64,000 bases of DNA from positions 2,404,001 through 2,468,000 of the forward strand of contig NC_016940.1 in assembly GCF_000250635.1 (NCBI RefSeq), read 5' to 3'. Source of the DNA: Saprospira grandis str. Lewin (GTDB lineage: Bacteria > Bacteroidota > Bacteroidia > Chitinophagales > Saprospiraceae). Below are positions 1-64,000 of the stretch, piece by piece (position 1 is the first letter of the stretch; each line of letters begins with the position of its first letter). A program made the position numbers and the translations under genes. The notes under the pieces were generated by a model that worked only from the letters and a program-made list of their open reading frames with translations, was not told where the DNA came from and did no database searches.

Positions 1-418
1 GCAGGTTTTTGTGCAGATTTTGGTGGTTGCCATCAAAATGAACCAATAGCTTTTTGTCTAAATAGACCTGCTGCCCCGAATTGAGCAAGGCCGGAGCCGA
101 TAAACCCACATTAGATTGCATCAAATCACTGTAGTCATCATAAACAATGACCTCAATAGGCTGCCGAATCTGATACTCAAATAAACTCTTGAGCTGCCGA
201 TAATCTTGCTCGGCCATGGGCAAAAGCGTCTTCATTAAGCCCTCTTGCTGGCTATGATAATAGAAGGTGAAATTTAAGGTCTCATAACGCTTCCATTGGT
301 ACTGCTCCCGCTGCAAACGGTTTTGCCCAAAGTCAGAACTGACCAATTGAGCCGCCACAAACTGAGGGGCCGCCCATAGAAAAATAAAGAAAAGGTAGAG
401 GTAGGGATGTTGTCGCAT
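1..418 (-). CDS. secreted protein, N-terminal part (peptidase MA-like N-domain?)
   Basis: The gene runs off the left edge, so only the first 139 residues are visible. It opens with ATG at 418 and a clear signal peptide (MRQHPYLYLFFIFLWAAP, then cleavage near VAAQ). The mature start contains NFTFYYHSQQEG and, further on, IEVIVYDDYSDLMQSNVG. This layout resembles the gluzincin-like N-domain found before TolB/PD40 beta-propeller repeats in Bacteroidota secreted proteins. The family assignment is inference, because the rest of the protein is outside the window. A GC-rich intergenic repeat lies upstream, between it and the divergent MBL hydrolase gene. Confidence 0.7.
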   Translation of the reverse strand, partial: MRQHPYLYLFFIFLWAAPQFVAAQLVSSDFGQNRLQREQYQWKRYETLNFTFYYHSQQEGLMKTLLPMAEQDYRQLKSLFEYQIRQPIEVIVYDDYSDLMQSNVGLSAPALLNSGQQVYLDKKLLVHFDGNHQNLHKNL

Positions 419-470
419 AAGTTGGTGCTGCTATGGTATTTCTAAATGAGGCCAATGCCATTGTTTTTTT

Positions 471-632
471 GGGGCCTGCCGCCTTCGGCGGCCCTGCCCT
501 TGCGCCGCTCGCAGGTCTGCTCGGCCCTGCAGCGCTTTCAGCGCTTTGGTCTGCCGCCTGCGGCGGCACGGCTACAGGCCAGTAGGCCAGTCGCTTCGCT
601 CCTCTGCGGCTCGCTGCGCTCGCCTGTAGGAC
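471..632 (+). repeat. GGGGC-headed modular repeat, type IV, forward
   Basis: The repeat starts directly after a T7 run with GGGGCCTGCCGCC, carries the family core GCTCGCAGGTCTGCTCGGCC, and ends with the CTGTAGGAC tail. Internal perfect hairpins include GCCGCCTTCGGCGGC and GCGCTTTCAGCGC. It occupies most of the gap between the divergent partial gene and the MBL hydrolase. ORFs across it are artefacts of the repeat. Confidence 0.9.
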
Positions 633-707
633 CCAAAAGTAGGGCCCTAGGCCCATTGCCCACAATTTTAGGGCCTCAATAAAATCGGTTCTCTGCTTAA
701 ATAAACG

Positions 708-715
708 TATTTTTG
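708..715 (+). promoter_or_regulatory. possible -7 box of MBL hydrolase gene
   Basis: TATTTTTG fits the Bacteroidota -7 consensus TAnnTTTG. No clear -33 TTG lies at the usual distance. The predicted leader of about 65 nt contains a hairpin (728-736 GCTTTTGGC pairing with 746-754 GCCAAAAGC). Confidence 0.35.
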
Positions 716-786
716 CGGCAAAAGGTCGCTTTTGGCTGTTTTTGGGCCAAAAGCTAGCGTTTAAAACTATCTTAAAATAAGGAATT

Positions 787-1437
787 ATGGCTGTGGTTCA
801 AGCTTTCACTTTTAATATGTTTCAGGAAAATACATATATAGTATATGACCAAAGCAAGGCATGTATCATTGTAGACCCCGGCTGCTACACCGCCCAAGAA
901 CAAAATCGCCTGAAGCTGTATATTGAGGAAAGGGGCCTTAAGCCCGAGGCCGTAGTGAATACGCATTGCCATTTGGACCATGTCTTTGGAAATGCCTTTG
1001 CCTGCAAAACTTGGGATATTCCCCTTTATGTACCCGAAGGCGAGGCCGCTATGCTCGAGGCTTTTCCTAGAGTGGCCCAACAATATGGGGTGCCCAATGT
1101 TACGCCTTCTCCAAAACCTAATAAACTCCTCAAAGGAGGCGAGACCTTTAGCTTTGGCCAAACGAGCTTTAAGCTGCTCTATTGCCCCGGCCACTCGCCC
1201 GCTAGCCTTTGCTTTTATTCGGAAAAGGACCATCTGCTCCTTGCGGGAGATGTGCTCTTTTTTGGTAGCATTGGCCGAACCGATTTGCCTGGCGGAAATT
1301 ATGAGATCCTTATGCAATCTATTCAGGAGGAGATTTTACCTTTGCCCGATGAAACCGTAGTCTATTCGGGACATGGACCCAAAACGACTGTGGGCCGAGA
1401 ACGCAAAATGAACCCTTTCATTAAAGAGATGCGTTAA
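787..1437 (+). CDS. MBL-fold metallo-hydrolase (glyoxalase II-like)
   Basis: This 216-residue protein belongs to the metallo-beta-lactamase fold superfamily. The metal-binding motif HCHLDH is at residues 60-65. Further ligands are His136 (GHSPAS), Asp155 (LAGDVLF) and His196 (SGHGP). The length and the GHSPGS-like and GRTDLPGG motifs place it with the short hydroxyacylglutathione hydrolase-like (YcbL-type) enzymes. These hydrolyse glutathione thioesters or related thioesters in the cytoplasm. The substrate cannot be told from sequence. No signal peptide is seen. The start at 787 is preceded by AAGGAATT. A type I intergenic repeat separates it from thiL, so co-transcription with thiL is uncertain. 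Confidence 0.9.
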   Translation: MAVVQAFTFNMFQENTYIVYDQSKACIIVDPGCYTAQEQNRLKLYIEERGLKPEAVVNTHCHLDHVFGNAFACKTWDIPLYVPEGEAAMLEAFPRVAQQYGVPNVTPSPKPNKLLKGGETFSFGQTSFKLLYCPGHSPASLCFYSEKDHLLLAGDVLFFGSIGRTDLPGGNYEILMQSIQEEILPLPDETVVYSGHGPKTTVGRERKMNPFIKEMR

Positions 1438-1462
1438 GCCCCTTTTTGGTTGGTCCAAATAA

Positions 1463-1619
1463 GGCGAGCGCAGCGAGCCGCAAAGGAGCGCAGCGACTGG
1501 CCTAGCGATGTGAAGGGGGGCGGCGTAGCCGCAGACCAAGGCAGCTTGCTGCCGAAGGGCCGAGCGAATAGCGAGCCCCGCAACGTAGCGCCGACGACCG
1601 AAGGGAGGCGGAGGCCCCC
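1463..1619 (-). repeat. GGGGC-headed modular repeat, type I, reverse
   Basis: Read on the minus strand it starts GGGGGCCTCCGCCTCCC next to a T-run, continues with GTCGGCGCTACG, the core and CACATCGCTAGGCC. It lies between the MBL hydrolase and thiL. Confidence 0.9.
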
Positions 1620-1655
1620 AAAAAAATTAAAAATTATTAAGACGATTGAATAGCT

Positions 1656-2684
1656 ATGAAGCGAACAGAACTGAAAGAATTGGGAGAATTTGGTTTGATT
1701 GACCATCTAACAAAGGCCTTTGCGCATAAGCATGCTTCTACGATTAAGGGGGTGGGCGATGATGCCGCTGCCATTCGCTATGCTTCTGAAGGTCCATTAA
1801 CCCTAGTTTCTAGCGATATGCTGGTAGAGGGAATTCATTTTGATTTGGCCTATACGCCCCTAAAACATTTGGGCTATAAGGCGGCTGTGGTCAATTTTTC
1901 AGATATCTATGCCATGAATGCTCGCCCCAAGCAGTTGTTGGTCAATATGGCGCTCTCTAATCGTTTTTCGGTAGAAGCTATGGAGGAATTGTATGCGGGC
2001 ATTCAGCTTGCTTGCGATATCTATGGCGTTGATCTGGTGGGCGGAGATACCACTTCTTCACTCAAAGGATTGGTGCTTAGCCTGACCATTATGGGCGAAC
2101 AAGCCGCCGATAAGGTGGTTTATCGCCGTGGGGCCAAAGCTGGCGATTTGCTTTGTGTAACTGGGCATTTGGGGGGCGCTTATTTGGGCCTTCAGCTGCT
2201 AGAAAGAGAAAAGCAAATCTTTTTGGAGCAGCCCGATATGGAACCCGATTTTGATGGCGAAGAGGAGTTGGTGGGCCGCCTACTCAAGCCCGAAGCTCGC
2301 CAAGATATTATTGCCTTTTTTGAGGAGCAAAAGCTGGTCCCCACCGCTATGATTGATATTTCGGACGGACTCTCTTCGGAGGCGCTACACCTTTGTAAGC
2401 AATCGGGCCTAGGGCTCTTGCTCGAAGAAGTGCATGTGCCGATTAAGGAAAAGGTCTACCGCAAAGCCCTAGATTTTAATCTCGACCCCTTGGTTTGTGC
2501 CATGCATGGCGGCGAAGATTATGAGCTGCTGTTTTGCATCGACCCCAAAGATGCCGATAAAATTAAGTACAATATGGATATTTCCATCATTGGGGAAATG
2601 GTGCCCGCCGCAGATGGCATCCGCCTACAAACCAAGGGCGGCAAGTTGATGGATTTGGTGGCCCAAGGTTGGACGCATCATTAG
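1656..2684 (+). CDS. thiL: thiamine-monophosphate kinase
   Basis: ThiL phosphorylates thiamine monophosphate with ATP to give thiamine diphosphate, the last step of cofactor synthesis, in the cytoplasm. The 342-residue protein has the family hallmarks in order: GVGDDAAAI near residue 33, SSDMLVEGIHFDL near 53, the VGGDTTSS metal/nucleotide motif near 128, ISDGLSSEALHL in the C-terminal half, and GGEDYELLF near 285. The length is as usual for the family. The start at 1656 follows GAATAGCT, with no strong ribosome-binding site, as is normal for the phylum. hisS follows after 49 bp in the same direction and may be co-transcribed. Confidence 0.95.
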   Translation: MKRTELKELGEFGLIDHLTKAFAHKHASTIKGVGDDAAAIRYASEGPLTLVSSDMLVEGIHFDLAYTPLKHLGYKAAVVNFSDIYAMNARPKQLLVNMALSNRFSVEAMEELYAGIQLACDIYGVDLVGGDTTSSLKGLVLSLTIMGEQAADKVVYRRGAKAGDLLCVTGHLGGAYLGLQLLEREKQIFLEQPDMEPDFDGEEELVGRLLKPEARQDIIAFFEEQKLVPTAMIDISDGLSSEALHLCKQSGLGLLLEEVHVPIKEKVYRKALDFNLDPLVCAMHGGEDYELLFCIDPKDADKIKYNMDISIIGEMVPAADGIRLQTKGGKLMDLVAQGWTHH

Positions 2685-2733
2685 GCGATCGATTTTTCCA
2701 TCTTATTTTTGACTGTTATACCTATCATATATC

Positions 2734-4131
<1,398 letters not shown>

Positions 4132-4155
4132 TTAGTATAACCGTATAGCAGTAAA

Positions 4156-4189
4156 ACAGTCAATAGCTTAGGGTATTGGCTGTTTTTTT
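4156..4189 (+). terminator. rho-independent terminator after hisS
   Basis: A 10-bp stem ACAGTCAATA / TATTGGCTGT (one G-U pair) with an 8-nt loop is followed by a run of T. Confidence 0.85.
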
Positions 4190-4253
4190 ATGCCTTAAAA
4201 TTACTGTTGTAAAAAAAAAACATAACTTTATCCCAAATTAAATCGCAAAGAAT

Positions 4254-5267
4254 ATGAAACAAGTTTTATTTATCTTCCTCTTCCTTATTTCTCAAGGCCT
4301 AGCGGCCCAACAACAAGATACTAGCGGCTTTTGCCCTACTGGCAGTATCTGGGTCTATAAGCATGCGGTGCAGATGTATTTCCCGCATTATAGCATGTTT
4401 AGCTATGAAAAAGATACGCTGCTCAATGGGCAGGCGGTCAAAAAGATTCGCCATGATCGAGTGGCCTATGACTATCAATACCAAAACCAGCAGCCCTATA
4501 TTGCTGGACATACGATTAGCTGGCAGAACGATGAGTTTCTCTATGAGCAAAATGATAGCATTTATTTCTATTTGGCCGATAGCCAGCAGTTTTATCTCTT
4601 ACATGATTTTTCGGCCTTAGTGGGCGATAGTTTAGCTATTCAGCAACACCGAAATGCCTGCGGAAACAATAGTAATTACCCGCTGCAAGATACTTTAGCC
4701 ATTTTGGAACAAGATACTTTGACCCTTGGCCAATGGGCTTTTAAGCGCTCTTATTACAATATTTCTTCTAGCATTCTAGAGGATAGTACTAATCAATATT
4801 TTAAGGGGAAAATCATTCACAATATCGGCGGAGAAACTAGCTTTTTCCCTTATCCCAATCTACGCCTTTGCGACCCTAATGTTTACATTCAGGGCCAAAC
4901 TACGGACTTGGTCTGCTACCAAGATGATGAACGGGGCGTACTCATTGATGAGGTGCAAGAGGAATGGGGCTGCCAGAGCCTCATTACTAGCGTAGCCCAA
5001 TTGGCCGACCCTTCTATGGCCCAAAATGCTCCGCAGGTTAAACTGTTTCCCAACCCCACTCAAGCGCAGTTTTATCTACAGAGCCAGCAGCCCCTTTTGC
5101 GCTACGCCATTTATCAACTCAATGGGCAGCTGGTCCAGCAAGGGAGCCTAAGCAACAGCCAAGAAAACTACCAGATTGCGGTCCCCAATTTGCCCGCAGG
5201 ACTCTATATCCTACAATTAGAAAACGAACAACAAGAGGTTTTTTATCAAAAGTTTAGAAAGCAATAG
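4254..5267 (+). CDS. secreted protein with T9SS type A sorting domain
   Basis: This 337-residue protein opens with a signal peptide (MKQVLFIFLFLISQGLAAQQ). Its last ~75 residues form a T9SS C-terminal sorting domain: VKLFPNPTQAQFYLQ, YAIYQLNGQLVQQG, LPAGLYILQL and a final basic KFRKQ. The central ~230 residues are rich in Tyr, Gln and Asp and I do not recognise a family in them. The product is expected to be exported by Sec, passed through the outer membrane by the T9SS, and attached or released. A terminator follows the stop codon and hisS has its own terminator upstream, so the gene is probably monocistronic. Confidence 0.85.
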   Translation: MKQVLFIFLFLISQGLAAQQQDTSGFCPTGSIWVYKHAVQMYFPHYSMFSYEKDTLLNGQAVKKIRHDRVAYDYQYQNQQPYIAGHTISWQNDEFLYEQNDSIYFYLADSQQFYLLHDFSALVGDSLAIQQHRNACGNNSNYPLQDTLAILEQDTLTLGQWAFKRSYYNISSSILEDSTNQYFKGKIIHNIGGETSFFPYPNLRLCDPNVYIQGQTTDLVCYQDDERGVLIDEVQEEWGCQSLITSVAQLADPSMAQNAPQVKLFPNPTQAQFYLQSQQPLLRYAIYQLNGQLVQQGSLSNSQENYQIAVPNLPAGLYILQLENEQQEVFYQKFRKQ

Positions 5268-5294
5268 CCTATTTCGCAAAGTATAATAGTTAGA

Positions 5295-5325
5295 GGTCCA
5301 AATCTTAGGGTTTGGGCCTTTTTTT
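5295..5325 (+). terminator. terminator of the 4254-5267 gene
   Basis: GGTCCAAATC pairs with GGTTTGGGCC (two G-U pairs) over a TTAG loop, followed by T7. Confidence 0.85.
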
Positions 5326-5346
5326 ATGCCTTTAGGAGCTTGTTTT

Positions 5347-5482
5347 GGGGCCTGCCGCCTTCGGCGGCCGGGCCCTTGCAGGGCTCGCAGGTCTGCTCGG
5401 CCCTTCAGCCCTTCGGGCTTCGGTCTGGCCTGCGGCCACCCTTTCAGGCCCCTAGGCCTGCGGCCCTTCGGGCCTGTAGGAC
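5347..5482 (+). repeat. GGGGC-headed modular repeat, type IV, forward
   Basis: TTTTGGGGCCTGCCGCC head, full core GCTCGCAGGTCTGCTCGGCC, hairpins GGCCTGCGGCC and GGCCCTTCGGGCC, CTGTAGGAC tail. It has the same head and tail pairing as the copy at 471-632. Confidence 0.9.
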
Positions 5483-5533
5483 GAATTTTTGGAATGGTCC
5501 ATCAAAGTCTTGATCTATGGGTTCACAAATTAC

Positions 5534-5623
5534 GAATAGCTTAGCGCAACTGTAAGATGCCATTTTGCATCTGCAGAATAGCTTGCCACAACTGTAAGAT
5601 GCCGTTTTGCAACTGCAGAATAG
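5534..5623. repeat. short 42-bp tandem repeat, about 2.1 copies
   Basis: GAATAGC starts recur at 5534 and 5576, and a partial GAATAG at 5618, exactly 42 bp apart. Each full unit contains CAACTGTAAGATGCC and a hairpin-prone GCNxxTTTTGCAxCTGCAG segment. No coding function is apparent. Confidence 0.75.
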
Positions 5624-6088
5624 GGCATAAATGTTTTGATGGGCCGTTTGGCCTTCGGCCATGGCGGCTTCGCCGCTATCTGCAGCCTAAAGGCCGCAGC
5701 CAATCTTGTTGGGCAATCATCTTTCTCGCCGCAGGAGCTTAAAAGCCCCTGCTTTGGTGATAGAAGGCAGGGGCTTGGGTTTTTCAGGACCTGCGGCTTT
5801 TAAGCTGCAGGCCAAGGGGCGATAAAGAGCTAGCTGATTGGGTCCTAATCTGGCTGCGGGTTTTAACCTGCAGCTATGGCCGAAGGCCAAACGGCCTAAC
5901 GATGCGTCGGGGTGGCCTTCAGGCCAGACCAAGGAGCCGAAGGCGACGCAGGGCCGAACGACCCGACCAACGGGAGCCGACGCAGAGAAGCAAGTAACAG
6001 CGAGCTGCGCAACGTAGCGCCGACGAGCGAAGCGAGGCGACAACAAGCCCTTTAGGGCGTCTTCGACGACTGAAAGGAGTAACGCCCC
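5623..6088 (-). repeat. long-form composite GGGGC-family repeat, reverse
   Basis: The right half (5895-6088) is a somewhat diverged reverse type I member with the GGCCTAACGATGCG tail, a degenerate core, and a GACAACAAGCCCTTTAGGGCG module also found in the copy at 39569-39788. The left half (5623-5890) holds further hairpins such as CTGCGGCTTTTAAGCTGCAG and CTGCGGGTTTTAACCTGCAG. The same ordered modules occur in the opposite orientation at 31937-32258. This fills the 920-bp gap before the metalloprotease gene. No gene is seen in the gap. Confidence 0.8.
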
Positions 6089-6189
6089 AAGCCCTAAACA
6101 GACTAGACCTGTAATCAAAATAAAATATCTGTAAACTTACATTAGGCAAATTATTGTTTGTAAATTGAGCTATCATCAATCAAAAAACA

Positions 6190-9100
6190 ATGCATATGCG
6201 CATTTTATCCACTATTTTTCTTAGCTGTTTGATGCTGACGGGCTTATGGGCTCAGGGGCAAGAGCTTTGGCAAAGCCAAACAGAGGCGAGCATTCCCGTT
6301 TTGGGTGTTCGTTATATTCAGCCGCAGGCCGCAGCTTATTATCAATTAGATTTGGACCAATTGCAGCAGCTCCTAGATGCGGCTCCTATGGAGTTTACGC
6401 CTATTGCGCAAATGAGCCAGACCCTCATCAGCCTGCCGATGCCCGATGGCAGTATGCAGAGTTTTGATATACAGGAGTCGCCGATTATGGAAGCGGCCCT
6501 ATCGGAGCGTTTTCCCGATATCCAAACCTTTAATGGGCGAGGGGTTACGGACCCCAGTAAATCGCTTCGCTTTGATCTTACGCCTGCTGGCTTTCATGCT
6601 ATGATTTTGCAGGCCGATGGGCCCACCATCTTTATTGATCCCGTCTATTTTAAGGGAGACAAGCGCTATTATCAGGTCTATTACCGTAGCGATTTCCGCT
6701 CTACGGTAGCCAAGAATTTTAGCTGCCAAACCGAAACGCCTATGAGCAAAGGCCAAACGAATAAGCGCCCACTTTTGCCTAAGTCTTTTGGCAGCTGTGA
6801 GCTACGGACCTACCGCCTGGCCCTAGCCGCCACTGGCGAATATACCCAGTTTCATGGGGGAACCGTAGCCGATGCCTTGGCCGCTCAGGTGGTGTCTATG
6901 AACCGAGTAAATGCCGTCTATGAAAGAGATTTGGCCGTTCGGATGGTCATTGTGGCCGATAACTATAAAATTATTTATACCAATGGAAGCACCGACCCCT
7001 ATAGCAATGCGAGCGGTGGGGCCATGTTGGGCGAAAACCAGACGATCTGCGATGATTCTATTGGTACCGCCAACTATGATATTGGCCATGTATTTTCTAC
7101 TGGCGGTGGGGGAGTGGCCTACCTACAATCGGTCTGTAATAACAATAAGGCCGGTGGGGTAACCGGTAGCGCTAACCCTATTGGCGACCCCTTTGATATT
7201 GACTATGTGGCCCATGAAATGGGGCATCAGTTTGGGGCCAACCATACCCAAAACAATGCTTGTAACCGCAATGGCGCCACGGCTATGGAGCCGGGCAGCG
7301 CCTCGACCATCATGGGCTATGCGGGCATTTGTGCACCCAATGTGCAAAACAACAGCGATGACCATTTTCATGGGGTATCCTTAGAAGAAATGGGAGCCTT
7401 TATTACGAGTAGCGGACATAGCTGTCCCACAACAACCCCCTTGGCTAACAATTCGCCAGTGGTCAATAATAGTACAAACACCCTAGTGATTCCAGCCAAT
7501 ACGCCTTTCTTCCTTACTGGAGATGCACAGGACCAAGATACCGCCGATGTATTGACCTATTGCTGGGAGCAAATGGATAACCAAACGGCTACTATGCCCC
7601 CTCTACCTACTGCTACGGTAGGGCCTAGCTTCCGTTCGATTTCGCCAAGCAGTAACCCTACTCGCTATTTTCCCAATTTGGCCGACCTAAGCGCAGGCAT
7701 CAGCCCAAGTTGGGAGGTCCTTTCTTCTGTATCTAGAAGCTATAATTTCCGCCTAACGGTGCGCGATAATGCAAGCGGGGGCGGCTGTACCGATCATGTG
7801 GACCTCTCGGTCAATGTAGATGCTAACTCTGGCCCTTTTATCATTAACTACCCCTCAGCTACAGGCATTAGCTGGATCGGCACCACCCAAGAAACCGTGC
7901 AATGGGATGTGGCCAATACGAATAATGCGCCCGTAAACTGTACCCTAGTGGATATTTTATTGTCTACCGATGGTGGTTTGACCTATCCCACTGTACTCGC
8001 TACAGCTACTCCAAATGATGGCTCCGAAGTGATTACGGTCCCCAATACCCCCTCTAGCACCTGCCGCATTATGGTTAGAGCTAGCGGAGGTAACTTCTTT
8101 GATATTTCGGATAATGATTTTGAAATCACAGGCGCTAGCTTTGGCTACAACCTCTCTGTGGCTATGGATAGCCTAGCGGGCTGCCCCAATAGCAACGGCA
8201 GCTATTTTGTGACGGTAACTGGACTTTTGGGCTATACCGATCCCGTTCAACTTAGTCTAACAGGCCTGCCAACAGGAGCTACGGCCAGCTTTGGCAATGC
8301 CAATATTACGCCCTCAGATACCACGACTTTATCTATTGCTTTGGGCAATGCGGCAGCTGGAGACTATAGCCTTAATCTCATCGCTCAGAACGCTTCGGAT
8401 ACGCAAAGCCTCAACCTGATGCTTTCGATTTTGGATGGTAGTTTGGCCGCGCCTAGCCCTCAGCAGCCCGCTAACCAAGCCCAAGGCGTGATTAGTCCCG
8501 CTAACTTTAGCTGGACCGCCAGCAGTAGCGCAGGCCAAAGCTTCGGCATCGAGATCGCTACAGATGCTAACTTTACAAATATTGTAGAGTCGGCCAGCAA
8601 CCTCAGTAGCCCCAGCTATACTTCTGGCAACCTGAGCGCTAATACGACTTATTACTGGCGAGTATCGGCAAGTAATGCCTGTAGCAATTCGCCAAATTCT
8701 GCTGTCTTTGAGTTTACTACAGCCGACTGCAGTATTTATGCCGCCGCCGATCTACCCATTGCTATTCCAGCTTCAGGAGCGCCCACCATTAGCTCCAATA
8801 TCAATATCCCCAATGCGGGAAGTATCATTGATTTGAATGTGGTGAACTTGACGGGCACGCACTCTTGGGTTTCTGATTTGACCTTTGTGTTGAGCAGCCC
8901 CAGCAATAGCAGCGCTACGCTTTTTGCCCAAATTTGTGGCGGAGATGATGATTTTGATGTCAATTTTGATGATGCTGCGGCTAGCAGCCAATTACCTTGT
9001 CCACCTGTGGGAGGAGGAACATATCAGGCCGAGGACCTTTTGTCTATTTTCAATGGCCAAAACCCTGCAGGAAGCTGGACCCTCAGCGTTTCGGATGGGG

Positions 9101-10080
9101 CCAACCAAGACGGCGGAAGCCTAGATAGCTGGGGCCTACAGGTTTGTGTAGCTGCGCCTAGCAATGCAAATGATGCCGCTATTTTGGACATTACTAACCT
9201 TTCGGGCCGCTATTGTAATCAAGGCGATTTTGTTCCCGAAATCGAAATTGCCAACTTTGGCGCTAGCGCTCTAACTAGCCTAACGATCAACTATACCCTA
9301 GATGGCGGCAGCCCGCAAAGCTTCAACTGGAGCGGCAACCTAGCCACCAACGCCACGGCTACAGTGAGCCTGCCGCAGATTAGCGTAGCTGCAGGAACAC
9401 ACAGCTATAGTGTCGAGCTAACAGCGCCCAACGGACAAACCGATGGCGATTTGAGTAATAATACAGCAGCCACTAGCTTTACCTATGTGAGTCCGGGCCA
9501 AGATGTAACTGTAGCCATTACTACCGATAACTTTGGTAGCGAAACAACTTGGGAAATCCTCAATGCACAGAGCTTCCCGATCGCTAGCGGTGGTCCTTAT
9601 CAGGATGGTACGGCCAACCAAACCTTTAGCTTGGCCAATTGTCTGCCCGAGGGCTGCTATACCTTCGTCATCTATGATAGCTATGGAGATGGTTTGAATG
9701 ACGGACAAAATACTGGAAACTTTCTGCTAAGCGATACTTCAGGTACGGTCTTGGCCGAAATGGGCGCCAACTTTACCGATTCTACCAGCCGCGCTTTCTG
9801 TATCCAACCCACGGCGGTGGAGGCGATTGACGGCCTTACTTTGTTTGAGGTATTCCCCAATCCCGCCAGCCAAACTTGCTTTGTGCAGTTGCAGTTGGAG
9901 CAGGCAGAACAGGCCCAGCTTTCTTTGGTGAATACCTTGGGCCAAGAGCTTCGCCAATATACTGTAGATCAAAACTGGCAACAGCAAATTGATCTCCGCG
10001 ATTTGCCCGCTGGAGTCTACTATTTGCGTCTGCAATTGGACCAAAAACAACAGAGCCAAAAGTTGATTATTCATCGCTAA
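6190..10080 (+). CDS. secreted reprolysin-like zinc metalloprotease, P-domain, T9SS cargo
   Basis: This 1296-residue protein begins with a signal peptide (LSTIFLSCLMLTGLWAQ). A propeptide of about 190 residues precedes a metzincin catalytic domain. Its zinc motif HEMGHQFGANHT is near residues 342-353, followed by a Met-turn-like TIMGYAGIC. Bacterial reprolysin-like M12B-type enzymes look like this. Downstream are Ig/Fn3-like modules (TTYYWRVSA near 820), a proprotein-convertase P-domain near 855-1000 (HSWVSDLTFVLSSPS, SWTLSVSDG), a CARDB-like module, and a T9SS sorting domain (LFEVFPNPASQT, LPAGVYYLRL). It is expected at the cell surface or outside, degrading protein. ATG at 6190 and 6196 are both possible starts. 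It is monocistronic, with its own terminator. Confidence 0.92.
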   Translation: MHMRILSTIFLSCLMLTGLWAQGQELWQSQTEASIPVLGVRYIQPQAAAYYQLDLDQLQQLLDAAPMEFTPIAQMSQTLISLPMPDGSMQSFDIQESPIMEAALSERFPDIQTFNGRGVTDPSKSLRFDLTPAGFHAMILQADGPTIFIDPVYFKGDKRYYQVYYRSDFRSTVAKNFSCQTETPMSKGQTNKRPLLPKSFGSCELRTYRLALAATGEYTQFHGGTVADALAAQVVSMNRVNAVYERDLAVRMVIVADNYKIIYTNGSTDPYSNASGGAMLGENQTICDDSIGTANYDIGHVFSTGGGGVAYLQSVCNNNKAGGVTGSANPIGDPFDIDYVAHEMGHQFGANHTQNNACNRNGATAMEPGSASTIMGYAGICAPNVQNNSDDHFHGVSLEEMGAFITSSGHSCPTTTPLANNSPVVNNSTNTLVIPANTPFFLTGDAQDQDTADVLTYCWEQMDNQTATMPPLPTATVGPSFRSISPSSNPTRYFPNLADLSAGISPSWEVLSSVSRSYNFRLTVRDNASGGGCTDHVDLSVNVDANSGPFIINYPSATGISWIGTTQETVQWDVANTNNAPVNCTLVDILLSTDGGLTYPTVLATATPNDGSEVITVPNTPSSTCRIMVRASGGNFFDISDNDFEITGASFGYNLSVAMDSLAGCPNSNGSYFVTVTGLLGYTDPVQLSLTGLPTGATASFGNANITPSDTTTLSIALGNAAAGDYSLNLIAQNASDTQSLNLMLSILDGSLAAPSPQQPANQAQGVISPANFSWTASSSAGQSFGIEIATDANFTNIVESASNLSSPSYTSGNLSANTTYYWRVSASNACSNSPNSAVFEFTTADCSIYAAADLPIAIPASGAPTISSNINIPNAGSIIDLNVVNLTGTHSWVSDLTFVLSSPSNSSATLFAQICGGDDDFDVNFDDAAASSQLPCPPVGGGTYQAEDLLSIFNGQNPAGSWTLSVSDGANQDGGSLDSWGLQVCVAAPSNANDAAILDITNLSGRYCNQGDFVPEIEIANFGASALTSLTINYTLDGGSPQSFNWSGNLATNATATVSLPQISVAAGTHSYSVELTAPNGQTDGDLSNNTAATSFTYVSPGQDVTVAITTDNFGSETTWEILNAQSFPIASGGPYQDGTANQTFSLANCLPEGCYTFVIYDSYGDGLNDGQNTGNFLLSDTSGTVLAEMGANFTDSTSRAFCIQPTAVEAIDGLTLFEVFPNPASQTCFVQLQLEQAEQAQLSLVNTLGQELRQYTVDQNWQQQIDLRDLPAGVYYLRLQLDQKQQSQKLIIHR

Positions 10081-10102
10081 TCCAGTCGGCTTAATGCTTA
10101 TT

Positions 10103-10141
10103 CATCGCCTGTTTTCATCAGAAGACAGGCGATGTTTTTTT
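10103..10141 (+). terminator. terminator of the metalloprotease gene
   Basis: A perfect 10-bp stem CATCGCCTGT / ACAGGCGATG is followed by T7. The next base starts a GGGGC-family repeat. Confidence 0.9.
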
Positions 10142-10250
10142 GGGGCCCGCGGCCAGCAAGCTGGCCGCCGCTATGCTGCGCCGCTCGCAGGGCCGGGCGA
10201 ACAGCGAGCTGCGAAACAGCCCGACCCGAGCGAAGCGAGTGGGCAGCCCC
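10142..10250. repeat. head-to-head composite of type III and type II repeat heads
   Basis: It starts as a forward type III head (GGGGCCCGCGGCCAGC, CCGCTATGCTGCG) up to CTCGCAGG. It then switches to a reversed type II head ending GGGCAGCCCCAAAAC. Neither tail is present, so both ends are heads. Confidence 0.85.
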
Positions 10251-10353
10251 AAAACAAAAGGACCAAAAAAGAACTAATAAAATTAGTATTTTGAGGCCGC
10301 TGCTCAAATCGGGTAGTCTGTTATTCTTTAGTTTTTGCATCAGAGGAAGATTT

Positions 10354-11553
10354 ATGTCTGAAAAAGATACTGCCATTCAGCAATTTATACAATTGCTCTC
10401 AGCGGCTTTGGCCCAAAAAAATCTAATCAAACTAAGTTTAAGTAAGGGGGCAGAAGGCTGCGCCCAGAAGATTTTAGGCCGCCCAATTGCCCTGAAAAAA
10501 GGCCTGGCCCTACAAGCCACCTATCGCTATCCTACACAGGATAAGGTTAAAAACTATCTGCTGGCAGAATTAGAGCAGCAGCTGCAAGCTTGGCTAAAAG
10601 AGTATAAAGCCGCTTATATGAAAACGACCACAGAGGAGATTCAACTGCTCTTTAACCGCAGAGGAAAGGCCCGCTTGCAACGGAAAAAAATGGCCCAAAA
10701 GGCCGCTCCAGCTCCGCTCAGCCACAACCGCAAAAAGCAATATCTCATTACTGCCGATCGGCCCTTTTTGCAGGCCTTGGGCATTACAGATGCGAAGGGA
10801 AGGGTGAAGGATAAACAGCAGGATAAGTTTCGGCAGATCAATAAGTATGTAGAAATTATGCAGGCCCAATTGGAACAAACCAACTTGCTGGGCCAAAAAG
10901 AAAACTTGCGCATTGTCGATATGGGCAGTGGTAAGGGCTACCTCAGTTTCGCCTTAGTGGATTTTCTGATGCAGCAAGGCCAAGAAGTGGAGCTTTTGGG
11001 GGTAGAGCTTCGGCCCGAATTGGTGGAGTTTTGCCAGCAGTTGAGCCATAGGCTAGGCTGGCAGCAAAATATCCGCTTTATGGCTATGGATATTGCCGAT
11101 TTTCCCAAGGAGCTAAAGATAGATGTTTTAATTGCCTTGCATGCTTGTAATTTGGCCACAGATTATGCGCTGCATAAGGGCCTTTTGCAAGGGGCCGAGC
11201 TATTAGTGGTGGCGCCCTGTTGCCATAAAGAGGTTCGCCAACAGATTCAGGCGGTGGCTCCACAATGGCGCTTTCCGCTCAAACAGGGTATTTTTCAAGA
11301 GCGACAAGCCGAGCTATTAACTGATAGCATACGGGCCTTATTATTAGAGCATCAGGGCTATCAGGCCAAGGCCTTTGAGTTTATTTCGGGCCAGCATACC
11401 GCCAAAAACCTAATGTTGGCGGCCCAAAAGCGCCCGCAGGGAATAGAAAGGGAGGAGCAGGACCGCATTTTGGTCGAGCTTCAGACATTAGCTGCCGAAT
11501 TTGGCATCAAGGAACAAGAATTGGCCAAACGCCTAGGGATTGCTTTGGTATAG
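10354..11553 (+). CDS. class I SAM-dependent methyltransferase, METTL25/GSTCD-like
   Basis: The 399-residue product has the SAM-binding motif I in VDMGSGKGYLSFAL and the acidic motif in LLGVELRPELVEF. The HACNLATDYAL and VVAPCCHKEVR segments are typical of the Methyltransf_32 group related to eukaryotic METTL25/RRNAD1 and GSTCD. The substrate is unknown; RNA is a guess from relatives. An open frame extends upstream to 10132, but that part lies in the intergenic repeat. ATG 10354 is preceded by AGAGGAAGA and starts MSEKDTAIQQF, so it is the better start. The protein is probably cytoplasmic. Confidence 0.85.
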   Translation: MSEKDTAIQQFIQLLSAALAQKNLIKLSLSKGAEGCAQKILGRPIALKKGLALQATYRYPTQDKVKNYLLAELEQQLQAWLKEYKAAYMKTTTEEIQLLFNRRGKARLQRKKMAQKAAPAPLSHNRKKQYLITADRPFLQALGITDAKGRVKDKQQDKFRQINKYVEIMQAQLEQTNLLGQKENLRIVDMGSGKGYLSFALVDFLMQQGQEVELLGVELRPELVEFCQQLSHRLGWQQNIRFMAMDIADFPKELKIDVLIALHACNLATDYALHKGLLQGAELLVVAPCCHKEVRQQIQAVAPQWRFPLKQGIFQERQAELLTDSIRALLLEHQGYQAKAFEFISGQHTAKNLMLAAQKRPQGIEREEQDRILVELQTLAAEFGIKEQELAKRLGIALV

Positions 11554-11557
11554 GCAC

Positions 11558-11594
11558 AAAAAATGAGCAGCAACCTTCCCCAAGGCTGCTGCTC
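11558..11594 (-). terminator. minus-strand terminator
   Basis: Stem 11565-11577 / 11582-11594 with one G-U pair, loop of four, then T6 on the minus strand. It ends either the LRR gene 140 nt upstream or the candidate small RNA. Confidence 0.85.
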
Positions 11595-11661
11595 TGTAAT
11601 CCCCATGATTTACCCCAAACTTAATTGAAGTGCAATTTAAGGAGGTCTTCCCTCCCGATTG
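11558..11661 (-). ncRNA. candidate small structured RNA
   Basis: In the gap between convergent genes, the minus strand carries a TATCTTTG box (11667-11674, fits TAnnTTTG). About 6 nt later comes a nested stem: TGCAAT (11658-11663) pairs with ATTGCA (11631-11636), enclosing GGAGG-GAAGA-CCTCC (11641-11655). The segment ends in a strong terminator: 13-bp GAGCAGCAGCCTT stem, GGGG loop, ATTTTTT. A transcript of about 104 nt is predicted. No -33 TTG is visible, so the alternative is that this is only the 3' UTR and terminator of the LRR gene. It does not match tmRNA, SRP RNA or other RNAs I know. Confidence 0.4.
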
Positions 11662-11734
11662 CATAACAAAGATAGGGCAAGGGCATCCTTTTTTTACTAG
11701 TGAAAGGCCTAAAGGGCCAAATTAGGCAAAAGGC

Positions 11735-13264
11735 CTATAGCTCTAGGTCCACAATGACTTCCTCAAAATGAGTTTTCCAAAGGGCCAAGGCCGACTCACT
11801 CCAGTTGTTTTCTCCCAAATAAAGGGCCTGCAATTGGCCCACTAAAGGCAGCAGAGCCTGAGGAAATTCAGTAAACTGGTTGTTTCTAAGATCTAGCCAC
11901 TGAATCTGATCCAATTCGGCCAAGCTCTGGGGCAAGCTGTCTAGCTGATTATCCGATAGATCCAATTCTTCCAAATTACTCAAGGGCCGCCAGTCTTCTG
12001 GCAGTTGGGCCAGTTGGTTCTTTTCTAGGTTGAGCTGACGCAATTGAGGCAGCTTATCCCATTGTCCCGATAATTCCGTCAATTCATTTTTACTAAGGTC
12101 CAATTCCTCCAGTTCTGGCCAGTCTAAGTCGCTGAGGTTAATCTGACGAAGGAAGTTCCCCGCCAAAAGAAGCTGTCGAATCTGACTGAGCCCTTCTAAG
12201 GCCTTGGGCCATTTTTGTAATTGGTTGTCTCTAAGGTCTAACCAATTCAGGGCCGTCAGTTGCCCAAAGTTGCTAGGCAAATCCCGCAGCTGATTGGCCG
12301 ATAGATCTAACCAATGTAGGGCGGGCAAGCTTAGACCTGCGCCCAAATCTACTAGATTACAGTTGCTCATGTCCAATTCCTCTAGGGCCTGAATTTCCTG
12401 CAGCAATAAGGGCAGTTCTCCCAAGGGGTTGTCTTCTAAGTTCAAGACCTTGAGTTGCTGACAACGAGCCAAGTTAAGGGGCAACCTTTCTAAGCGATTG
12501 TTCCCCAAATCAAGCTGCTCCAAAGCCGAACAATTGCCTAGTTCGGCGGCTAAGCTTTTTAAGCGATTGTAGCCCAAAAATAGGCTCTGCAAATTGTTGA
12601 GTTGGCCAATTTCTTTCGGAACTTCTTCTAGTCCCAAGCCTTCGGCCTGTAGTTCCTCCAAATTGGAGAGCTGGCCCAGTACCTTAGTCAACTGAGGCAT
12701 GGGGTTGGCACTAAGGCTGAGCTGTTTTAAGGATTTGAGCTGCCCAATTTCTTCTGGCAGTTGAGTGAAGGCATTTTCCGATAAATCAAGCTGCTGTAGT
12801 TGCTGCAATTGCCCAAAACTAGCTGGCAGGGCCGATAATTGGTTGCGCTCCAATAGTAGTTTGCGCAGGGCCTTGAGTTGCCCAAAATTATTAGGCAGTG
12901 CTTGTAATTGGTTGTTCTTTAAATCCAAACGCATGAGCTCTTCCCAAGCCGCCAATTCTTCTCCCAACTCGCTCAATCCATTGTTCGATAGGTCCAACCA
13001 ACGCAGTTTCCGAAGCTGAAATAGCACTTTGGGTAAGGGCGATAGACGATTGTCCGAAATGTCTAACCACTCCAATTGCCCCAAATTAGCCAGGCTGTCA
13101 GGAAGGTCTTTCAAGCGGTTGTCTTCTATATTGAGCTGTTTCATGCCCTTAGAACGCCCAATTTCTTGGGGCAGCTCTTGCAAGCCTTTTCGGCTGGCAT
13201 CTAGTTTCTTAAGGCTCTTTTGGGCCAGGAGTTCGGCCAACTGAAGTTCGTATCGACTAAGCAT
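11735..13264 (-). CDS. leucine-rich repeat protein
   Basis: This 509-residue protein consists almost wholly of about 20 leucine-rich repeats of 22-24 residues with the pattern LxxLxLxxNxLxxLPxxxxxLxx (for example LEWLDISDNRLSPLP, LKQLSLSANPMPQL). No signal peptide, membrane segment, kinase or GTPase (Roc) domain is visible, so it is probably a cytoplasmic protein-binding scaffold. Repeats of this kind resemble the plant-intracellular Ras-group LRR class. The partner is unknown. The gene starts 11 bp after the stop of the DUF4240 gene and is probably the last gene of a minus-strand unit. Confidence 0.92.
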   Translation of the reverse strand: MLSRYELQLAELLAQKSLKKLDASRKGLQELPQEIGRSKGMKQLNIEDNRLKDLPDSLANLGQLEWLDISDNRLSPLPKVLFQLRKLRWLDLSNNGLSELGEELAAWEELMRLDLKNNQLQALPNNFGQLKALRKLLLERNQLSALPASFGQLQQLQQLDLSENAFTQLPEEIGQLKSLKQLSLSANPMPQLTKVLGQLSNLEELQAEGLGLEEVPKEIGQLNNLQSLFLGYNRLKSLAAELGNCSALEQLDLGNNRLERLPLNLARCQQLKVLNLEDNPLGELPLLLQEIQALEELDMSNCNLVDLGAGLSLPALHWLDLSANQLRDLPSNFGQLTALNWLDLRDNQLQKWPKALEGLSQIRQLLLAGNFLRQINLSDLDWPELEELDLSKNELTELSGQWDKLPQLRQLNLEKNQLAQLPEDWRPLSNLEELDLSDNQLDSLPQSLAELDQIQWLDLRNNQFTEFPQALLPLVGQLQALYLGENNWSESALALWKTHFEEVIVDLEL

Positions 13265-13275
13265 AGATGGAACAA

Positions 13276-13884
13276 TTAAGCGGGTTCTGTAGATGGAGAT
13301 TGCTGCTCTTGGTATTTCTGTAAACGATAGTAGAAGTTCTGAAAAAACTTCTGAAATAAAGCGGGGTAACGCTTCCGTAGTTTATATTCTTGCGCCAATG
13401 GACGCATCTTCTCTTCTAAGCTAAATTCAGCTTGCTGCACTTTTTCATACTCGCTAAGCCAGTCATAGGTATGGCAGAGGTTGCGCTGACTCTTCCGCTC
13501 ATAGGCGGTCTTAAAGGCCGACCAAAATTCATAAAAACTGAGCTCGGGGTTGTCGCCTTCCTCAATATTGACCTGCTCGCAAAGAAATTCCGCAGGATTG
13601 GCCAAACAATCATAAAAAAATTGCTTGCCTTGGGCCACTAACCAATACCGAAAGTCCTCAAATCCCCACTCTTCATAGCCGCCATTGATTAAATAATGCG
13701 CCGCCCAAACTTCTTCGGTGCTGCTCTGCTGCAAAAGCTGCATCAAATAAACGGCATGCCGCCGAATACTATCCGAGGTCATCGCCTCCAAAAGCTTTTC
13801 CAATAAAGCGACATACTTCTGCTGATCATCTCCCGCTGCCTGCTTGACGGCATCTATCAGGAGCCAAAAATCTCTTTCTATCAT
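13276..13884 (-). CDS. DUF4240 domain protein
   Basis: The 202-residue protein starts MIERDFWLLIDAV and continues with a DUF4240-like domain: helical N-half, HYLINGGYEEWGFEDFRYWLVAQG, then FYDCLANPAEFL. This family is of unknown function and is often found in small cytoplasmic proteins. The open frame reaches further upstream to 14085, but that extension crosses a GGGGC-family repeat, so the start at 13884 is preferred. The C-terminal third is rich in aromatic and charged residues. It is followed closely by the LRR gene, which suggests co-expression but not a function. Confidence 0.8.
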   Translation of the reverse strand: MIERDFWLLIDAVKQAAGDDQQKYVALLEKLLEAMTSDSIRRHAVYLMQLLQQSSTEEVWAAHYLINGGYEEWGFEDFRYWLVAQGKQFFYDCLANPAEFLCEQVNIEEGDNPELSFYEFWSAFKTAYERKSQRNLCHTYDWLSEYEKVQQAEFSLEEKMRPLAQEYKLRKRYPALFQKFFQNFYYRLQKYQEQQSPSTEPA

Positions 13885-13912
13885 AGCTGTTGTTTTATGC
13901 TGTTGTTTTTTT

Positions 13913-14068
13913 GGGGCCTCCGCCTCGCTTCGCTCGTCGGCGCTACGTTTCGCAGCTCGCAGGTCTGCTCGGCCCTGCGGCCTGACGGCCTTGGTCTGCG
14001 GCTGCGCCGCACTGCTGCACATCGCTAGGCCGTTCTGCCCCTGCGGGCCAGGGCGGCTTCGCCGCCTA
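13913..14068 (+). repeat. GGGGC-headed modular repeat, type I, forward
   Basis: T7 then GGGGCCTCCGCCTCGC, GTCGGCGCTACG, core and CACATCGCTAGGCC, ending in hairpin GGCGGCTTCGCCGCC. The last bases overlap the stop codon of the decarboxylase gene on the other strand. Confidence 0.9.
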
Positions 14069-15523
14069 ATCGGACCATTCGCCACTAGCCAATAAGGCCG
14101 CCTTGGCCTCTGCTAGTACTTGCAGGCAGTTGTCTATGGTCTGCAAATGGGTCCTAAAGGAAAGGACCGCCAAACGAAGGTATACTTGCCCCTCTATGGT
14201 TGTGGAAGATAAGAAAACTCGACCATCTTGCCGCACTTTTTTGACCAAAGCTAAATTAAAGCTGTTCTGCCCTCCGCTTTTGGGGCAATAACGGTATAAC
14301 ATAACGCTGAGCTGGGGCGGAGGACCCACTTCAAAGCCCAGTTCTTGTATTTTCTGATAAAAATATTGGGTCAATCGCCGCTTTTCTGTCAAGGCCGCAA
14401 CAAAAGGTTCAAGGCCAAAAAGTTGTAAGGGCAACCACATCCGTAAGCCCCTAAAGTGTTTGGTCAGTTCTGGCGATAAATCCGCAGGCGATACTTCTTC
14501 GGTGTCTAAATAGGCATCCTGTAAATAACTGGCCTCTAAATGCTGCGACTCGAAGAGTTGTTGCCCATCCCGAACCAAGACGGCTCCCGTGCCATAAGGC
14601 AAAAATAGTCCTTTATGTGGGTCGATAGCTAAAGAATCGGCCCGCTCCAAGCCCTTAAAACTAGGGCGAAGCTCATCGACTAAGTAGAAAAAACCACCAT
14701 AGGCGGCATCTACATGCATCCAGATGTTTTCAGCCGCACAGCAGTCGGCAATTTGCTCCAATGGATCTATTGCTCCGCTGTCGGTGGTCCCCGCCGAACA
14801 AATCACCATAAAGGGAAGGAGACCCTCCGCTCTATCTTTCGCAATTTGTTGGACCAAAATATCGGCCCGCATCCGAAAACGCTCATCCATCGGAATATAA
14901 CGGATTTGCGCCTCTCGCAAGCCCACCATATTGATAGATTTATGCACGCAATGATGCACCTGCTTGCTGCTGTAAATAACGGCCCGCTCAAAGTCTCTAG
15001 CTTTTAGTTGGGCCGCATCCCGAGCACAACCAATAGCTATTTGGTTAGCAATAGAACCTCCCGAACAGAGGTTTCCAGCGGCTGTTTCTGGAAAATTAAG
15101 GCTTTTAGCTAACCATTTTAGCAGCTGGTTTTCCATGCGCACCGCCCCCGGCGAGCCATAGAACACCCCCGCATAACGATTGAAAACCGCAGCCAGAAAG
15201 TCGCCTAGGGCCGAAGGATAGAGCCCTCCCCCAGGAATATAGCCTAGGTGTCCGCCCGAAGCTGGATTTAGTCCCGGCTTATCTAGGGCTTGCCCCATAA
15301 GGGCCAAGAGTTCATTTAACGAGCGGGCTGGACCAATCTCTGCATCAAGCAGCTCTCGGCCCTTTTTTTCGCTTTCTACATAGGCTGGAATCTCCTCGAT
15401 TTGCCCCAAGAAATCTTCTGCATAGTCTTGTACGGCGGTCCAGTATTTCTGCCGCTCTTGGGCGTCGGGTTCTAGCTGCCGAGCTTTTTGCTCTAGCGCT
15501 TTAATTTCTGCTAAAAGGTCCAT
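14066..15523 (-). CDS. PLP-dependent amino-acid decarboxylase (group II)
   Basis: This 485-residue enzyme belongs to the aromatic-L-amino-acid/glutamate decarboxylase family (fold type I PLP enzymes). Visible marks are GHLGYIPGG near the N-terminus, ICSAGTTDSGAIDP, the cofactor-binding MHVDAAYGG and the lysine motif IDPHKGLFLPYG with Lys near residue 304. It would decarboxylate an amino acid such as Trp, Tyr/DOPA or Glu; the substrate cannot be fixed from sequence. It is cytoplasmic. It lies 29 bp downstream of the PAP2 gene in the same direction. Its stop codon falls within the end of a type I intergenic repeat. Confidence 0.92.
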   Translation of the reverse strand: MDLLAEIKALEQKARQLEPDAQERQKYWTAVQDYAEDFLGQIEEIPAYVESEKKGRELLDAEIGPARSLNELLALMGQALDKPGLNPASGGHLGYIPGGGLYPSALGDFLAAVFNRYAGVFYGSPGAVRMENQLLKWLAKSLNFPETAAGNLCSGGSIANQIAIGCARDAAQLKARDFERAVIYSSKQVHHCVHKSINMVGLREAQIRYIPMDERFRMRADILVQQIAKDRAEGLLPFMVICSAGTTDSGAIDPLEQIADCCAAENIWMHVDAAYGGFFYLVDELRPSFKGLERADSLAIDPHKGLFLPYGTGAVLVRDGQQLFESQHLEASYLQDAYLDTEEVSPADLSPELTKHFRGLRMWLPLQLFGLEPFVAALTEKRRLTQYFYQKIQELGFEVGPPPQLSVMLYRYCPKSGGQNSFNLALVKKVRQDGRVFLSSTTIEGQVYLRLAVLSFRTHLQTIDNCLQVLAEAKAALLASGEWSD

Positions 15524-15552
15524 GAATCATTTTTTTAACCAAAGGTTGTCGC

Positions 15553-16221
15553 CTAGTTTTTTCCAAAAGGAAGTCGGAGTTGGATCATTGGACCTCCTGT
15601 TTTTGCCCAATCTTGGCTAAAGTAGTGAATTAGGCCCGCTAGCAAACTCCCCCAAGCACAACCGCTTAATATATCTTGCAAAAAATGCTGGCCCAAATAT
15701 ACTCTAGAAAAGGCTACCCCTAAGGCAATTAGGGCAAAAAATACCTGCAAACTAGGCCGAGGGCTCCAAAGGGCCAATAAGCCAAACAAGCAGGCCGAAA
15801 CCATGCTGTGGCCAGAGGGAAAGCTCGATACCCAACTCGTTTTTTGTGGTAGATGTTCTATGGCGGCTAAAACTTCTCCTCTAAAATGGAGAAAATAGGG
15901 TTGTGGGCGAGGAAACTGAAAAAAGAGTTTAAGTCCCTGACTCAGGACCAAACTTAGGCCCGTCCCGAATACAAAAAGTAGGCTGTAGCGCAGACGAATA
16001 AACAGCAGGGCGCCAAAACAAAAGAGTAGGGCAAAGCCTTCAGTGGCTTGTGTGAACAGCCTAAAAAAGAGGTTGAGTTTTGGCCCTCTAAAGTCTAAAA
16101 AGAAGTGAACGCCATCTCCTTTATCAAAGAGTAGAGCGGGAATCCAGCCCAATAAAATGGGCCAAAGCATCAAATGGAAATAGAGCTGATGCTTTTGCCA
16201 AAAGGTCCAAAATCCTTGCAT
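15553..16221 (-). CDS. PAP2 family membrane phosphatase
   Basis: This 222-residue polytopic membrane protein has all three PAP2 signature motifs: KLFFQFPRP, the PSGH motif in SSFPSGHSM, and SRVYLGQHFLQD. About six hydrophobic segments surround them. Such enzymes dephosphorylate lipid phosphates such as undecaprenyl diphosphate, phosphatidate or phosphatidylglycerophosphate; which one is unknown. The start codon is one base from the stop of the upstream LptF/G-type permease gene. Tight co-transcription fits a shared envelope role. Confidence 0.92.
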   Translation of the reverse strand: MQGFWTFWQKHQLYFHLMLWPILLGWIPALLFDKGDGVHFFLDFRGPKLNLFFRLFTQATEGFALLFCFGALLFIRLRYSLLFVFGTGLSLVLSQGLKLFFQFPRPQPYFLHFRGEVLAAIEHLPQKTSWVSSFPSGHSMVSACLFGLLALWSPRPSLQVFFALIALGVAFSRVYLGQHFLQDILSGCAWGSLLAGLIHYFSQDWAKTGGPMIQLRLPFGKN

Positions 16222-16222
16222 C

Positions 16223-17704
16223 TTAGGCCTTTTTCTTTTGTGGTAAAATACTTTTAATCTTGCTCCAAATGCTAGAGAAGCTAATCAGTTGAGCATCTTT
16301 TAGGGCTGCTCTAGAAAGCAGAATGGCCATGGGAAGTAAAACTAAAATAGGGAGCCAAGAGCCTGCCCAACAGGGCCAAACGAGTTTTTTGGCCAAGCGT
16401 TCTCCGGTAAGGTGGAGGACAAAAAAGGTCATGAAAAAGACAAAGGCCACAAAAATGGGCCAACCAAAGCCTCCTTTTTTGATAATGGCCCCCATTGGAG
16501 CACCTACAAAGAGAAAGAGTACACAGGCTAGGGCAAAAATGATTTTTTTATGCAGTTCATTTTCATGCTCGGCTACATCTTCTTCATAGTGGGGGAGGCC
16601 CCGATTAACATTTTGGGCCTGTGTTTTAATGTTTCGGGCAAAACTTTGGGCTCTTTGGTAAAGGGCGTGTCGGTCCATTTTGGGAATTTGCTCCACAATG
16701 CTCTTCCAGTTTTTGGAGCTCGCCAAGGGCTGCGCTTGGGCCAAATCAGTAAAGGGGATATATTGTTTATCGGGTCGTTTGCCTAGGCTATCCACTGTTG
16801 AGCCGCCCATTTTTCGGAAGTAAAAGAAGTTATCGGTATTGCGTTGTAATTCTTGTAGGCGTCGGGCTCTTTTACTCAAAATAGAGTCAATTCCATTGAG
16901 GAGTTGTTTACTATTGAGCAGAGAATAATGATTTTTAAAAAGGTCCTTATCGGTTTCAGAAAAATCAAATTCGGAGAGGTCAAAAACAGAGCGATAGCTT
17001 TTAAAATTCATCCGCATAAAGGGGTAGAAGCTGGTCTTTTTATCGAGGCCCTGTTGCATTTCTTCAAAGCGTTTGCCGTCTTCTAGTTCTAGCAGAAGGT
17101 AGCGTTTATCTTTAGAGAGGCTAAGTTGGCCAAAGTGGGCGTTGGTTTGGCTGCTATTGCCTCTTTGCTCGCTATGATCGTAGATGCGCATATTTTCGAG
17201 CTGGTTGCCATTTTTTCCGCCAATATAAATCGTCATATTCCGAAAATCATTATTGAATTGGCCCACTTGCAGATCGAGGGCGGGCCGTTGTTTTCGGATA
17301 TCGTAGAGCCGAGTTTTAAATTGCAGGGCGGTAACGGGAATAATCACATTGGAGAAAAAGTAGGAGGCGCCTCCGAGCAGCAGCACAAAGAAAAAGAGAG
17401 GTCTAAGGATTCTCATAAGAGAAATTCCTGCGGATTTCATGCTGGCCAGCTCATAGTGTTCAGAGAGGTTGCCCATGGTCATGACCGAGGCAATGACCAC
17501 CCCAAAGACCAGGGCTTGCGGGACCATAGCCAGGGCTTGATAGAAGAGTAGTTCGAGAATAATGTGCACCTCTAGGCCCTTACCGACAATATCATCTACA
17601 TACTTCCAGAGGAACTGCATATTGAAGATAAAGACCGCCACCAAAAACCAGATGATTAGAGGGGGGAGAAAGCTAATGACTAAGAGTTTATCGAGTTTTT
17701 TCAC
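16223..17704 (-). CDS. LptF/LptG family permease (YjgP/YjgQ)
   Basis: This 493-residue inner-membrane protein of the LPS-export permease family extracts lipopolysaccharide with LptB and passes it to the periplasmic bridge. The N-terminus (KKLDKLLVISFLPP) and transmembrane blocks at about 10-30, 55-75, 100-120 and near the C-terminus flank a large periplasmic beta domain. The start is GTG at 17704. A TAACTTTG box (17710-17717) ends only 6 nt before it, so the message may be leaderless. Only one of the LptF/G pair is seen here. It heads the unit with PAP2 and the decarboxylase. Confidence 0.9.
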   Translation of the reverse strand: MKKLDKLLVISFLPPLIIWFLVAVFIFNMQFLWKYVDDIVGKGLEVHIILELLFYQALAMVPQALVFGVVIASVMTMGNLSEHYELASMKSAGISLMRILRPLFFFVLLLGGASYFFSNVIIPVTALQFKTRLYDIRKQRPALDLQVGQFNNDFRNMTIYIGGKNGNQLENMRIYDHSEQRGNSSQTNAHFGQLSLSKDKRYLLLELEDGKRFEEMQQGLDKKTSFYPFMRMNFKSYRSVFDLSEFDFSETDKDLFKNHYSLLNSKQLLNGIDSILSKRARRLQELQRNTDNFFYFRKMGGSTVDSLGKRPDKQYIPFTDLAQAQPLASSKNWKSIVEQIPKMDRHALYQRAQSFARNIKTQAQNVNRGLPHYEEDVAEHENELHKKIIFALACVLFLFVGAPMGAIIKKGGFGWPIFVAFVFFMTFFVLHLTGERLAKKLVWPCWAGSWLPILVLLPMAILLSRAALKDAQLISFSSIWSKIKSILPQKKKA

Positions 17705-17709
17705 AGTAG

Positions 17710-17717
17710 CAAAGTTA
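17710..17717 (-). promoter_or_regulatory. possible -7 box of the LptF/G gene
   Basis: TAACTTTG on the minus strand fits TAnnTTTG. At about -33 there is only TTA, not TTG. Transcription would start at or beside the GTG start codon. Confidence 0.4.
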
Positions 17718-17751
17718 AACGGCAGACGAAAACTAATCCTCTTTTTGCGTT

Positions 17752-17896
17752 CTACAGGCCCGATAGGGCCGCAGGCCTAGCGATGTGCAGCAGTGGCCCG
17801 AAGGGCCAGACCCAGCCGCTGCAGGCGGCGCAGGGCCGAGCGAATAGCGAGCTGCGAAACGTAGCGCCGAGGAGCGAAGCGAGGCGGAGGCCCCCC
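17752..17896 (-). repeat. GGGGC-headed modular repeat, type I, reverse
   Basis: On the minus strand it begins GGGGGGCCTCCGCCTCGC, then CTCGGCGCTACG, a core variant, hairpin GCGCCGCCTGCAGC and CACATCGCTAGGCC, ending near CTGTAG. Confidence 0.9.
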
Positions 17897-17948
17897 AAAA
17901 TACAGCAGCTCATTATCTAACTAGACGAAAAAGAGGAGGGAAAGGGAC

Positions 17949-17979
17949 AAAAAAAGCCCCTGAAAAAAGCTTCAGGGGC
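17949..17979 (-). terminator. terminator of yidC
   Basis: GCCCCTGAA / TTCAGGGGC, a 9-bp stem with a short loop, followed on the minus strand by T7. It lies 10 nt after the yidC stop codon. Confidence 0.9.
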
Positions 17980-17988
17980 AAAAATAAA

Positions 17989-19992
17989 TTATTTCTTCTT
18001 TTTATTCTTCTTTTGTTCTTCGAGCATTTGGCGTTGTTGCTCCATCATCTCTTGATAGCGAGCTTGCCAGCCAGACTTCTTTTTGGGGTTCGCTTCGCGA
18101 TCTTGGCGTTGCTGTTCCATTTCGGCGGCTAGTTTATCCTTATCGAGAAGGACCGACTTTACCAAGAAGGTTTGGCCAATGTTAAAGAGGTTAGAGAAGA
18201 GCATGTAGCAAGTAAGGCCCGCCGCCCAGCTATTGAGGGCAAAGAAGAAGATGACGGGGAAGGCATACTGCATATACTTCATCATTTTGGCATTGGGATT
18301 ATCTGCCATCATGTCCATTTGTTGGCGGCCATTGTAGGTGAGGTAAGCAAACATAGACACACACCAAAGGAGGGTGAACAAACTCACGTGATCGCCATAA
18401 AAGTCATAGATGATGGGGATATAGCCAAAGTCAAAAATCGAGTCGTAGCTAACGAGGTCATCGGCCCAGAGGAAGCTTTTTTGGCGGAACTCAATAGAGG
18501 CCGGGAAAAAGCGGTAGAGGGCAATCCAGATTGGCATAGTGAGGACCATCGGCAGGCAGCCGCCCAAGGGGCTAACGCCATATTGCTGATAGATTTTCAT
18601 TTGCTCCATCTGCATGCCTTGGGCATCATCCTTATACTTCTCTTTGAGCTTGCTCAGTTGAGGGCGGAGGATGCTCATTTTCACGCTCGACTTGAGCATT
18701 TTGTATTGAAGTGGGAACATCAGGCCTCTGATGAGCAGCGTCAGGATGATAATAATGAGTCCGTAGCTAGGAATAAAAGAGGCGAGGAAGTTAAATAGGG
18801 GGCGGATCACATGTCGGCTAATAAAGCCGAAGATGCTCCAACCAAACGGAATAATCCGCTCCAATCCTACATCAATGCTGCTTAGGCCGTCATAGTCGTT
18901 GGGGCCAAGATAGATGCGCATGTTATAGACCAGATTATTGGCATTGGCGAGGGGGAAATTGAGGCGGGTGGTCAAGCTTTTCAAATGCGCCGAATCATCG
19001 GGCATCATGAAGGTTTGCAATTGGCCACTTTTGGGTTTGTTGCTACCGTCAATAATGAGTGAGCTATTAAAGAACTGCTGAGCATGGCTGACCCACTGCA
19101 CATCTTTTTCGAGGGTCTCTTCAGCATCAGAACCGCAGGTACAGTAGCTTGGGCTGCTTTCTACCTCCTTAAAATGGATAGAAGACATACGGCGCTCATA
19201 GCTAGGATTTTTCTCAATTTTATTGAGGTTACTTTGCCAGCTAAAGGGGATGCTATTAGCCGTTTTAGGGATATAGCGATCGAGTCCCTGTAGGGCAAAA
19301 TCATAATTGAGCAAATAGCCTGATTCGCCAATTTCGTAGCGTTGTTCAATAAACTCCTTGTCGTTGGTGGCATAGGCTCTAAAAACGAGTACATTCCCTT
19401 TTGCTTCTGCCTGAAAGCAGAGGTCTTGGGTTTCAATACCGCCTTTGCCTACATTGGCCAAGGGAATAAAGTAGCTAAAGCGATCTTTGGCATTATTGAG
19501 TAAGTGTAGGGCTTTTTTATCGCGGCTATCGGCTGTTTCATGGTCGTAGCCCTTAAACTCTTTTAGTTCTACATCTACAATGCGTCCCCCTTTGGTATTG
19601 AAAGTAACCTTGATTTTGTCATTTTCAAGGGTTTGCAATTCGCCTTGGCAGCTGGCTGCAGCGGCAAAAGGACCAAAAAGCTCTTTTTCCAAAGAGCTAG
19701 CCTGAGGGGCCGTTGGCAGTTGAGCAATTAAGCTATCCTTTTCCGTTTGGCTTAGGCTGCTATCGGCTAGAATTTCATCCTTTTTGCTGCTAGCTTGCGC
19801 TTTGGCGGCTTGCATAGCTTGTGCCTGTACCAATTGTAGACTGTCAGCCAGGGCGGTGCTATCATCAAGGCGTTTCTTCTCCTGTGCAGCCGCTTCTATC
19901 TCGGCCTGAGAGGGGCTGTTTACCCAAACATAACCCATCCAAAGTAGAAAGAGCAGCGCAAAACCAATGACTGTACTCCTAGAATTTCCCAT
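17989..19992 (-). CDS. yidC: membrane protein insertase YidC
   Basis: YidC inserts and folds inner-membrane proteins, alone or with SecYEG. The 667-residue protein has the Gram-negative layout: an N-terminal transmembrane anchor (VIGFALLFLLWMGYVWV), a large periplasmic domain to about residue 390, and the conserved five-helix core with LLIRGLMFPLQYKMLKSSVKM and QMKIYQQYGVSPLGGCLP. It ends in a very basic tail (KKNKKKK) expected to contact the ribosome. A TATCTTTG box at 20064-20071 may be its -7 element. It has its own terminator. Confidence 0.97.
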   Translation of the reverse strand: MGNSRSTVIGFALLFLLWMGYVWVNSPSQAEIEAAAQEKKRLDDSTALADSLQLVQAQAMQAAKAQASSKKDEILADSSLSQTEKDSLIAQLPTAPQASSLEKELFGPFAAAASCQGELQTLENDKIKVTFNTKGGRIVDVELKEFKGYDHETADSRDKKALHLLNNAKDRFSYFIPLANVGKGGIETQDLCFQAEAKGNVLVFRAYATNDKEFIEQRYEIGESGYLLNYDFALQGLDRYIPKTANSIPFSWQSNLNKIEKNPSYERRMSSIHFKEVESSPSYCTCGSDAEETLEKDVQWVSHAQQFFNSSLIIDGSNKPKSGQLQTFMMPDDSAHLKSLTTRLNFPLANANNLVYNMRIYLGPNDYDGLSSIDVGLERIIPFGWSIFGFISRHVIRPLFNFLASFIPSYGLIIIILTLLIRGLMFPLQYKMLKSSVKMSILRPQLSKLKEKYKDDAQGMQMEQMKIYQQYGVSPLGGCLPMVLTMPIWIALYRFFPASIEFRQKSFLWADDLVSYDSIFDFGYIPIIYDFYGDHVSLFTLLWCVSMFAYLTYNGRQQMDMMADNPNAKMMKYMQYAFPVIFFFALNSWAAGLTCYMLFSNLFNIGQTFLVKSVLLDKDKLAAEMEQQRQDREANPKKKSGWQARYQEMMEQQRQMLEEQKKNKKKK

Positions 19993-20063
19993 TATTTTAA
20001 TTGTAAGTTATTCAATTGTAGGCCAATAGGACCTATACGTTCTTTCAGACTATAAATCGGCTG

Positions 20064-20071
20064 CAAAGATA
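20064..20071 (-). promoter_or_regulatory. possible -7 box of yidC
   Basis: TATCTTTG on the minus strand matches TAnnTTTG, about 70 nt before the yidC start. No convincing -33 TTG was found. Confidence 0.35.
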
Positions 20072-20152
20072 GGGAATTCTATACGTAATTCAGGAGGCTG
20101 CTTCCTTTTTAGGAGAATCTTATTCGGTCAATTGGGCTTTTTTAGCTACAGA

Positions 20153-21271
20153 TTACTGCCCAAAGGGGACGTTTTTCTCTAGCATATAGTTGCGCTCATA
20201 GTAACGAATTAAGGCTATACCCACTTCTTCGCTATAATCTCCATAGCCCAAATACTGCTGTCTAAGCTCAAACTGAATAATTCGAGCTAGGCCTTCCTCT
20301 TTTTCATCGGTCGCCATAGCCCCCCGCCAATATCGATAGAGAATGTAGCCGTTTTTATGTCGCTGAACACTAAAATCATCGGAGGTAATATTAAAGTAGA
20401 GTAGGGGACCAATATCATAGCCACCATTATTGCTAATAGAAATTAGTTCGTTCAAGCATTTCTCCCGAATCGATTTTGGCAGCTGGCTTTTTCCTTTGGC
20501 CGGAAAACGAACCGAACTAGCCCGCTCAAAACGCTCTTTTTTGGCCGCTGCATGCCGAGCCGCCACTTCATCATGGTAGGCTTTTACTTTTTTGTCTCTC
20601 TTTTCCAGAATCTCTTTAACAATAGCCTCGGCTCGACCATCAGCATAAAATTGCCGAGCCGCCGCCTTGTCCTTGCCCAATACCGCCAGCACATTTAACA
20701 CCTGGCTATAATCCTGCTCATCTTCCTTAAAACTGAATAAAATATATTGCCCATCGGCCAGTTGCAACATCCGACGCTCCACTTTTTCATCATATAAGCT
20801 GTAGGCTTCTTGCCCATTTTTATACACGCTGGTTTTTGGACATTCTACAGCTAAAAGCAGGCTACCTTCTGGAATAATATCCTTGGCCTGACTATACTTT
20901 TCTACATATTCATCGCCTTTTATCGACCCAATTTCGGTCAAATGAAAGATCGGAAAACCTTCTAGGGGCAGGACAAAACGATTGCCGCTAGCCACAGCCG
21001 CTGCTAACTTTAATTTGCTTCCATCTGCCATATGTACCCCCAAATCCAGCCCTTCTATAAAGTAGGCCGCGCTATCTGTCCGCAAAGGATATATTCTAGC
21101 ATATAAATCCGAGCGCTCTTCCTTGCTCATCAATCGAGCTTCTGCTACAGTGGGCGCATCGGGAATAACAGCCGCCTTTTCGCCCCGCTTTACCCGATTG
21201 AGCAATTGGGCCTCTGCAGCTTGCATAAATAGTAAACTGATCAATAGGCTAAACAAAAAAATCTTATTCAT
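20153..21271 (-). CDS. secreted protein of unknown function
   Basis: The 372-residue protein starts with a signal peptide (FLFSLLISLLFMQAAEAQ) and has no later membrane segment, so a periplasmic or outer-membrane location is likely. I recognise no domain. It shows a charged mid-region with helical stretches (EILEKRDKKVKAYHDEVAARHAAAKKERF near 220-250) and a Tyr-rich end. There is no T9SS tail. It lies 160 bp upstream of yidC in the same direction, with no clear terminator between, but yidC has a separate -7 box candidate. The function is open. Confidence 0.75.
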   Translation of the reverse strand: MNKIFLFSLLISLLFMQAAEAQLLNRVKRGEKAAVIPDAPTVAEARLMSKEERSDLYARIYPLRTDSAAYFIEGLDLGVHMADGSKLKLAAAVASGNRFVLPLEGFPIFHLTEIGSIKGDEYVEKYSQAKDIIPEGSLLLAVECPKTSVYKNGQEAYSLYDEKVERRMLQLADGQYILFSFKEDEQDYSQVLNVLAVLGKDKAAARQFYADGRAEAIVKEILEKRDKKVKAYHDEVAARHAAAKKERFERASSVRFPAKGKSQLPKSIREKCLNELISISNNGGYDIGPLLYFNITSDDFSVQRHKNGYILYRYWRGAMATDEKEEGLARIIQFELRQQYLGYGDYSEEVGIALIRYYERNYMLEKNVPFGQ

Positions 21272-21308
21272 CTTGAGTTATTTTGATTGTAGGTAAATTT
21301 ATTAGTTT

Positions 21309-21450
21309 GGGGCTGCCCCGGCCTTCGGCCGGGTCGGGCTGTGCGGGGGCTCGCTGTTCGCTCGGCCCATCGCTTTTTTTCGCTTTGCTCAAAAAAGCTC
21401 GGTCTGGCCTTCGGCCACCCCCTACCATCCCTCAGCCAAGGCGCTTCGCA
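21309..21450 (+). repeat. GGGGC-headed modular repeat, type II, forward
   Basis: Head GGGGCTGCCCCGGCC, then GGGTCGGGC, a diverged core (GCTCGCTGTTCGCTCGGCCC), hairpin GGCCTTCGGCC, and CCATCCCTCAGCC tail. Confidence 0.88.
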
Positions 21451-21470
21451 CCTTCTACCTCCAAAAAGAA

Positions 21471-23111
21471 CTAATTCGCCGAGCCAATTTGGCTCAAAGC
21501 ATCAATTAGCTCAGGTTTTAGAGACTCTTCTTCTTGATACACCATAATGGGTTGCCGCTCTATACAGCAAAGTAGTTCGCCCTCTCTCAAGGCTAGGCGG
21601 CAGTTTAGGGGCGTCAAGCCATTTAATGGATAAAGCTGAATGTCCAAAACATCGGGCGCTTGCTGCGCCACCAAAGCATAGGCAAAGCGAATGTAATGGC
21701 CCTGCTCATTTCTCCAGATACCAGCCTTTGGACCAAAATAGATGTGTTGCTTTTTCAAACGTTCAAGCTGCTCTTCTGTGGGATGTCCCTCTTCTTGGGG
21801 CTCCTCCTTCAATCGGCTAAATTGCCAAGCTTTTCGGGGAACGCCCGCAAAGTCATCTAAAGACAAAAGTGCTTTTATCTCCTCTGCTCTTTCAGCCATA
21901 ATCTTTTGGGCTTTCTCTTTTAAGTAGCTGCCAAAGTAGTAGGCAATCTGCTCTGCCGCCCGCTCTTCTTCATGCTCCTGCGCCTGATACAAATAATAAA
22001 AAGCGGCATCCCAGTTTTCTCGCTTTTGCTCCAAAATGCCCAAGCCATAACTGGCTAAACTGCCCTGCCCTTCTTGCTCTAGCATGCCAAATAGCTGCGC
22101 TTCGGCTTCGGCCATTTTGCCCTGCTGTAAGAGGTAAAGGGCCTCTTCTAACAAGCAGTTGTTAAAAATCCAAGGGTTGTCTAGCTGCTTGAGCTTTGCC
22201 AAATGGCTAGGGAAACGAGCATGATTATCGGCTCGCTCGGCTTGCAATAACTGCAGCTCATAAATCAGGGCCCCCTCAAAACGCAGCAAAAGTTGCTGCA
22301 TGACCTCAATGGCCTTGGCAGGCAGTCCCGTAGTCATATAAAGTCGATAAGCAGCTTCCAGAAAAGTATCGCTTAGCTTGTCTTTTCCAAGCAAGTCTAT
22401 CGCCCGCTGACTATGCTGTAGGGCAGAGACATATCGCTTTTCCTGAATCAATAAACAAGCAGCACTCTGATAGTAGCGCCCATCTTCCGGAAAAGCCAAG
22501 CAGAGCGCTTTCCATTGTTCTAGGGCCTGATCAAATTGAGACAAAGCCTCATAACTCTCTGCGAGTAGGCGCAGGACTTCCGCATCTACTTCTTCTCGAA
22601 GCGGGAGTTTTTCTAAAAAGAAAATCACTCGTTGATATTCCTCTAAAGCAAAGTGAGCCTGAGCCGTGGATCGTATAGCCTCATAGCTCAGTTCTATTTC
22701 TAGGGCCAAATAAAAGAAGTGTAGGGACTTTTGAGCCTCTTCCTTAATCTGCAAAAAGTATTGTCCCGCTCCCAATAGAGCCGCAACATACTGAGGATCT
22801 TTTTCCAAAATTTGCTGGTAAATCAAGAGGGCCGCATCAAAGTCTGATTGCTGCCATTTGAGCGCAGCCAACTGAAAAAGCTGCTCCAAAGGCTCTAGCT
22901 CCAACTGATATAGCTTAATCCGACAGTCTTCCAACATCTGATAAGGCGGATATTTGCGATTTTGCCCCAGCTCAATAAGATACTGATAACCAAAGGGCTC
23001 ATTGGGGAAGTCGTTAAGGGCCTGCTGGGCCAGCTCTTCCGCCAAAGATAACTGAGGCGGTTGGCTCATCATGGCTTGGGCCAAGGCCAATTCTAATTCT
23101 ACTTTTGTCAT
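21471..23111 (-). CDS. tetratricopeptide repeat protein
   Basis: This 546-residue protein is made of degenerate TPR-type helical pairs, for example FDAALLIYQQILEKDPQYVAALLGAG, QFDQALEQWKALCLAFPEDGRYYQSAA and YVSALQHSQRAIDLLG. No signal peptide or membrane segment is evident, so it is probably a cytoplasmic scaffold. The C-terminal ~110 residues, after the repeats, form a separate compact region (IYFGPKAGIWRNEQGHYIRFAYAL) with no family I can name. The partner is unknown. Confidence 0.85.
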   Translation of the reverse strand: MTKVELELALAQAMMSQPPQLSLAEELAQQALNDFPNEPFGYQYLIELGQNRKYPPYQMLEDCRIKLYQLELEPLEQLFQLAALKWQQSDFDAALLIYQQILEKDPQYVAALLGAGQYFLQIKEEAQKSLHFFYLALEIELSYEAIRSTAQAHFALEEYQRVIFFLEKLPLREEVDAEVLRLLAESYEALSQFDQALEQWKALCLAFPEDGRYYQSAACLLIQEKRYVSALQHSQRAIDLLGKDKLSDTFLEAAYRLYMTTGLPAKAIEVMQQLLLRFEGALIYELQLLQAERADNHARFPSHLAKLKQLDNPWIFNNCLLEEALYLLQQGKMAEAEAQLFGMLEQEGQGSLASYGLGILEQKRENWDAAFYYLYQAQEHEEERAAEQIAYYFGSYLKEKAQKIMAERAEEIKALLSLDDFAGVPRKAWQFSRLKEEPQEEGHPTEEQLERLKKQHIYFGPKAGIWRNEQGHYIRFAYALVAQQAPDVLDIQLYPLNGLTPLNCRLALREGELLCCIERQPIMVYQEEESLKPELIDALSQIGSAN

Positions 23112-23247
23112 GGGTAGGGTTTAAATATTGATAAGAAAGAAGGAAGTAGCCTGGCCACAGACATTAGTCCGCTAATCAATAACCCAAATAGGAGATTGAA
23201 AACTAATGCTAAGGGGCCAAGCCCTAACTCTTGATTAAATTTTATGC

Positions 23248-25767
23248 TTAGCTAAAAGAAGGGAGCGCGTTCCACGCACTTACAATGAGATCCCCATAGG
23301 CCTTAATTTTCTTTTTGGCAAAATTAAGCATGCTATGTCCGGCATATGTAGATGCTTGCTTAAGGGCATTGGCCGCTGTGCTGAGTGCGACTTTTAAATC
23401 AGGGTGCATCTTAAGCTGATAGCCCCCTTCAGGGCTGCTACAGCTGAACTTCAGTTTTTTGATGTCAAAACTAGCCTGATAAACAGGGGTACGAGCAACC
23501 AGTAGATTCAAACTGCTGCTAGTATATTCATAAACCTGCCACTTGTCGGCAATGGAAAAGGCCAAGGTCGCATTGGTCGATAAGACCAAACCCGCCTGTA
23601 CGCGCCCAACCATTTGGCTCACTTCTATGATCGTTAAACCCGCAATGATTTTGCCCGCTAGATTTAAATGGCCAGAGAGTGTAGCTTTTGCCAGACTGTA
23701 TTTGGTAAGTGGTATTTGGGCCACATTCAGATTGAGGTTAAGACTGAGCTCAGATTCAGCCTGGCCCGAAAGTGTTATGTTTAATGGACTGTTTTTGGCC
23801 ATGGCAGCCTTCAGCTTGGCCGAAAAGCATCCCGTAACGCTGATGTTTCCCGTAACAAGCCCCATGTAGCTAATAGGAGGCGTGCCCACTTCTCCCAGAT
23901 TTTGCTTGTAGGCTAAATCTGCTGTTTTTGTCGCAAGGTATTCATTGACCACCTCCTTGAGTTTGGCTTCTATCGCCGAGTCTGGCCGCGCTATGTCCTT
24001 AAATAGCTCTTCCGGATTTACCAGTTTGTCAATGTCAACTCTCTCGGCCTTGGCCGCTTCAATCGATTGATCGAGTAGGCTGCCAATCTGAGCTTGCATT
24101 TCCTTAATGCTTCCCTTGATTTCCTTGATCTCTTTCTTGATGCCCTGAATATCTTCGGCCGTTTGCCGCTGTTGTGCCGCAATGTCTTCTTGCTTTTGCA
24201 AAATTGCATCTTGCTTGGCCTTCATTTGTTGCTGGTTCTGCTGCAGATGGTTCACCTTTTGGTTCACCTTAGCTACCGCCTCTAAAGCCAGATCTTGCTT
24301 GTTCGAAATAGCCGAGTATAAAGCCGTGGCTACCACCTGATCATTGGGCAAAAATTGCTGCCAGTTTTCAAAAAGCTCCACTTTCTTGGGGATGTCCTCC
24401 AAATGAGTAATGCTGCTTAGGTCCAATTGGCTAATGCTGTTGCTCCAAACGCTTATCCATTGAGCATTAAAAATCCCCAGATCCTTATGCCCACTCAATA
24501 CAATGTCCTCAATAGGGATAGCCATGATTTGCTGCCGAATAGCATCAAAACGCTTATCTACCTTGTTTGCAATAAAGGTTTTGAATAAATTTGCGCTGAA
24601 ATCAGCCCCATCCAATAGCAAGACCGTATCTGCACTACTTCCCAAGGCTAGTTGTAAAGTACTTTTCCAATGATTTAATTTTGTACTTAAGCCGGAGTCA
24701 AAACCAGACTGCGCAGCAGTATAATAAGGCGAGCTCTTATCTATGGCCTGCTCAAAAATAGCTGCTAATTGCAGGCTGCCCAATCGGTCACTAAAAAAGG
24801 TAGTTTGTTGAATATCTTGCAGTTCCTCTGGACTCGCCATTTGATACACCAACTCATCGGTAGAAGAAGAGAGAATCGCAGCAATGAAGTCCTCCAAAAT
24901 TAAAGGCGATTGCTGATTAGCGGCCTGAAGTAGGCTGCCCAAGTCCTCTGCAAAATTGTTTGCTATAGGGTGCCCCCCCAAGGAGGTCACCGCAGCACAT
25001 AGCTTAGTAATGATCTTTGGCCCATCTACAGGCACTTTGGCATATTGAGAAGACTGCAAATTTGTGAGCTCTCCCCACCAGTCTCGAACTACTTTACCCA
25101 AGTCTGCATGCAGTTCCGTAACCGTCATAGCATTATTATCCTTAAGCAAAGCTTTAAGGCTAGCAAATAAGGCTTGGGCATTTAAGCCGCAGCTAGGCGC
25201 TACCTTATAACGACTCTTGTTGTCTAGAAAATGAGTTAAGACCGGAATATCCAATTTGCGAACCGCTCTCAAGCTTGTCGTATTCTTAAGGTTCGAAAAA
25301 TCTAGATCCGAATAAGCCGCTTCTACCGCCTGCTTTATCGATGAGCTAAGATCTGCCAAATTAACCGGCCCCGATAAACGATCAACGGTCTGCTGAATGG
25401 CCTCCCGCGCAGGCTGAAATGCCCTGTCTACATCAGCGGGAAGATGTGCCGCTAGCTTGCTTTTTCCCTCTTCCCAAGATCTGGCGGGCAAAAAATCTTC
25501 CGAGCCGAAATCCGTTCCCGCTTCCTTAAAACTCAAAACTAAACCCTCAATCGCAGAGACATACTCCCGAAAACGAGCCAAGGCTTTGCCGTTAAACAAT
25601 CCTCCTTTGTCCTTTTTCTCTACTTGGCTATAGACTAGCTCCTGCTCCAATTCCTTGATTTGCTCCTTTAAGCCAGGATACATAAGCGCTAAAAATGGAT
25701 ATTCCTTAAAATGATCCAGCAGCTGCTTTAGCTTGGCAATAAGCCGCTTTCTTTCTTTTGGATTCAT
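23248..25767 (-). CDS. large coiled-coil protein of unknown function
   Basis: The 839-residue protein has no signal peptide. The N-terminus is charged and helical (MNPKERKRLIAKLKQLLDHF). A long coiled coil spans roughly residues 500-580, rich in Gln, Lys and Glu with heptad spacing. The last ~230 residues look beta-rich and glycine/serine-containing (NITLSGQAESELSLNLNLNVAQIP, KATLSGHLNLAGKIIAG). I recognise no family. The layout of a helical body, coiled coil and beta-rich end resembles structural or fibre-like proteins, but that is a loose analogy. It has no close partner genes in the same unit. Confidence 0.75.
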   Translation of the reverse strand: MNPKERKRLIAKLKQLLDHFKEYPFLALMYPGLKEQIKELEQELVYSQVEKKDKGGLFNGKALARFREYVSAIEGLVLSFKEAGTDFGSEDFLPARSWEEGKSKLAAHLPADVDRAFQPAREAIQQTVDRLSGPVNLADLSSSIKQAVEAAYSDLDFSNLKNTTSLRAVRKLDIPVLTHFLDNKSRYKVAPSCGLNAQALFASLKALLKDNNAMTVTELHADLGKVVRDWWGELTNLQSSQYAKVPVDGPKIITKLCAAVTSLGGHPIANNFAEDLGSLLQAANQQSPLILEDFIAAILSSSTDELVYQMASPEELQDIQQTTFFSDRLGSLQLAAIFEQAIDKSSPYYTAAQSGFDSGLSTKLNHWKSTLQLALGSSADTVLLLDGADFSANLFKTFIANKVDKRFDAIRQQIMAIPIEDIVLSGHKDLGIFNAQWISVWSNSISQLDLSSITHLEDIPKKVELFENWQQFLPNDQVVATALYSAISNKQDLALEAVAKVNQKVNHLQQNQQQMKAKQDAILQKQEDIAAQQRQTAEDIQGIKKEIKEIKGSIKEMQAQIGSLLDQSIEAAKAERVDIDKLVNPEELFKDIARPDSAIEAKLKEVVNEYLATKTADLAYKQNLGEVGTPPISYMGLVTGNISVTGCFSAKLKAAMAKNSPLNITLSGQAESELSLNLNLNVAQIPLTKYSLAKATLSGHLNLAGKIIAGLTIIEVSQMVGRVQAGLVLSTNATLAFSIADKWQVYEYTSSSLNLLVARTPVYQASFDIKKLKFSCSSPEGGYQLKMHPDLKVALSTAANALKQASTYAGHSMLNFAKKKIKAYGDLIVSAWNALPSFS

Positions 25768-25928
25768 AATTGGCTGATGACTTTAATGCAGTTTAGCCTG
25801 TCTTAAGCTAAAATGCGTAGTTTTATAACTGTTATTTATACAATTATAAGGATAAGTTTTCAAGGCCGCAAAGAAAATCCAACATTTAGGTACATTTTTT
25901 TTAAAAATACTTCCTATAGAACTGTTTT

Positions 25929-26088
25929 GGGGCTGCCCCTCCCTTTGGTCGGGTCGGGCCATTGCGCAGCTCGCAGGTCTGCTCGGCCCTTCGGCGCTTT
26001 CAGCGCCTCGGTCTGCCGCCTTCGGCGGCCCTGCTACAGCCCCTCAGCCGCCTCGCTGCGCTCCTTTGCGGCGGCTTCGCCGCCTGCC
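25929..26088 (+). repeat. GGGGC-headed modular repeat, type II, forward
   Basis: TTTTGGGGCTGCCCC head, GGTCGGGCC, perfect core, hairpins GGCGCTTTCAGCGCC and GCCGCCTTCGGCGGC, CTACAGCCCCTCAGCC tail, and a final GGCGGCTTCGCCGCC hairpin. Confidence 0.9.
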
Positions 26089-26094
26089 CAACGC

Positions 26095-26138
26095 AAAAAG
26101 GCCCAAACTAGACTAAGTAGTTTGGGCCTTCTCTTTTT
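26095..26138 (-). terminator. bidirectional-looking terminator of the 26154-27554 gene
   Basis: A perfect 12-bp stem AAGGCCCAAACT / AGTTTGGGCCTT is flanked by an A-run on the left (T-run on minus) and a T-rich run on the right. Confidence 0.85.
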
Positions 26139-26153
26139 ACATCCTGCTATCGC

Positions 26154-27554
26154 TTAATCCATCAACTGAATTTTGCGATAAACCTGACGATCGCCAATTT
26201 GCAATTGTAGGTTATAGATGCCTGCTGGATAAGCAGAAAGGTCTAGGCTTTGCGTTTGTGCGCCAGTTGTTTGGCCCAAAGGCAAGAACAAGAGCTCGCG
26301 ACCCAATAGATCTACCAAACGAAGGCTGCTGCTCGCCTGCTCTTGGCCAGGCAGCTCAAAGGCTACATTAAGCAACCCTTGGCTAGGGTTGGGGTAAACT
26401 TTGAAACTCGCCAAAATGTCCTCTACTTCTTTCACAGAAGTACAATTTTGGACTACTACATATTCTGTTGTCGTAATAGTGTCATAAGTGACCAAAGTAT
26501 CACGAGTTAAATTAACAGTAAGCGTAAGGGCACCATCTGTTAGGCTAAAGATAGTTGCTGTGGTATCCGCTCCAAAATCAACTACACCACAATCTTGAGT
26601 AGAAGGGATGCTAGGGAATACTGAATCATCCTCATCTACATCAATGGTGTAGCGAGTTCCAGAAATTAAGGGAATATCTTGCGCAAAGCTAAAAGCCAAA
26701 GGCAATTGACTAGTGGGAACATTGGTCGCTCCACCTCCTGTAATGGTATCAATACCCGATTGGCTGCCTTGTACCGTTAGGAAGATTTCAGGATCGCCAA
26801 TTCGATCTTGACAACTAGCGGCCGTAATCGTGATTCCGCTAAGGTAGGTAAAGTACTCTGTTGTGCTAATAATAGCCTCTTGAGTAATGGCATAAGTGCC
26901 ACTATCGGCATAAGTAACTGCCGCAGGGTTTTCATCTGTGCTGCTTTGGCCATTGCCAAAGTCCCAGCTATAAGTAGCCGCCTGATTAAAGTTAGGGTCT
27001 ACCTGAATACTATTAGTAAAATTGACCTCTAGAGGCGCACAACCCGAATTAGGAGTAAGGGTAAAGCCTGCAGAAGTGTCGGGAGATACCACAAAAGTAA
27101 GGGGAATGTCTGCGGGCTGAGGAGGCAAGATACCCGTTTCGGCCAAAACAGAAATGACCACAATAAAGGTATCGGCTTGTAGGGGCGTGCCACAAAGCGT
27201 AACACAACCATCACGAGTATCGGGGCTATCCTCATCATAAACGGCCGGAAGTGGGCGGTCAAACAAGAAATTCATGCCCAAAGGAAGGCCAGAAACCCCC
27301 ACAATCTGAAAACCAGAGAGGTTGATTCCAGAAGGAATCGTAGAATCTAGGGCCACTAATGGCGTAGTGGTATAAGGCAAGCGGAAGCTAATTTCCTCCT
27401 GATAAGCGCTATTTTGCATAGCATTGGGAATGCTGTCTAAATAGACCGTATCGGCAGGCATTTGCGGAAGATTAACGGTACAGTTGGGGCATTGGGCCCA
27501 GCTGTATTGGCTACAAAGCAGTAGCAAAAGTGCGAAAAAAGAAAATTGACGCAT
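26154..27554 (-). CDS. secreted protein with PKD-like domain and T9SS sorting domain
   Basis: The 466-residue protein has a signal peptide (FFALLLLLCSQYSWAQ) and a Cys pair just after it (CPNC). A PKD-like domain sits mid-way (GCAPLEVNFTNS, YSWDFGNGQSSTDENPAAVTYADSGTY). A T9SS type A tail ends it (FKVYPNPSQGLLNVAFEL, LPLGQTTGAQTQSLDLSAYPAGIYNLQL). No enzymatic motif is seen, so an adhesive or structural surface role is likely but inferred. Another T9SS cargo gene lies upstream on the same strand, with a terminator and a repeat between them, so the two are separate units. Confidence 0.87.
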   Translation of the reverse strand: MRQFSFFALLLLLCSQYSWAQCPNCTVNLPQMPADTVYLDSIPNAMQNSAYQEEISFRLPYTTTPLVALDSTIPSGINLSGFQIVGVSGLPLGMNFLFDRPLPAVYDEDSPDTRDGCVTLCGTPLQADTFIVVISVLAETGILPPQPADIPLTFVVSPDTSAGFTLTPNSGCAPLEVNFTNSIQVDPNFNQAATYSWDFGNGQSSTDENPAAVTYADSGTYAITQEAIISTTEYFTYLSGITITAASCQDRIGDPEIFLTVQGSQSGIDTITGGGATNVPTSQLPLAFSFAQDIPLISGTRYTIDVDEDDSVFPSIPSTQDCGVVDFGADTTATIFSLTDGALTLTVNLTRDTLVTYDTITTTEYVVVQNCTSVKEVEDILASFKVYPNPSQGLLNVAFELPGQEQASSSLRLVDLLGRELLFLPLGQTTGAQTQSLDLSAYPAGIYNLQLQIGDRQVYRKIQLMD

Positions 27555-27604
27555 AATTATAATAGTTTAATTGATTAGCTAAAATGTATGGGCCAGGGGC
27601 TAAT

Positions 27605-27735
27605 CGGCCTAGCGATGCGGAAGGGTGGCCGCAGGCCAGACCGAGTTTTTTGAGCGCAGCGAAAAAAACGAAGGGCCGAGCGAACAGCGAGCCCTGTAGC
27701 GTAGCGCCGCAAGGCGAAGCCGCAGCGGAGGCCCC
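27605..27735 (-). repeat. GGGGC-headed modular repeat, type I, reverse
   Basis: Minus-strand GGGGCCTCCGCTGCGGC head next to a T9 run, GGCGCTACG, core variant, GGCCACCC and CGCATCGCTAGGCC tail. Confidence 0.9.
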
Positions 27736-27787
27736 AAAAAAAAAGACTATTAAAGAAGCCAATAATTAGCATTCTCAAATAGTCTTT
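27735..27787 (-). terminator. terminator of the 27816-28841 gene
   Basis: Perfect 10-bp stem AAAGACTATT / AATAGTCTTT with a long 26-nt loop, followed by T8-9 on the minus strand. The T-run abuts the GGGGC head of a repeat. Confidence 0.65.
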
Positions 27788-27815
27788 TATGGTTTATCCT
27801 AGAGATAGCGGCAAA

Positions 27816-28841
27816 TTAGCGCAAGATAACTTTCTGTGTGCTAGAAGCGCTACCATTGTTGATCTCGATGAGGTAGATACCCGCAGTAAACTGAGCAGTA
27901 GGCAATTGGAATTGCTGTTGGCCCATTTGCTTGCCTAGGTTTTGGCTGTGTAGACGTTGGCCCAAGCTGTTATAGATGTTGATCTGTAGATCCTGCTCCT
28001 CCTGAAGATCGAGGAACAATTGTACATCGCCAGCGGCAGGGTTGGGGAATACGCTAAAGGCATTGAGGCCATCAATATGCGTAGTGGCTACAGTAGTAGA
28101 TGTGCGGTAGTAGTGAACTTGAGAAGGGTTCAGGCCATAGCAGATGAGTACGTTGTCGGTAAGGTCGCCACATTCAACATCATTTACCGTAGTAGCATAG
28201 CTGTTCACAAGGTTCATATAAGAAATCAAAGCAGGAGCAGAAAGCTGAGCATCGGTAAAGGCGTCAAAAACAGTCAATACATCACTAAGAGTATTGATAT
28301 CATTCACAGAAGTAATGCCTAAATTACTAAGCGTATCACAAAAGCCCATAGTAGCATTACTAACATTGAAAATATCACAACAAGGGCTGACGAAGGGGGG
28401 GGCAGATTGTCCATTTAGAATACTATCTAGGAGTGTTTGTACTTGTCCCATATCATATCCAATAGCAATCATACCAAAGGTATCGCCAGGAGCAACCGTT
28501 ACGCCATAGCGGCTAAGGGTTGCGGGATCTAAGATTCCATCAGCATCAGTGCCAATGATCACATCTCCACCACCATTAGTGGTGTCGCAGGCCGTACGAG
28601 CGCTATCTAGAGCACAAGTTCCCTTCTTCACGATCAAGTACTCTACATTGGCAAAACCAACGCCCTGTATACTCATAGGAGGAGCAGGTGTCCAAACTGT
28701 ACCGCCCACATCATAGCTATTTATGCCAGTTTGTACTTCGGGAGCCGTTCTGTTATTACAAGTAGTTGTGGCTTGAGCAAAAAGTTGTTGGCCAACAAAA
28801 AGTGATAGGGCCAAGAAAAGAGTGAGTTGTAGTCCTTTCAT
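27816..28841 (-). CDS. secreted protein with T9SS sorting domain
   Basis: The 341-residue protein has a signal peptide (LTLFLALSLFVGQQLFAQ), then about 240 residues rich in Asp, Asn, Thr and Cys with no domain I recognise. A clear T9SS type A tail follows (AFSVFPNPAAGDVQLFL, INIYNSLGQRLHSQ, FTAGIYLIEIN, ending VILR). Eight or so cysteines in the mature part suggest disulphides outside the cell. A TAACTTTG box at 28895-28902 may be its -7 promoter element. Confidence 0.85.
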   Translation of the reverse strand: MKGLQLTLFLALSLFVGQQLFAQATTTCNNRTAPEVQTGINSYDVGGTVWTPAPPMSIQGVGFANVEYLIVKKGTCALDSARTACDTTNGGGDVIIGTDADGILDPATLSRYGVTVAPGDTFGMIAIGYDMGQVQTLLDSILNGQSAPPFVSPCCDIFNVSNATMGFCDTLSNLGITSVNDINTLSDVLTVFDAFTDAQLSAPALISYMNLVNSYATTVNDVECGDLTDNVLICYGLNPSQVHYYRTSTTVATTHIDGLNAFSVFPNPAAGDVQLFLDLQEEQDLQINIYNSLGQRLHSQNLGKQMGQQQFQLPTAQFTAGIYLIEINNGSASSTQKVILR

Positions 28842-28894
28842 TAGATGAAATTTAAAGGTTCATAATTTTAGTGTCAGAATGCTTGCTAGGCTTA

Positions 28895-28902
28895 CAAAGT
28901 TA
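28895..28902 (-). promoter_or_regulatory. possible -7 box of the 27816-28841 gene
   Basis: TAACTTTG on the minus strand, about 54 nt before the start codon. The nearest TTG is 15 nt upstream of it, shorter than usual. Confidence 0.35.
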
Positions 28903-29159
28903 AAGATTATCGGCAAACAAAATCTTTTTCCTTAGTTTTTTTAAGCCTAGAACTAGAGTAAGCTAAGGAAAATGAGGCTAAATGGCCCGTTTTGGCAGAA
29001 GTTCCCCCCTTTTTTACCCATTTAATTTTAGAAGCAAAGGCTTTTAGCTTGCTCCCCCTACTTTTGTTTGGCCAGTCTATGTCTATCCAAAATAAATAAG
29101 AAGAGAAGCGCCAAATGGAAGAAAATTATACATCTACCTAGAAATTAGTTTATTTGCCT

Positions 29160-29167
29160 TAAATTTG
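29160..29167 (+). promoter_or_regulatory. possible -7 box of the TonB receptor gene
   Basis: TAAATTTG matches TAnnTTTG, 62 nt before the start codon. No -33 TTG lies at standard distance. A second match, TACTTTTG, is at 29059-29066. The rest of this 388-bp divergent gap holds only a weak CCTTAG/CTAAGG inverted repeat. Confidence 0.35.
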
Positions 29168-29229
29168 TCGGCGTTTTACTCAATGAGTCCAACGCAGAAC
29201 ATCCAAAATATACTTTAAAACTTGATGAA

Positions 29230-31878
29230 ATGAAAAACTTTAACGTATTGGGCCTTTGCCTGCTACTCAGTTTGCTGACTAGCTGGGCCTATGGGCAAAA
29301 AGCCACGGTAAAGGGTGTCGTGACCGACGCTAACTCTAAAGAACCCCTTCCCGCTACCCTCCGTATCCTCGATACTGAGGGCAAGTTAGTGACTGGCGCC
29401 GGAGCCGATGTGCTTTCTGGAGAATATATGATCTCTGTAGATGCCGGAACCTATAAAATGACGGTCTCTTATATCGGCCTAGCCGATCAATCTTTTGATC
29501 TGGAATTAGCCGCAGGAGAAACCAAAGAGGTCAATGTGGAAATGAAAGAGGAGGATAACCTCATGAAAACAGTGACCGTAACAGGCTCTAAGGCCGGAAC
29601 CCAATTGGCCAAGAATACCGTCTCTATTGATGTGGTAAAACCCACTCTAGTCGATAATACCAATGCCACTAAGGTAGATGAGGTGGTCGATAAGGTGCCT
29701 GGTGTAACTGTTGTAGACGGCCAAGCCAATATCCGCGGGGGCTCTGGCTATTCTTATGGAGCCGGTAGCCGAGTGCTTATCCTCGTAGATGACCTCCCCT
29801 TCATGTCTGCCGATGCCGGCTTTGCCAACTGGAGAGATATCCCCGTAGAAAATATTGAGCAAATCGAGGTCCTCAAAGGAGCCGCCTCTGCTCTCTATGG
29901 CTCTTCTGCCCTAAACGGAATTATTAATATCCGCACAGCTTATGCCAAAGCTAAACCCGTTACGAAGTTCTCGCTTTTCCAAACTTCTTTTGTTCAACCT
30001 AGCAGCAGAAAAATACCTTCTGTATATAATCCAGACACAATGGTGGAAGTCTCTGGCCAGGCTTGGTGGGCCCAAGACTCTATCTCCGCCAACCTTACCG
30101 ATGATGGGGGAGCTTCTTATTATGATACTACTTTTACCCCCCAATGGCTAGCGGGCCCCCGTGGCTATCGCAAACCCATCGAGTTTGGCGCCTCTTTGGC
30201 CCACCGCCGAAAAATTGGTAAACTCGACCTTACCCTAGGTGCCAACGGTTTCTATAAAGATTCTTACCTAGCCGGAGAATACGAACGCAAACTCAGAGCC
30301 AACGCCAATGTCCGCTACCGCTTTACCGATAGCCTCAATGTTGGCGCAAATATCAATGTGAATTTCGGAAACTCTTCTTCTTTCTTCCTCTGGAATAACT
30401 CGAATTATTATCTCCTAGCCAGAGAAAGACGATATATAGATAATGCCTCTTTCGTTACTTACCCAGGTTCTGTGACCGAATCAGTAACCTCTCGGATCAA
30501 TGTCGATCCCTACCTCACTTATTTTGATCGCAAAGGAAATCGCCACCGCCTACAAACTCGTATCTATTATATCAATAATGAGAATGGCAATAACCAAAGT
30601 AATAGCTCTACGCTCTACTATGGCGAGTACCAGTTCCAAAGAGAGTTCAAACAACTACAAGGCCTCAAAATGGTGGCCGGCCTAGTCGGTCAGTATTCTG
30701 CCGCCCAATCTCAACTCTATGGAAATGCCGAATACGATATCTCTAATTATGCCGCCTATGTCCAACTCGATAAGGGCTTCCTTACCGATGAATTTGGCGA
30801 TAGTAAACTCAATTTCTCTTTCGGCGCCCGTATCGAACGTAATGCCATTACAAGCCCCGACTCTATCCTAGTTTCTGTCTCTCAACCCAAAATTGAGAAC
30901 CCCGAACCTAGTTCTGTGGAAGCTAAACCCGTTTTCCGCGCTGGGGTAAATTACGAACTGACGCCCTTTACTTTCCTTCGCGCCTCTTGGGGACAAGGTT
31001 ACCGCTATCCCACTATCGCCGAACGATATATCACTACTTTCGTAGGCGATCCCGCTGGCCTAGGCCTAGAAATCCGAGCCAACCCAGAACTAGAATCTGA
31101 AACTGGCTGGTCTGCTGAACTCGGTATCAAACAAGGCTTCATGATCACTTCTAACTGGAAGGGATTTGTTGATGTCTCTTTCTTCTGGACCCAATACCAG
31201 AATATGATGGAGTTCTCTTTCGGTGGTGGAGATACTGCCGCTATTAACAGAATTACTCTAGGAGGCGCAAATGATGGGTCTACTCCTGTCTTCTTCCAAT
31301 CAGCCAATATCGGAAATACAAATATCCGTGGTGCTGAGTTTAGCGTAATGGGTACCGGAAAAATCGCTGGCGTAGATATGAACCTCCTCGCTGGCTATAC
31401 GTTCCTCGATCCCCGCTTCCAAGATTTTGACGAGCGCCAACAACTCCTCAGCTCTAACGATACCACCAATATCCTCAAGTACCGCGCCCGCCATACGGTT
31501 AAGTTTGATGCCGAAGCCTTTTTCCTCAAAGAAAATAACCTCTCGGTCGGACTCTCTGTAAATGCTAGCAGTAGTATGCTCGCTATCGACCGCGTTTTCC
31601 AAGATCTCGTTTTCTCAGATAATGATTATGAACGCTATGGCCCAGCTGATGTCTTCGGTATCGGCCGCTACCGCCAACACGTTAATAGTGGCGAATATGT
31701 AAACCTCAGCGCCCGTATTGGCTACCGCCACGCTTTCAAAAATGCTGAAGGCGAAGAAAAATGGGGCGCTAAGATCTCTGTCGTAGGCAAAAACTTGCTC
31801 AATCAAGAGTATACTCTACGCCCCGCTCTAGTAGCTGCTCCTGCCAACTTTACTCTACGCCTAGATTTCGATTTCTAG
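29230..31878 (+). CDS. TonB-dependent outer-membrane receptor
   Basis: The 882-residue receptor imports a ligand across the outer membrane using TonB/ExbBD energy. It has a signal peptide (LGLCLLLSLLTSWAYGQ) and a carboxypeptidase-regulatory-like beta-sandwich at about 24-110 (ATVKGVVTDANSKEPLPAT). A plug domain follows at about 125-235 (VDKVPGVTVVDGQANIRGG, VLILVDDLPFMS, VENIEQIEVLKGAASALYG). The rest is a 22-strand-type barrel ending in aromatic DFDF. The ligand is unknown; the plug sequence is of the colicin I/siderophore or vitamin type. No SusD partner follows, so polysaccharide import is unlikely. It has its own terminator. Confidence 0.93.
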   Translation: MKNFNVLGLCLLLSLLTSWAYGQKATVKGVVTDANSKEPLPATLRILDTEGKLVTGAGADVLSGEYMISVDAGTYKMTVSYIGLADQSFDLELAAGETKEVNVEMKEEDNLMKTVTVTGSKAGTQLAKNTVSIDVVKPTLVDNTNATKVDEVVDKVPGVTVVDGQANIRGGSGYSYGAGSRVLILVDDLPFMSADAGFANWRDIPVENIEQIEVLKGAASALYGSSALNGIINIRTAYAKAKPVTKFSLFQTSFVQPSSRKIPSVYNPDTMVEVSGQAWWAQDSISANLTDDGGASYYDTTFTPQWLAGPRGYRKPIEFGASLAHRRKIGKLDLTLGANGFYKDSYLAGEYERKLRANANVRYRFTDSLNVGANINVNFGNSSSFFLWNNSNYYLLARERRYIDNASFVTYPGSVTESVTSRINVDPYLTYFDRKGNRHRLQTRIYYINNENGNNQSNSSTLYYGEYQFQREFKQLQGLKMVAGLVGQYSAAQSQLYGNAEYDISNYAAYVQLDKGFLTDEFGDSKLNFSFGARIERNAITSPDSILVSVSQPKIENPEPSSVEAKPVFRAGVNYELTPFTFLRASWGQGYRYPTIAERYITTFVGDPAGLGLEIRANPELESETGWSAELGIKQGFMITSNWKGFVDVSFFWTQYQNMMEFSFGGGDTAAINRITLGGANDGSTPVFFQSANIGNTNIRGAEFSVMGTGKIAGVDMNLLAGYTFLDPRFQDFDERQQLLSSNDTTNILKYRARHTVKFDAEAFFLKENNLSVGLSVNASSSMLAIDRVFQDLVFSDNDYERYGPADVFGIGRYRQHVNSGEYVNLSARIGYRHAFKNAEGEEKWGAKISVVGKNLLNQEYTLRPALVAAPANFTLRLDFDF

Positions 31879-31900
31879 TCTCCTGATACATATATTGTAT

Positions 31901-31936
31901 AGCCTCTATTCTGCCTAAGAATAGGGGCTTTTTTTT
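31901..31936 (+). terminator. terminator of the TonB receptor gene
   Basis: AGCCTCTATT / AATAGGGGCT (one G-U) followed by T8. The run leads straight into a GGGGC repeat head at 31937. Confidence 0.88.
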
Positions 31937-32258
31937 GGGGCCTCCCGCCTTCGGCGGGCGCTACGCTTTGGGGCTCGCAGGTCTGCTCGGCCCTTCGCCA
32001 GCAAGCTGGCTCGGTCTGGCCTGACGGCCACCCCGCCGCATCGCTAGGCCGTTTGGCCTTCGGCCATAGCTGCAGGTTGAAACCCGCAGCCAATTTCGGA
32101 ACCACTAAGCTAGATTTTGGCCACCCCTTGGCCTGCAGCTTAAAAGCCGCAGGTCCTGAAAAACGAATACCTTCGCCTTTCTTCAATGAAGCAGGGGCTT
32201 TTAAGCCGCCATGACTAAAGACAAAACAGCCCATCAAAACCTTTATGCCCTATTTGAC
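31937..32258 (+). repeat. long-form composite GGGGC-family repeat, forward
   Basis: Type I head GGGGCCTCCCGCC and GGCGCTACG, perfect core, hairpin CCAGCAAGCTGG, CGCATCGCTAGGCC, and then an extension with CTGCAGGTTGAAACCCGCAG, CTGCAGCTTAAAAGCCGCAG and the block GCCCATCAAAAC-TTTATGCCCTATT. The extension matches 5623-5910 in inverse orientation, in the same module order. The remaining gap to 32507 holds a minus-strand terminator and a TATCT repeat. Confidence 0.85.
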
Positions 32259-32299
32259 AGAGATCAAACAGCCCATCAAAACTTGAACAGTCCCCCCCC

Positions 32300-32334
32300 A
32301 AAAAAAAGGAGCTGGCCTCCACAACCAACTCCTT
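32300..32334 (-). terminator. orphan minus-strand terminator
   Basis: AAGGAGTTGG / CCAGCTCCTT (one G-U) with a 9-nt loop, followed on the minus strand by T8. No minus-strand gene lies upstream, so it may end an unknown small transcript from about 32335-32490. Confidence 0.6.
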
Positions 32335-32461
32335 GCTTCCAAAACAAAGAAGATAAAAGCAAGCTCAAGCTGCCTTATCTGGCCTAAAGACGCTAGGCCC
32401 ATAGCAAGGTTTAATCTGGGCCAAATTTCCATCTTCTATAGCTTTTTGTACGTCTCTGTTC

Positions 32462-32481
32462 TATCTTATCTTATCTTATCT
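32462..32481. repeat. (TATCT)4 pentanucleotide repeat
   Basis: Four perfect TATCT units lie 26 bp before the methyltransferase start codon, in its leader or promoter region. Confidence 0.85.
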
Positions 32482-32507
32482 TCGGCCCGAAAACTAAAAC
32501 CATAAAA

Positions 32508-33428
32508 ATGAACTGGAAGCTAAAAGCTGTGGTCCAAAAAGGCATCTCCTTTTTACCCGCCCCCTTTGATCACAAAGTCAATTACCTCATGCAAAAATAT
32601 GTGACCAAGGGTGTGCAACTCTCGGATGCCTATTTTCTAGACCGTTTAGAGCATGCGCAAAAACATATAGCCGCCTATCAGCAGTATGCGGGCAGTTTGC
32701 AGGGCATACAAACCTTAGAATTGGGAACGGGTTGGTATCCGGTGGTGCCCATTAGTTTGTTTTTGGTCGGGGCGGAGCAGGTCCGCAGCCTAGACCTTAA
32801 CCCCTTGACGCATCGAGCGCATTGGGAGCGCTGCCTGCAAGTATTTCTGGAGAAAGAAGCGGAGGTCCGGCTGCGTTTGCCCATTTTGGAAGAGCGCTGG
32901 GCCATTCTTCAAGCCTTGGCCAAGGAGAGTAGCCATTTGGATGATGCCGCATTTTTGGCCCAATTGCGGCTGTCCTTCCTCTTGGGCGATGCTCGAGAAT
33001 TGAGAGAATTTAAGGAGCAATCTATACAGCTAATCCACTCCAATAACACCTTTGAGCATGTGCATCCAGCAGCCTTGCGGCAGATTTTGCAGCGTTTTCA
33101 GCAATTGCTGGACCCCAAAGGCCTGATGTCCCACTTTGTCGATATGTCAGACCATTTTGCGCATGCCGACCCCAATATTACTATCTATAATTTCTTGCAA
33201 TTTACGCCCAAACAATGGGCCCGCATAGACAATGAAGTGCAGCCACAGAACCGCTGGCGTCTCCCCCAATACTTGAGCCTTTACCAAGAGTTGGGCTTGG
33301 CCCTTTTGGCCGAAGAGCATCGCCCCGGCCGGCCCGAAGAAGTAAAAACAGTAGCCATAGACAAGAGCTTTTCGCAGTTTACAGTAGAAGAGTTGGCGGT
33401 CAGTCATGTCTATTTGTGGAGTCGGTAG
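32508..33428 (+). CDS. class I SAM-dependent methyltransferase-like protein
   Basis: This 306-residue cytoplasmic protein has motif I in LELGTGWYPVVP near residue 72 and an acidic motif at VRSLDLNPL. A motif IV-like region follows (IQLIHSNNTFEHVHP), as in Methyltransf_11/FkbM-related proteins acting on small molecules. The target is unknown. The N-terminal ~50 residues (LPAPFDHKVNYLMQKYVTKG) are conserved-looking but not a domain I can name. A pentanucleotide repeat lies just upstream. The thioredoxin-like gene follows after 66 bp. Confidence 0.8.
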   Translation: MNWKLKAVVQKGISFLPAPFDHKVNYLMQKYVTKGVQLSDAYFLDRLEHAQKHIAAYQQYAGSLQGIQTLELGTGWYPVVPISLFLVGAEQVRSLDLNPLTHRAHWERCLQVFLEKEAEVRLRLPILEERWAILQALAKESSHLDDAAFLAQLRLSFLLGDARELREFKEQSIQLIHSNNTFEHVHPAALRQILQRFQQLLDPKGLMSHFVDMSDHFAHADPNITIYNFLQFTPKQWARIDNEVQPQNRWRLPQYLSLYQELGLALLAEEHRPGRPEEVKTVAIDKSFSQFTVEELAVSHVYLWSR

Positions 33429-33494
33429 TTGTTTTTTTCTCTTGAACTTGTATCTTTAAGGAAGAACAATTTTTCTCTGCACAGACCCTTTTTT

Positions 33495-34382
33495 ATGAAA
33501 CGATACACCCTTGCTGCCCTAAGTCTATTGGCTATTTTTGCCCTACTGCCTTTGTTGGCCTTCTTTAAGCCCGAATCGCTTAAAGTGAGCTTTTCTGAAA
33601 TGGAATGGACGGCAGCCAAGCAACAAGCAAAAACAGAAAACAAACTCTATTTTGTCGATTTTGACGCCAGTTATTGTGCGGCCTGTCGCAATATGGATAT
33701 CTCGACCTATCAGGATAGCCGCTTGGCCAGTTATATGGGCCAAAATGTAGTGGGCCTGCGCTTGGATGTCCAAGATTTTGATGGGGTCATGTGGTCCCAA
33801 AAATATGAGATTGAAGCCTTGCCGACCCTACTCATCTTTAATGAAGAAGGCAAATTGGTCAAGCGATTAGTGGGCTATCAGTCTTCGGCAGATTTGCTCA
33901 AGGCTTTTGAGGAGGTGCGCAGCCCCAAGGGCAGCCCTTCGGTGCCTAGCACAACAACAACGCCTAAGCAAAGCCCGCAACCACTTGCGGAAGAACCCAT
34001 TTTGCCGCCTGCAAAATCGCCAGCCAAAACCAATGAGTCGCCCCGTTTATCGGGCAACCTCTCTATTTTTGAGCAGGGCATACAGGCCAGCGGAAAAGGT
34101 TTGTATGAGGTGGAGCTCAAGCGGCAAAAATCAGAGGGTTTTTCTTTGCAGATGGGCGTCTATAAAGAAGTCAATTACTGGACCTTAGAGGCGGAATCCC
34201 TGCAAAAGCAGCTGCCTGGCCACAAAATCCTCATGCATGTCGATGAGCTGCGGGGCAAAACGGTCTACCAGCTGTTGTTGGGCGAATTTGAGAGCCAGGC
34301 AGCCGCCAGACGCTTTCAGAATGTTTTGCAGCAAAAGAAAATCCGCAAAGGATTGATTAAAGATTTGCGATATTTTAAGTAA
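33495..34382 (+). CDS. membrane-anchored thioredoxin-fold protein with SPOR-like C-terminus
   Basis: The 295-residue protein has an N-terminal anchor or signal (LAALSLLAIFALLPLLAFF). A thioredoxin-like domain follows, with a CAAC active-site motif at Cys61/Cys64 (DASYCAACRNM) and the cis-proline region EALPTLLIF. A Pro/Ser/Lys linker spans about 145-200. The end is SPOR-like (FSLQMGVYKEVNYWTLEAESL, TVYQLLLGEFESQAAARRFQNVL). SPOR domains bind denuded peptidoglycan, so this may be a periplasmic thiol reductase held at the wall. That combination is inferred. ATG at 33495 is chosen; an upstream in-frame extension to 33429 is less likely. Confidence 0.82.
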   Translation: MKRYTLAALSLLAIFALLPLLAFFKPESLKVSFSEMEWTAAKQQAKTENKLYFVDFDASYCAACRNMDISTYQDSRLASYMGQNVVGLRLDVQDFDGVMWSQKYEIEALPTLLIFNEEGKLVKRLVGYQSSADLLKAFEEVRSPKGSPSVPSTTTTPKQSPQPLAEEPILPPAKSPAKTNESPRLSGNLSIFEQGIQASGKGLYEVELKRQKSEGFSLQMGVYKEVNYWTLEAESLQKQLPGHKILMHVDELRGKTVYQLLLGEFESQAAARRFQNVLQQKKIRKGLIKDLRYFK

Positions 34383-34405
34383 TACCGCTCAGAGTTCAAT
34401 ATCTT

Positions 34406-34442
34406 CTCCCCCGCAGCCATGGGCTGCGGGGGAGTTTTTTTT
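34406..34442 (+). terminator. terminator after the thioredoxin-like gene
   Basis: Perfect 13-bp stem CTCCCCCGCAGCC / GGCTGCGGGGGAG over an ATG triloop, then T8. Confidence 0.93.
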
Positions 34443-34445
34443 AGC

Positions 34446-34605
34446 TGGGGCCTAGCCTAGGGCCGCAGGCCCTAAATGGCCCAGCGCTGCGCAGCCGTGG
34501 CGCGAAGCGCCAGACCAAAGCCCGCAGGGCTGCAGGGCCGAGCAGACTTGCGAGCGGCGAAGCCTAGCGGCGGCCGCCCCCCTGAACAGGGCGGCCGCGG
34601 GCCCC
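34446..34605 (-). repeat. GGGGC-headed modular repeat, type III, reverse
   Basis: Minus-strand GGGGCCCGCGGCCGCCC head, core with AAGTCTGCTCGGCC, and GCGCAGCGCTGGGCC tail. It sits between a terminator and hutI. Confidence 0.88.
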
Positions 34606-34638
34606 AAAAGAAACAACATAAATAGCAATAAAAACGAG

Positions 34639-35895
34639 ATGCAATTACTAACAAACATTGGCTGCATTTGGCAGCAAGCGCAAGAGCTACCCGCCTTGCG
34701 CAGAGGCGCCGAATTGGCCCAATTACCCTATTTGAAAGATGCTTATATGCTATTGGAGGGTGACCGAATTGTAGAATTTGGCCCCATGGATAACTGTCCC
34801 GAAAAAGAGGGATATAGCGTTTATGATGTGCAAGGAAGAGACCTATTTCCGAGCTTTTGCGACTCGCATAGTCATTTGGTTTTTGCGGCCCCGCGGCAGG
34901 AGGAATTTGTCTATCGGATTCAGGGCTTGAGCTATCATGAAATAGCGGCCAAGGGGGGCGGTATCCTCAACTCGGCCAAGCGCTTGCAAGCCATGCCCGA
35001 GGAGCAGCTGTTGGCCGAGGCCAAAAAGCGCTTATTGGCCCTTTTGCGTTTGGGGACAGGCGCCTTGGAGATCAAAAGTGGATATGGATTGACCTATGAG
35101 GCCGAGCTCAAAATGCTGCGGGTCATTAAGGCCCTCAAAGCTTGGGCGCCCATTCCCATTAAGGCGACTTTTTTGGGGGCGCATGCTTTGCCACCCGAAT
35201 ATAAAGAAGACCGAGCCGCCTATATGGACCTATTAATAGAGCAACTATTGCCCAAAATTGCCGAAGAAGGACTAGCCGATTATATCGATGTATTTTGTGA
35301 GAAAGGCTTTTTCTCTTTGGAGGAAGCGCAGCGGATTATGGAAGCGGGCAAGGCCTATGGTTTGCCGGCCAAAATACATTGCAATCAGTTTAATTCTATG
35401 GGCGCTATTGAGGCGGCGATAGCGGCTGGGGCTCGTTCGGTGGACCATCTAGAGGTCCTCAATACCGATGAAATGAAGGCCTTGGGCCAAGCCGATACCC
35501 TAGCTTGCCTCTTGCCCACGGCCCCCTTCTTTTTGAATGATGATCATCGGACGCCAGCTAGGGCATTAATTGAGGCGGGAGCCGCTGTAGTTTTGGCCAG
35601 TGATTATAATCCGGGCACCACCCCTTCGGGCCGAATGAGCTTTGTTTGCTCTTTGGCCTGTATTCAGTTGCGGATGTTGCCCGAAGAGGCCATTAATGCC
35701 GCTTCTTTGCATGGGGCCTATGCCATGGACCTAGAGCAGGAGCTGGGCTGTATTCGTCCGGGCGCTAGGGCCAACTTCTTCCTCACCGAAGCCTTGCCCA
35801 GCTTGGCTTATTTGCCCTATAGCTTTGGTTCGGACCTCATTGAGGCCGTCTTTTTGAATGGGGAGTTGCATTGGGAAAAACAAGCCTTAATCTAA
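34639..35895 (+). CDS. hutI: imidazolonepropionase
   Basis: HutI hydrolyses 4-imidazolone-5-propionate to N-formimino-L-glutamate, the third step of histidine breakdown, in the cytoplasm. The 418-residue amidohydrolase shows the metal site DSHSHLVFA (His77, His79), followed by RIQGLSYHEIAAKGGGI, which is typical of HutI. Further metal ligands are in KIHCNQFNSMG (about 252) and HLEVL, and the catalytic Asp is in LASDYNPGTTPSG. The length is normal. No other hut gene is in the window. The start follows CGAG at 34639, just after a type III repeat. A terminator follows. Confidence 0.95.
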   Translation: MQLLTNIGCIWQQAQELPALRRGAELAQLPYLKDAYMLLEGDRIVEFGPMDNCPEKEGYSVYDVQGRDLFPSFCDSHSHLVFAAPRQEEFVYRIQGLSYHEIAAKGGGILNSAKRLQAMPEEQLLAEAKKRLLALLRLGTGALEIKSGYGLTYEAELKMLRVIKALKAWAPIPIKATFLGAHALPPEYKEDRAAYMDLLIEQLLPKIAEEGLADYIDVFCEKGFFSLEEAQRIMEAGKAYGLPAKIHCNQFNSMGAIEAAIAAGARSVDHLEVLNTDEMKALGQADTLACLLPTAPFFLNDDHRTPARALIEAGAAVVLASDYNPGTTPSGRMSFVCSLACIQLRMLPEEAINAASLHGAYAMDLEQELGCIRPGARANFFLTEALPSLAYLPYSFGSDLIEAVFLNGELHWEKQALI

Positions 35896-35928
35896 GATAA
35901 AAGCACTAGATTTCCATTGCTTTATTGG

Positions 35929-35966
35929 GTCTAACTCTTTTTATATGAAAGGAGTTAGGCTTTTTT
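35929..35966 (+). terminator. terminator of hutI
   Basis: GTCTAACTCTTTT / AAAGGAGTTAGGC with G-U pairs, 6-nt loop, then T6. Confidence 0.82.
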
Positions 35967-36046
35967 GATGTATATACAACAATTTTCCACTTTGATTGTA
36001 TATATTGTCGTTCTAATCAACAGCTTCTTATCTAAATCAATACCTT

Positions 36047-36757
36047 ATGAAAAACTGCATAATGGCCCTAGGCCTATTCATGGCCTTGTTTATGGGCCCC
36101 AAAGCATGGTCTCAGGCCGAAGAGCTGCCCAAGGTTTACAACAGCTTGGATCTAGCCATAGGAGCAGGCTCTGCCTCGGAGAGTACGCTTTATATTAACG
36201 CCCTTTCTTTTCAGCGAGAGCATGCCCTGCTTAAAAACCGGCGATTGTTATTGGGCTATGGCCTTCGGTTTTCGGCCTTTGGGGCCAGCGATCAATTGCT
36301 TTATACCACGGCTCCCTACAAGCTGACCAAAGATGATTTGATTGATAGTATGTTGGTGGATCAGCCCTTTAGTGCTGCTTTGGCCGCCTCTTTGCATGTT
36401 GGCTACTTGATTACGCCCAAGCTTAAGGCGGGCTTCAATATTGATGCCCTCGGTTTTGGTTTTGGCAAAGAAACAACAGGCATTTTTACGAGTAGTGATA
36501 ATAATAATCAGTATGCCATTAACCAAACGGGCCGCCCCACAACCCCTTCGGTCCTGCTCATTGGCGATAATGACATTGGGCAATTGGTTTCGGAGTTTTA
36601 TCTGGCCTATGACATCACTGAAAAACTGGGTGTTCGTGGCGGCCTCAATATGACCTTTGTCGAATTTCAGTCGGATGAAAAACTAACCCAAGACAACGAC
36701 CGTTTTCGGCATAAGGCGATCTTAGGCTTTTTGGCCTTCTATTACCGTCCCTTCTAA
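36047..36757 (+). CDS. predicted outer-membrane beta-barrel protein
   Basis: The 236-residue protein has a signal peptide (IMALGLFMALFMGPKAWSQ) and alternating hydrophobic and aromatic strands (LLLGYGLRFSAFG, AALAASLHVGYLITPKLKAGFNIDALGFGFG, FYLAYDITEKLGVRGGLNM). It ends in YYRPF, a terminal Phe typical of barrel proteins recognised by BAM. No ligand or enzyme motif is seen. The YceI gene starts 29 bp downstream and is probably co-transcribed. Confidence 0.8.
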   Translation: MKNCIMALGLFMALFMGPKAWSQAEELPKVYNSLDLAIGAGSASESTLYINALSFQREHALLKNRRLLLGYGLRFSAFGASDQLLYTTAPYKLTKDDLIDSMLVDQPFSAALAASLHVGYLITPKLKAGFNIDALGFGFGKETTGIFTSSDNNNQYAINQTGRPTTPSVLLIGDNDIGQLVSEFYLAYDITEKLGVRGGLNMTFVEFQSDEKLTQDNDRFRHKAILGFLAFYYRPF

Positions 36758-36786
36758 GATTTTTTCCCTTCCAAATTTAATTGACT

Positions 36787-37293
36787 ATGAAACAACTATG
36801 GTTAAGTTTGAGCCTATTATTTATGCTCAGTTCGCTCACTGCTCAATCGAGTATTACGTTTAAAATTAAGAATGCGGGCTTTACGGTGCCGGGCTCTTTT
36901 TCCGATTTCAAGACCGAGATCAAATATGATAAAAAGGTGCCTCGACAAAGCTATTTTAATGGCAGCGTTCAGGTCAAGTCTATAGATACCGACAACAACG
37001 CTAGAGATAAACATTTGCGCAATGAAGACTTTTTTGAGGTGGATACTTATCCAGAAATGAGCTTTCAGTCGACGGCGGTTAGCGAGGTTTCGGCCAACCG
37101 CCTAAAGATTGCGGGCAATCTGAAAATCAAGAATGTGAGCAAAAAGGTCGTTTTTGATGTGAAGGTTAGCGAAAAGAACGGCAAAACGGTTTTTGATACC
37201 GAGCTGCAGATTAACCGCAGAGATTTTGAGGTGGGGGGCAGCAGTTGGACCCTAGCCAATAAGTTGACGCTCTTTTTGCATATCGAGCAATAA
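36787..37293 (+). CDS. YceI family secreted protein
   Basis: The 168-residue protein has a signal peptide (LWLSLSLLFMLSSLTAQ) and a YceI-like lipocalin fold: ITFKIKNAGFTVPGSFSDF, FNGSVQVKSIDTDNNARDKHLRNEDFFEVDTYPEMSFQS, and IAGNLKIKNVSKKVVFDV. YceI proteins bind polyisoprenoid or amphiphilic lipids in the periplasm; the ligand here is unknown. ATG 36787 is preferred over an in-frame TTG at 36781. It probably forms a small unit with the barrel gene upstream and ends at a terminator. Confidence 0.9.
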   Translation: MKQLWLSLSLLFMLSSLTAQSSITFKIKNAGFTVPGSFSDFKTEIKYDKKVPRQSYFNGSVQVKSIDTDNNARDKHLRNEDFFEVDTYPEMSFQSTAVSEVSANRLKIAGNLKIKNVSKKVVFDVKVSEKNGKTVFDTELQINRRDFEVGGSSWTLANKLTLFLHIEQ

Positions 37294-37302
37294 GTTTTCT
37301 TT

Positions 37303-37336
37303 AAGGTCCGAGGAGCATCCTCGGGCCTTTTCTATT
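37303..37336 (+). terminator. terminator of the YceI gene
   Basis: AAGGTCCGAGG / CCTCGGGCCTT (one G-U), 5-nt loop, then TTCTATTTT. Confidence 0.8.
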
Positions 37337-37381
37337 TTGGGCGCTCCATAAAAAAGGCTTATTTTGTAAAAAAATTAACCA

Positions 37382-38107
37382 ATGAGAAGATCAATTATAG
37401 GGCTAGCCTTTGCCCAATATCTATTATTATTGTTTGCCCTTTTGGGCAGTTCCTCAGCACTTTTGGCCCAAGAAGAAGAGGAGGATGATGAGCAGAGTGG
37501 CGGCTTTTATTATGGCCTTTATGGGGGTGGAACGGTAGCCACCCAAAACTGGAATAACTTTCAGCGAAATGCTTTGTTGGCCTATCATGCCGGCCTTTTT
37601 GTCGAAAGTTTGGGGGCCGCAGAAAATGGCCAACAAACCTCTTATCTCTTTGCTCTGGGCTACCACAAAAAGGGCAGTAGTTTCCGCAATATGTTTGTGG
37701 GCGGCAGTAGTGTTCCCGCCAATGAGTTTCACAATTTGAGCCTTTTAGGCGCCTTCAAAAAGAATTATCTAACTGGTCCCGAAGAGCGGGATCGCCTTTA
37801 TTTTCTCCTCGGTTTGCGGGCCGAATATACCCTAGATTATCAGTTGGTGGGCTTTGGGGTAGAGGGCGTTAATCGAGCGCTTTTGGGCGTAAAATTAGCG
37901 GGCGGCTATGATTTGCGCTTGCCCGACTCGGGCCTGGGCTTGCGCTTAGAGGCCAGCATTAGTCCCGATATTACTCGGCAGGTTTTTGTGCCCGCTGGCT
38001 ACTCTACGGGCACGGTGGACCAAAATGGAAATGCCATTATGAGCCAAGAACAAAAGGTCTATAACCTCATTTTTGAGCTCTCTGCCGCTGTATTTATCAT
38101 GCAGTAA
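37382..38107 (+). CDS. predicted outer-membrane beta-barrel protein
   Basis: The 241-residue protein has a signal peptide (YLLLLFALLGSSSALLAQ) followed by a short acidic stretch (EEEEDDEQSG). Repeated amphipathic strands follow: FYYGLYGGGTVATQNW, SYLFALGYHKKGSS, LYFLLGLRAEYTLDYQLVGFG, LGVKLAGGYDLRLP, LIFELSAAVFIMQ. It is likely a small outer-membrane barrel of unknown cargo. A type III repeat begins 11 bp after the stop codon. Confidence 0.78.
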   Translation: MRRSIIGLAFAQYLLLLFALLGSSSALLAQEEEEDDEQSGGFYYGLYGGGTVATQNWNNFQRNALLAYHAGLFVESLGAAENGQQTSYLFALGYHKKGSSFRNMFVGGSSVPANEFHNLSLLGAFKKNYLTGPEERDRLYFLLGLRAEYTLDYQLVGFGVEGVNRALLGVKLAGGYDLRLPDSGLGLRLEASISPDITRQVFVPAGYSTGTVDQNGNAIMSQEQKVYNLIFELSAAVFIMQ

Positions 38108-38117
38108 GATAAAATTT

Positions 38118-38263
38118 GGGGCCCGCGGCCAGCAAGCTGGCCGCCGCTATGCTGCGGGGCTCACAGGTCTGTTCGGCCCTGCGCGGGCTTCGCCCGCTGG
38201 GTCTGGCCTTCGGCCACCCGCTCCGCAGCGCTGGGCCTGCGGCGGCTTCGCCGCCTGTAGGAC
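38118..38263 (+). repeat. GGGGC-headed modular repeat, type III, forward
   Basis: GGGGCCCGCGGCCAGC head with CCGCTATGCTGCG, core variant GGCTCACAGGTCTGTTCGGCC, hairpin GCGGGCTTCGCCCGC, CCGCAGCGCTGGGCC and a final CTGTAGGAC. Confidence 0.9.
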
Positions 38264-38298
38264 GCAGAACTTCATCCTCATCCTTAAACTATTGCCTT

Positions 38299-39504
38299 AT
38301 GGACATCATGATTTATGCAATTCCGGTCTTCTTCCTCCTCATCGGAATAGAGTTATTGATTGGCTATTTTAGTCAGCAGCAGTTGTATCGCTTAGGCGAT
38401 GCGGTGGCCAATATTAGCTGTGGGGTAGGGCAGCAGGTCACGGGGGTGTTTATCAAAATTATTGGCTTGGGCAGCTATGTTTATATCTATGAGCATTGGC
38501 GCTTATTGTCGGTACCAAATCATTGGGCCAGCTATATCCTGCTATTTATTTTGATCGACTTCCTTTATTATTGGTTTCATCGTTATTCGCATGAAATCAA
38601 TAGCTTTTGGGGGGCGCATGTGGTCCATCATCAGAGTGAGGACTATAATTTGTCGGTGGCTTTGCGCCAAAGTGCGTTTCAGGGCGTTTTTTCGGCTATT
38701 TTTTACTGGCCCTTGGCCTTTTTGGGTTTTGATCCTGTTCCCTTTTTCATTATTGGGACCTTTCAGACCTTATACCAATTTTGGATTCATACGGAGGCCA
38801 TTCGAAAAATGCCCGCTTGGTTTGAGTATGTCTTTAATACGCCTTCTCATCATCGGGTGCATCATGGCCGCAACCCAGAATATATTGATAAAAACCATGG
38901 GGGCACCCTCATTTTATTTGACCGTTGGTTTGGCAGCTTTGAGCCCGAAAAAGCGGAGGTGGTCTATGGCGTAACTAAGCCCTTAGCTACATATAATCCC
39001 ATTTGGGCCAATTTAGATTATTATGCCGACTTATGGGCGGCGGCGGGGCAAATGCCCCGCTGGGAAGACCGTTTGCGACTTTGGGTAGAGCGGCCGGGCT
39101 GGTTGCCTGAAGATATGGGCGGGCAGCAAAAAGTACCCGCAGTAGATCGACAACAGACCGAGAAATATAATCCCTCCCTGCCGCCCTTTTTGCCCATTTA
39201 TGTGCTCATACAATATGTCGTTATCCTTTTGGGGGCTACGGTCTTTCTGATGGTTGAAAGTCAGTTGGATTGGCCTAAACTTTTGGCTTTAAATGTCATC
39301 ATACTTTGGGCACTAGGCAATTTGGGGGGCTTATTGGACCTCAAGAGATGGGGCCTGTCCTCCGAGTATTTACGGCTGCTCGCTACTCCCTTGGCCCTTT
39401 ATTTCCTCTTTCCTTTGGGGAGCTATATTTGGGGACTAGCCGCCTGGGCCATCCTCTCTTTAGGGCTGCTATTTTACTACCAACGGCGAACGGCAAACTC
39501 CTAG
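38299..39504 (+). CDS. sterol desaturase / fatty acid hydroxylase family membrane enzyme
   Basis: This 401-residue integral-membrane di-iron oxidase has the family histidine clusters HRYSHE (about 95), HVVHHQSE (about 108) and SHHRVHHGRNPEYIDKNHGG (about 190-210). They lie between hydrophobic helices, with several more helices at the C-terminus. The family hydroxylates or desaturates lipids with O2; the substrate here is unknown. An open frame extends back to 38116, but that is inside the repeat. ATG 38299 (MDIMIYAIP) is the chosen start; ATG 38308 is an alternative. Confidence 0.88.
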   Translation: MDIMIYAIPVFFLLIGIELLIGYFSQQQLYRLGDAVANISCGVGQQVTGVFIKIIGLGSYVYIYEHWRLLSVPNHWASYILLFILIDFLYYWFHRYSHEINSFWGAHVVHHQSEDYNLSVALRQSAFQGVFSAIFYWPLAFLGFDPVPFFIIGTFQTLYQFWIHTEAIRKMPAWFEYVFNTPSHHRVHHGRNPEYIDKNHGGTLILFDRWFGSFEPEKAEVVYGVTKPLATYNPIWANLDYYADLWAAAGQMPRWEDRLRLWVERPGWLPEDMGGQQKVPAVDRQQTEKYNPSLPPFLPIYVLIQYVVILLGATVFLMVESQLDWPKLLALNVIILWALGNLGGLLDLKRWGLSSEYLRLLATPLALYFLFPLGSYIWGLAAWAILSLGLLFYYQRRTANS

Positions 39505-39568
39505 TAAAAGCATAAAAGCTGGAGCTAGATTTTTAGAATGCGAACAAAAGCCTAACTTTGCGGCTGTT

Positions 39569-39788
39569 GGCCTAGCGATGTGCAGCAGTGGCCGTCAGGC
39601 CAGACCCAGGCGCTGTAAGCGCCGCAGGGCCGAGCGAACAGCGAGCTGCGAAACGTAGCGCCGCAAGGCGAAGCCGCAGCGGAGGCCCCAAAACAACAGC
39701 GAGCTGCGACAACAAGCCCTTTAGGGCGCAGTTCGACGACCGAAGGGAGTAAACGTAGCGCCGACGAGCGAAGCGAGGCGGAGGCCCC
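39569..39788 (-). repeat. GGGGC-headed modular repeat, type I, reverse, with partially duplicated head
   Basis: It carries a CACATCGCTAGGCC tail, a core variant and two successive head blocks on the minus strand (ending at GGCCCCAAAACAAC near 39690 and at GGCCCCAAAAAATA at 39788). Between them is the GACAACAAGCCCTTTAGGGCG module shared with 5623-6088. It fills the 299-bp gap before the ferredoxin gene. Confidence 0.87.
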
Positions 39789-39803
39789 AAAAAATAAAAA
39801 GAA

Positions 39804-40130
39804 ATGTCAGATACAATCAAAGTAACGGTTATTGACCGAAATGGGCAGGCCCATGAACTGGATGCCCCCACCGACATGAATATGAACATGATGGAGCTCT
39901 GCAAGGCCTATGAATTGCCTGTAGAAGGGACCTGTGGGGGGATGGCGCTTTGTGCAAGCTGCCATATGTATATAGAGAGCGATCATGAATTGAATGAGCC
40001 CTCTGATGATGAAGAAGATATGCTGGACCAGGCCTTTTTTGTGGAGGACAATAGCCGTTTGGGCTGTCAAATCCATTTGCGGCCCGAACTAGAGGGCTTG
40101 GTGGTGCGCTTGGCCGCAGCAGATGACTAA
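39804..40130 (+). CDS. 2Fe-2S ferredoxin
   Basis: The 108-residue electron carrier has the adrenodoxin/ISC-type cluster ligands Cys44, Cys50 and Cys53 (GTCGGMALCASC) and Cys88 (RLGCQIHL). The intervening acidic stretch (NEPSDDEEDMLDQ) is as in adrenodoxin-like proteins. It would pass electrons to oxygenases, P450-type or biosynthetic enzymes; the partner is unknown. The neighbouring sterol-desaturase-family enzyme needs an electron donor and could be one, but a repeat separates them. bcp follows after 45 bp. Confidence 0.92.
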   Translation: MSDTIKVTVIDRNGQAHELDAPTDMNMNMMELCKAYELPVEGTCGGMALCASCHMYIESDHELNEPSDDEEDMLDQAFFVEDNSRLGCQIHLRPELEGLVVRLAAADD

Positions 40131-40175
40131 GGAACCTAAGCGGTTTTATTTTAGAAAACAAAAACAAGAAACAAA

Positions 40176-40649
40176 ATGGCTGTTACATTAAAAGCAGGAG
40201 ATAAGGCCCCTAACTTTGAGGGCAAAGACCAGAATGGGAAAAGCATTAGCTTGGCTGATTTTTCGGGTAAAACCCTGATTTTATATTTTTATCCCAAAGA
40301 CGATACCCCCGGCTGTACCAAAGAAGCCTGCAACCTCCGAGATAACTATGAGGCTTTGTTGGAACAAGGCTATGCGGTCGTTGGCGTCAGCCCCGATGGC
40401 GAAGCCTCACATCAGAAGTTTATTGAAAAATATAGCCTACCTTTCCCTTTGATTGCCGATGAGGAAAAGGAAATTATGGAAGCCTATGGAACCTGGGGCG
40501 AGAAGAACATGTATGGCAAAATCAAACTAGGGGTATTGCGGACCACCTTCATCATAGATGGAGAGGGCGTCATTTTGAAAGTATTTAAGCGCCCCAAAAC
40601 TGCAGAACACACAGAGCAGATTTTGAAGGCCATGGAGAAATTATCCTAG
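40176..40649 (+). CDS. bcp: thioredoxin-dependent peroxiredoxin (Bcp/PrxQ type)
   Basis: The 157-residue thiol peroxidase reduces hydroperoxides. The peroxidatic Cys47 is in DDTPGCTKEACNLR and the resolving Cys52 is five residues later, the classic Bcp/PrxQ spacing. FYPKDDTPG and the end region LRTTFIIDGEG fit the family. It is cytoplasmic, 45 bp after the ferredoxin gene and 23 bp before the sigma factor, so a common transcript is possible. Confidence 0.95.
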   Translation: MAVTLKAGDKAPNFEGKDQNGKSISLADFSGKTLILYFYPKDDTPGCTKEACNLRDNYEALLEQGYAVVGVSPDGEASHQKFIEKYSLPFPLIADEEKEIMEAYGTWGEKNMYGKIKLGVLRTTFIIDGEGVILKVFKRPKTAEHTEQILKAMEKLS

Positions 40650-40672
40650 GCCAAACCATTTAGGAAGTGGGC

Positions 40673-41275
40673 ATGAATACAGATCGTGAAACACTTTTGC
40701 TAGAGCAATTGAGTATGGGCCAAGAACTGGCCCTCAAGGCCATTTTTGAGCAGCATTATCAGTCGATATATCGCATTATTTATCGGATGTTGCAAAATAA
40801 AGCTACGGCCGAAGACCTCTCTCAGGAGGTCTTTCTCAAACTTTGGGAAAAGCGAGAAAAGCTGAATATACGTGGACCAATAGGGCCTTATTTGCGTCGG
40901 ATGGCGGTAAATGAGGCCTTGGGCCATTTGCGCAAGCACAAAAAGTACTTTATAGAAGATATAGAGGAACAGCACGATCTGGCCGCGCCCCCAACTGCCG
41001 ATGCAGAAGCGGTTTATGCAGAAAAAGAATTGAAGCAGGCCCTAAATAAAGCGATCAAAAGTTTGCCGCCTCGCTGCCGCTCTGTCTTTGTCCTTAGCCG
41101 ATTTGATGGCCTCTCTTATAAGGAAATTGGAGAGAGCATGAATATCTCGGTGAAAACGGTAGAAAACCAAATGGGCAAGGCCCTAAAGGTGATGCGCAAA
41201 TTACTGAGTCCCTACTTGCCTTTGGCGCTCTTTATTGTTAAAGTTTGTTCTAGCATAGGGGCCAAGCTCTTTTAA
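40673..41275 (+). CDS. ECF-type RNA polymerase sigma factor
   Basis: The 200-residue sigma-70 family factor has region 2 (YQSIYRIIYRMLQNKATAEDLSQEVFLKLWEKRE) and region 4 (LPPRCRSVFVLSRFDGLSYKEIGESMNISVKTVENQMGKAL). This is the Bacteroidota FecI-like ECF group. It is followed by a FecR anti-sigma factor and an STN-domain protein, a cell-surface signalling unit. ATG 40673 is preferred; GTG 40667 is in frame. Its hydrophobic end (LPLALFIVKVCSSI) is a little unusual for a sigma factor. Confidence 0.92.
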   Translation: MNTDRETLLLEQLSMGQELALKAIFEQHYQSIYRIIYRMLQNKATAEDLSQEVFLKLWEKREKLNIRGPIGPYLRRMAVNEALGHLRKHKKYFIEDIEEQHDLAAPPTADAEAVYAEKELKQALNKAIKSLPPRCRSVFVLSRFDGLSYKEIGESMNISVKTVENQMGKALKVMRKLLSPYLPLALFIVKVCSSIGAKLF

Positions 41276-41326
41276 GGCATCCAGCAATAAACCAAAGGCA
41301 GAGCCCCAAATTAGATTCAAGAATAT

Positions 41327-42346
41327 ATGGCAACACTATACAATGGCGAAGATATTCCATGGTCCTTATTGGCCAAGGACATCCAAAATTGCTTAGCAAA
41401 AGAGGAGGAAGAAGCCCTGGCCGAATGGCTGGCCGCTTCAGAAGAACATCAGGCTCTACAAGCCGAGCTAGGACGCATTTGGAGCCTGCCAGAAGCCGAT
41501 TTGCCCCCGAGCAGCCAGGCAGAGGTTTGGCTAGAGCTACAGAAAAAGCTACAGCAAAGAAGGCCGCAAAAAACCTTTTGGCAACGCTATACCAATCTGA
41601 CGGCCGTCGCCGCTAGCCTGCTGCTGCTGGTTTTTGTGCTTTATGGGACAGATAGCTTTAACTGGAAATCAGAGGCCGTGGCCGAGCTCAATTGGCTAGA
41701 ACTAGAGGCCCAAGATAGCCGCAATTTGCAAATGCCCGATGGCAGCATCATTTTCCTCAATAAAAAAAGTAAACTCCGCTATCCCGATCGCTTCCAAGAT
41801 CGTAGAGAGGTGGAGCTTTTGGCCGGAGAGGCCTTTTTTGAGATTAACCGAGATCTAGAACATCCCTTCGTTTTGCAAATTGCTAAAGCTGGACAATTAG
41901 AGGTGCTAGGCACCAGCTTTAATGTTCGGGCCTATGAAAATGAAAGCGAAATGTGCCTGTCGGTAAGCACAGGAAAGGTCCGCTACCGTAGCCCAGAAGG
42001 AGAGGAGTACGTTTTGGAAAAAGGAGAGGCCGTTTATTATAACTATAAAGACAAAAGGGCCAAATTAAAAAGCCCGATCAATCCCACTTATTGGCGAGAT
42101 GGCCTCCTCAATTATAAGGATTTTGCCCTAGCCGATTTGCGCCAAGATCTAGAACAAAAATATGGAGTGCATCTAGAGTTTGAAGATGAAGCTTTGGGCC
42201 AATGCCTTTTTAATGGCAGCTTTAAGTCGCCTAAGGTAGAGGAGATCCTACAAGCGCTTAGCTTTACCCTCAATTTATCGGTAAAAAAAGTCGCCGATAA
42301 GACCTATTTGCTCTCTGGAGCAGCCTGTACTTCTGCTTTAGATTAA
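41327..42346 (+). CDS. FecR-family anti-sigma factor / membrane regulator
   Basis: The 339-residue protein has a cytoplasmic N-terminal domain (about 1-85), one transmembrane helix at about 90-107 (LTAVAASLLLLVFVLYG) and a periplasmic FecR domain. The latter includes QMPDGSIIFLNKKSKLRYP, REVELLAGEAFFEI and VLGTSFNVRAYENE. The DUF4974-like C-terminus ends VEEILQALSFTLNLSVKK. It holds the upstream ECF sigma factor until a signal arrives from the outer membrane. It lies 51 bp after the sigma gene and 19 bp before the STN gene. Confidence 0.92.
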   Translation: MATLYNGEDIPWSLLAKDIQNCLAKEEEEALAEWLAASEEHQALQAELGRIWSLPEADLPPSSQAEVWLELQKKLQQRRPQKTFWQRYTNLTAVAASLLLLVFVLYGTDSFNWKSEAVAELNWLELEAQDSRNLQMPDGSIIFLNKKSKLRYPDRFQDRREVELLAGEAFFEINRDLEHPFVLQIAKAGQLEVLGTSFNVRAYENESEMCLSVSTGKVRYRSPEGEEYVLEKGEAVYYNYKDKRAKLKSPINPTYWRDGLLNYKDFALADLRQDLEQKYGVHLEFEDEALGQCLFNGSFKSPKVEEILQALSFTLNLSVKKVADKTYLLSGAACTSALD

Positions 42347-42365
42347 AGCTTTTCAAGCTATTGTC

Positions 42366-43964
42366 ATGCGTTTATTTACCCGCTTTCTTTTGCTGTTTTT
42401 ATTAGGCAGCCTGCCGCTTTTGATTTGTGGGCAGCGGGCCCAATGGGATTTTAAGGGAGAAACTTTAAAGGAAGTCTTAGTTGAATTAGAGCAATCTTAT
42501 GGATTGCGTTTTGCCTATGGCCAAGGTCGCTTGACTTTGGCCAAAGCTATTTTTCATAGGGCCAATAATTTGCCCCTAGATACGGCCCTAGTCGATTTGT
42601 TGGGGAAGAATAATTTGGCCTACCAAAAACTCGGGCAGCTTTGGGCCCTTAAGGATAGTACGCCCAAGGAACAATGGAGCTTGGCGGCCCCCCTTTTGGC
42701 CCCCAAGCAACAACCCCTAGCCCCCCAATCGCCTTTGCCTTATAGCCGCCCACTGCCGCCTGAGGTCCGCCTGAGTTCGGTGGTTTTGCCCCCTCTTTAT
42801 AGCGAGGGCCTGCTGATTTCTCTAGATGCACAACCTCATGCTCAGGGCATTTTGGTCGACTGGGGAGCGCTTTGGAAGGAGGCCCTAGAACGGCAGTTTT
42901 TAGAGGAGTTGTCCATTTTTCAGCTGTCTTTTTTTGGTACGCCCGAGGAGGAGGCCGTCAAGGCGCAGGTTTTAGCCCTAGATATTGGCTGGGGCCGCCG
43001 CCGACAGCTTTTGGGCCTGCAGCTGAGTTTGGGCGCTAGCCGAGTCGATGAGTCGGCTATGGGCTTTCAGTTTGCACTTTTGGCCAATCAGGTGAAGGGC
43101 GAGCTGATGGGCTTGCAGGCCGCTGGGCTTTACAATCAGACGGCCACACTTTATGGGAGCCAGCTTTCTTTGGGCCTCAATCGAGTTGATAGCAGCTTGT
43201 CGGGCTCGCAGTTTTCACTTTTGGGTAATTTGGCCTTGGGCCAAGGCTATGCGGCCAATAGTTTGCAGTTGGCGGGCCTCTTCAATTATAGTCGGTCCAA
43301 TGCGCATGTACAGTTGGGCGGCTACTACAATCGGGCGCCCAAATTGCAGGGCTGCCAGCTTTCTTTGGGCCTCAATGATACGGATAGTTTGCAGGGCCTA
43401 CAGCTAGGCAGCATCAATTATACGGGCCATTTGCAGGGCTGCCAGTTGGGCCTCTTAAATATTTGCGATACGGCCGCCGCAGGCCTAGGCCTTGGCCTGC
43501 TCAATATCTATAAAAAAGGAGGCTACAACCGCATCAGTCTAGGGAGCTCTGCCGCTTTGCACGCCCAGCAAAGTCTGCAAATTGGCCACCCCCGCTTTTA
43601 TACTATATATGAAATGGGCCAGCGCCTAGATCAGCCGATTTGGCTCTTGGGCTTTGGCTTGGGCTGCCGCCTGCCCATGGAAAAAGGCTATTATTTGCAT
43701 CCCGAGCTGCTTGCTTATAGCTTGCAAGAAGGTCCCGATTGGACCAATGGCCGAGGGCATTTGTTTCAATTACGAGCCCTTTTTGCTCATCCCTTGGGGG
43801 CAGGTTTGGAGCTGCTCACGGGGCCCGAGCTCAATTTTATCCACCAAAATGTAGAAGCTAGCCAAGCCCTAGGCCAACAACTACTCTGGGAAAGAAGCCG
43901 AGGCGATTGGGAACAACGCTTGTTCTGGGGCTGGCAGTTGGCGGTTCGTTATAAGTTGTGGTAG
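42366..43964 (+). CDS. STN-domain protein with LA_2272-like surface repeats
   Basis: The 532-residue protein has a signal peptide (FLLLFLLGSLPLLICGQ) and an STN (secretin/TonB short N-terminal) domain at about 23-95 (WDFKGETLKEVLVELEQSYG). A Pro-rich linker follows. About 200 residues of glycine/leucine repeats come next with a GLQLSLGxNRxDSxxxGxQ pattern, like LA_2272/LA_2273 surface repeat proteins, and a barrel-like end. It has no TonB plug or receptor barrel of the usual size. In the usual system the STN domain belongs to a TonB transducer that contacts FecR; here this protein may take that role. That is inference from gene order. Confidence 0.82.
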   Translation: MRLFTRFLLLFLLGSLPLLICGQRAQWDFKGETLKEVLVELEQSYGLRFAYGQGRLTLAKAIFHRANNLPLDTALVDLLGKNNLAYQKLGQLWALKDSTPKEQWSLAAPLLAPKQQPLAPQSPLPYSRPLPPEVRLSSVVLPPLYSEGLLISLDAQPHAQGILVDWGALWKEALERQFLEELSIFQLSFFGTPEEEAVKAQVLALDIGWGRRRQLLGLQLSLGASRVDESAMGFQFALLANQVKGELMGLQAAGLYNQTATLYGSQLSLGLNRVDSSLSGSQFSLLGNLALGQGYAANSLQLAGLFNYSRSNAHVQLGGYYNRAPKLQGCQLSLGLNDTDSLQGLQLGSINYTGHLQGCQLGLLNICDTAAAGLGLGLLNIYKKGGYNRISLGSSAALHAQQSLQIGHPRFYTIYEMGQRLDQPIWLLGFGLGCRLPMEKGYYLHPELLAYSLQEGPDWTNGRGHLFQLRALFAHPLGAGLELLTGPELNFIHQNVEASQALGQQLLWERSRGDWEQRLFWGWQLAVRYKLW

Positions 43965-43969
43965 GATTT

Positions 43970-44099
43970 GGGGCCTCCGCCTCCCTTCGGTCGTCGGCGC
44001 TACGCTTTGGGGCTCGCAGGTCTGCTCGGCCCTGCGTCGCCTTCGGCTCCTTGGTCTGGCCTGACGGCCACCCCGCCGCATCGCTAGGCCGCTCAACGG
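43970..44099 (+). repeat. GGGGC-headed modular repeat, type I, forward
   Basis: TTTGGGGCCTCCGCCTCCC head, GTCGGCGCTACG, perfect core, GGCCACCC and CGCATCGCTAGGCC tail. It starts 5 bp after the STN gene. Confidence 0.92.
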
Positions 44100-44136
44100 T
44101 CATCTTTTGGCTGGGCATTCTGCTTCGGCCGCCTAA

Positions 44137-44168
44137 AAGGCGCAAAACCTAAGTTTTGCGCCTTTTTT
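44137..44168 (+). terminator. terminator of the sigma/FecR/STN operon
   Basis: Perfect 12-bp stem AAGGCGCAAAAC / GTTTTGCGCCTT with a 4-nt loop and T6. It lies 170 nt beyond the STN stop codon, so the operon transcript would include the type I repeat. Confidence 0.9.
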
Positions 44169-44244
44169 ATGCTCAATTGTTACGAATAAGTTAAAATACT
44201 GACTTAATGAACTTATTCCCAAAGGCTAATGAGCTAACTTTTTC

Positions 44245-44580
44245 CTAGCTCGACTTAGAATTCGCCTAGCTCGACTTAGCGTTTGATTAGCTCGAGCTAG
44301 CTTTTTCCTAGCTCGACTTAGTGTTTGATTAGCTCGAGCTAGCTTTTTCCTAGCTCGACTTAGCGTTTGATTAGCTCGAGCTAGTTCTTTCCTAGCTCGA
44401 CTTAGTGTTTGATTAGCTCGAGCTAGCTTTTTCCTAGCTCGACTTAGCGTTTGATTAGCTCGAGCTAGCTCTTTCCTAGCTCGACTTAGTATTCGCCTAG
44501 CTTGAGCTAGCTTTTTCCTAGCTCGACTTAGCATTTGACTAGCTCGAGCTAGCTTTTTCTTAGCTCGACTTAGCGTTTGG
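44245..44580. repeat. 16-unit 21-bp tandem array (42-bp dimer)
   Basis: The core TAGCTCGA recurs every 21 bp, with 16 units counted exactly in register. Alternate units differ (CTAGCTCGACTTAG and TTAGCTCGAGCTAG), making a 42-bp higher-order repeat. Each second unit contains the palindrome CTAGCTCGAGCTAG-like. The minus strand stays open for about 100 codons and reads as heptads (LSRARKK / LARANQT), a result of the 21-bp period. A peptide is not excluded, but a noncoding array is more likely. Confidence 0.92.
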
Positions 44581-44688
44581 CCAATAGTCGCCTAGGGATA
44601 AGCCCCTAGGCGTAGGAAAGAGTCTCATTTTATGCGTCTAGAGGCGGCGAAGCCGCGGCAATAGCCAGATTTAAACGCACTCACTTTT

Positions 44689-44794
44689 ATAGTTTGCAGC
44701 AATTTCCCGCTAGTCGGCCCTATTTTTCTCGGCCATAGCGAAGGCTATGCCCTTAAAAAATAGCTGGCCTAGCAGAAAATTCATAGCAAACTAT
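44689..44794. other. 106-nt imperfect long hairpin
   Basis: ATAGTTTGC (44689-44697) pairs with GCAAACTAT (44786-44794). Inside, 44701-44727 pairs imperfectly with 44755-44781 (both contain GCTAG and CTATTTTT-type blocks), and the apex is CATAGC-GAAG-GCTATG. The fold can form on either strand. It sits upstream of a repeat and a subtilase gene. The remaining bases of this 1-kb gap hold only repeats. Confidence 0.65.
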
Positions 44795-44818
44795 GGCCAA
44801 AGCAGCGCGATTAAATCC

Positions 44819-44949
44819 GGCTGAGGGATGGTTAAGGGGGCGGCGAAGCCGCAGACCCAGCAAAATGAGCGTAGCGAAATTTTGCGCAGGGCCGAGCAGA
44901 CCTGCGAGCCCTGACACAGCCCGACCCGCCCGCAGGGCGGGGCAGCCCC
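44819..44949 (-). repeat. GGGGC-headed modular repeat, type II, reverse
   Basis: Minus-strand GGGGCTGCCCCGCCC head, GGGTCGGGC, perfect core, and CCATCCCTCAGCC tail. It ends 46 bp before the subtilase gene. Confidence 0.92.
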
Positions 44950-44995
44950 AAAACAAAAAACTTTGTAACTTAGTGAGTGAAAAAAATGAAAAGAT

Positions 44996-46540
44996 ATGCG
45001 ACTAAAAATAATGCTGCTTCTAATCTGTTTATCGGGGAGTTTATGGGGGCAAAAAAAGCTGCTTTTACGGCTAGAGCCGGGGCAATCCTTGAACCTATTG
45101 GCGCAAAAAAAAGATTGTTTGGCCAAAGATTGGGGCATTTGGCGCTACAGCATAGCGGCAGAAGACAGCGCAGAAGTGCAGCAGTATTTGGACCAAAGCT
45201 TGGGGCCTCAAAACTGGCAGTGGGAGCATCAACTGCAGTATCGGGCTCGGCCCAACGACCCCGAATATGAATTTTGGCAGTGGAATATGGACCTATTGGG
45301 TTTGCCCGAAATTTGGGAAGAAACGACTGGCGGTTTGGCGGGCTCGGATACCCTTGTTGTGGCCCTAATTGATGGGGGAGGCGATTGGGCGCATGAGGAT
45401 TTGGCGGAAAACATATATATAAACTGGGGGGAAGTTCCGGATGATGGAATAGACAATGACCAAAACGGCTACATAGATGATTATCGGGGTTGGCGAGCGG
45501 ATAGTGGAGATGATGAGCATGCGCCCGACAGCCATGCGAGTTCGGTAGCGGGCATTATTGGGGCCAAGGGGAACAATGGGGTCGGCATGGCGGGCATCAA
45601 TTGGAACATAAAAATAATGTTGCTTTCGGGGCAGTCGGCCAACAGCCTTTTGGAGGAGAGCAACATCTTGGCGAGCTACTACTACATCTGGAAAATGCGG
45701 CAGCTCTATGAAGAAAGTGGGGGGCAGCAGGGGGCCTATATTCTGGTCAGCAATTTATCGGCGGGCATAGACTTTGGGCGGCCCGAGGATCATCCGCTTT
45801 GGTGTGGAGTTTATGATAGTTTGGGGCAGGCGGGTATATTGAGTGTGGCGGCTAGTATGAATCGGAAAGAAAACATAGATGAGGTAGGAGACATGCCCTG
45901 TCTTTGTCCATCCGAGGCCTTAATGACCGTAAGTTTGAGCAATCGTTATGATGCATTGGACCGCAATGCGCCCTATGGCCCTTTGCATTTGGATTTGGCG
46001 GCGCCGGGGGCTGTTTATACGCTTCGGCCCAACAATACATATAATGTATTTGGGGGAACCTCTGGGGCGGCGCCTCATTTGGCGGGGGGCATCGCCCTAT
46101 TGGCGAGTTATCCGGCAGCAGACTGGCAGGCCTACCTCAAGGCCGAGCCGCAGGCGGCTATGTACTTATTGCGGGATATTCTATTGGCCAGCGTGAGTAA
46201 AAAGGGCGATATGGAAGAATTAAAATCTGGGGGGCGTTTAGATTTGGGGGCGGCCTTTCGCTTATTGAAATTCTTATATGGGCCAAAAGAGGAGGAAAAT
46301 TCTTTTTTGTGGCGGCGGACTTCGGATCAAATATATTTAAGTTATCGGGCCAAAAGAGCGGGAAATTACCGTTTGCGGATAGCCGATATTGGGGGGCGGC
46401 AAGTTTTTTTTGCAGAAAAAGCCTTGGGAGAAGAAGAACTAACTATTTGGGAACTAGGGCCTTTTGAGGGGCGGCAGCTTTTGTTTGTCTCGCTCTATGA
46501 AGAAAATCGTTTAATAAAGACAGAAAAATTTGTCTATTAG
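44996..46540 (+). CDS. secreted subtilisin-like serine protease (S8), probable T9SS cargo
   Basis: The 514-residue protein has a signal peptide (IMLLLICLSGSLWGQ). An S8 domain follows with catalytic Asp126 (ALIDGGGD), His180 (DSHASSVAGIIGA), Ser356 (GGTSGAAPHLAG) and probable oxyanion Asn253. A short propeptide region (about 20-90) precedes it. The last ~80 residues (NYRLRIADIGGRQVFF, LGPFEGRQLLFVSLY) look like a T9SS sorting domain, though without the usual FPNP. Asp126 is followed by GGG rather than the common TG, so the site deserves checking. Two tRNA-operon promoters overlap or follow its stop codon. Confidence 0.9.
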   Translation: MRLKIMLLLICLSGSLWGQKKLLLRLEPGQSLNLLAQKKDCLAKDWGIWRYSIAAEDSAEVQQYLDQSLGPQNWQWEHQLQYRARPNDPEYEFWQWNMDLLGLPEIWEETTGGLAGSDTLVVALIDGGGDWAHEDLAENIYINWGEVPDDGIDNDQNGYIDDYRGWRADSGDDEHAPDSHASSVAGIIGAKGNNGVGMAGINWNIKIMLLSGQSANSLLEESNILASYYYIWKMRQLYEESGGQQGAYILVSNLSAGIDFGRPEDHPLWCGVYDSLGQAGILSVAASMNRKENIDEVGDMPCLCPSEALMTVSLSNRYDALDRNAPYGPLHLDLAAPGAVYTLRPNNTYNVFGGTSGAAPHLAGGIALLASYPAADWQAYLKAEPQAAMYLLRDILLASVSKKGDMEELKSGGRLDLGAAFRLLKFLYGPKEEENSFLWRRTSDQIYLSYRAKRAGNYRLRIADIGGRQVFFAEKALGEEELTIWELGPFEGRQLLFVSLYEENRLIKTEKFVY

Positions 46541-46560
46541 CAATTGCTTTTCTACCTTTG
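46530..46560 (+). promoter_or_regulatory. promoter P1 of the tRNA-Arg / bL28 unit
   Basis: TTG at 46530-46532 and TACCTTTG at 46553-46560 are 20 bp apart, a full match to the Bacteroidota vegetative promoter (TTG / TAnnTTTG). The -33 element overlaps the end of the subtilase gene. Confidence 0.75.
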
Positions 46561-46627
46561 CAAAGCCCAAACGGGAAGCCCACAAGCGGCTTAAGAAAAG
46601 AAATAGTGAAAAAAACTTCAAAAAGTT

Positions 46628-46657
46628 TTGCGAATATAAAAAACCATCTTATATTTG
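46628..46657 (+). promoter_or_regulatory. promoter P2 of the tRNA-Arg / bL28 unit
   Basis: TTG at 46628-46630 and TATATTTG at 46650-46657 with a 19-bp spacer, again a full consensus match, 35 bp before the tRNA. Confidence 0.8.
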
Positions 46658-46692
46658 CAACCGCAACGAAGAAAACACACTACTTGCAAAAT

Positions 46693-46766
46693 GGCTCTGT
46701 AGCTCAATTGGATAGAGCATCTGACTACGGATCAGAAGGTTAGGGGTTCGACTCCCTTCAGGGTCA
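46693..46766 (+). tRNA. tRNA-Arg (ACG)
   Basis: All four arms can be drawn. The acceptor stem GGCTCTG pairs with CAGGGTC (two G-U pairs) and discriminator A follows. The anticodon stem TCTGA/TCAGA encloses loop CTACGGA with anticodon ACG (read as ICG after editing, for CGU/CGC/CGA). The T-arm is AGGGG TTCGACT CCCTT. CCA is not encoded. Two consensus promoters lie upstream and a hairpin follows. Confidence 0.95.
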
Positions 46767-46795
46767 CATCTTTATTGTTTTAAAGAATTGATTAG

Positions 46796-46822
46796 GTTCC
46801 ACAAGCAATTGTGGAACTTTTT
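46796..46822 (+). terminator. hairpin between tRNA-Arg and bL28
   Basis: Perfect 9-bp GTTCCACAA / TTGTGGAAC over GCAA, then T5. It may terminate tRNA transcripts or act as an attenuator for bL28, whose ATG is 18 nt later with no promoter seen in between. Confidence 0.7.
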
Positions 46823-46840
46823 AAATTAGAAAGAGCAGTC

Positions 46841-47239
46841 ATGTCGAGAATTTGTCAATTGACCGGAAAGAAAGCTATGGTGGGAAACAACGTTTCTCAC
46901 TCTAATCGCAAGACCAGACGTCGTTTCAATGCGAATATTAAAACTAAGCGTATTTTTGTACCCGAATCAAATGTTTGGATCAAAGTAAAGGTGAGCATGC
47001 GTGCTCTACGTACGATGAACAAATTGGGGGTATATAACTTCTTGAAGCGTCAGATCGCTAAAGGATATGATCCCTTTATTTGGGTAGAAGATCCTAAGGC
47101 TGCTGAAAAGAGTAATGAGCGTGGTTACCGTCGCCTAGAGCACACTGATGCTCAGGGTAACAAGAGCTACAGCATTACTTTTGAGCCTGAAGCTGCAGAT
47201 AATAATCGCAAAGTGCGTCTCTCTTCTGTTATTAAGTAA
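46841..47239 (+). CDS. rpmB: 50S ribosomal protein bL28, C-terminally extended
   Basis: The first ~75 residues are plain bL28 of the large ribosomal subunit: MSRICQLTGKKAMVGNNVSHSNRKTRRRFNANI, RIFVPE, and SMRALRTMNKLGV. The product is 132 residues, about 50 longer than usual for the family. The extra tail (from GYDPFIWVEDPKAAEKSNERGYRR) is charged and has no family I know. ATG 46841 starts the canonical MSRICQLTGK. The open frame before it is in the hairpin. The order bL28-bL33-DUF4295 is typical of the phylum. Confidence 0.95.
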   Translation: MSRICQLTGKKAMVGNNVSHSNRKTRRRFNANIKTKRIFVPESNVWIKVKVSMRALRTMNKLGVYNFLKRQIAKGYDPFIWVEDPKAAEKSNERGYRRLEHTDAQGNKSYSITFEPEAADNNRKVRLSSVIK

Positions 47240-47261
47240 ATAGAAAAAATCATCACACATT

Positions 47262-47450
47262 ATGGCTAAGAAAAGCAAAGGTAATCGCGTACAGGTGATT
47301 TTGGAGTGCACAGAGCACAAAGATTCTGGTCTTCCTGGCACTTCACGTTACATCACTGTGAAGAACCGTAAGAACACACCTGCTCGTATGGAGTTGAAGA
47401 AATACAATCCCATCTTGAAGCGTTACACTATCCATAAAGAGATTAAGTAA
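47262..47450 (+). CDS. rpmG: 50S ribosomal protein bL33
   Basis: This 62-residue large-subunit protein reads [20 protein letters not shown], then [24 protein letters not shown] and YTIHKEIK, all standard for bL33. It lacks the four-Cys zinc ribbon of some paralogues, having only one Cys, so it is a zinc-free form. It lies 22 bp after bL28 and 39 bp before the DUF4295 gene. Confidence 0.97.
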
Positions 47451-47489
47451 TTTTTCGAGAACTATCCGCTCGACAAAAAATAAATCGTC

Positions 47490-47666
47490 ATGGCTAAGAA
47501 AGTATCAAAAAACGCACGTGTAGCCCAACGTGCTGCGAATGCAGGCAGTGGTAAAGATCACGTGAGAGTTGTTAAGTCCGTAAAGGACCCCAACACAGGA
47601 AAGTATTCTTATAAGGAAGTTATCGTCCACAAAGATCAAGTGGAAGACTTCTTCAAGAATAAATAA
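47490..47666 (+). CDS. DUF4295 small protein
   Basis: The 58-residue protein starts MAKKVSKNARVAQRAANAGS and continues with VKDPNTGKYSYKEVIVHKDQVEDFFKNK. It is Lys-rich and matches the DUF4295 family, which in Bacteroidota regularly follows bL33. A ribosome-associated role is suggested by this conserved position only. ATG 47490, stop TAA 47664-47666. It is the last gene of the ribosomal unit. Confidence 0.9.
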   Translation: MAKKVSKNARVAQRAANAGSGKDHVRVVKSVKDPNTGKYSYKEVIVHKDQVEDFFKNK

Positions 47667-47694
47667 TCAGGTAATTAAGGCAAATTATGAAAGT

Positions 47695-47733
47695 GGCTCT
47701 TCCTGTTGAGGGATGAGCCCTTTCTGTTTTTTT
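47695..47733 (+). terminator. terminator after the DUF4295 gene
   Basis: GGCTC-TTCC / GGGA-GAGCC hairpin with one mismatch, followed after CCTTTCTG by T7. Confidence 0.6.
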
Positions 47734-47798
47734 ATTTGACCTTTTTTTGCGTTCTTTAGGCGCGCTCCTTATTGTTCATCTAGATTAAGCAGTCTCGT

Positions 47799-48767
47799 AT
47801 GGGATTTTTTAACAAACTTTTTGGGAAGAAAGAAAAAGAAGACCTGGATAAAGGCCTAGAAAAAACGAAGACCAATTTCTTCAATAAAATGTCTAGGGCT
47901 ATTGCCGGTAAAACGAAGGTAGATGATGAGGTACTAGATGAATTAGAGTCGGTACTGATTCAGTCTGATGTAGGACTAAAAACGACCATTAAAATTATTG
48001 AGCGGATTGAGGAGCGAGTAGCTCGCGATAAGTATATGTCTACTTCTGAGCTCAATGAGATTCTCCGAGACGAGATTGTTCAGTTATTAGGCGAAAACAC
48101 CACAGAGGAGACCAATTTCTTTTCTATTCCCAAGGAGGCCAAGCGCCCTTATATCATTTTGATTGTAGGCGTAAATGGAGCGGGCAAAACAACCACTATT
48201 GGCAAATTGGCTAAGCGTTTTGTAGATCAGGGCCATAAGGTGGTTTTGGGTGCAGCCGACACTTTCCGTGCTGCCGCTGTTGATCAGCTAGGCATTTGGG
48301 CCGAAAGAGTGGGCTGTGATTTTTATAGCAAGGGCATGAATACAGACCCTGCTGCAGTGGCCTATGAAACGACTCAGTACGCTATCCAAAATAACTGCGA
48401 TATTGCTATTATTGATACGGCTGGACGCTTGCACAACAATAAGCAGTTGATGGCCGAGCTCTCTAAGATTAAGCGCTCTTTGTCTAAGCAAATTGAGGAT
48501 GCTCCTCATGAGGTGATGTTGGTCCTCGATGGCTCTGTAGGCCAAAATGCCTTCATTCAGGCCGAGGAGTTTACCAAGGCAACAGATGTAAGTTCGCTCG
48601 CTATTACCAAATTAGACGGTACCGCCAAGGGCGGGGTGGTCATTGGAATTAGCGACCAGTTTAAGATTCCTATTAAATATATTGGGGTAGGAGAGGGCAT
48701 AGAGCACCTCCAAGCCTTTAATAAGCGCAGCTTTGTCGATTCTTTCTTCTCACAAAAAGAAGGATAG
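47799..48767 (+). CDS. ftsY: signal recognition particle receptor FtsY
   Basis: FtsY is the SRP receptor GTPase that docks ribosome-SRP complexes at the membrane. The 322-residue protein has a short charged N-terminus, the helical N-domain, and the GTPase domain. Motifs are GVNGAGKTTTIGKLA (G1), DTFRAAAVDQLGIWAERVG, DTAGR (G3) and TKLDGTAKGG (G4), and the end is FIEHLQ-like (GVGEGIEHLQAFNKRSFVDSFF). The large acidic N-terminal extension of the E. coli protein is absent, as in many Bacteroidota. The BASS transporter starts 3 bp after the stop. Confidence 0.97.
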   Translation: MGFFNKLFGKKEKEDLDKGLEKTKTNFFNKMSRAIAGKTKVDDEVLDELESVLIQSDVGLKTTIKIIERIEERVARDKYMSTSELNEILRDEIVQLLGENTTEETNFFSIPKEAKRPYIILIVGVNGAGKTTTIGKLAKRFVDQGHKVVLGAADTFRAAAVDQLGIWAERVGCDFYSKGMNTDPAAVAYETTQYAIQNNCDIAIIDTAGRLHNNKQLMAELSKIKRSLSKQIEDAPHEVMLVLDGSVGQNAFIQAEEFTKATDVSSLAITKLDGTAKGGVVIGISDQFKIPIKYIGVGEGIEHLQAFNKRSFVDSFFSQKEG

Positions 48768-48770
48768 TAG

Positions 48771-49685
48771 ATGCTGCTACTTACAGATATTGACCAGCTC
48801 GAGCTGGCTTTTAGTCCAAGTACCCAACTTCTTTTGAAGCTGGTACTTGGACTTATTATTTTTGGGGTGGCCCTAGACCTTCGGGGGCAAGATTTTATGG
48901 CTCTATTCAAACAGCCATTAGCTATTGTTTTGGGGCTGTTGGGGCAGCTGCTGCTTTTACCCGCCCTTTCTTTTGCTTTTTTGTATCTGGCCTATTTTTT
49001 CAATATGGCGCCCCTGCCGAGCATTGCGCTAGGCATGCTGTTGGTGGCCGCTTGTCCAGGCGGCAATATGTCCAACTTTTTTACGCATCTGGCCAAAGGA
49101 GATACGGCCCTTTCGGTGAGCTTATCGGCTTGTACTACCCTTTTGGCTGCCCTGACTACGCCCCTCAATTTTATGTTTTGGGGGAGCCGTTTGCCCTTTG
49201 CTCAAGAAGAGATGAAGAGCCTTTCGCTAGACTTTCTTCCGCTTTTTCTAGATGTTAGCCTGATGCTGGCCTTACCGCTTTTGCTAGGCCTTATCTTGGC
49301 CCATTTTAAGCCGAAGTTGGCAGCTAGGATGTCGCCCATTTTCAAATGGTTGTCTATTCTGTTTTTTGGCCTTTTGCTGGTCTTGGCCTTTATCTCCAAT
49401 ATTCAGGTTTTCCTAAATTATATCGGCGCAGTTATTTTCTTGGTCATTTTGCAAAATGCCTTGGCCTTAGGGCTGGGTTTTGCACTGGCTAAAGGAAGCA
49501 AGCTGTCTTGGCCCCAACAGAAAACTCTGAGCATTGAGCTGGGCATTCAGAATTCTGGCCTTGGCTTGTTACTCTGCTTTCAATATTTTAGTGGGCTGGG
49601 CGGTATGGCCCTTATTGCGGCCTGTTGGGGCATTTGGCATATTGTCTCTGGCCTGAGCCTGGCCTTTTATTGGTCCAAGAAATGA
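48771..49685 (+). CDS. bile acid:sodium symporter (BASS) family transporter
   Basis: The 304-residue inner-membrane protein has about ten hydrophobic helices, including LKLVLGLIIFGVALDL, AIVLGLLGQLLLLPALSFAF and SIALGMLLVAACPGGNMSNFFTHLAKGDTALSVSLS. The ACPGGNxSN and ELGIQNSGLG motifs are the BASS sodium-site signatures. Members move organic acids or sterol-like anions with Na+; the substrate here is unknown. ATG is 3 bp after the ftsY stop, so translation is probably coupled, though the functions are unrelated. Confidence 0.92.
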   Translation: MLLLTDIDQLELAFSPSTQLLLKLVLGLIIFGVALDLRGQDFMALFKQPLAIVLGLLGQLLLLPALSFAFLYLAYFFNMAPLPSIALGMLLVAACPGGNMSNFFTHLAKGDTALSVSLSACTTLLAALTTPLNFMFWGSRLPFAQEEMKSLSLDFLPLFLDVSLMLALPLLLGLILAHFKPKLAARMSPIFKWLSILFFGLLLVLAFISNIQVFLNYIGAVIFLVILQNALALGLGFALAKGSKLSWPQQKTLSIELGIQNSGLGLLLCFQYFSGLGGMALIAACWGIWHIVSGLSLAFYWSKK

Positions 49686-49719
49686 AAAAGCGCAACAGCT
49701 AAAATAGCTGTTGCGCTTT
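49685..49719 (-). terminator. bidirectional terminator between BASS transporter and carbonic anhydrase genes
   Basis: Perfect 13-bp stem, AAGCGCAACAGCT pairing with AGCTGTTGCGCTT, over a 5-nt loop. An A-run on the left gives T5 on the minus strand. It sits between convergent genes. Confidence 0.85.
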
Positions 49720-49738
49720 GGTCCTAAAACGGCTTCAA

Positions 49739-50584
49739 TTAGAAATTGGGGCTCGCTTTTACAATGCGATCATTCACGGGCTGCTCATTGCGGTAATTAT
49801 GAACAGGCATGTTTTCTTCTAGTACTTTGGCCTGCTTCAAAGAAATGTCAATGGGTGTCTTGAAAACATACCACTGCACATTTTCAGAACAAGGAGGAGT
49901 GGTCAAGGAACCCGTGTAATGGTAGTAACTTCTGTCTTTAGGAAGGTTGAGGTTCATGTCAAATGGCTTCCCAATTTCTTTCTTCGCTCCTGGCTCTAAA
50001 GGAAGGTAAGCCTCCAAGAAGTCAAAGGGAGCACTCTGCCCACCTTCTTTGGCCATAACCGCCAAAACAGCAATGTCGCCCTCTTTGTTGGCATGTACCA
50101 AATGCATCTCTAAAGGATAACGAACGCCCTCAATGGTGTGCTCAGAAGGCTCGTGAAAGTGAAATTGCTTGAGGTAGTATTTCTCTCCCTCCAAAACAAT
50201 ATAGTCGCCTTCTTCAAAATCATACTGAATAGAGTGACCATTGTTGACCACATCATGCAATACCGTCTGATCTGCATACTGAATGTCTAATGGAGGAAGG
50301 GTCTCGTCTGTTTTGTACTCTACAATGTTAATTGGAGACTGATGCATCCCCCCACAATCAGAGGTTTTTTCTAACTCAGCCCAATGTTCTGGCCCGGTCT
50401 CTCCCTGATAACTCCAGTCCTCATGATGATGCCCCTCATGCCCTTCTTCTGGAGCCGCCTCTAGTTTTACGGGGCTTTTTTCTACAGTTTCTGGGTGGTG
50501 CTCATTAAGGTGTTGCTCATTGGAAGAACAGGCCGTTAGGCCTAGCCCTAATAGAAATAGGGCTAAGTAGCTTAGCGTTTTCAT
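49739..50584 (-). CDS. alpha-type carbonic anhydrase, predicted lipoprotein
   Basis: The enzyme interconverts CO2 and bicarbonate. The 281-residue protein has a lipoprotein signal with lipobox LTAC (Cys19), a His-rich linker (GHEGHHHEDW near 48-57), then an alpha-CA domain. Zinc ligands are His142 and His144 (QFHFHEPSEH) and His161 (EMHLVH). The start HWAEL-SPINI is as usual for the family. It is probably membrane-anchored in the periplasm or at the surface. The histidine cluster may bind zinc. It is transcribed towards a shared terminator. Confidence 0.94.
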   Translation of the reverse strand: MKTLSYLALFLLGLGLTACSSNEQHLNEHHPETVEKSPVKLEAAPEEGHEGHHHEDWSYQGETGPEHWAELEKTSDCGGMHQSPINIVEYKTDETLPPLDIQYADQTVLHDVVNNGHSIQYDFEEGDYIVLEGEKYYLKQFHFHEPSEHTIEGVRYPLEMHLVHANKEGDIAVLAVMAKEGGQSAPFDFLEAYLPLEPGAKKEIGKPFDMNLNLPKDRSYYHYTGSLTTPPCSENVQWYVFKTPIDISLKQAKVLEENMPVHNYRNEQPVNDRIVKASPNF

Positions 50585-50765
50585 AAATTTTCTTTTTTGT
50601 AGCTATTGGATAACTACAAATGTCGAGGCCACTCTAGACTTCTTTGATGATTTTTGTCACAAAGTCAAATTTTTGTCATGAAAAAATGAAGTACGGTTAT
50701 ATTTTAGAATGTTTATAAAGTAAAATTGTGTTCTAGGTTCCTAATTAGGATGTAACCAAATAAAA

Positions 50766-50787
50766 AAGCCAGCTAATTAGCTGGCTT
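50766..50787 (-). terminator. terminator of lspA
   Basis: A perfect 22-bp palindrome with an A-run on the left gives an 11-bp-type stem and T-run on the minus strand, 27 nt after the lspA stop. Confidence 0.8.
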
Positions 50788-50813
50788 CTGTATTTATATA
50801 GATAATATTCTAC

Positions 50814-51596
50814 TTAGTCATCATCTTCTTCCTCCAAATCAATCTCCAAACCAATTTGCTCCTCTATAGAGGGTTTGGGCTTTTCTTCTTCCTCCAAAAC
50901 AGTAGGCTCTTCTTGGTCTACTACAGGCGCAATAGCTTCCTCTTTAGCGGCTTTCTCTTCTTCTTTGGGCGGATTGCCCACGGTTTCCATAAAGTCCTGA
51001 TAACAGAAGATGATTAAAAATACCCCTAAGCTAATCGAAGCATCGGCCAAATTGAAAATGGGCTGGAAAAACAAGAAGTGCTTGCCTCCCACAAAGGGCA
51101 TCCAAGCCGGATAATCCCCCTCCAAAAGCGGAAAGTAAAACATATCAACTACCCGACCATATAATAAGGGCGCATAGCCTTCTCCAAATGCAGTAACTTC
51201 AGCCAAACCACCATGTATCGGACTTTCCGTGAAAAATGCCCCATAAAATACACTATCCAAAATGTTCCCCAAGGCCCCAGCCAAAATAAAGGATACACTG
51301 CTGATTAAGGTCCGCCCTTTCTTTTTCTTGATGATCTGATATAGGTAGACAGACATGATGCTGACAGCCACCAAACGAAAACTAGTCAGTAGTAGTTTGC
51401 CGTATTCTCCCCCCAGTTCTAGGCCAAAGGCCATGCCCGGGTTCTCCGTAAAATAAATCTGTCCCCAATCTTGCCCCTCGCCAAAGATGTTAAAATGTTG
51501 GCCCATCTGCATGTTGAGCTTGACCCAAATCTTGAGCCACTGATCCGCCACTAAGACAATGATCAATAACAGACTCGCTAGTATTCCTCTTTTCAA
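50814..51596 (-). CDS. lspA: lipoprotein signal peptidase with acidic C-terminal tail
   Basis: LspA cleaves prolipoproteins before the lipid-modified Cys in the inner membrane. The 260-residue protein has four hydrophobic helices and the two aspartates of the catalytic pair: Asp114 (GNILDSVFYG) and Asp185 (FNLADASISLG). Typical lspA proteins are about 160-210 residues. Here the last ~55 residues are an added Glu/Lys tail ending EEEDDD, expected in the cytoplasm. A regulatory or interaction role for the tail is a guess. The predicted carbonic anhydrase lipoprotein next door is a plausible substrate. Confidence 0.95.
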   Translation of the reverse strand: MKRGILASLLLIIVLVADQWLKIWVKLNMQMGQHFNIFGEGQDWGQIYFTENPGMAFGLELGGEYGKLLLTSFRLVAVSIMSVYLYQIIKKKKGRTLISSVSFILAGALGNILDSVFYGAFFTESPIHGGLAEVTAFGEGYAPLLYGRVVDMFYFPLLEGDYPAWMPFVGGKHFLFFQPIFNLADASISLGVFLIIFCYQDFMETVGNPPKEEEKAAKEEAIAPVVDQEEPTVLEEEEKPKPSIEEQIGLEIDLEEEDDD

Positions 51597-51686
51597 AATG
51601 TATTTGTTTTCTGTTCCAGATATGCTATCTCAACAAAAATAATAAAGTTCTGCATAACTAGCTTTGAGAAACCCAAATTCTAAACT

Positions 51687-52145
51687 TTATTGCCGCTCTG
51701 GCCCCGCCAAGCGAAAGTATTTCCGATATATCGGTTTCCGATAGGCAAATTGTAACCAAAGCGAAGGATACAACAATAAATTTAAGCCCGAAGGAGCCTC
51801 ATAATCAATCTCGTCTACAATCCAACTCCCCGAGTCCGCCGGCAGTACCCAATGCTTATGCCGCCACTTTTTTAAGAAAAAAGGCAGCTCTTCCCCCTCG
51901 GCCTCATCCACAAAGTAATATCCGCCCCGCTCTTCGCCATGATCCGTAATCCGCCCCCGCCAGTTTTGCTTAAATAACCCAAAGTTCAATTGCATTTCTA
52001 CCCGATCTCCCGTTTCACTACCATCAAAACGCAGCAATTTTAAGCCAACTCCAGGCGGCTTGAGCTGAATAAATAGTTCTCGGTCAAAAGCCGCCATGAC
52101 CGCTTTGGGAGCCTGCTCTACCTTCGTTTTTAATAAAATTTGCAT
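51687..52145 (-). CDS. SRPBCC-like small protein
   Basis: The 152-residue protein has no signal peptide. Its layout resembles the START/SRPBCC (Bet v 1) ligand-binding fold: N-terminal beta strand and helix (VEQAPKAVMAAFDRELFIQLKPPG), several strands (VEMQLNFGLFKQNWRGRI, GGYYFVDEAEGEELPFFLKKWRHKHWVL) and a C-terminal helix. The HKHWV and ELPFFLKKWRHKH blocks resemble proteins annotated as SRPBCC cyclase/dehydrase-like in Bacteroidota. Ligand and role are unknown. A type I repeat lies between it and the divergent maf gene. Confidence 0.68.
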   Translation of the reverse strand: MQILLKTKVEQAPKAVMAAFDRELFIQLKPPGVGLKLLRFDGSETGDRVEMQLNFGLFKQNWRGRITDHGEERGGYYFVDEAEGEELPFFLKKWRHKHWVLPADSGSWIVDEIDYEAPSGLNLLLYPSLWLQFAYRKPIYRKYFRLAGPERQ

Positions 52146-52179
52146 CTCTTTTTTTTCTGCTTGATGAGTTGATTATTTT

Positions 52180-52314
52180 GGGGCCTCCCGCCTTCGGCGG
52201 GCGCTACGCTTTGGGGCTCGCAGGTCTGCTCGGCCCTTCGGCGGCTTTGCCGCCTCGGTCTGGCGCTTTGCGCCACCCCGCCGCATCGCTAGGCCTGCGG
52301 GCCTGACGGCCCTG
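52180..52314 (+). repeat. GGGGC-headed modular repeat, type I, forward
   Basis: TTTTGGGGCCTCCCGCC head, GGCGCTACG, perfect core, hairpins GGCGGCTTTGCCGCC and GGCGCTTTGCGCC, CGCATCGCTAGGCC tail. It lies in a divergent gap. Confidence 0.92.
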
Positions 52315-52348
52315 CAAAACCTTTTATTGGACCATCATATCTATATTT

Positions 52349-52966
52349 ATGTCTGCTTCTATTCCATTGTTTTTTCCAGAAATAGAAATCCTTTTAGCTT
52401 CCAAATCGCCCAGAAGACAACAACTGTTGCGAGATATGGGCCTGCGCTTTCAGCAAATTGCCCAAAATGTAGAAGAGGATTATCCCCCTACTCTCCCCCT
52501 AGCCGATATTGCCCTCTTTTTGGCCCAAAAAAAGGCCCGCTCGGTGTTGCACCTACTAAAGAAACCCGAACAGCTGCTCCTCTGTTCAGACACTACCGTC
52601 ATTGATGCCAAAAATAGCTACGAAAAACCCCAATCTGCAGAAGAGGCCAAGGCCTTTTTAAGGGCCTTATCGGGCAAAACGCATGAGGTCCGTACCGCTG
52701 TTTGCCTTTGGGGCCAAGAAAAACGCTACGATATTGTGGGCAGCTCTAAAGTAGAATTTGCCGAACTGACCGACCAACAAATTGAGTATTACGTCAGCCA
52801 TTTTCAACCCTTTGATAAGGCAGGCGGCTACGCCATCCAAGAATGGATCGGCCTCATTGGCATTAAGGGCATCCAAGGCAGTTATTTTAATATTGTGGGC
52901 CTGCCCAGCCAACAATTATTTGCCGCCCTTTGCGATTACCAAACTATTTTGGACCAAAAAAAATAG
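52349..52966 (+). CDS. maf: Maf-like nucleotide pyrophosphatase
   Basis: The 205-residue enzyme belongs to the Maf/HAM1-related family that hydrolyses dTTP, UTP or modified NTPs to limit misincorporation. Motifs are the N-terminal ILLASKSPRRQQLL, the SDTTVIDAKN segment, and GGYAIQEWIGLIGIKGIQGSYFNIVGLP. It is cytoplasmic and of usual length. The start at 52349 follows a type I repeat and CATATCTATATTT. A reverse repeat follows 3 bp after the stop. Confidence 0.95.
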   Translation: MSASIPLFFPEIEILLASKSPRRQQLLRDMGLRFQQIAQNVEEDYPPTLPLADIALFLAQKKARSVLHLLKKPEQLLLCSDTTVIDAKNSYEKPQSAEEAKAFLRALSGKTHEVRTAVCLWGQEKRYDIVGSSKVEFAELTDQQIEYYVSHFQPFDKAGGYAIQEWIGLIGIKGIQGSYFNIVGLPSQQLFAALCDYQTILDQKK

Positions 52967-52969
52967 CGC

Positions 52970-53128
52970 TCCTACAGGCGGCGAAGCCGCCGCAAAGGCG
53001 CGCAGCGCCTCGGCTGAGGGATGGACAGCAGTGGCCGAAGGCCAGACCAAGGCGCTGTAAGCGCCGCAGGGCCGAGCGAATAGCGAGCTGCGAAACAGCC
53101 CGACCCGCCCGCAGGGCGGGGCAGCCCC
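52970..53128 (-). repeat. GGGGC-headed modular repeat, type II, reverse
   Basis: Minus-strand GGGGCTGCCCCGCCC head, GGGTCGGGC, core variant, GCGGCTTCGCCGC hairpin, CCATCCCTCAGCC and CTGTAGGA end. Confidence 0.92.
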
Positions 53129-53150
53129 AAATCCTTTAAAACAACAAAAA

Positions 53151-53183
53151 AAGCGACTCGCTCAGCAGCAAGTCGCTTTTTTT
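53151..53183 (+). terminator. terminator between convergent maf and ECF sigma genes
   Basis: AAGCGACT / AGTCGCTT with a 12-nt loop. T-runs flank both sides, so it can serve both strands. Confidence 0.78.
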
Positions 53184-53237
53184 ATAGCCTTTGAAAAAAA
53201 AGGCAAAAAAAACTGTAACCAAAACATAAGATAAGAC

Positions 53238-53819
53238 TTATTGAAGTGAAATCTGTCGTTCCTCAATCATTCGGCGAATATTGATCAAAGCATAGCGCAT
53301 GCGGCCCAAAGCCGTATTGATGCTTACTTTGGTGAGCTGAGCAATTTCTTTGAAAGAAAGCTCGGCATAATGGCGGAGGATAATGACCTCACGTTGTTCT
53401 TTGGGTAGGCAATCGACCAGTTGACGGACTTTATCGTAGGTTTGGCGCTTCATGATGCGAGTTTCTTGATTATCCTCATTGACTTTAAGGATGTCGAGGA
53501 TATCAAAATCATCGCTAGCGGCCACAGTAGGCCGGCGCTTATTCTTGCGGAAATGATCGACACAAAGATTGTAAGAGATGCGCAAAGCCCATTGAAGAAA
53601 TTTGCCTTCTTCATTGTAGCGGCCAGAGCGAAAAGTGTCGATAATTTTGATGAAAGTCTCTTGGAAAAGATCATTGGCTAGATCCTTATCTTTGACAAAC
53701 ATATAGATAGAAGTATAAATTCTAGCTTTATGCTTGTTCAATAGGTTTTCAAAAGACTTTTCGTCTCCTTGCATATAGCTACGGATAAGGTCCCGATCGT
53801 GAGCAGATTTACAGGTCAT
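53238..53819 (-). CDS. ECF-type RNA polymerase sigma factor
   Basis: The 193-residue sigma-70 family factor has region 2 (ARIYTSIYMFVKDKDLANDLFQETFIKIIDTFRSG) and region 4 (CLPKEQREVIILRHYAELSFKEIAQLTKVSINTALGRMRYALINIRRMI). No FecR partner is adjacent. This is the widely conserved stand-alone type seen next to housekeeping genes in Bacteroidota, with functions tied to envelope or stress response. The signal is unknown. ATG 53819 (MTCKSAHDRDL) is preferred; an in-frame ATG at 53843 is also possible. A TATATTTG box at 54046-54053 may be its -7 element. Confidence 0.9.
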   Translation of the reverse strand: MTCKSAHDRDLIRSYMQGDEKSFENLLNKHKARIYTSIYMFVKDKDLANDLFQETFIKIIDTFRSGRYNEEGKFLQWALRISYNLCVDHFRKNKRRPTVAASDDFDILDILKVNEDNQETRIMKRQTYDKVRQLVDCLPKEQREVIILRHYAELSFKEIAQLTKVSINTALGRMRYALINIRRMIEERQISLQ

Positions 53820-54045
53820 GGCAGTATTTTTTAGGTACAACAAGAGTATGCAGTCCTGGGACAGGCTGTTCTGGGCAGACTATGCCCATAAGGTAAGGAG
53901 TGAACAGATTAAGGAGTGGCCCAAGGCGCATGTTTAAGAACTAGGAAATTTGAACTAAAGGTGTAAATCTTTGTACGATAGGCAAAGCTTGTTTTTTCTT
54001 ATTAGAGGAGAAGGTTATTTTTTTTGGAGTATTGGGGGCTAGGCG

Positions 54046-54053
54046 CAAATATA
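54046..54053 (-). promoter_or_regulatory. possible -7 box of the ECF sigma gene
   Basis: TATATTTG on the minus strand fits TAnnTTTG. Its leader would be long, about 220 nt. No -33 TTG is close. Confidence 0.35.
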
Positions 54054-54070
54054 ATTCATTATTTAGGGAA

Positions 54071-54103
54071 TTGGCCTATGTCCAAGTTTGTTTTTTATCT
54101 TTG
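54071..54103 (+). promoter_or_regulatory. promoter of uvrA
   Basis: TTG at 54071-54073 and TATCTTTG at 54096-54103, 22 bp apart. Transcription would start near 54110, which rules out the open-frame start at 54088 and supports ATG 54205. Confidence 0.6.
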
Positions 54104-54204
54104 TGGGCCTAATAATTAGCTGTGGGACATTATTTTTTGCCGCAGCGAGGACCCATTTTTTAGTTTTCCTTAAGATTACGCACAATTGCCTGAAAGGTTG
54201 CAAG

Positions 54205-56997
54205 ATGAGAGAAAAAAAATCAATTCGCATTAAGGGGGCCAATGCCAACAACCTTAAAAACGTAGATGTTCATATTCCCTATCATCAGCTAGTCGTGGTG
54301 ACTGGTGTTTCGGGTTCGGGAAAATCATCCTTGACCATGGACACCCTCTATGCAGAAGGGCAGCGCCGCTATGTCGAGAGTTTATCTTCTTATGCTCGAC
54401 AGTTTTTGATGCGGATGAAAAAGCCCGAAGTAGACCAAATTAGCGGCCTTTGTCCCGCTATTGCTATTGAGCAAAGAGTGGGCAATAAAAACGCCAGATC
54501 TACAGTAGGCACCCTAACCGAAGTCTATGATTATCTCCGAGTGCTCTTTGCTAGAGTAGGGCATACTTTCTCGCCAATTTCTGGCCAAGAAGTTAAGAAG
54601 CAATCCGTAACCGATGTGATTGATTTTTTACATCAGCTAGAAAATGGCCAAAAGGTCCTTTTACTCGCTCCTGTTTTGCTCCAAGGCCGAAGCCTAGAAC
54701 AAAGCCTAGATCTACTCCTCCAAAAAGGCTATACTCGCTTGCAATGGGAGGGCAAAACACGTAAAATACAAGAACTTTTAGAAGCAGAACTGCCCAAAAC
54801 GGAGGCTGTTCCTTATCTTCTGATTGATCGATTTGTGATAAACAAAGACGATGCCGAAAACAATAAACGAATTGCGGATTCCGTTGACTCTGCCTTTCAG
54901 GAGGGCCTTGGCCGCTGCTTTATTGATTGCCTAGATGGCCAGTTGCATAGCTTTAGTACTCGCTTTGAACTAGACGGCCAAAGCTTTGAAGAACCCAGCC
55001 CCCAACTCTTTAATTTTAATAGCTCTTTGGGCGCCTGTCCCGCCTGCGAAGGCTATGGCAAAGCCCTAGGCATTGATGAGGAAAAAGTAATTCCCAATAA
55101 ACAAAAGTCTATTTTTGAGGATGCCGTGGCCTGCTGGCGTGGAGATAAGGCCAGCCGCTGGCTCAAAAAATTACTCAAAGTAGCCGATAAGTTCGATTTC
55201 CCCGTTCACCGCCCCTATCGAGAACTCAATGCCCAACAACTTAAGGACCTCTGGGAGGGAAATAAGCATTTTGCTGGTATCAATGGCTTTTTTGAGGACC
55301 TCGAAAGCCATTCCTATAAAATCCAAAACCGAGTGATGCTGGCCCGCTACCGAGGGAAAACAGTTTGCCCCGCCTGTAACGGAACTCGCCTACGCCCCGA
55401 AGCCCTCTATATAAAAATCAATGGTTATCATATCGGAGAATTGGTCCAAATGCCCATCGATCAGTTGGTCAAGGTTCTGGATGCGCTGGAGCTAAGCCCA
55501 CAGGAGGCCGAAATCGCCGACCGCCTGCTGGAAGAAATCAAAAGCCGCCTAAATATTATGCTAGAGGTCGGCCTGAGCTATCTTAGCCTCGATCGACTTT
55601 CGGCTAGCCTCTCTGGCGGAGAAATTCAACGTATTCACCTTACCCGAACCCTAGGTAGCAACCTAACGAGCTCGCTCTATGTCCTCGATGAACCCAGTAT
55701 TGGGCTGCACCCCAGAGATACGGACCGCCTGATTAAGGTCTTGCGCAAGTTGCGCGATTTGGGCAATACCGTGGTGGTGGTCGAACATGAAGAGGATATT
55801 ATCGCCCAGGCCGACTATCTCATTGATGTAGGCCCTTTTGCTGGCGTACATGGCGGAGAAATCGTTTTTGCTGGCCCTTATCCCGAAATTCATAGCACTG
55901 CCGCCGATAGCCTTACCGCTAAGTATATGAGCGGCCGCATGAGCATTCCCCTGCCCGATAATCGCCGAAAACCGCATAGTTTTATCCGCCTAGAAGGTGC
56001 GGCAGAACATAATCTCAAGAATATTGATGTCAATTTTCCCCTGCATAGCTTTTCGGTGGTAACAGGCGTGAGCGGTAGCGGAAAAACAACTCTGGTCAAG
56101 GGCATTTTATATCCTGCGCTTTTGCGAGCCCTGGGCGAAGACAGTAAGAAAAAACCTGGCGCCTTTAAGGCCCTAACCGGAGATTATGAGCAAATTGGCC
56201 AAATCGAAATGGTCAATCAATCGCCAATTGGCCGCTCTTCTCGCTCCAATCCCGTCACTTATGTCAAGGCCTATGATGCCATCCGTAAGCTCTTTGCCAA
56301 ACAGCATACGGCCAAAATGCAAAATTTTAAGCCCAAGCATTTCTCCTTTAATGTAGAGGCGGGCCGCTGCGAAAGCTGCAAAGGCGAAGGCGAAACAGTC
56401 GTGTCTATGCAGTTCCTCGCCGATGTGCGCCTGATCTGTGAAGATTGCAATGGCCAACGTTTCCAAAAAGAGGTGCTAGCCGTAAAGTATAATGATAAGT
56501 CGATCTATGATGTTTTGGAAATGACGGTAGAGGAGGCGCTGCTCTTTTTTGAGGACCAAAAAGATATTGTCCGTAAGCTACAACCCCTAGCCGATGTCGG
56601 TCTGGGCTATATCCGCCTCGGCCAATCCTCTAGTACGCTCTCTGGCGGAGAGGCCCAAAGGGTAAAACTGGCCGCTTTTTTAGGCAAGGACGAAGGCCGA
56701 ACCCCACATATCCTCTTCATTTTTGATGAACCCACCACGGGCCTGCATTTTCACGATATCAAAAAATTACTAGATGCCTTTAATGCCCTAGTAGAGGCTG
56801 GCCATAGCGTGATTGTGATCGAGCACAATATGGAGGTCATCAAATCTGCCGATTATATTATTGACCTTGGCTTAGAAGGCGGCAAAAATGGCGGCCAACT
56901 CCTCTTCCAAGGAAGCCCAGAGGAAATGCTCAAAATCAAAGGCTCTTATACAGCCGATTTCCTCCGAACAAAGCTCAAAGAAGTAATGAAGTCTTAA
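54205..56997 (+). CDS. uvrA: excinuclease ABC subunit A
   Basis: UvrA is the damage-sensing ATPase of nucleotide excision repair. The 930-residue protein has two ABC ATPase modules: Walker A at Gly34-Lys40 (TGVSGSGKSS) and a second near residue 620 (TGVSGSGKTT), signature motifs LSGGEIQRIH and LSGGEAQRVK, and two or more zinc modules (CPACEGYG / CPACNGTRL and CESCKGEGETV / CEDCNGQRF). The length matches the usual 940. An open frame extends upstream to 54088, but ATG 54205 (MREKKSIRIKGA) fits the family and the promoter. Confidence 0.97.
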   Translation: MREKKSIRIKGANANNLKNVDVHIPYHQLVVVTGVSGSGKSSLTMDTLYAEGQRRYVESLSSYARQFLMRMKKPEVDQISGLCPAIAIEQRVGNKNARSTVGTLTEVYDYLRVLFARVGHTFSPISGQEVKKQSVTDVIDFLHQLENGQKVLLLAPVLLQGRSLEQSLDLLLQKGYTRLQWEGKTRKIQELLEAELPKTEAVPYLLIDRFVINKDDAENNKRIADSVDSAFQEGLGRCFIDCLDGQLHSFSTRFELDGQSFEEPSPQLFNFNSSLGACPACEGYGKALGIDEEKVIPNKQKSIFEDAVACWRGDKASRWLKKLLKVADKFDFPVHRPYRELNAQQLKDLWEGNKHFAGINGFFEDLESHSYKIQNRVMLARYRGKTVCPACNGTRLRPEALYIKINGYHIGELVQMPIDQLVKVLDALELSPQEAEIADRLLEEIKSRLNIMLEVGLSYLSLDRLSASLSGGEIQRIHLTRTLGSNLTSSLYVLDEPSIGLHPRDTDRLIKVLRKLRDLGNTVVVVEHEEDIIAQADYLIDVGPFAGVHGGEIVFAGPYPEIHSTAADSLTAKYMSGRMSIPLPDNRRKPHSFIRLEGAAEHNLKNIDVNFPLHSFSVVTGVSGSGKTTLVKGILYPALLRALGEDSKKKPGAFKALTGDYEQIGQIEMVNQSPIGRSSRSNPVTYVKAYDAIRKLFAKQHTAKMQNFKPKHFSFNVEAGRCESCKGEGETVVSMQFLADVRLICEDCNGQRFQKEVLAVKYNDKSIYDVLEMTVEEALLFFEDQKDIVRKLQPLADVGLGYIRLGQSSSTLSGGEAQRVKLAAFLGKDEGRTPHILFIFDEPTTGLHFHDIKKLLDAFNALVEAGHSVIVIEHNMEVIKSADYIIDLGLEGGKNGGQLLFQGSPEEMLKIKGSYTADFLRTKLKEVMKS

Positions 56998-57013
56998 ATT
57001 AAGATGCTGTTTT

Positions 57014-57154
57014 GGGGCTGCCCCAGCCTTCGGCTGGGTCGGGCCATTGCGCAGCTCGCAGCTCTGCTCGGCCCTGCAGCGCTTTCAGCGCTTTGGTCTG
57101 CCGCCTGCGGCGGCCCTGCTACAGCCCCTCAGCCTGCGGGCGCTTTGCGCCCTG
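57014..57154 (+). repeat. GGGGC-headed modular repeat, type II, forward
   Basis: TTTTGGGGCTGCCCC head, GGGTCGGGCC, core variant with CAGCTCTGCTCGG, hairpins GCGCTTTCAGCGC and GCCGCCTGCGGCGGC, CTACAGCCCCTCAGCC tail. Confidence 0.9.
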
Positions 57155-57168
57155 CTAAACGCAAAAGT

Positions 57169-57205
57169 AAAAGCCCCCTTTTCCAAATCGGAAAAGGGGG
57201 CTTTT
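57169..57205. terminator. terminator between convergent uvrA and PUR-like genes
   Basis: Perfect 16-bp AAAAGCCCCCTTTTCC stem with a 5-nt loop. It can act for both strands. Confidence 0.82.
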
Positions 57206-57221
57206 GCTTGGGGAGCAAGGC

Positions 57222-57572
57222 CTACCAGCCCTCTCCATCAGAATTATCGTTCTGATCAAATTCCCATTCGCCATCATCTTCATAACGACGGCTGTATTCT
57301 TCGTAGTCGTAGTCTGGCAACAACTCCGTTTTAACATGATCAACTACATCGTTTAAGCTTTCGACAAAACGATTGAAGTCCTCTTTGTACAAGAAAATCT
57401 TGTGTCTAGAGTAACTGTCGTCCTCAAAACGGCGCGTACTCTCCGTAATGGTCACATAATAATCATTCCCTCTGGTCTGCCGTACATCAAAGAAGTACGT
57501 TCGGCGTTTGCCCGCTTTTACTTTGCGCGAGAAAACACTCTCGAAGCGCCGGTCTTTTTTGTCAAATCCCAC
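57222..57572 (-). CDS. DUF3276 / PUR-domain nucleic-acid-binding protein
   Basis: The 116-residue protein is a PUR-alpha-like single-domain protein as found across Bacteroidota and Borrelia: FESVFSRKVKAGKRRTYFFDVRQTRGNDYYVTITES, then FLYKEDFNRFVESLNDVVDHV. The acidic C-terminal tail (YEDDGEWEFDQNDNSDGEGW) is usual. Such proteins bind single-stranded nucleic acid and can regulate expression. The start is GTG at 57572 because no ATG is in frame nearby. A TACATTTG box (57614-57621) upstream fits a -7 element, giving a leader of about 35 nt. Confidence 0.92.
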   Translation of the reverse strand: MGFDKKDRRFESVFSRKVKAGKRRTYFFDVRQTRGNDYYVTITESTRRFEDDSYSRHKIFLYKEDFNRFVESLNDVVDHVKTELLPDYDYEEYSRRYEDDGEWEFDQNDNSDGEGW

Positions 57573-57613
57573 GTCCTACAAATTTTGGTTGCGTAAAAAG
57601 AAAATCTTGCGAA

Positions 57614-57621
57614 CAAATGTA
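57614..57621 (-). promoter_or_regulatory. possible -7 box of the PUR-like gene
   Basis: TACATTTG on the minus strand matches TAnnTTTG, 42 nt before the GTG start. No -33 TTG at normal distance. Confidence 0.4.
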
Positions 57622-57681
57622 ATTTTTTTATCCCAAAAAAAAGAAAGCCAGCTTTAGCATTCTTGCCCTTTTTGCGATTAA

Positions 57682-57901
57682 CAGGCGGCGAAGCCGCCGC
57701 ACGCCTCGGCTGAGGGATGGATAGGGTGGCCGAAGGCCAGACCAAAGCCGCCGCAGGCGGCTGCAGGGCCGAGCAGACTTGCGAGCCCGGCACAGCCCGA
57801 CCCAGCCGATCATTCATGAGGGTTTTAACCCTCATTTTGTATAAGCTCGCAAAGCGATACCGCTTTGCGCTGGGTTTTAACCCGGCGGAAGGGGCAGCCC
57901 C
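57682..57901 (-). repeat. GGGGC-headed modular repeat, type II, reverse, extended
   Basis: Minus-strand GGGGCTGCCCCTTCC head, then extra hairpins ATGAGGGTTAAAACCCTCAT and GCGCAAAGCGGTATCGCTTT, GGGTCGGGC, core with AAGTCTGCTCGG, and CCATCCCTCAGCC tail. It fills the gap between the PUR-like and MarR genes. Confidence 0.9.
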
Positions 57902-57912
57902 AAAAAAATATC

Positions 57913-58368
57913 CTAACCTCTCAACTGATCCAATAAATCACTGAGCTGTCCTGCCTCTTCTTCCTCCAAATGACTCATGCAGTCCGCCATCTGGGCCTCT
58001 AGTTGGGCAGAAGCCTCCGCCAAGACCTTTAAGCCCTCCTCCTCAATGTAAATGTCTACCCGCCGACGATCCTGCCTGCAGGATTTACGCAAAACCAAAC
58101 CCTTGCGCTGCAATTTCTCCACCAAACGAGAAGCATTAGAGGTCTTGTCAATCATGCGCTCTGTCAATAACTTGACCGTGGCCGGCTTGCCCCGCATCCC
58201 CCGTAAAATCCGCAAAATGTTAAATTGCTGCACCGATAAACCATAGGGCTTCAAAACATCGGTCTGTAGCTTACTGAGCCAAGAGGCCGTAAACAAAATA
58301 TTGACTCCTACCTTCTGATACATATCTTTAAATGGACGCTGTTGATTGATCTCTTCCTCTATTTTCAT
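57913..58368 (-). CDS. MarR family transcriptional regulator
   Basis: The 151-residue winged-helix repressor has a helical dimerisation N-terminus, the DNA-binding region LSVQQFNILRILRGM, the recognition part TSNASRLVEKLQRKGLVLRKSCRQDRRRVDIYIEEEG (wing with DRR), and a C-terminal dimer helix. Such proteins respond to small phenolic ligands or oxidants and usually control nearby genes. The target is not clear. The small XRE gene lies upstream on the same strand, 37 bp away. Confidence 0.93.
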   Translation of the reverse strand: MKIEEEINQQRPFKDMYQKVGVNILFTASWLSKLQTDVLKPYGLSVQQFNILRILRGMRGKPATVKLLTERMIDKTSNASRLVEKLQRKGLVLRKSCRQDRRRVDIYIEEEGLKVLAEASAQLEAQMADCMSHLEEEEAGQLSDLLDQLRG

Positions 58369-58405
58369 CTTGCTTTAAGTTGTTAATTATTAGACAATTT
58401 TAAGC

Positions 58406-58627
58406 CTAAAAAGTTGCTAAACTGTCTAACTGGCTTTTATCTATTTTGATCCCTAAAAAGGCTTCTATCTCGTCTAGCTTTTCATAAATAGGCGTGGCCC
58501 GCCCCGCCTCAATTAAACGCAAACTCTCTAAGGATATCCCCAAACCCTCTGCCAGTTCCTCCTGGCTCCAAGCCCGCCGCTGCCGCTCCAATCGAATCTG
58601 CTCTCCCAAGTCGTTGGGCCAATCCAT
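58406..58627 (-). CDS. small XRE-family helix-turn-helix protein
   Basis: From ATG 58627 this is a 73-residue XRE/HTH_3 domain: LGEQIRLERQRRAWSQEELAEGLGISLESLRLIEAGRATPIYEKLDEIEAFLGI. The open frame extends upstream to ATG 58723 and would add 32 residues containing a hydrophobic stretch ending FVACIS, which looks like a lipoprotein signal. A membrane lipoprotein fused to a DNA-binding domain would be odd, so the shorter form is preferred. The target is unknown. It may be co-transcribed with the MarR gene. Confidence 0.75.
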   Translation of the reverse strand: MDWPNDLGEQIRLERQRRAWSQEELAEGLGISLESLRLIEAGRATPIYEKLDEIEAFLGIKIDKSQLDSLATF

Positions 58628-58875
58628 CTTTGGCGCAGGCTCCGATATACAAGCAACAAAAAGAAGGCAAAACCCAAAAGTAATTGGATATAAATTGTTT
58701 TTTATCGAAAAATATCCAAACATATGCGTTTATTTTTTGCCAAAAATACTAATTTTAAGGCCTAATTGTTTGAAACATAAGTATTTAAAACTTTTTGTTG
58801 CTCCTTTGGCCACTATTCTATTAATTGCAACTTTATGTTGCTAGTTGGCTAGGCGCAAACGAATTCTATAGCTAT

Positions 58876-59589
58876 ATGACTGACTTCAGTAAAAATATCG
58901 TCAACCAACGCTTCGGCCTTATCTATGATGAGCTGACCAAAAGTAATAAAATTAAAGGAAAATCAGATCTCGCCGATAAACTGGAGACCTATAATCATGT
59001 GATCAATAATGTCCTTAAAGGAGATCGCAGCCTAACCGTTAAGCAAATCAATCTGCTGGTCGAGCATTTCGATATTAACGCCAATTTTGTCTTCGGCTGT
59101 AGCGAGCAACTCTATAATAGCGATAGCGACGAAATCCCTACTCACTCTCTAGCCGAAAAGATTATCCAGGGCCGTAATAATATTACCCTAGTGCCCGATA
59201 AGGCCTCGGCAGGTTATGCCCTCGCAGTAGATAGTAAGGAGTACCTAGAGCAGTTCAAACGCTTTTCGGTCCCCGGCCTAGAAGGCCCCCTGCTGGCCTT
59301 CGAAATTAGCGGAGATAGTATGCTCCCACATATTACTAATGGCGATCTCGTGATCTGCGAAGCCCTAGAACGCAACCAAATGCCCCGAGATAATGGGGTC
59401 TATGTGGTAGTTACCGATACAGTAGTCACTAAACGCATCCGCCGAATTAAAGACAGCGATAGCAACCAAGTGGTGGGCCTCGAATTGCTCTCCGATAATG
59501 AGGTCTATCGCCCTTATCAAGTCGATCTAGAGGAGATTCGCCAAATCCTAAAGGTAAAGGCCCGCCTAACCGCTCACGGCCTAGCTTAA
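58876..59589 (+). CDS. S24/LexA-type self-cleaving repressor
   Basis: The 237-residue protein joins an N-terminal helix-turn-helix region (about 1-75, KSDLADKLETYNHVINNVLKGDRSLT) to a C-terminal S24 peptidase domain. The catalytic pair is Ser148 (ISGDSMLPH) and Lys186 (VVTKRI). An Ala112-Gly113 bond in KASAGYALAV is the likely self-cleavage site. Bacteroidota proteins of this type act as LexA/CI-like stress or SOS repressors. ATG 58876 (MTDFSKN) is chosen; an open frame from 58825 lacks support. Confidence 0.9.
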   Translation: MTDFSKNIVNQRFGLIYDELTKSNKIKGKSDLADKLETYNHVINNVLKGDRSLTVKQINLLVEHFDINANFVFGCSEQLYNSDSDEIPTHSLAEKIIQGRNNITLVPDKASAGYALAVDSKEYLEQFKRFSVPGLEGPLLAFEISGDSMLPHITNGDLVICEALERNQMPRDNGVYVVVTDTVVTKRIRRIKDSDSNQVVGLELLSDNEVYRPYQVDLEEIRQILKVKARLTAHGLA

Positions 59590-59615
59590 TCTTCTGCTAG
59601 TTTTTCTTATCTTTC

Positions 59616-59651
59616 AAGGACCTAAGGTAATTTCACCTTAGGTCCTTTTTT
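59616..59651 (+). terminator. terminator of the S24 repressor gene
   Basis: Perfect 13-bp AAGGACCTAAGGT / ACCTTAGGTCCTT with a 6-nt loop, then T6. Confidence 0.9.
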
Positions 59652-59665
59652 ATACTTACTGAACT

Positions 59666-60499
59666 ATGCAAACCTATAACTTTCATTGGAAGAATGCCCA
59701 AGGCAAAAAGATCTTTGGCCAAGGCTGGCTTCCCAATACGCAAGCCCCCAAAGGGGTGGTTCTTTTGGTCCACGGATTGGGCGAACATATTGGCCGATAT
59801 GCCCATCTCGCTCACTTTTTTACGCAAAGAGGCTGGGCCCTGCTGGCTTCCGACCGCATCGGGCATGGCCAATCTGAAGGCCAACGCGGCCACACGCCTA
59901 AATATGAGGACCTCTTTAAGGAGATCGATCAACTGCTGGCCGAAAGCCAACGCAAGTTTAATAGCTTGCCCACTTTTCTCTATGGCCACTCTATGGGCGG
60001 CAATCTGGTCCTCAATTATATGATCCAAAACCCTAAGGTGCCTATTCAGTGCGTAATCGCTACCTCCTCGGCGCTCCGCCTAGCTTTCGAGCCCCCCGCC
60101 ATCCAACTCTTTCTAGGCAAACTGATGCGCAAGATTTATCCCGCTTTCTCGCAGGGAAATGGCCTAGAACTAGAAGCCCTCTGCCAAGACCCCAAGATCA
60201 TCCAAGCCTATCAAAATGATCCGCTGGTGCATACCAAAATCTCCGCAGAAACTGCCATCGGCATGATCGAATGGGGGCAAAAAGCCCTAGCAACCGCCCC
60301 CCAACTGAAAAAGCCCGCCTTGCTGCTCCATGGTAGCGCCGACCGTATCTGCTCGCCCCTCGGGAGCCGCCAATTTGCCGAGGCCAATCCCATTGCCCAA
60401 CTCAAACTTTGGGAGGCAGGCTATCATGAGTTGCACAATGAAGCTTTTCAAGATGAACTTTTTGCTTATATTTGGCAGTGGATGCAGGCCCAACTGTAG
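59666..60499 (+). CDS. alpha/beta-hydrolase, monoacylglycerol lipase-like
   Basis: The 277-residue protein has the alpha/beta-hydrolase fold of the Hydrolase_4 (serine aminopeptidase S33) group. Features are the oxyanion LVHGLGEHIGRY, the nucleophile elbow GHSMGG with Ser109, a catalytic Asp in HGSADRICSP, and His in AGYHELHNE. This pattern is typical of monoacylglycerol lipase/lysophospholipase. No signal peptide, so cytoplasmic. It starts right after a terminator; the SCP2-domain gene follows after 51 bp and may be in the same unit, which would suit lipid handling. Confidence 0.92.
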   Translation: MQTYNFHWKNAQGKKIFGQGWLPNTQAPKGVVLLVHGLGEHIGRYAHLAHFFTQRGWALLASDRIGHGQSEGQRGHTPKYEDLFKEIDQLLAESQRKFNSLPTFLYGHSMGGNLVLNYMIQNPKVPIQCVIATSSALRLAFEPPAIQLFLGKLMRKIYPAFSQGNGLELEALCQDPKIIQAYQNDPLVHTKISAETAIGMIEWGQKALATAPQLKKPALLLHGSADRICSPLGSRQFAEANPIAQLKLWEAGYHELHNEAFQDELFAYIWQWMQAQL

Positions 60500-60550
60500 T
60501 TGCCGCCCCCTCCAAATTATATAGCACTACCTAATAAAAATAGAATAACT

Positions 60551-60868
60551 ATGAATGTTCGCGAATTCCTAATGGATCTCCCCTCTAAGATTAGCCCCGA
60601 AGCTATTGAGGGAAAAGAAAGTTTGTTCCACTTCCTCATCTCTGGAGAAGAAGGAGGCAATTTTACTGCCCGTATTAAAGACGGTAAGGCAGAGGTGATC
60701 GAAGGTCTAGAAGATGAGCCCAAATGCGTGATCAAAACTTCTGATAGCGTATTTAGCAAGATCCTTTCTGGTAAACAAAATCCCCAAATGGCGGTCTTTA
60801 CTGGCAAACTCAAGATTAGCAACCTCAGCGAAATGATGAAGTTTGCTAAGGTGCTTGGCCTTATGTAG
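60551..60868 (+). CDS. SCP2 sterol-binding domain protein
   Basis: The 105-residue single-domain protein has the SCP2 fold: FHFLISGEEGGNFTARIKDGKAEVIEGLEDEPKCVIKTSDSVFSKILSGKQNPQMAVFTGKLKISN. SCP2 domains bind sterols, fatty acids or acyl-CoAs in a hydrophobic cavity. The protein is cytoplasmic. The ligand is unknown. It follows a lipase-like gene. ATG 60551 is preceded by AATAACT. A terminator follows closely. Confidence 0.9.
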   Translation: MNVREFLMDLPSKISPEAIEGKESLFHFLISGEEGGNFTARIKDGKAEVIEGLEDEPKCVIKTSDSVFSKILSGKQNPQMAVFTGKLKISNLSEMMKFAKVLGLM

Positions 60869-60891
60869 CCGATTGTCCATGCTCTGGACCC

Positions 60892-60926
60892 AAAGCCAGT
60901 ATGCTTTTTTAGCGTACTGGCTTTTT
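60892..60926 (+). terminator. terminator of the SCP2 gene
   Basis: AAAGCCAGTATGC / GCGTACTGGCTTT (one G-U) with a 7-nt loop and T-run. Confidence 0.88.
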
Positions 60927-60967
60927 CTATTTTTTCCCCTGCTGCTTTTCTTTTTGTTTGGGGTTTG

Positions 60968-61110
60968 GGGCCCGCGGCCAGCTAGGCAAAGCCTAGCTTG
61001 GCCGCCGCTATGCTGCGGGGCTCACAGGGCTGTTCGGCCCTGCAGCCGCCTGCGGCGGCTTTGGTCTGGCCTTCGGCCACCCCTCCGCAGCGCTGGGCCG
61101 CTCAACGGCC
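60968..61110 (+). repeat. GGGGC-headed modular repeat, type III, forward
   Basis: TTTGGGGCCCGCGGCC head with a long inverted AGCTAGGCAAAGCCTAGCT module, CCGCTATGCTGCG, core variant GGCTCACAGGGCTGTTCGG, and CCGCAGCGCTGGGCC tail. It begins the 1.3-kb gene-free gap to 62206. Confidence 0.9.
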
Positions 61111-61268
61111 TTTTTTTCTCTGGGCTTGCTGCTTCGGCCCCCAATTTTAGAATGAAAAAAGGCTCCGCTTCATATTTTAGCGCCTAAGCGCTTATCGATC
61201 AATGCTAGTAGGGGCGTACCCGAAAAAAGCAATAGGACCATTTAGATGCCCCCACGGCTAAATGTAAG

Positions 61269-61883
61269 GATCCAGATGGCTGTGGGGAATCCCCACGGCT
61301 AAATGTAAGGATCCAGATGGCTGTGGGGAATCCCCACGGCTAAATGTAAGGATCCAGATGGCTGTGGGGAATCCCCACAGCTAAATGTAAGGATCCAGAT
61401 GGCTGTGGGGAATCCCCACAGTTAAATGTAAGGATCCAGACGGCTGTGGGGAATCCCCACAGCTAAATGTAAGGATCCAGATGGCTGTGGGGAATCCCCC
61501 AGCTCAAATGTAACGATCCAGATGGCTAGGGGGAATCCCCCAGCTTAAATGTAACGATCCAGATGGCTAGGGGGAATCCCCCAGCTCAAATGTAACGATC
61601 CAGATGGCTAGGGGGAATCCCCCAGCTTAAATGTAACGATCCAGATGGCTAGGGGGAATCCCCCAGCTTAAATGTAACGATCCAGATGGCTAGGGGGAAT
61701 CCCCCAGCTCAAATGTAACGATCCAGATGGCTAGGGGGAATCCCCCAGCTTAAATGTAACGATCCAGATGGCTAGGGGGAATCCCCCAGCTCAAATGTAA
61801 GGATCCAGATGGCTAGGGGGAATCCCCCAGCTCAAATGTAACGATCCAGATGGCCAGGGGGAATCTCCTTCAGCCAAAGCAAA
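61269..61883. repeat. 15-unit 41-bp tandem array with conserved hairpin
   Basis: GATCCAGATGGC recurs exactly every 41 bp from 61269 to 61843 (15 units), with a partial unit before it. Each unit holds a hairpin. Early units have GCTGTGGGG-AAT-CCCCACAGC and later ones GCTAGGGGG-AAT-CCCCCAGC, where paired bases changed together. There are no long unique spacers, so it is not CRISPR. The last unit is degenerate. Sequence from 61884 to 62028 shows only AT-rich, unremarkable DNA. Confidence 0.95.
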
Positions 61884-62028
61884 AGGGCCTGCTCATTCAT
61901 TATTATTCATTGATTTATCAATAAGAGAGACAAAATTTTAAAGAGCGGCCCTTTGAGTTAGACTGACTTTAGTAGAAAGTTGTATTTTTAGGCAGTACAG
62001 CCCTAAGCAGGGCGTTTTGGTCCAGAAG

Positions 62029-62176
62029 GGCGCGAAGCGCCCGCGGCTGAGGGATGGAAAGCAGTGGCCCGAAGGGCCAGACCTAGCAAAAAAGCGCTTT
62101 GCGCTTTTTTGCGCAGGGCCGAGCAGACTTGCGAGCTGCGACACAGCCCGACCCGCCCGCAGGGCGGGGCAGCCCC
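62029..62176 (-). repeat. GGGGC-headed modular repeat, type II, reverse
   Basis: Minus-strand GGGGCTGCCCCGCCC head, GGGTCGGGC, core with AAGTCTGCTCGG, hairpins GCGCAAAAAAGCGC-like and GGCCCTTCGGGCC, CCATCCCTCAGCC tail. Confidence 0.9.
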
Positions 62177-62206
62177 AAAAGAAAACATCAAAAAACATCC
62201 TTTTCC

Positions 62207-63868
62207 TTGAACATTGCCATATTTATCGCCCGTCGATTAGGGTTGGGGGCAGGCCCCTCTTTTTCAAAGACCATTATGCGCATCGCCATTTTGGCCATTG
62301 CCCTCTCGGTGACCGTCATGATTTTGGCCACTGCCATCGTGCGAGGCTTCAAAACGAGTATTTCAGAAAAAGTCTTTGGCTTTTGGGGGCACATTCATAT
62401 TACGAGCAGCAGCTCGCCCTCTAGCTATGCCTTTGAGGCCCAACCGATGAACAAAGACCAAATCTATTATCCCGATTTGGGGCAGCGGGGACCTATATAT
62501 TATATAGAGCAGGCTAGCAATTGGCGGGGGGAGATCCAAGAAGAAGAACGGCAAACCCAAGGGGGGCTGCGACATATACAGGCCTTTGCCCAAAAAGAAG
62601 GCATCATTAAAACCGAGCAGCAAATTGAGGGAATCATTTTGCGTGGGGTGGGGGAGGACTACGACTGGAGCTTTCTGAAAAATTACCTCTTAGAAGGAGA
62701 ATTGCTAGACCCTAAAAGCGAGGAAAACGCCAATCAGATTCTTATTTCGGAGGTGACCGCTAGGCGGCTTAGCCTCAAAGTTGGCGATGATTTTCGGATT
62801 TACTTTGTACAAAATGGAAGTTCTCAGGCGCGCAAATATAAAATCAAAGGGATATTTAAGACAGGTTTAGAGGAATACGACCGTCGTTTTGCCTTGGTTG
62901 ATCTGCGTCAAATTCAGAAGCTCAACAACTGGCGGCCCTACCGAAACTACGGGCCAGATTTGGAGCTACATGAAGAAAACCTCTACCTCAAAGGCGTGAC
63001 CAATGCTAGCTTTGCAGAAAGCCGAACCGCCATTCAGAACTACCTCAAAGCGGGGCAGATTCCAGATTTTTCAGACAGCAGTAGCCAGCTTGTAATTGTC
63101 TCCTCGGTTTTGGCGGGAGCCAGAGGCTGGTCCCTAGGCGATACCATTGGCCTAAAATACCTTGACTTTGGCGAGCAGAAATACGTCTATCGCTTTATCA
63201 TTGGGGCCATTTATCAGGCTCCGGCCAATTTGCGTTGGGAGAAAACGATTTTTGTCCCTTGGCAGGCCCTACAAGGCCCCAACTATTTGCTGAGCGAGCA
63301 GGTTTCTGGCTTTGAGGTCTTTGTTGAAAACATAGACGATCTCGATGCTTTTGGGGAGTATATCAACTACAACACCCTTATGGGCAAAGATCAGTTTGCC
63401 AATACCATCAAGGAAGTAGAGCCCAATATTTTTGATTGGCTCAATTTGACCGATATGAACGAGCGCATTATTATTTTGCTCATGATTTTGGTTTCTATCA
63501 TCAATATGACCACCTCTTTGATGATCCTTATTTTGGAGCGCACCAACATGATTGGTTTGCTCAAGGCTATGGGGGCCAGCAACTGGAGCATTCGGCAACT
63601 CTTCTTGTACAAGGCCAGCCAAATTATTATCTATGGCTTATTTTGGGGCAACCTCTTGGGCATTGGTCTTTGCTACCTGCAGCAAAGCTTTGGCCTAATT
63701 CGCTTGCCCGAAGACCTTTATTATGTATCGGTGGCTCCGGTCCAATTAGAATTTTGGCCTATTTTTTTGCTCAATTTAGGGACCTTGTTGCTTACCTTAT
63801 TGGTCTTGATTATTCCCTCTTGGTTGGTGGCGACTATTGCCCCCCTCAAGGCCATCCGCTTTAAATAG
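62207..63868 (+). CDS. LolC/LolE-like ABC transporter permease (FtsX domain)
   Basis: The 553-residue inner-membrane protein has a first transmembrane helix (IMRIAILAIALSVTVMILATAIVRGF), a large periplasmic MacB_PCD-type domain and a C-terminal FtsX domain with three helices (ILLMILVSIINMTTSLMILILERTNMIGLLKAMGASNWSIR). This fits the lipoprotein-releasing LolC/E family. It is longer than the usual ~410 residues because of an insert in the periplasmic part. I choose TTG 62207 (N-I-A-I-F-I-A-R-R follows, matching the family start NxxxFIARR). ATG 62276 would lose that motif. The Lol ATPase is not in the window. Confidence 0.88.
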   Translation: MNIAIFIARRLGLGAGPSFSKTIMRIAILAIALSVTVMILATAIVRGFKTSISEKVFGFWGHIHITSSSSPSSYAFEAQPMNKDQIYYPDLGQRGPIYYIEQASNWRGEIQEEERQTQGGLRHIQAFAQKEGIIKTEQQIEGIILRGVGEDYDWSFLKNYLLEGELLDPKSEENANQILISEVTARRLSLKVGDDFRIYFVQNGSSQARKYKIKGIFKTGLEEYDRRFALVDLRQIQKLNNWRPYRNYGPDLELHEENLYLKGVTNASFAESRTAIQNYLKAGQIPDFSDSSSQLVIVSSVLAGARGWSLGDTIGLKYLDFGEQKYVYRFIIGAIYQAPANLRWEKTIFVPWQALQGPNYLLSEQVSGFEVFVENIDDLDAFGEYINYNTLMGKDQFANTIKEVEPNIFDWLNLTDMNERIIILLMILVSIINMTTSLMILILERTNMIGLLKAMGASNWSIRQLFLYKASQIIIYGLFWGNLLGIGLCYLQQSFGLIRLPEDLYYVSVAPVQLEFWPIFLLNLGTLLLTLLVLIIPSWLVATIAPLKAIRFK

Positions 63869-63888
63869 CGCCCAAAAACAGACAACCT

Positions 63889-64000
63889 ATGCGAAAACTA
63901 CTGCTGCTTTTTCTGGCTTTTTTGGCCAGTATCTTTTTCCTCCTTCTATTATTTAATACCCTAAGCTGGCGGTCTATGCAGCCAGCCCCGCCCGCTCCCG
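63889..64000 (+). CDS. start of a probable M20-type peptidase, cut by window end
   Basis: Only 37 residues are visible: MRKLLLLFLAFLASIFFLLLLFNTLSW, then RSMQPAPPAP. A single N-terminal membrane anchor followed by NTLxxRSxQP is what M20-family carboxypeptidases of the PM20D1/CPS1 type show at their start. With so little sequence this is only a suggestion. It begins 20 bp after the permease gene and is probably co-transcribed. Confidence 0.55.
   Translation, partial: MRKLLLLFLAFLASIFFLLLLFNTLSWRSMQPAPPAP

Follow-up and report, generated by a model that had tools for sequence, protein, structure and literature searches.

We describe a locus of Saprospira grandis that, on balance, is likely to encode a cell-surface signaling circuit with a non-transporter as its outer-membrane partner. 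As judged from its sequence and structural model, a single protein encoded together with a sigma factor and a FecR-type anti-sigma factor combines a small barrel and a beta-solenoid with an STN domain that is attached through a flexible linker. Cell-surface signaling is usually attributed to TonB transducers. A widespread Bacteroidota STN domain on a non-transporter would uncouple the signaling step from transport, and the LA_2272 repeat family, represented here by the solenoid, would gain its first testable role.

Organization of the locus

The window, i.e., the whole 64,000-nucleotide stretch of DNA that was analyzed, contains three open reading frames (sigma factor, FecR, and a 532-residue secreted protein) at positions 40673-43964, where the preliminary description had placed them (Table 1). 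The first product exceeds the TIGR02985 cut-off of 126 bits in a profile scan and is a Bacteroidota-type ECF sigma factor. The second scored 54.9 bits for PF04773 and 41.3 bits for PF16344 in a Pfam scan, both exceeding the cut-off. Hydropathy analysis indicates a single transmembrane helix (best window at approximately residues 89-109), giving a layout of cytoplasmic N terminus, one transmembrane helix, and a FecR domain at residues 127-219. The locus therefore contains the pairing that marks Fec/Fox-type systems, an ECF sigma factor with an adjacent FecR-type anti-sigma factor. The FecR_C domain is the probable docking site for the STN domain of the third protein; the profile of the third-gene family weakly matches the C-terminal domain in the structure of an anti-sigma factor (PDB entry 4m0h; E value, 0.022).

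Table 1. Features of the locus, in window coordinates
Feature	Position	Strand	Basis
Candidate promoter, TAGGGGTATTGCGGACCACCTTCATCATA	40528..40556	+	Strict motif fit, 116 bp before the sigma start codon
ECF sigma factor, 200 aa	40673..41275	+	TIGR02985, 148 bits; Sigma70_r2 and r4_2
FecR-type anti-sigma factor, 339 aa	41327..42346	+	PF04773 and PF16344 above cut-off; hydropathy
FecR_C domain	42110..42307	+	PF16344, FecR residues 262-327
Third gene, 532 aa	42366..43964	+	AF2 model, mean pLDDT 85.2, 63-sequence alignment
STN domain, residues 23-98	42432..42659	+	AF2; PupA and PupR fold matches
Linker, residues 99-177	42660..42896	+	AF2; 107-163 disordered
LA_2272 repeats, right-handed beta-solenoid, residues 178-385	42897..43520	+	Domain fold, matches, repeat spacing
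C-terminal outer-membrane barrel, ~8 strands, residues 386-532	43521..43961	+	OprF, NspA, and OmpA matches

Several other features of the surrounding DNA were recorded. The sigma gene starts 23 bp behind bcp, a peroxiredoxin gene at 40176-40649. This adjacency recurs in 3 other genomes of the genus and is conserved in the genus only; bcp was not found ahead of sigma in the other loci compared. Cotranscription of bcp with the sigma unit is possible. A second ECF sigma-like frame of approximately 213 residues lies on the minus strand at about 53240-53880 and scored 81 bits against the sigma profile. The interval from the third gene to a subtilase gene contains a tandem array (44265-44579; 42-bp unit, 7.5 copies, 91% matches). 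The 4.4-Mb genome holds 877 copies (450 + 427, at most 2 mismatches) of a GC-rich dispersed repeat with the core GGTCTGCTCGGCCCTGC, compared with 0 for the control. This repeat, apparently an intergenic family of very high copy number, also has a longer form with 13 copies in the window, one of them at 44016-44036.

At the level of the whole S. grandis genome, the locus FecR is the one protein with a FecR_C domain. Outside the locus, the STN profile PF07660 gave two weak matches in a secretin and one (E value, 0.15) in a frame of 1,886 residues. The genome encodes approximately 20 plug domains of TonB receptors, and no STN match was obtained in the frames around them; the family profile does detect STN domains on TonB receptors in other genomes. 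By exclusion, these scans argue that the third protein is the partner of the locus FecR.

Predicted structure of the third protein

In the AF2 model, a hydrophobic N-terminal signal peptide is followed by an STN domain, a linker, a beta-solenoid, and a C-terminal outer-membrane barrel. The Pfam score of the STN domain is only 13 bits, below the cut-off of 28.4, and one relative scores 25.8 bits. A profile derived from relatives, in which the window protein is itself one row, gives 87 bits. AF2 folded residues 24-97 as an STN domain with high confidence, and VIA-align matched the model to the signaling domain of PupA (2a02; Z 9.0, 82 residues aligned, rmsd 2.5) and to PupR (6ovk; Z 8.2, 79 residues aligned, rmsd 2.4), with additional resemblance to PilQ. 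The model, the fold matches, and the 87-bit score together indicate that the secreted protein encoded beside the sigma factor and FecR bears an STN domain, a further mark of Fec/Fox-type systems. The linker is Pro-rich in part, and its pLDDT is below 50 across residues 107-163.

Plug and TonB barrel models gave no match on the third protein in the profile scan, and the AF2 model and its fold matches predict a solenoid and a small barrel, with neither a plug nor a 22-strand barrel. A normal TonB receptor was therefore rejected as an identification of the third gene, and the central proposal of the preliminary description, namely, that the STN domain here is carried by something other than a TonB transducer, gains support. 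The solenoid has a repeat period of 15 to 16 residues. The LA_2272 repeat model (NF047436) scored 25.5 bits in the genome scan (cut-off, 25), 20.0 bits in the single-protein scan, and 40 bits in one relative; the VC2662 model matches residues 189-333. Folded by itself, the segment 178-388 gave a pLDDT of 93.4 and a pTM of 0.86, and it matched an antifreeze protein (3p4g; Z 18.5, 207 residues aligned, rmsd 2.9) and HMW1 (2odl; Z 15.9, 201 residues aligned, rmsd 2.4). A left-handed helix of the GlmU or LpxA type was rejected for the repeats, with an rmsd of 9-10 Å versus 2.4-2.9 Å for right-handed structures.

The C-terminal barrel matched OprF (4rlc; Z 13.8, 123 residues aligned, rmsd 3.3), NspA (1p4t; Z 13.5, 132 residues aligned, rmsd 3.1), and OmpA (1qjp; Z 12.8, 118 residues aligned, rmsd 3.1), and most family members carry a GxxAGIRF-type outer-membrane C-terminal signature. 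Foldseek by itself returned no match at an E value of ≤0.001 for the third-protein models. For topology, the final barrel strand was taken to end in the periplasm and sides were counted backwards, which puts the tight turns at 408-411 and 478-481 on the periplasmic side and the long, variable loops outside. Since the solenoid precedes the first barrel strand, it would lie in the periplasm. The repeats had earlier been described as surface features, and because the predicted topology places them in the periplasm, that assignment is probably wrong.

Conservation and alternative layouts

We found 376 stretches of DNA encoding relatives and analyzed the best 80 of them. These comprise 76 distinct full-length loci, each counted as testable for a neighbor where sequence sufficed. 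Among the best 80 of 376, fecR lies directly upstream of the third gene in 66 of 67 testable distinct loci, and a sigma gene lies upstream in 45 of 64. The three-gene unit is thus conserved, as the preliminary description had suggested checking, and the near-constant fecR adjacency led us to reject a chance arrangement of genes. The unit spans Saprospiraceae, Chitinophaga, Cytophaga, Xanthocytophaga, Fulvivirga, and Fluviicola. The third protein was matched in 24 of 100 sampled related genomes, some of these matches being only to the STN domains of TonB receptors, and a phylum survey with the family profile gave matches in 168 of 395 genomes, STN-only matches included.

Two alternative layouts were observed. 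In two distant relatives, L053 and L131 (Microscilla), the sigma gene is followed by a single protein of 749-768 residues, and both fecR and STN are absent. This protein (L131:4458-7347 and L053:6358-9153) starts with an N-terminal segment and a weak candidate for a transmembrane helix; a long linker of low complexity then leads to a C-terminal LA_2272 solenoid-barrel. In four other loci (L050-L052 and L121), STN is followed by a CarbopepD_reg-like segment, scored by Pfam (below cut-off) only in L121 and recognized by eye in L050-L052, and then by the solenoid-barrel, which replaces plug and barrel. The sequences suggest a domain swap joining the front of a SusC-type transducer to a solenoid-barrel rear. 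Both layouts carry the solenoid-barrel, which therefore forms the outer-membrane terminus in anti-sigma circuits of two types. In addition, an STN-less solenoid-barrel paralogue of approximately 380 residues, often with its own promoter motif, sits beside the STN-bearing gene in several loci (L119, L120, L121, L124, L125, L132-L135, L137, L050, and L052).

Promoter motif and predicted regulon

Single-word enrichment upstream of system genes relative to other genes yielded a bipartite motif, TAGGGGTA-N15/16-[GA]TC, in the relatives; a search for gapped 5-mer pairs had returned mostly AT-rich noise. Within 260 bp upstream, the motif precedes 25 of 60 fecR genes, 11 of 22 STN-less paralogues, 3 of 40 sigma genes, 3 of 31 TonB receptors, and 1 of 43 head-GIN genes, compared with 0 of 54 small outer-membrane protein genes and 0 of 255 other genes; the reversed pattern was found in no gene class. 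The Fisher values (7e-21 for fecR) are optimistic because discovery and counting used the same loci. Across seven whole genomes, the strict motif gave 32 sites, not above the reversed control. Among them are sites ahead of sigma genes in two Chitinophaga, sites ahead of three head-GIN genes from two genomes, and sites ahead of a TonB receptor common to both Chitinophaga; the head-GIN and receptor sites come from four genomes and lie outside the motif discovery loci, which makes them a partly independent check.

In S. grandis, ten looser matches occur genome-wide, and the strict form fits one site only (Table 1). This site is conserved in two relatives of the genus, and we treat it as a candidate because it falls inside the bcp coding sequence and is missing in a more distant relative (L035). 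The S. grandis head-GIN gene has no motif in the right orientation. Given that the majority of fecR genes in relatives lack an upstream motif and that genome-wide counts do not exceed the reversed control in S. grandis or in the seven-genome scan, either the regulon contains few genes or the motif differs between clades. Judged by the motif, the operon appears to be autoregulated. The response predicted from the promoter sites of relatives comprises more FecR and sensor, STN-less solenoid-barrel paralogues, head-GIN/Toastrack proteins, and some TonB receptors.

Downstream TonB receptors and competing explanations

In many relatives, the next genes encode a 195-residue outer-membrane protein (PF13505, slightly below cut-off), a TonB receptor, and a head-GIN protein (PF10988). 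For 52 relatives, 4.5 kb or more of sequence downstream was available; in 21 of them, the same strand encodes a downstream TonB receptor with CarbopepD_reg and Plug domains and without STN, commonly between the small outer-membrane protein and head-GIN genes. The preliminary description had proposed sensing without a transported ligand and named a separate receptor in the operon of relatives as evidence against it. The 21 loci supply such evidence in part, and a transported ligand may therefore still play a role.

The downstream receptors are the basis for a split TonB-dependent transducer, in which the STN-less receptor binds and imports a ligand and relays its state to the solenoid-barrel protein, whose STN domain reaches FecR. 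A typical receptor (L049) is 42-47% identical over approximately 780 residues to STN-bearing receptors of three sister loci (L054, L056, and L057), and S. grandis itself encodes an STN-less homologue of 814 residues (36% identity over 756 residues), located 1.6 Mb away; its head-GIN gene is likewise unlinked. Since the downstream receptors lack STN and are so close to STN-bearing ones, this rival is serious and live. It nevertheless leaves 31 of 52 loci with no linked receptor, and the motif-bearing receptors would fit the role of target as readily as that of partner. We regard it as doubtful overall.

A second explanation is that the extracellular loops of the barrel capture a ligand at the surface and trigger signaling with no transport step, which would make the protein a true receptor rather than a sensor of envelope state. 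The predicted topology does place the loops that follow residues 420 and 495, the longest and most variable ones, on the outer side, but the loops of the S. grandis protein are short, and a predicted response of STN-less same-fold copies and head-GIN proteins resembles maintenance more; we consider this explanation unlikely. The third protein might instead serve chiefly as a structural component of the outer membrane under sigma control, with a relic STN domain and a FecR that answers something else. This reading would fit an S. grandis STN score far under the Pfam cut-off and the existence of STN-less paralogues with the same fold, but is highly improbable given a high-confidence STN fold and a nearly invariant fecR neighbor for STN-bearing members.

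Proposed mechanism

In FoxA/FoxR, the STN domain is bound to the anti-sigma factor as long as signal is absent, and the bound factor is protected against proteolysis (PMC11637429). For the non-transporter circuit that we favor, an analogous mechanism would have the solenoid and STN domain in the periplasm, with STN docked onto the STN-like C-terminal domain of the neighboring FecR. Docked FecR would be shielded from proteolysis and would retain the sigma factor. A change in the barrel or solenoid (lost assembly or anchoring, an altered envelope, or a bound ligand) would undock STN, after which FecR would be degraded and the sigma factor released.

The predicted response looks more like outer-membrane maintenance than like a single nutrient uptake operon. 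Because it includes STN-less copies of the same fold and head-GIN/Toastrack proteins, we prefer, with moderate confidence, sensing of envelope state to sensing of a nutrient. Toastrack domains recur in envelope stress systems (PMC11237479). The parallel is loose, as that study argues for intracellular Toastrack domains and the head-GIN proteins here start with signal-like sequences. A tentative extension, possible rather than probable, is phylum-wide surveillance of the outer membrane: correct insertion and anchoring of the small barrel, read via solenoid and STN, would keep FecR intact, and failure would lead the sigma factor to remake the sensor, the STN-less solenoid-barrel protein, and head-GIN, with the LA_2272-type fold serving as a sensory module shared with Dma-like fusions. 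With one FecR_C protein, S. grandis would offer a simple system for following outer-membrane state to a sigma factor, and the promoter motif makes the regulon directly testable.

Comparison with known systems

The literature searched, with most subscription papers outside its reach, contained no non-TonB STN partner in Bacteroidota, and neither the solenoid-barrel partner, its broad conservation, nor the motif was found in it. The general idea has precedent, because VreA of the PUMA3 system (VreA/VreI/VreR) in Pseudomonas aeruginosa is already published as an STN partner without a TonB receptor barrel (PMC2729926), a lack that the S. grandis protein shares. VreA is a small, mostly soluble periplasmic protein with a C-terminal domain modeled as TolA/TonB-like (PMC2729926), whereas residues 178-532 of the S. 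grandis protein are predicted with high confidence as solenoid and barrel, with no such domain.

The S. grandis locus resembles FecIRA and FoxA/FoxR in its ECF sigma factor, FecR anti-sigma factor, outer-membrane protein with an N-terminal STN domain, and, by its motif, putatively autoregulated operon. It differs in a partner that is predicted to have a beta-solenoid and small barrel instead of a plug and 22-strand barrel. Dma anti-sigma factors, which pair with ECF21 sigma factors, join an anti-sigma domain, transmembrane helix, disordered tether, and outer-membrane barrel in one chain (PMC13088901). Here, too, anti-sigma output appears tied to a C-terminal outer-membrane barrel via a disordered tether; the single-chain proteins of L131 and L053 show this layout with the LA_2272 fold, their transmembrane helix being only a weak candidate, whereas in S. 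grandis the chain would be split into two proteins joined by an STN-FecR contact. Finally, the third protein shares its repeat with the LA_2272/VC2662 family (NCBIfam NF047435-NF047437), but the family models include neither an STN domain nor a link to sigma factors, and the S. grandis repeats are predicted to be periplasmic rather than surface exposed.
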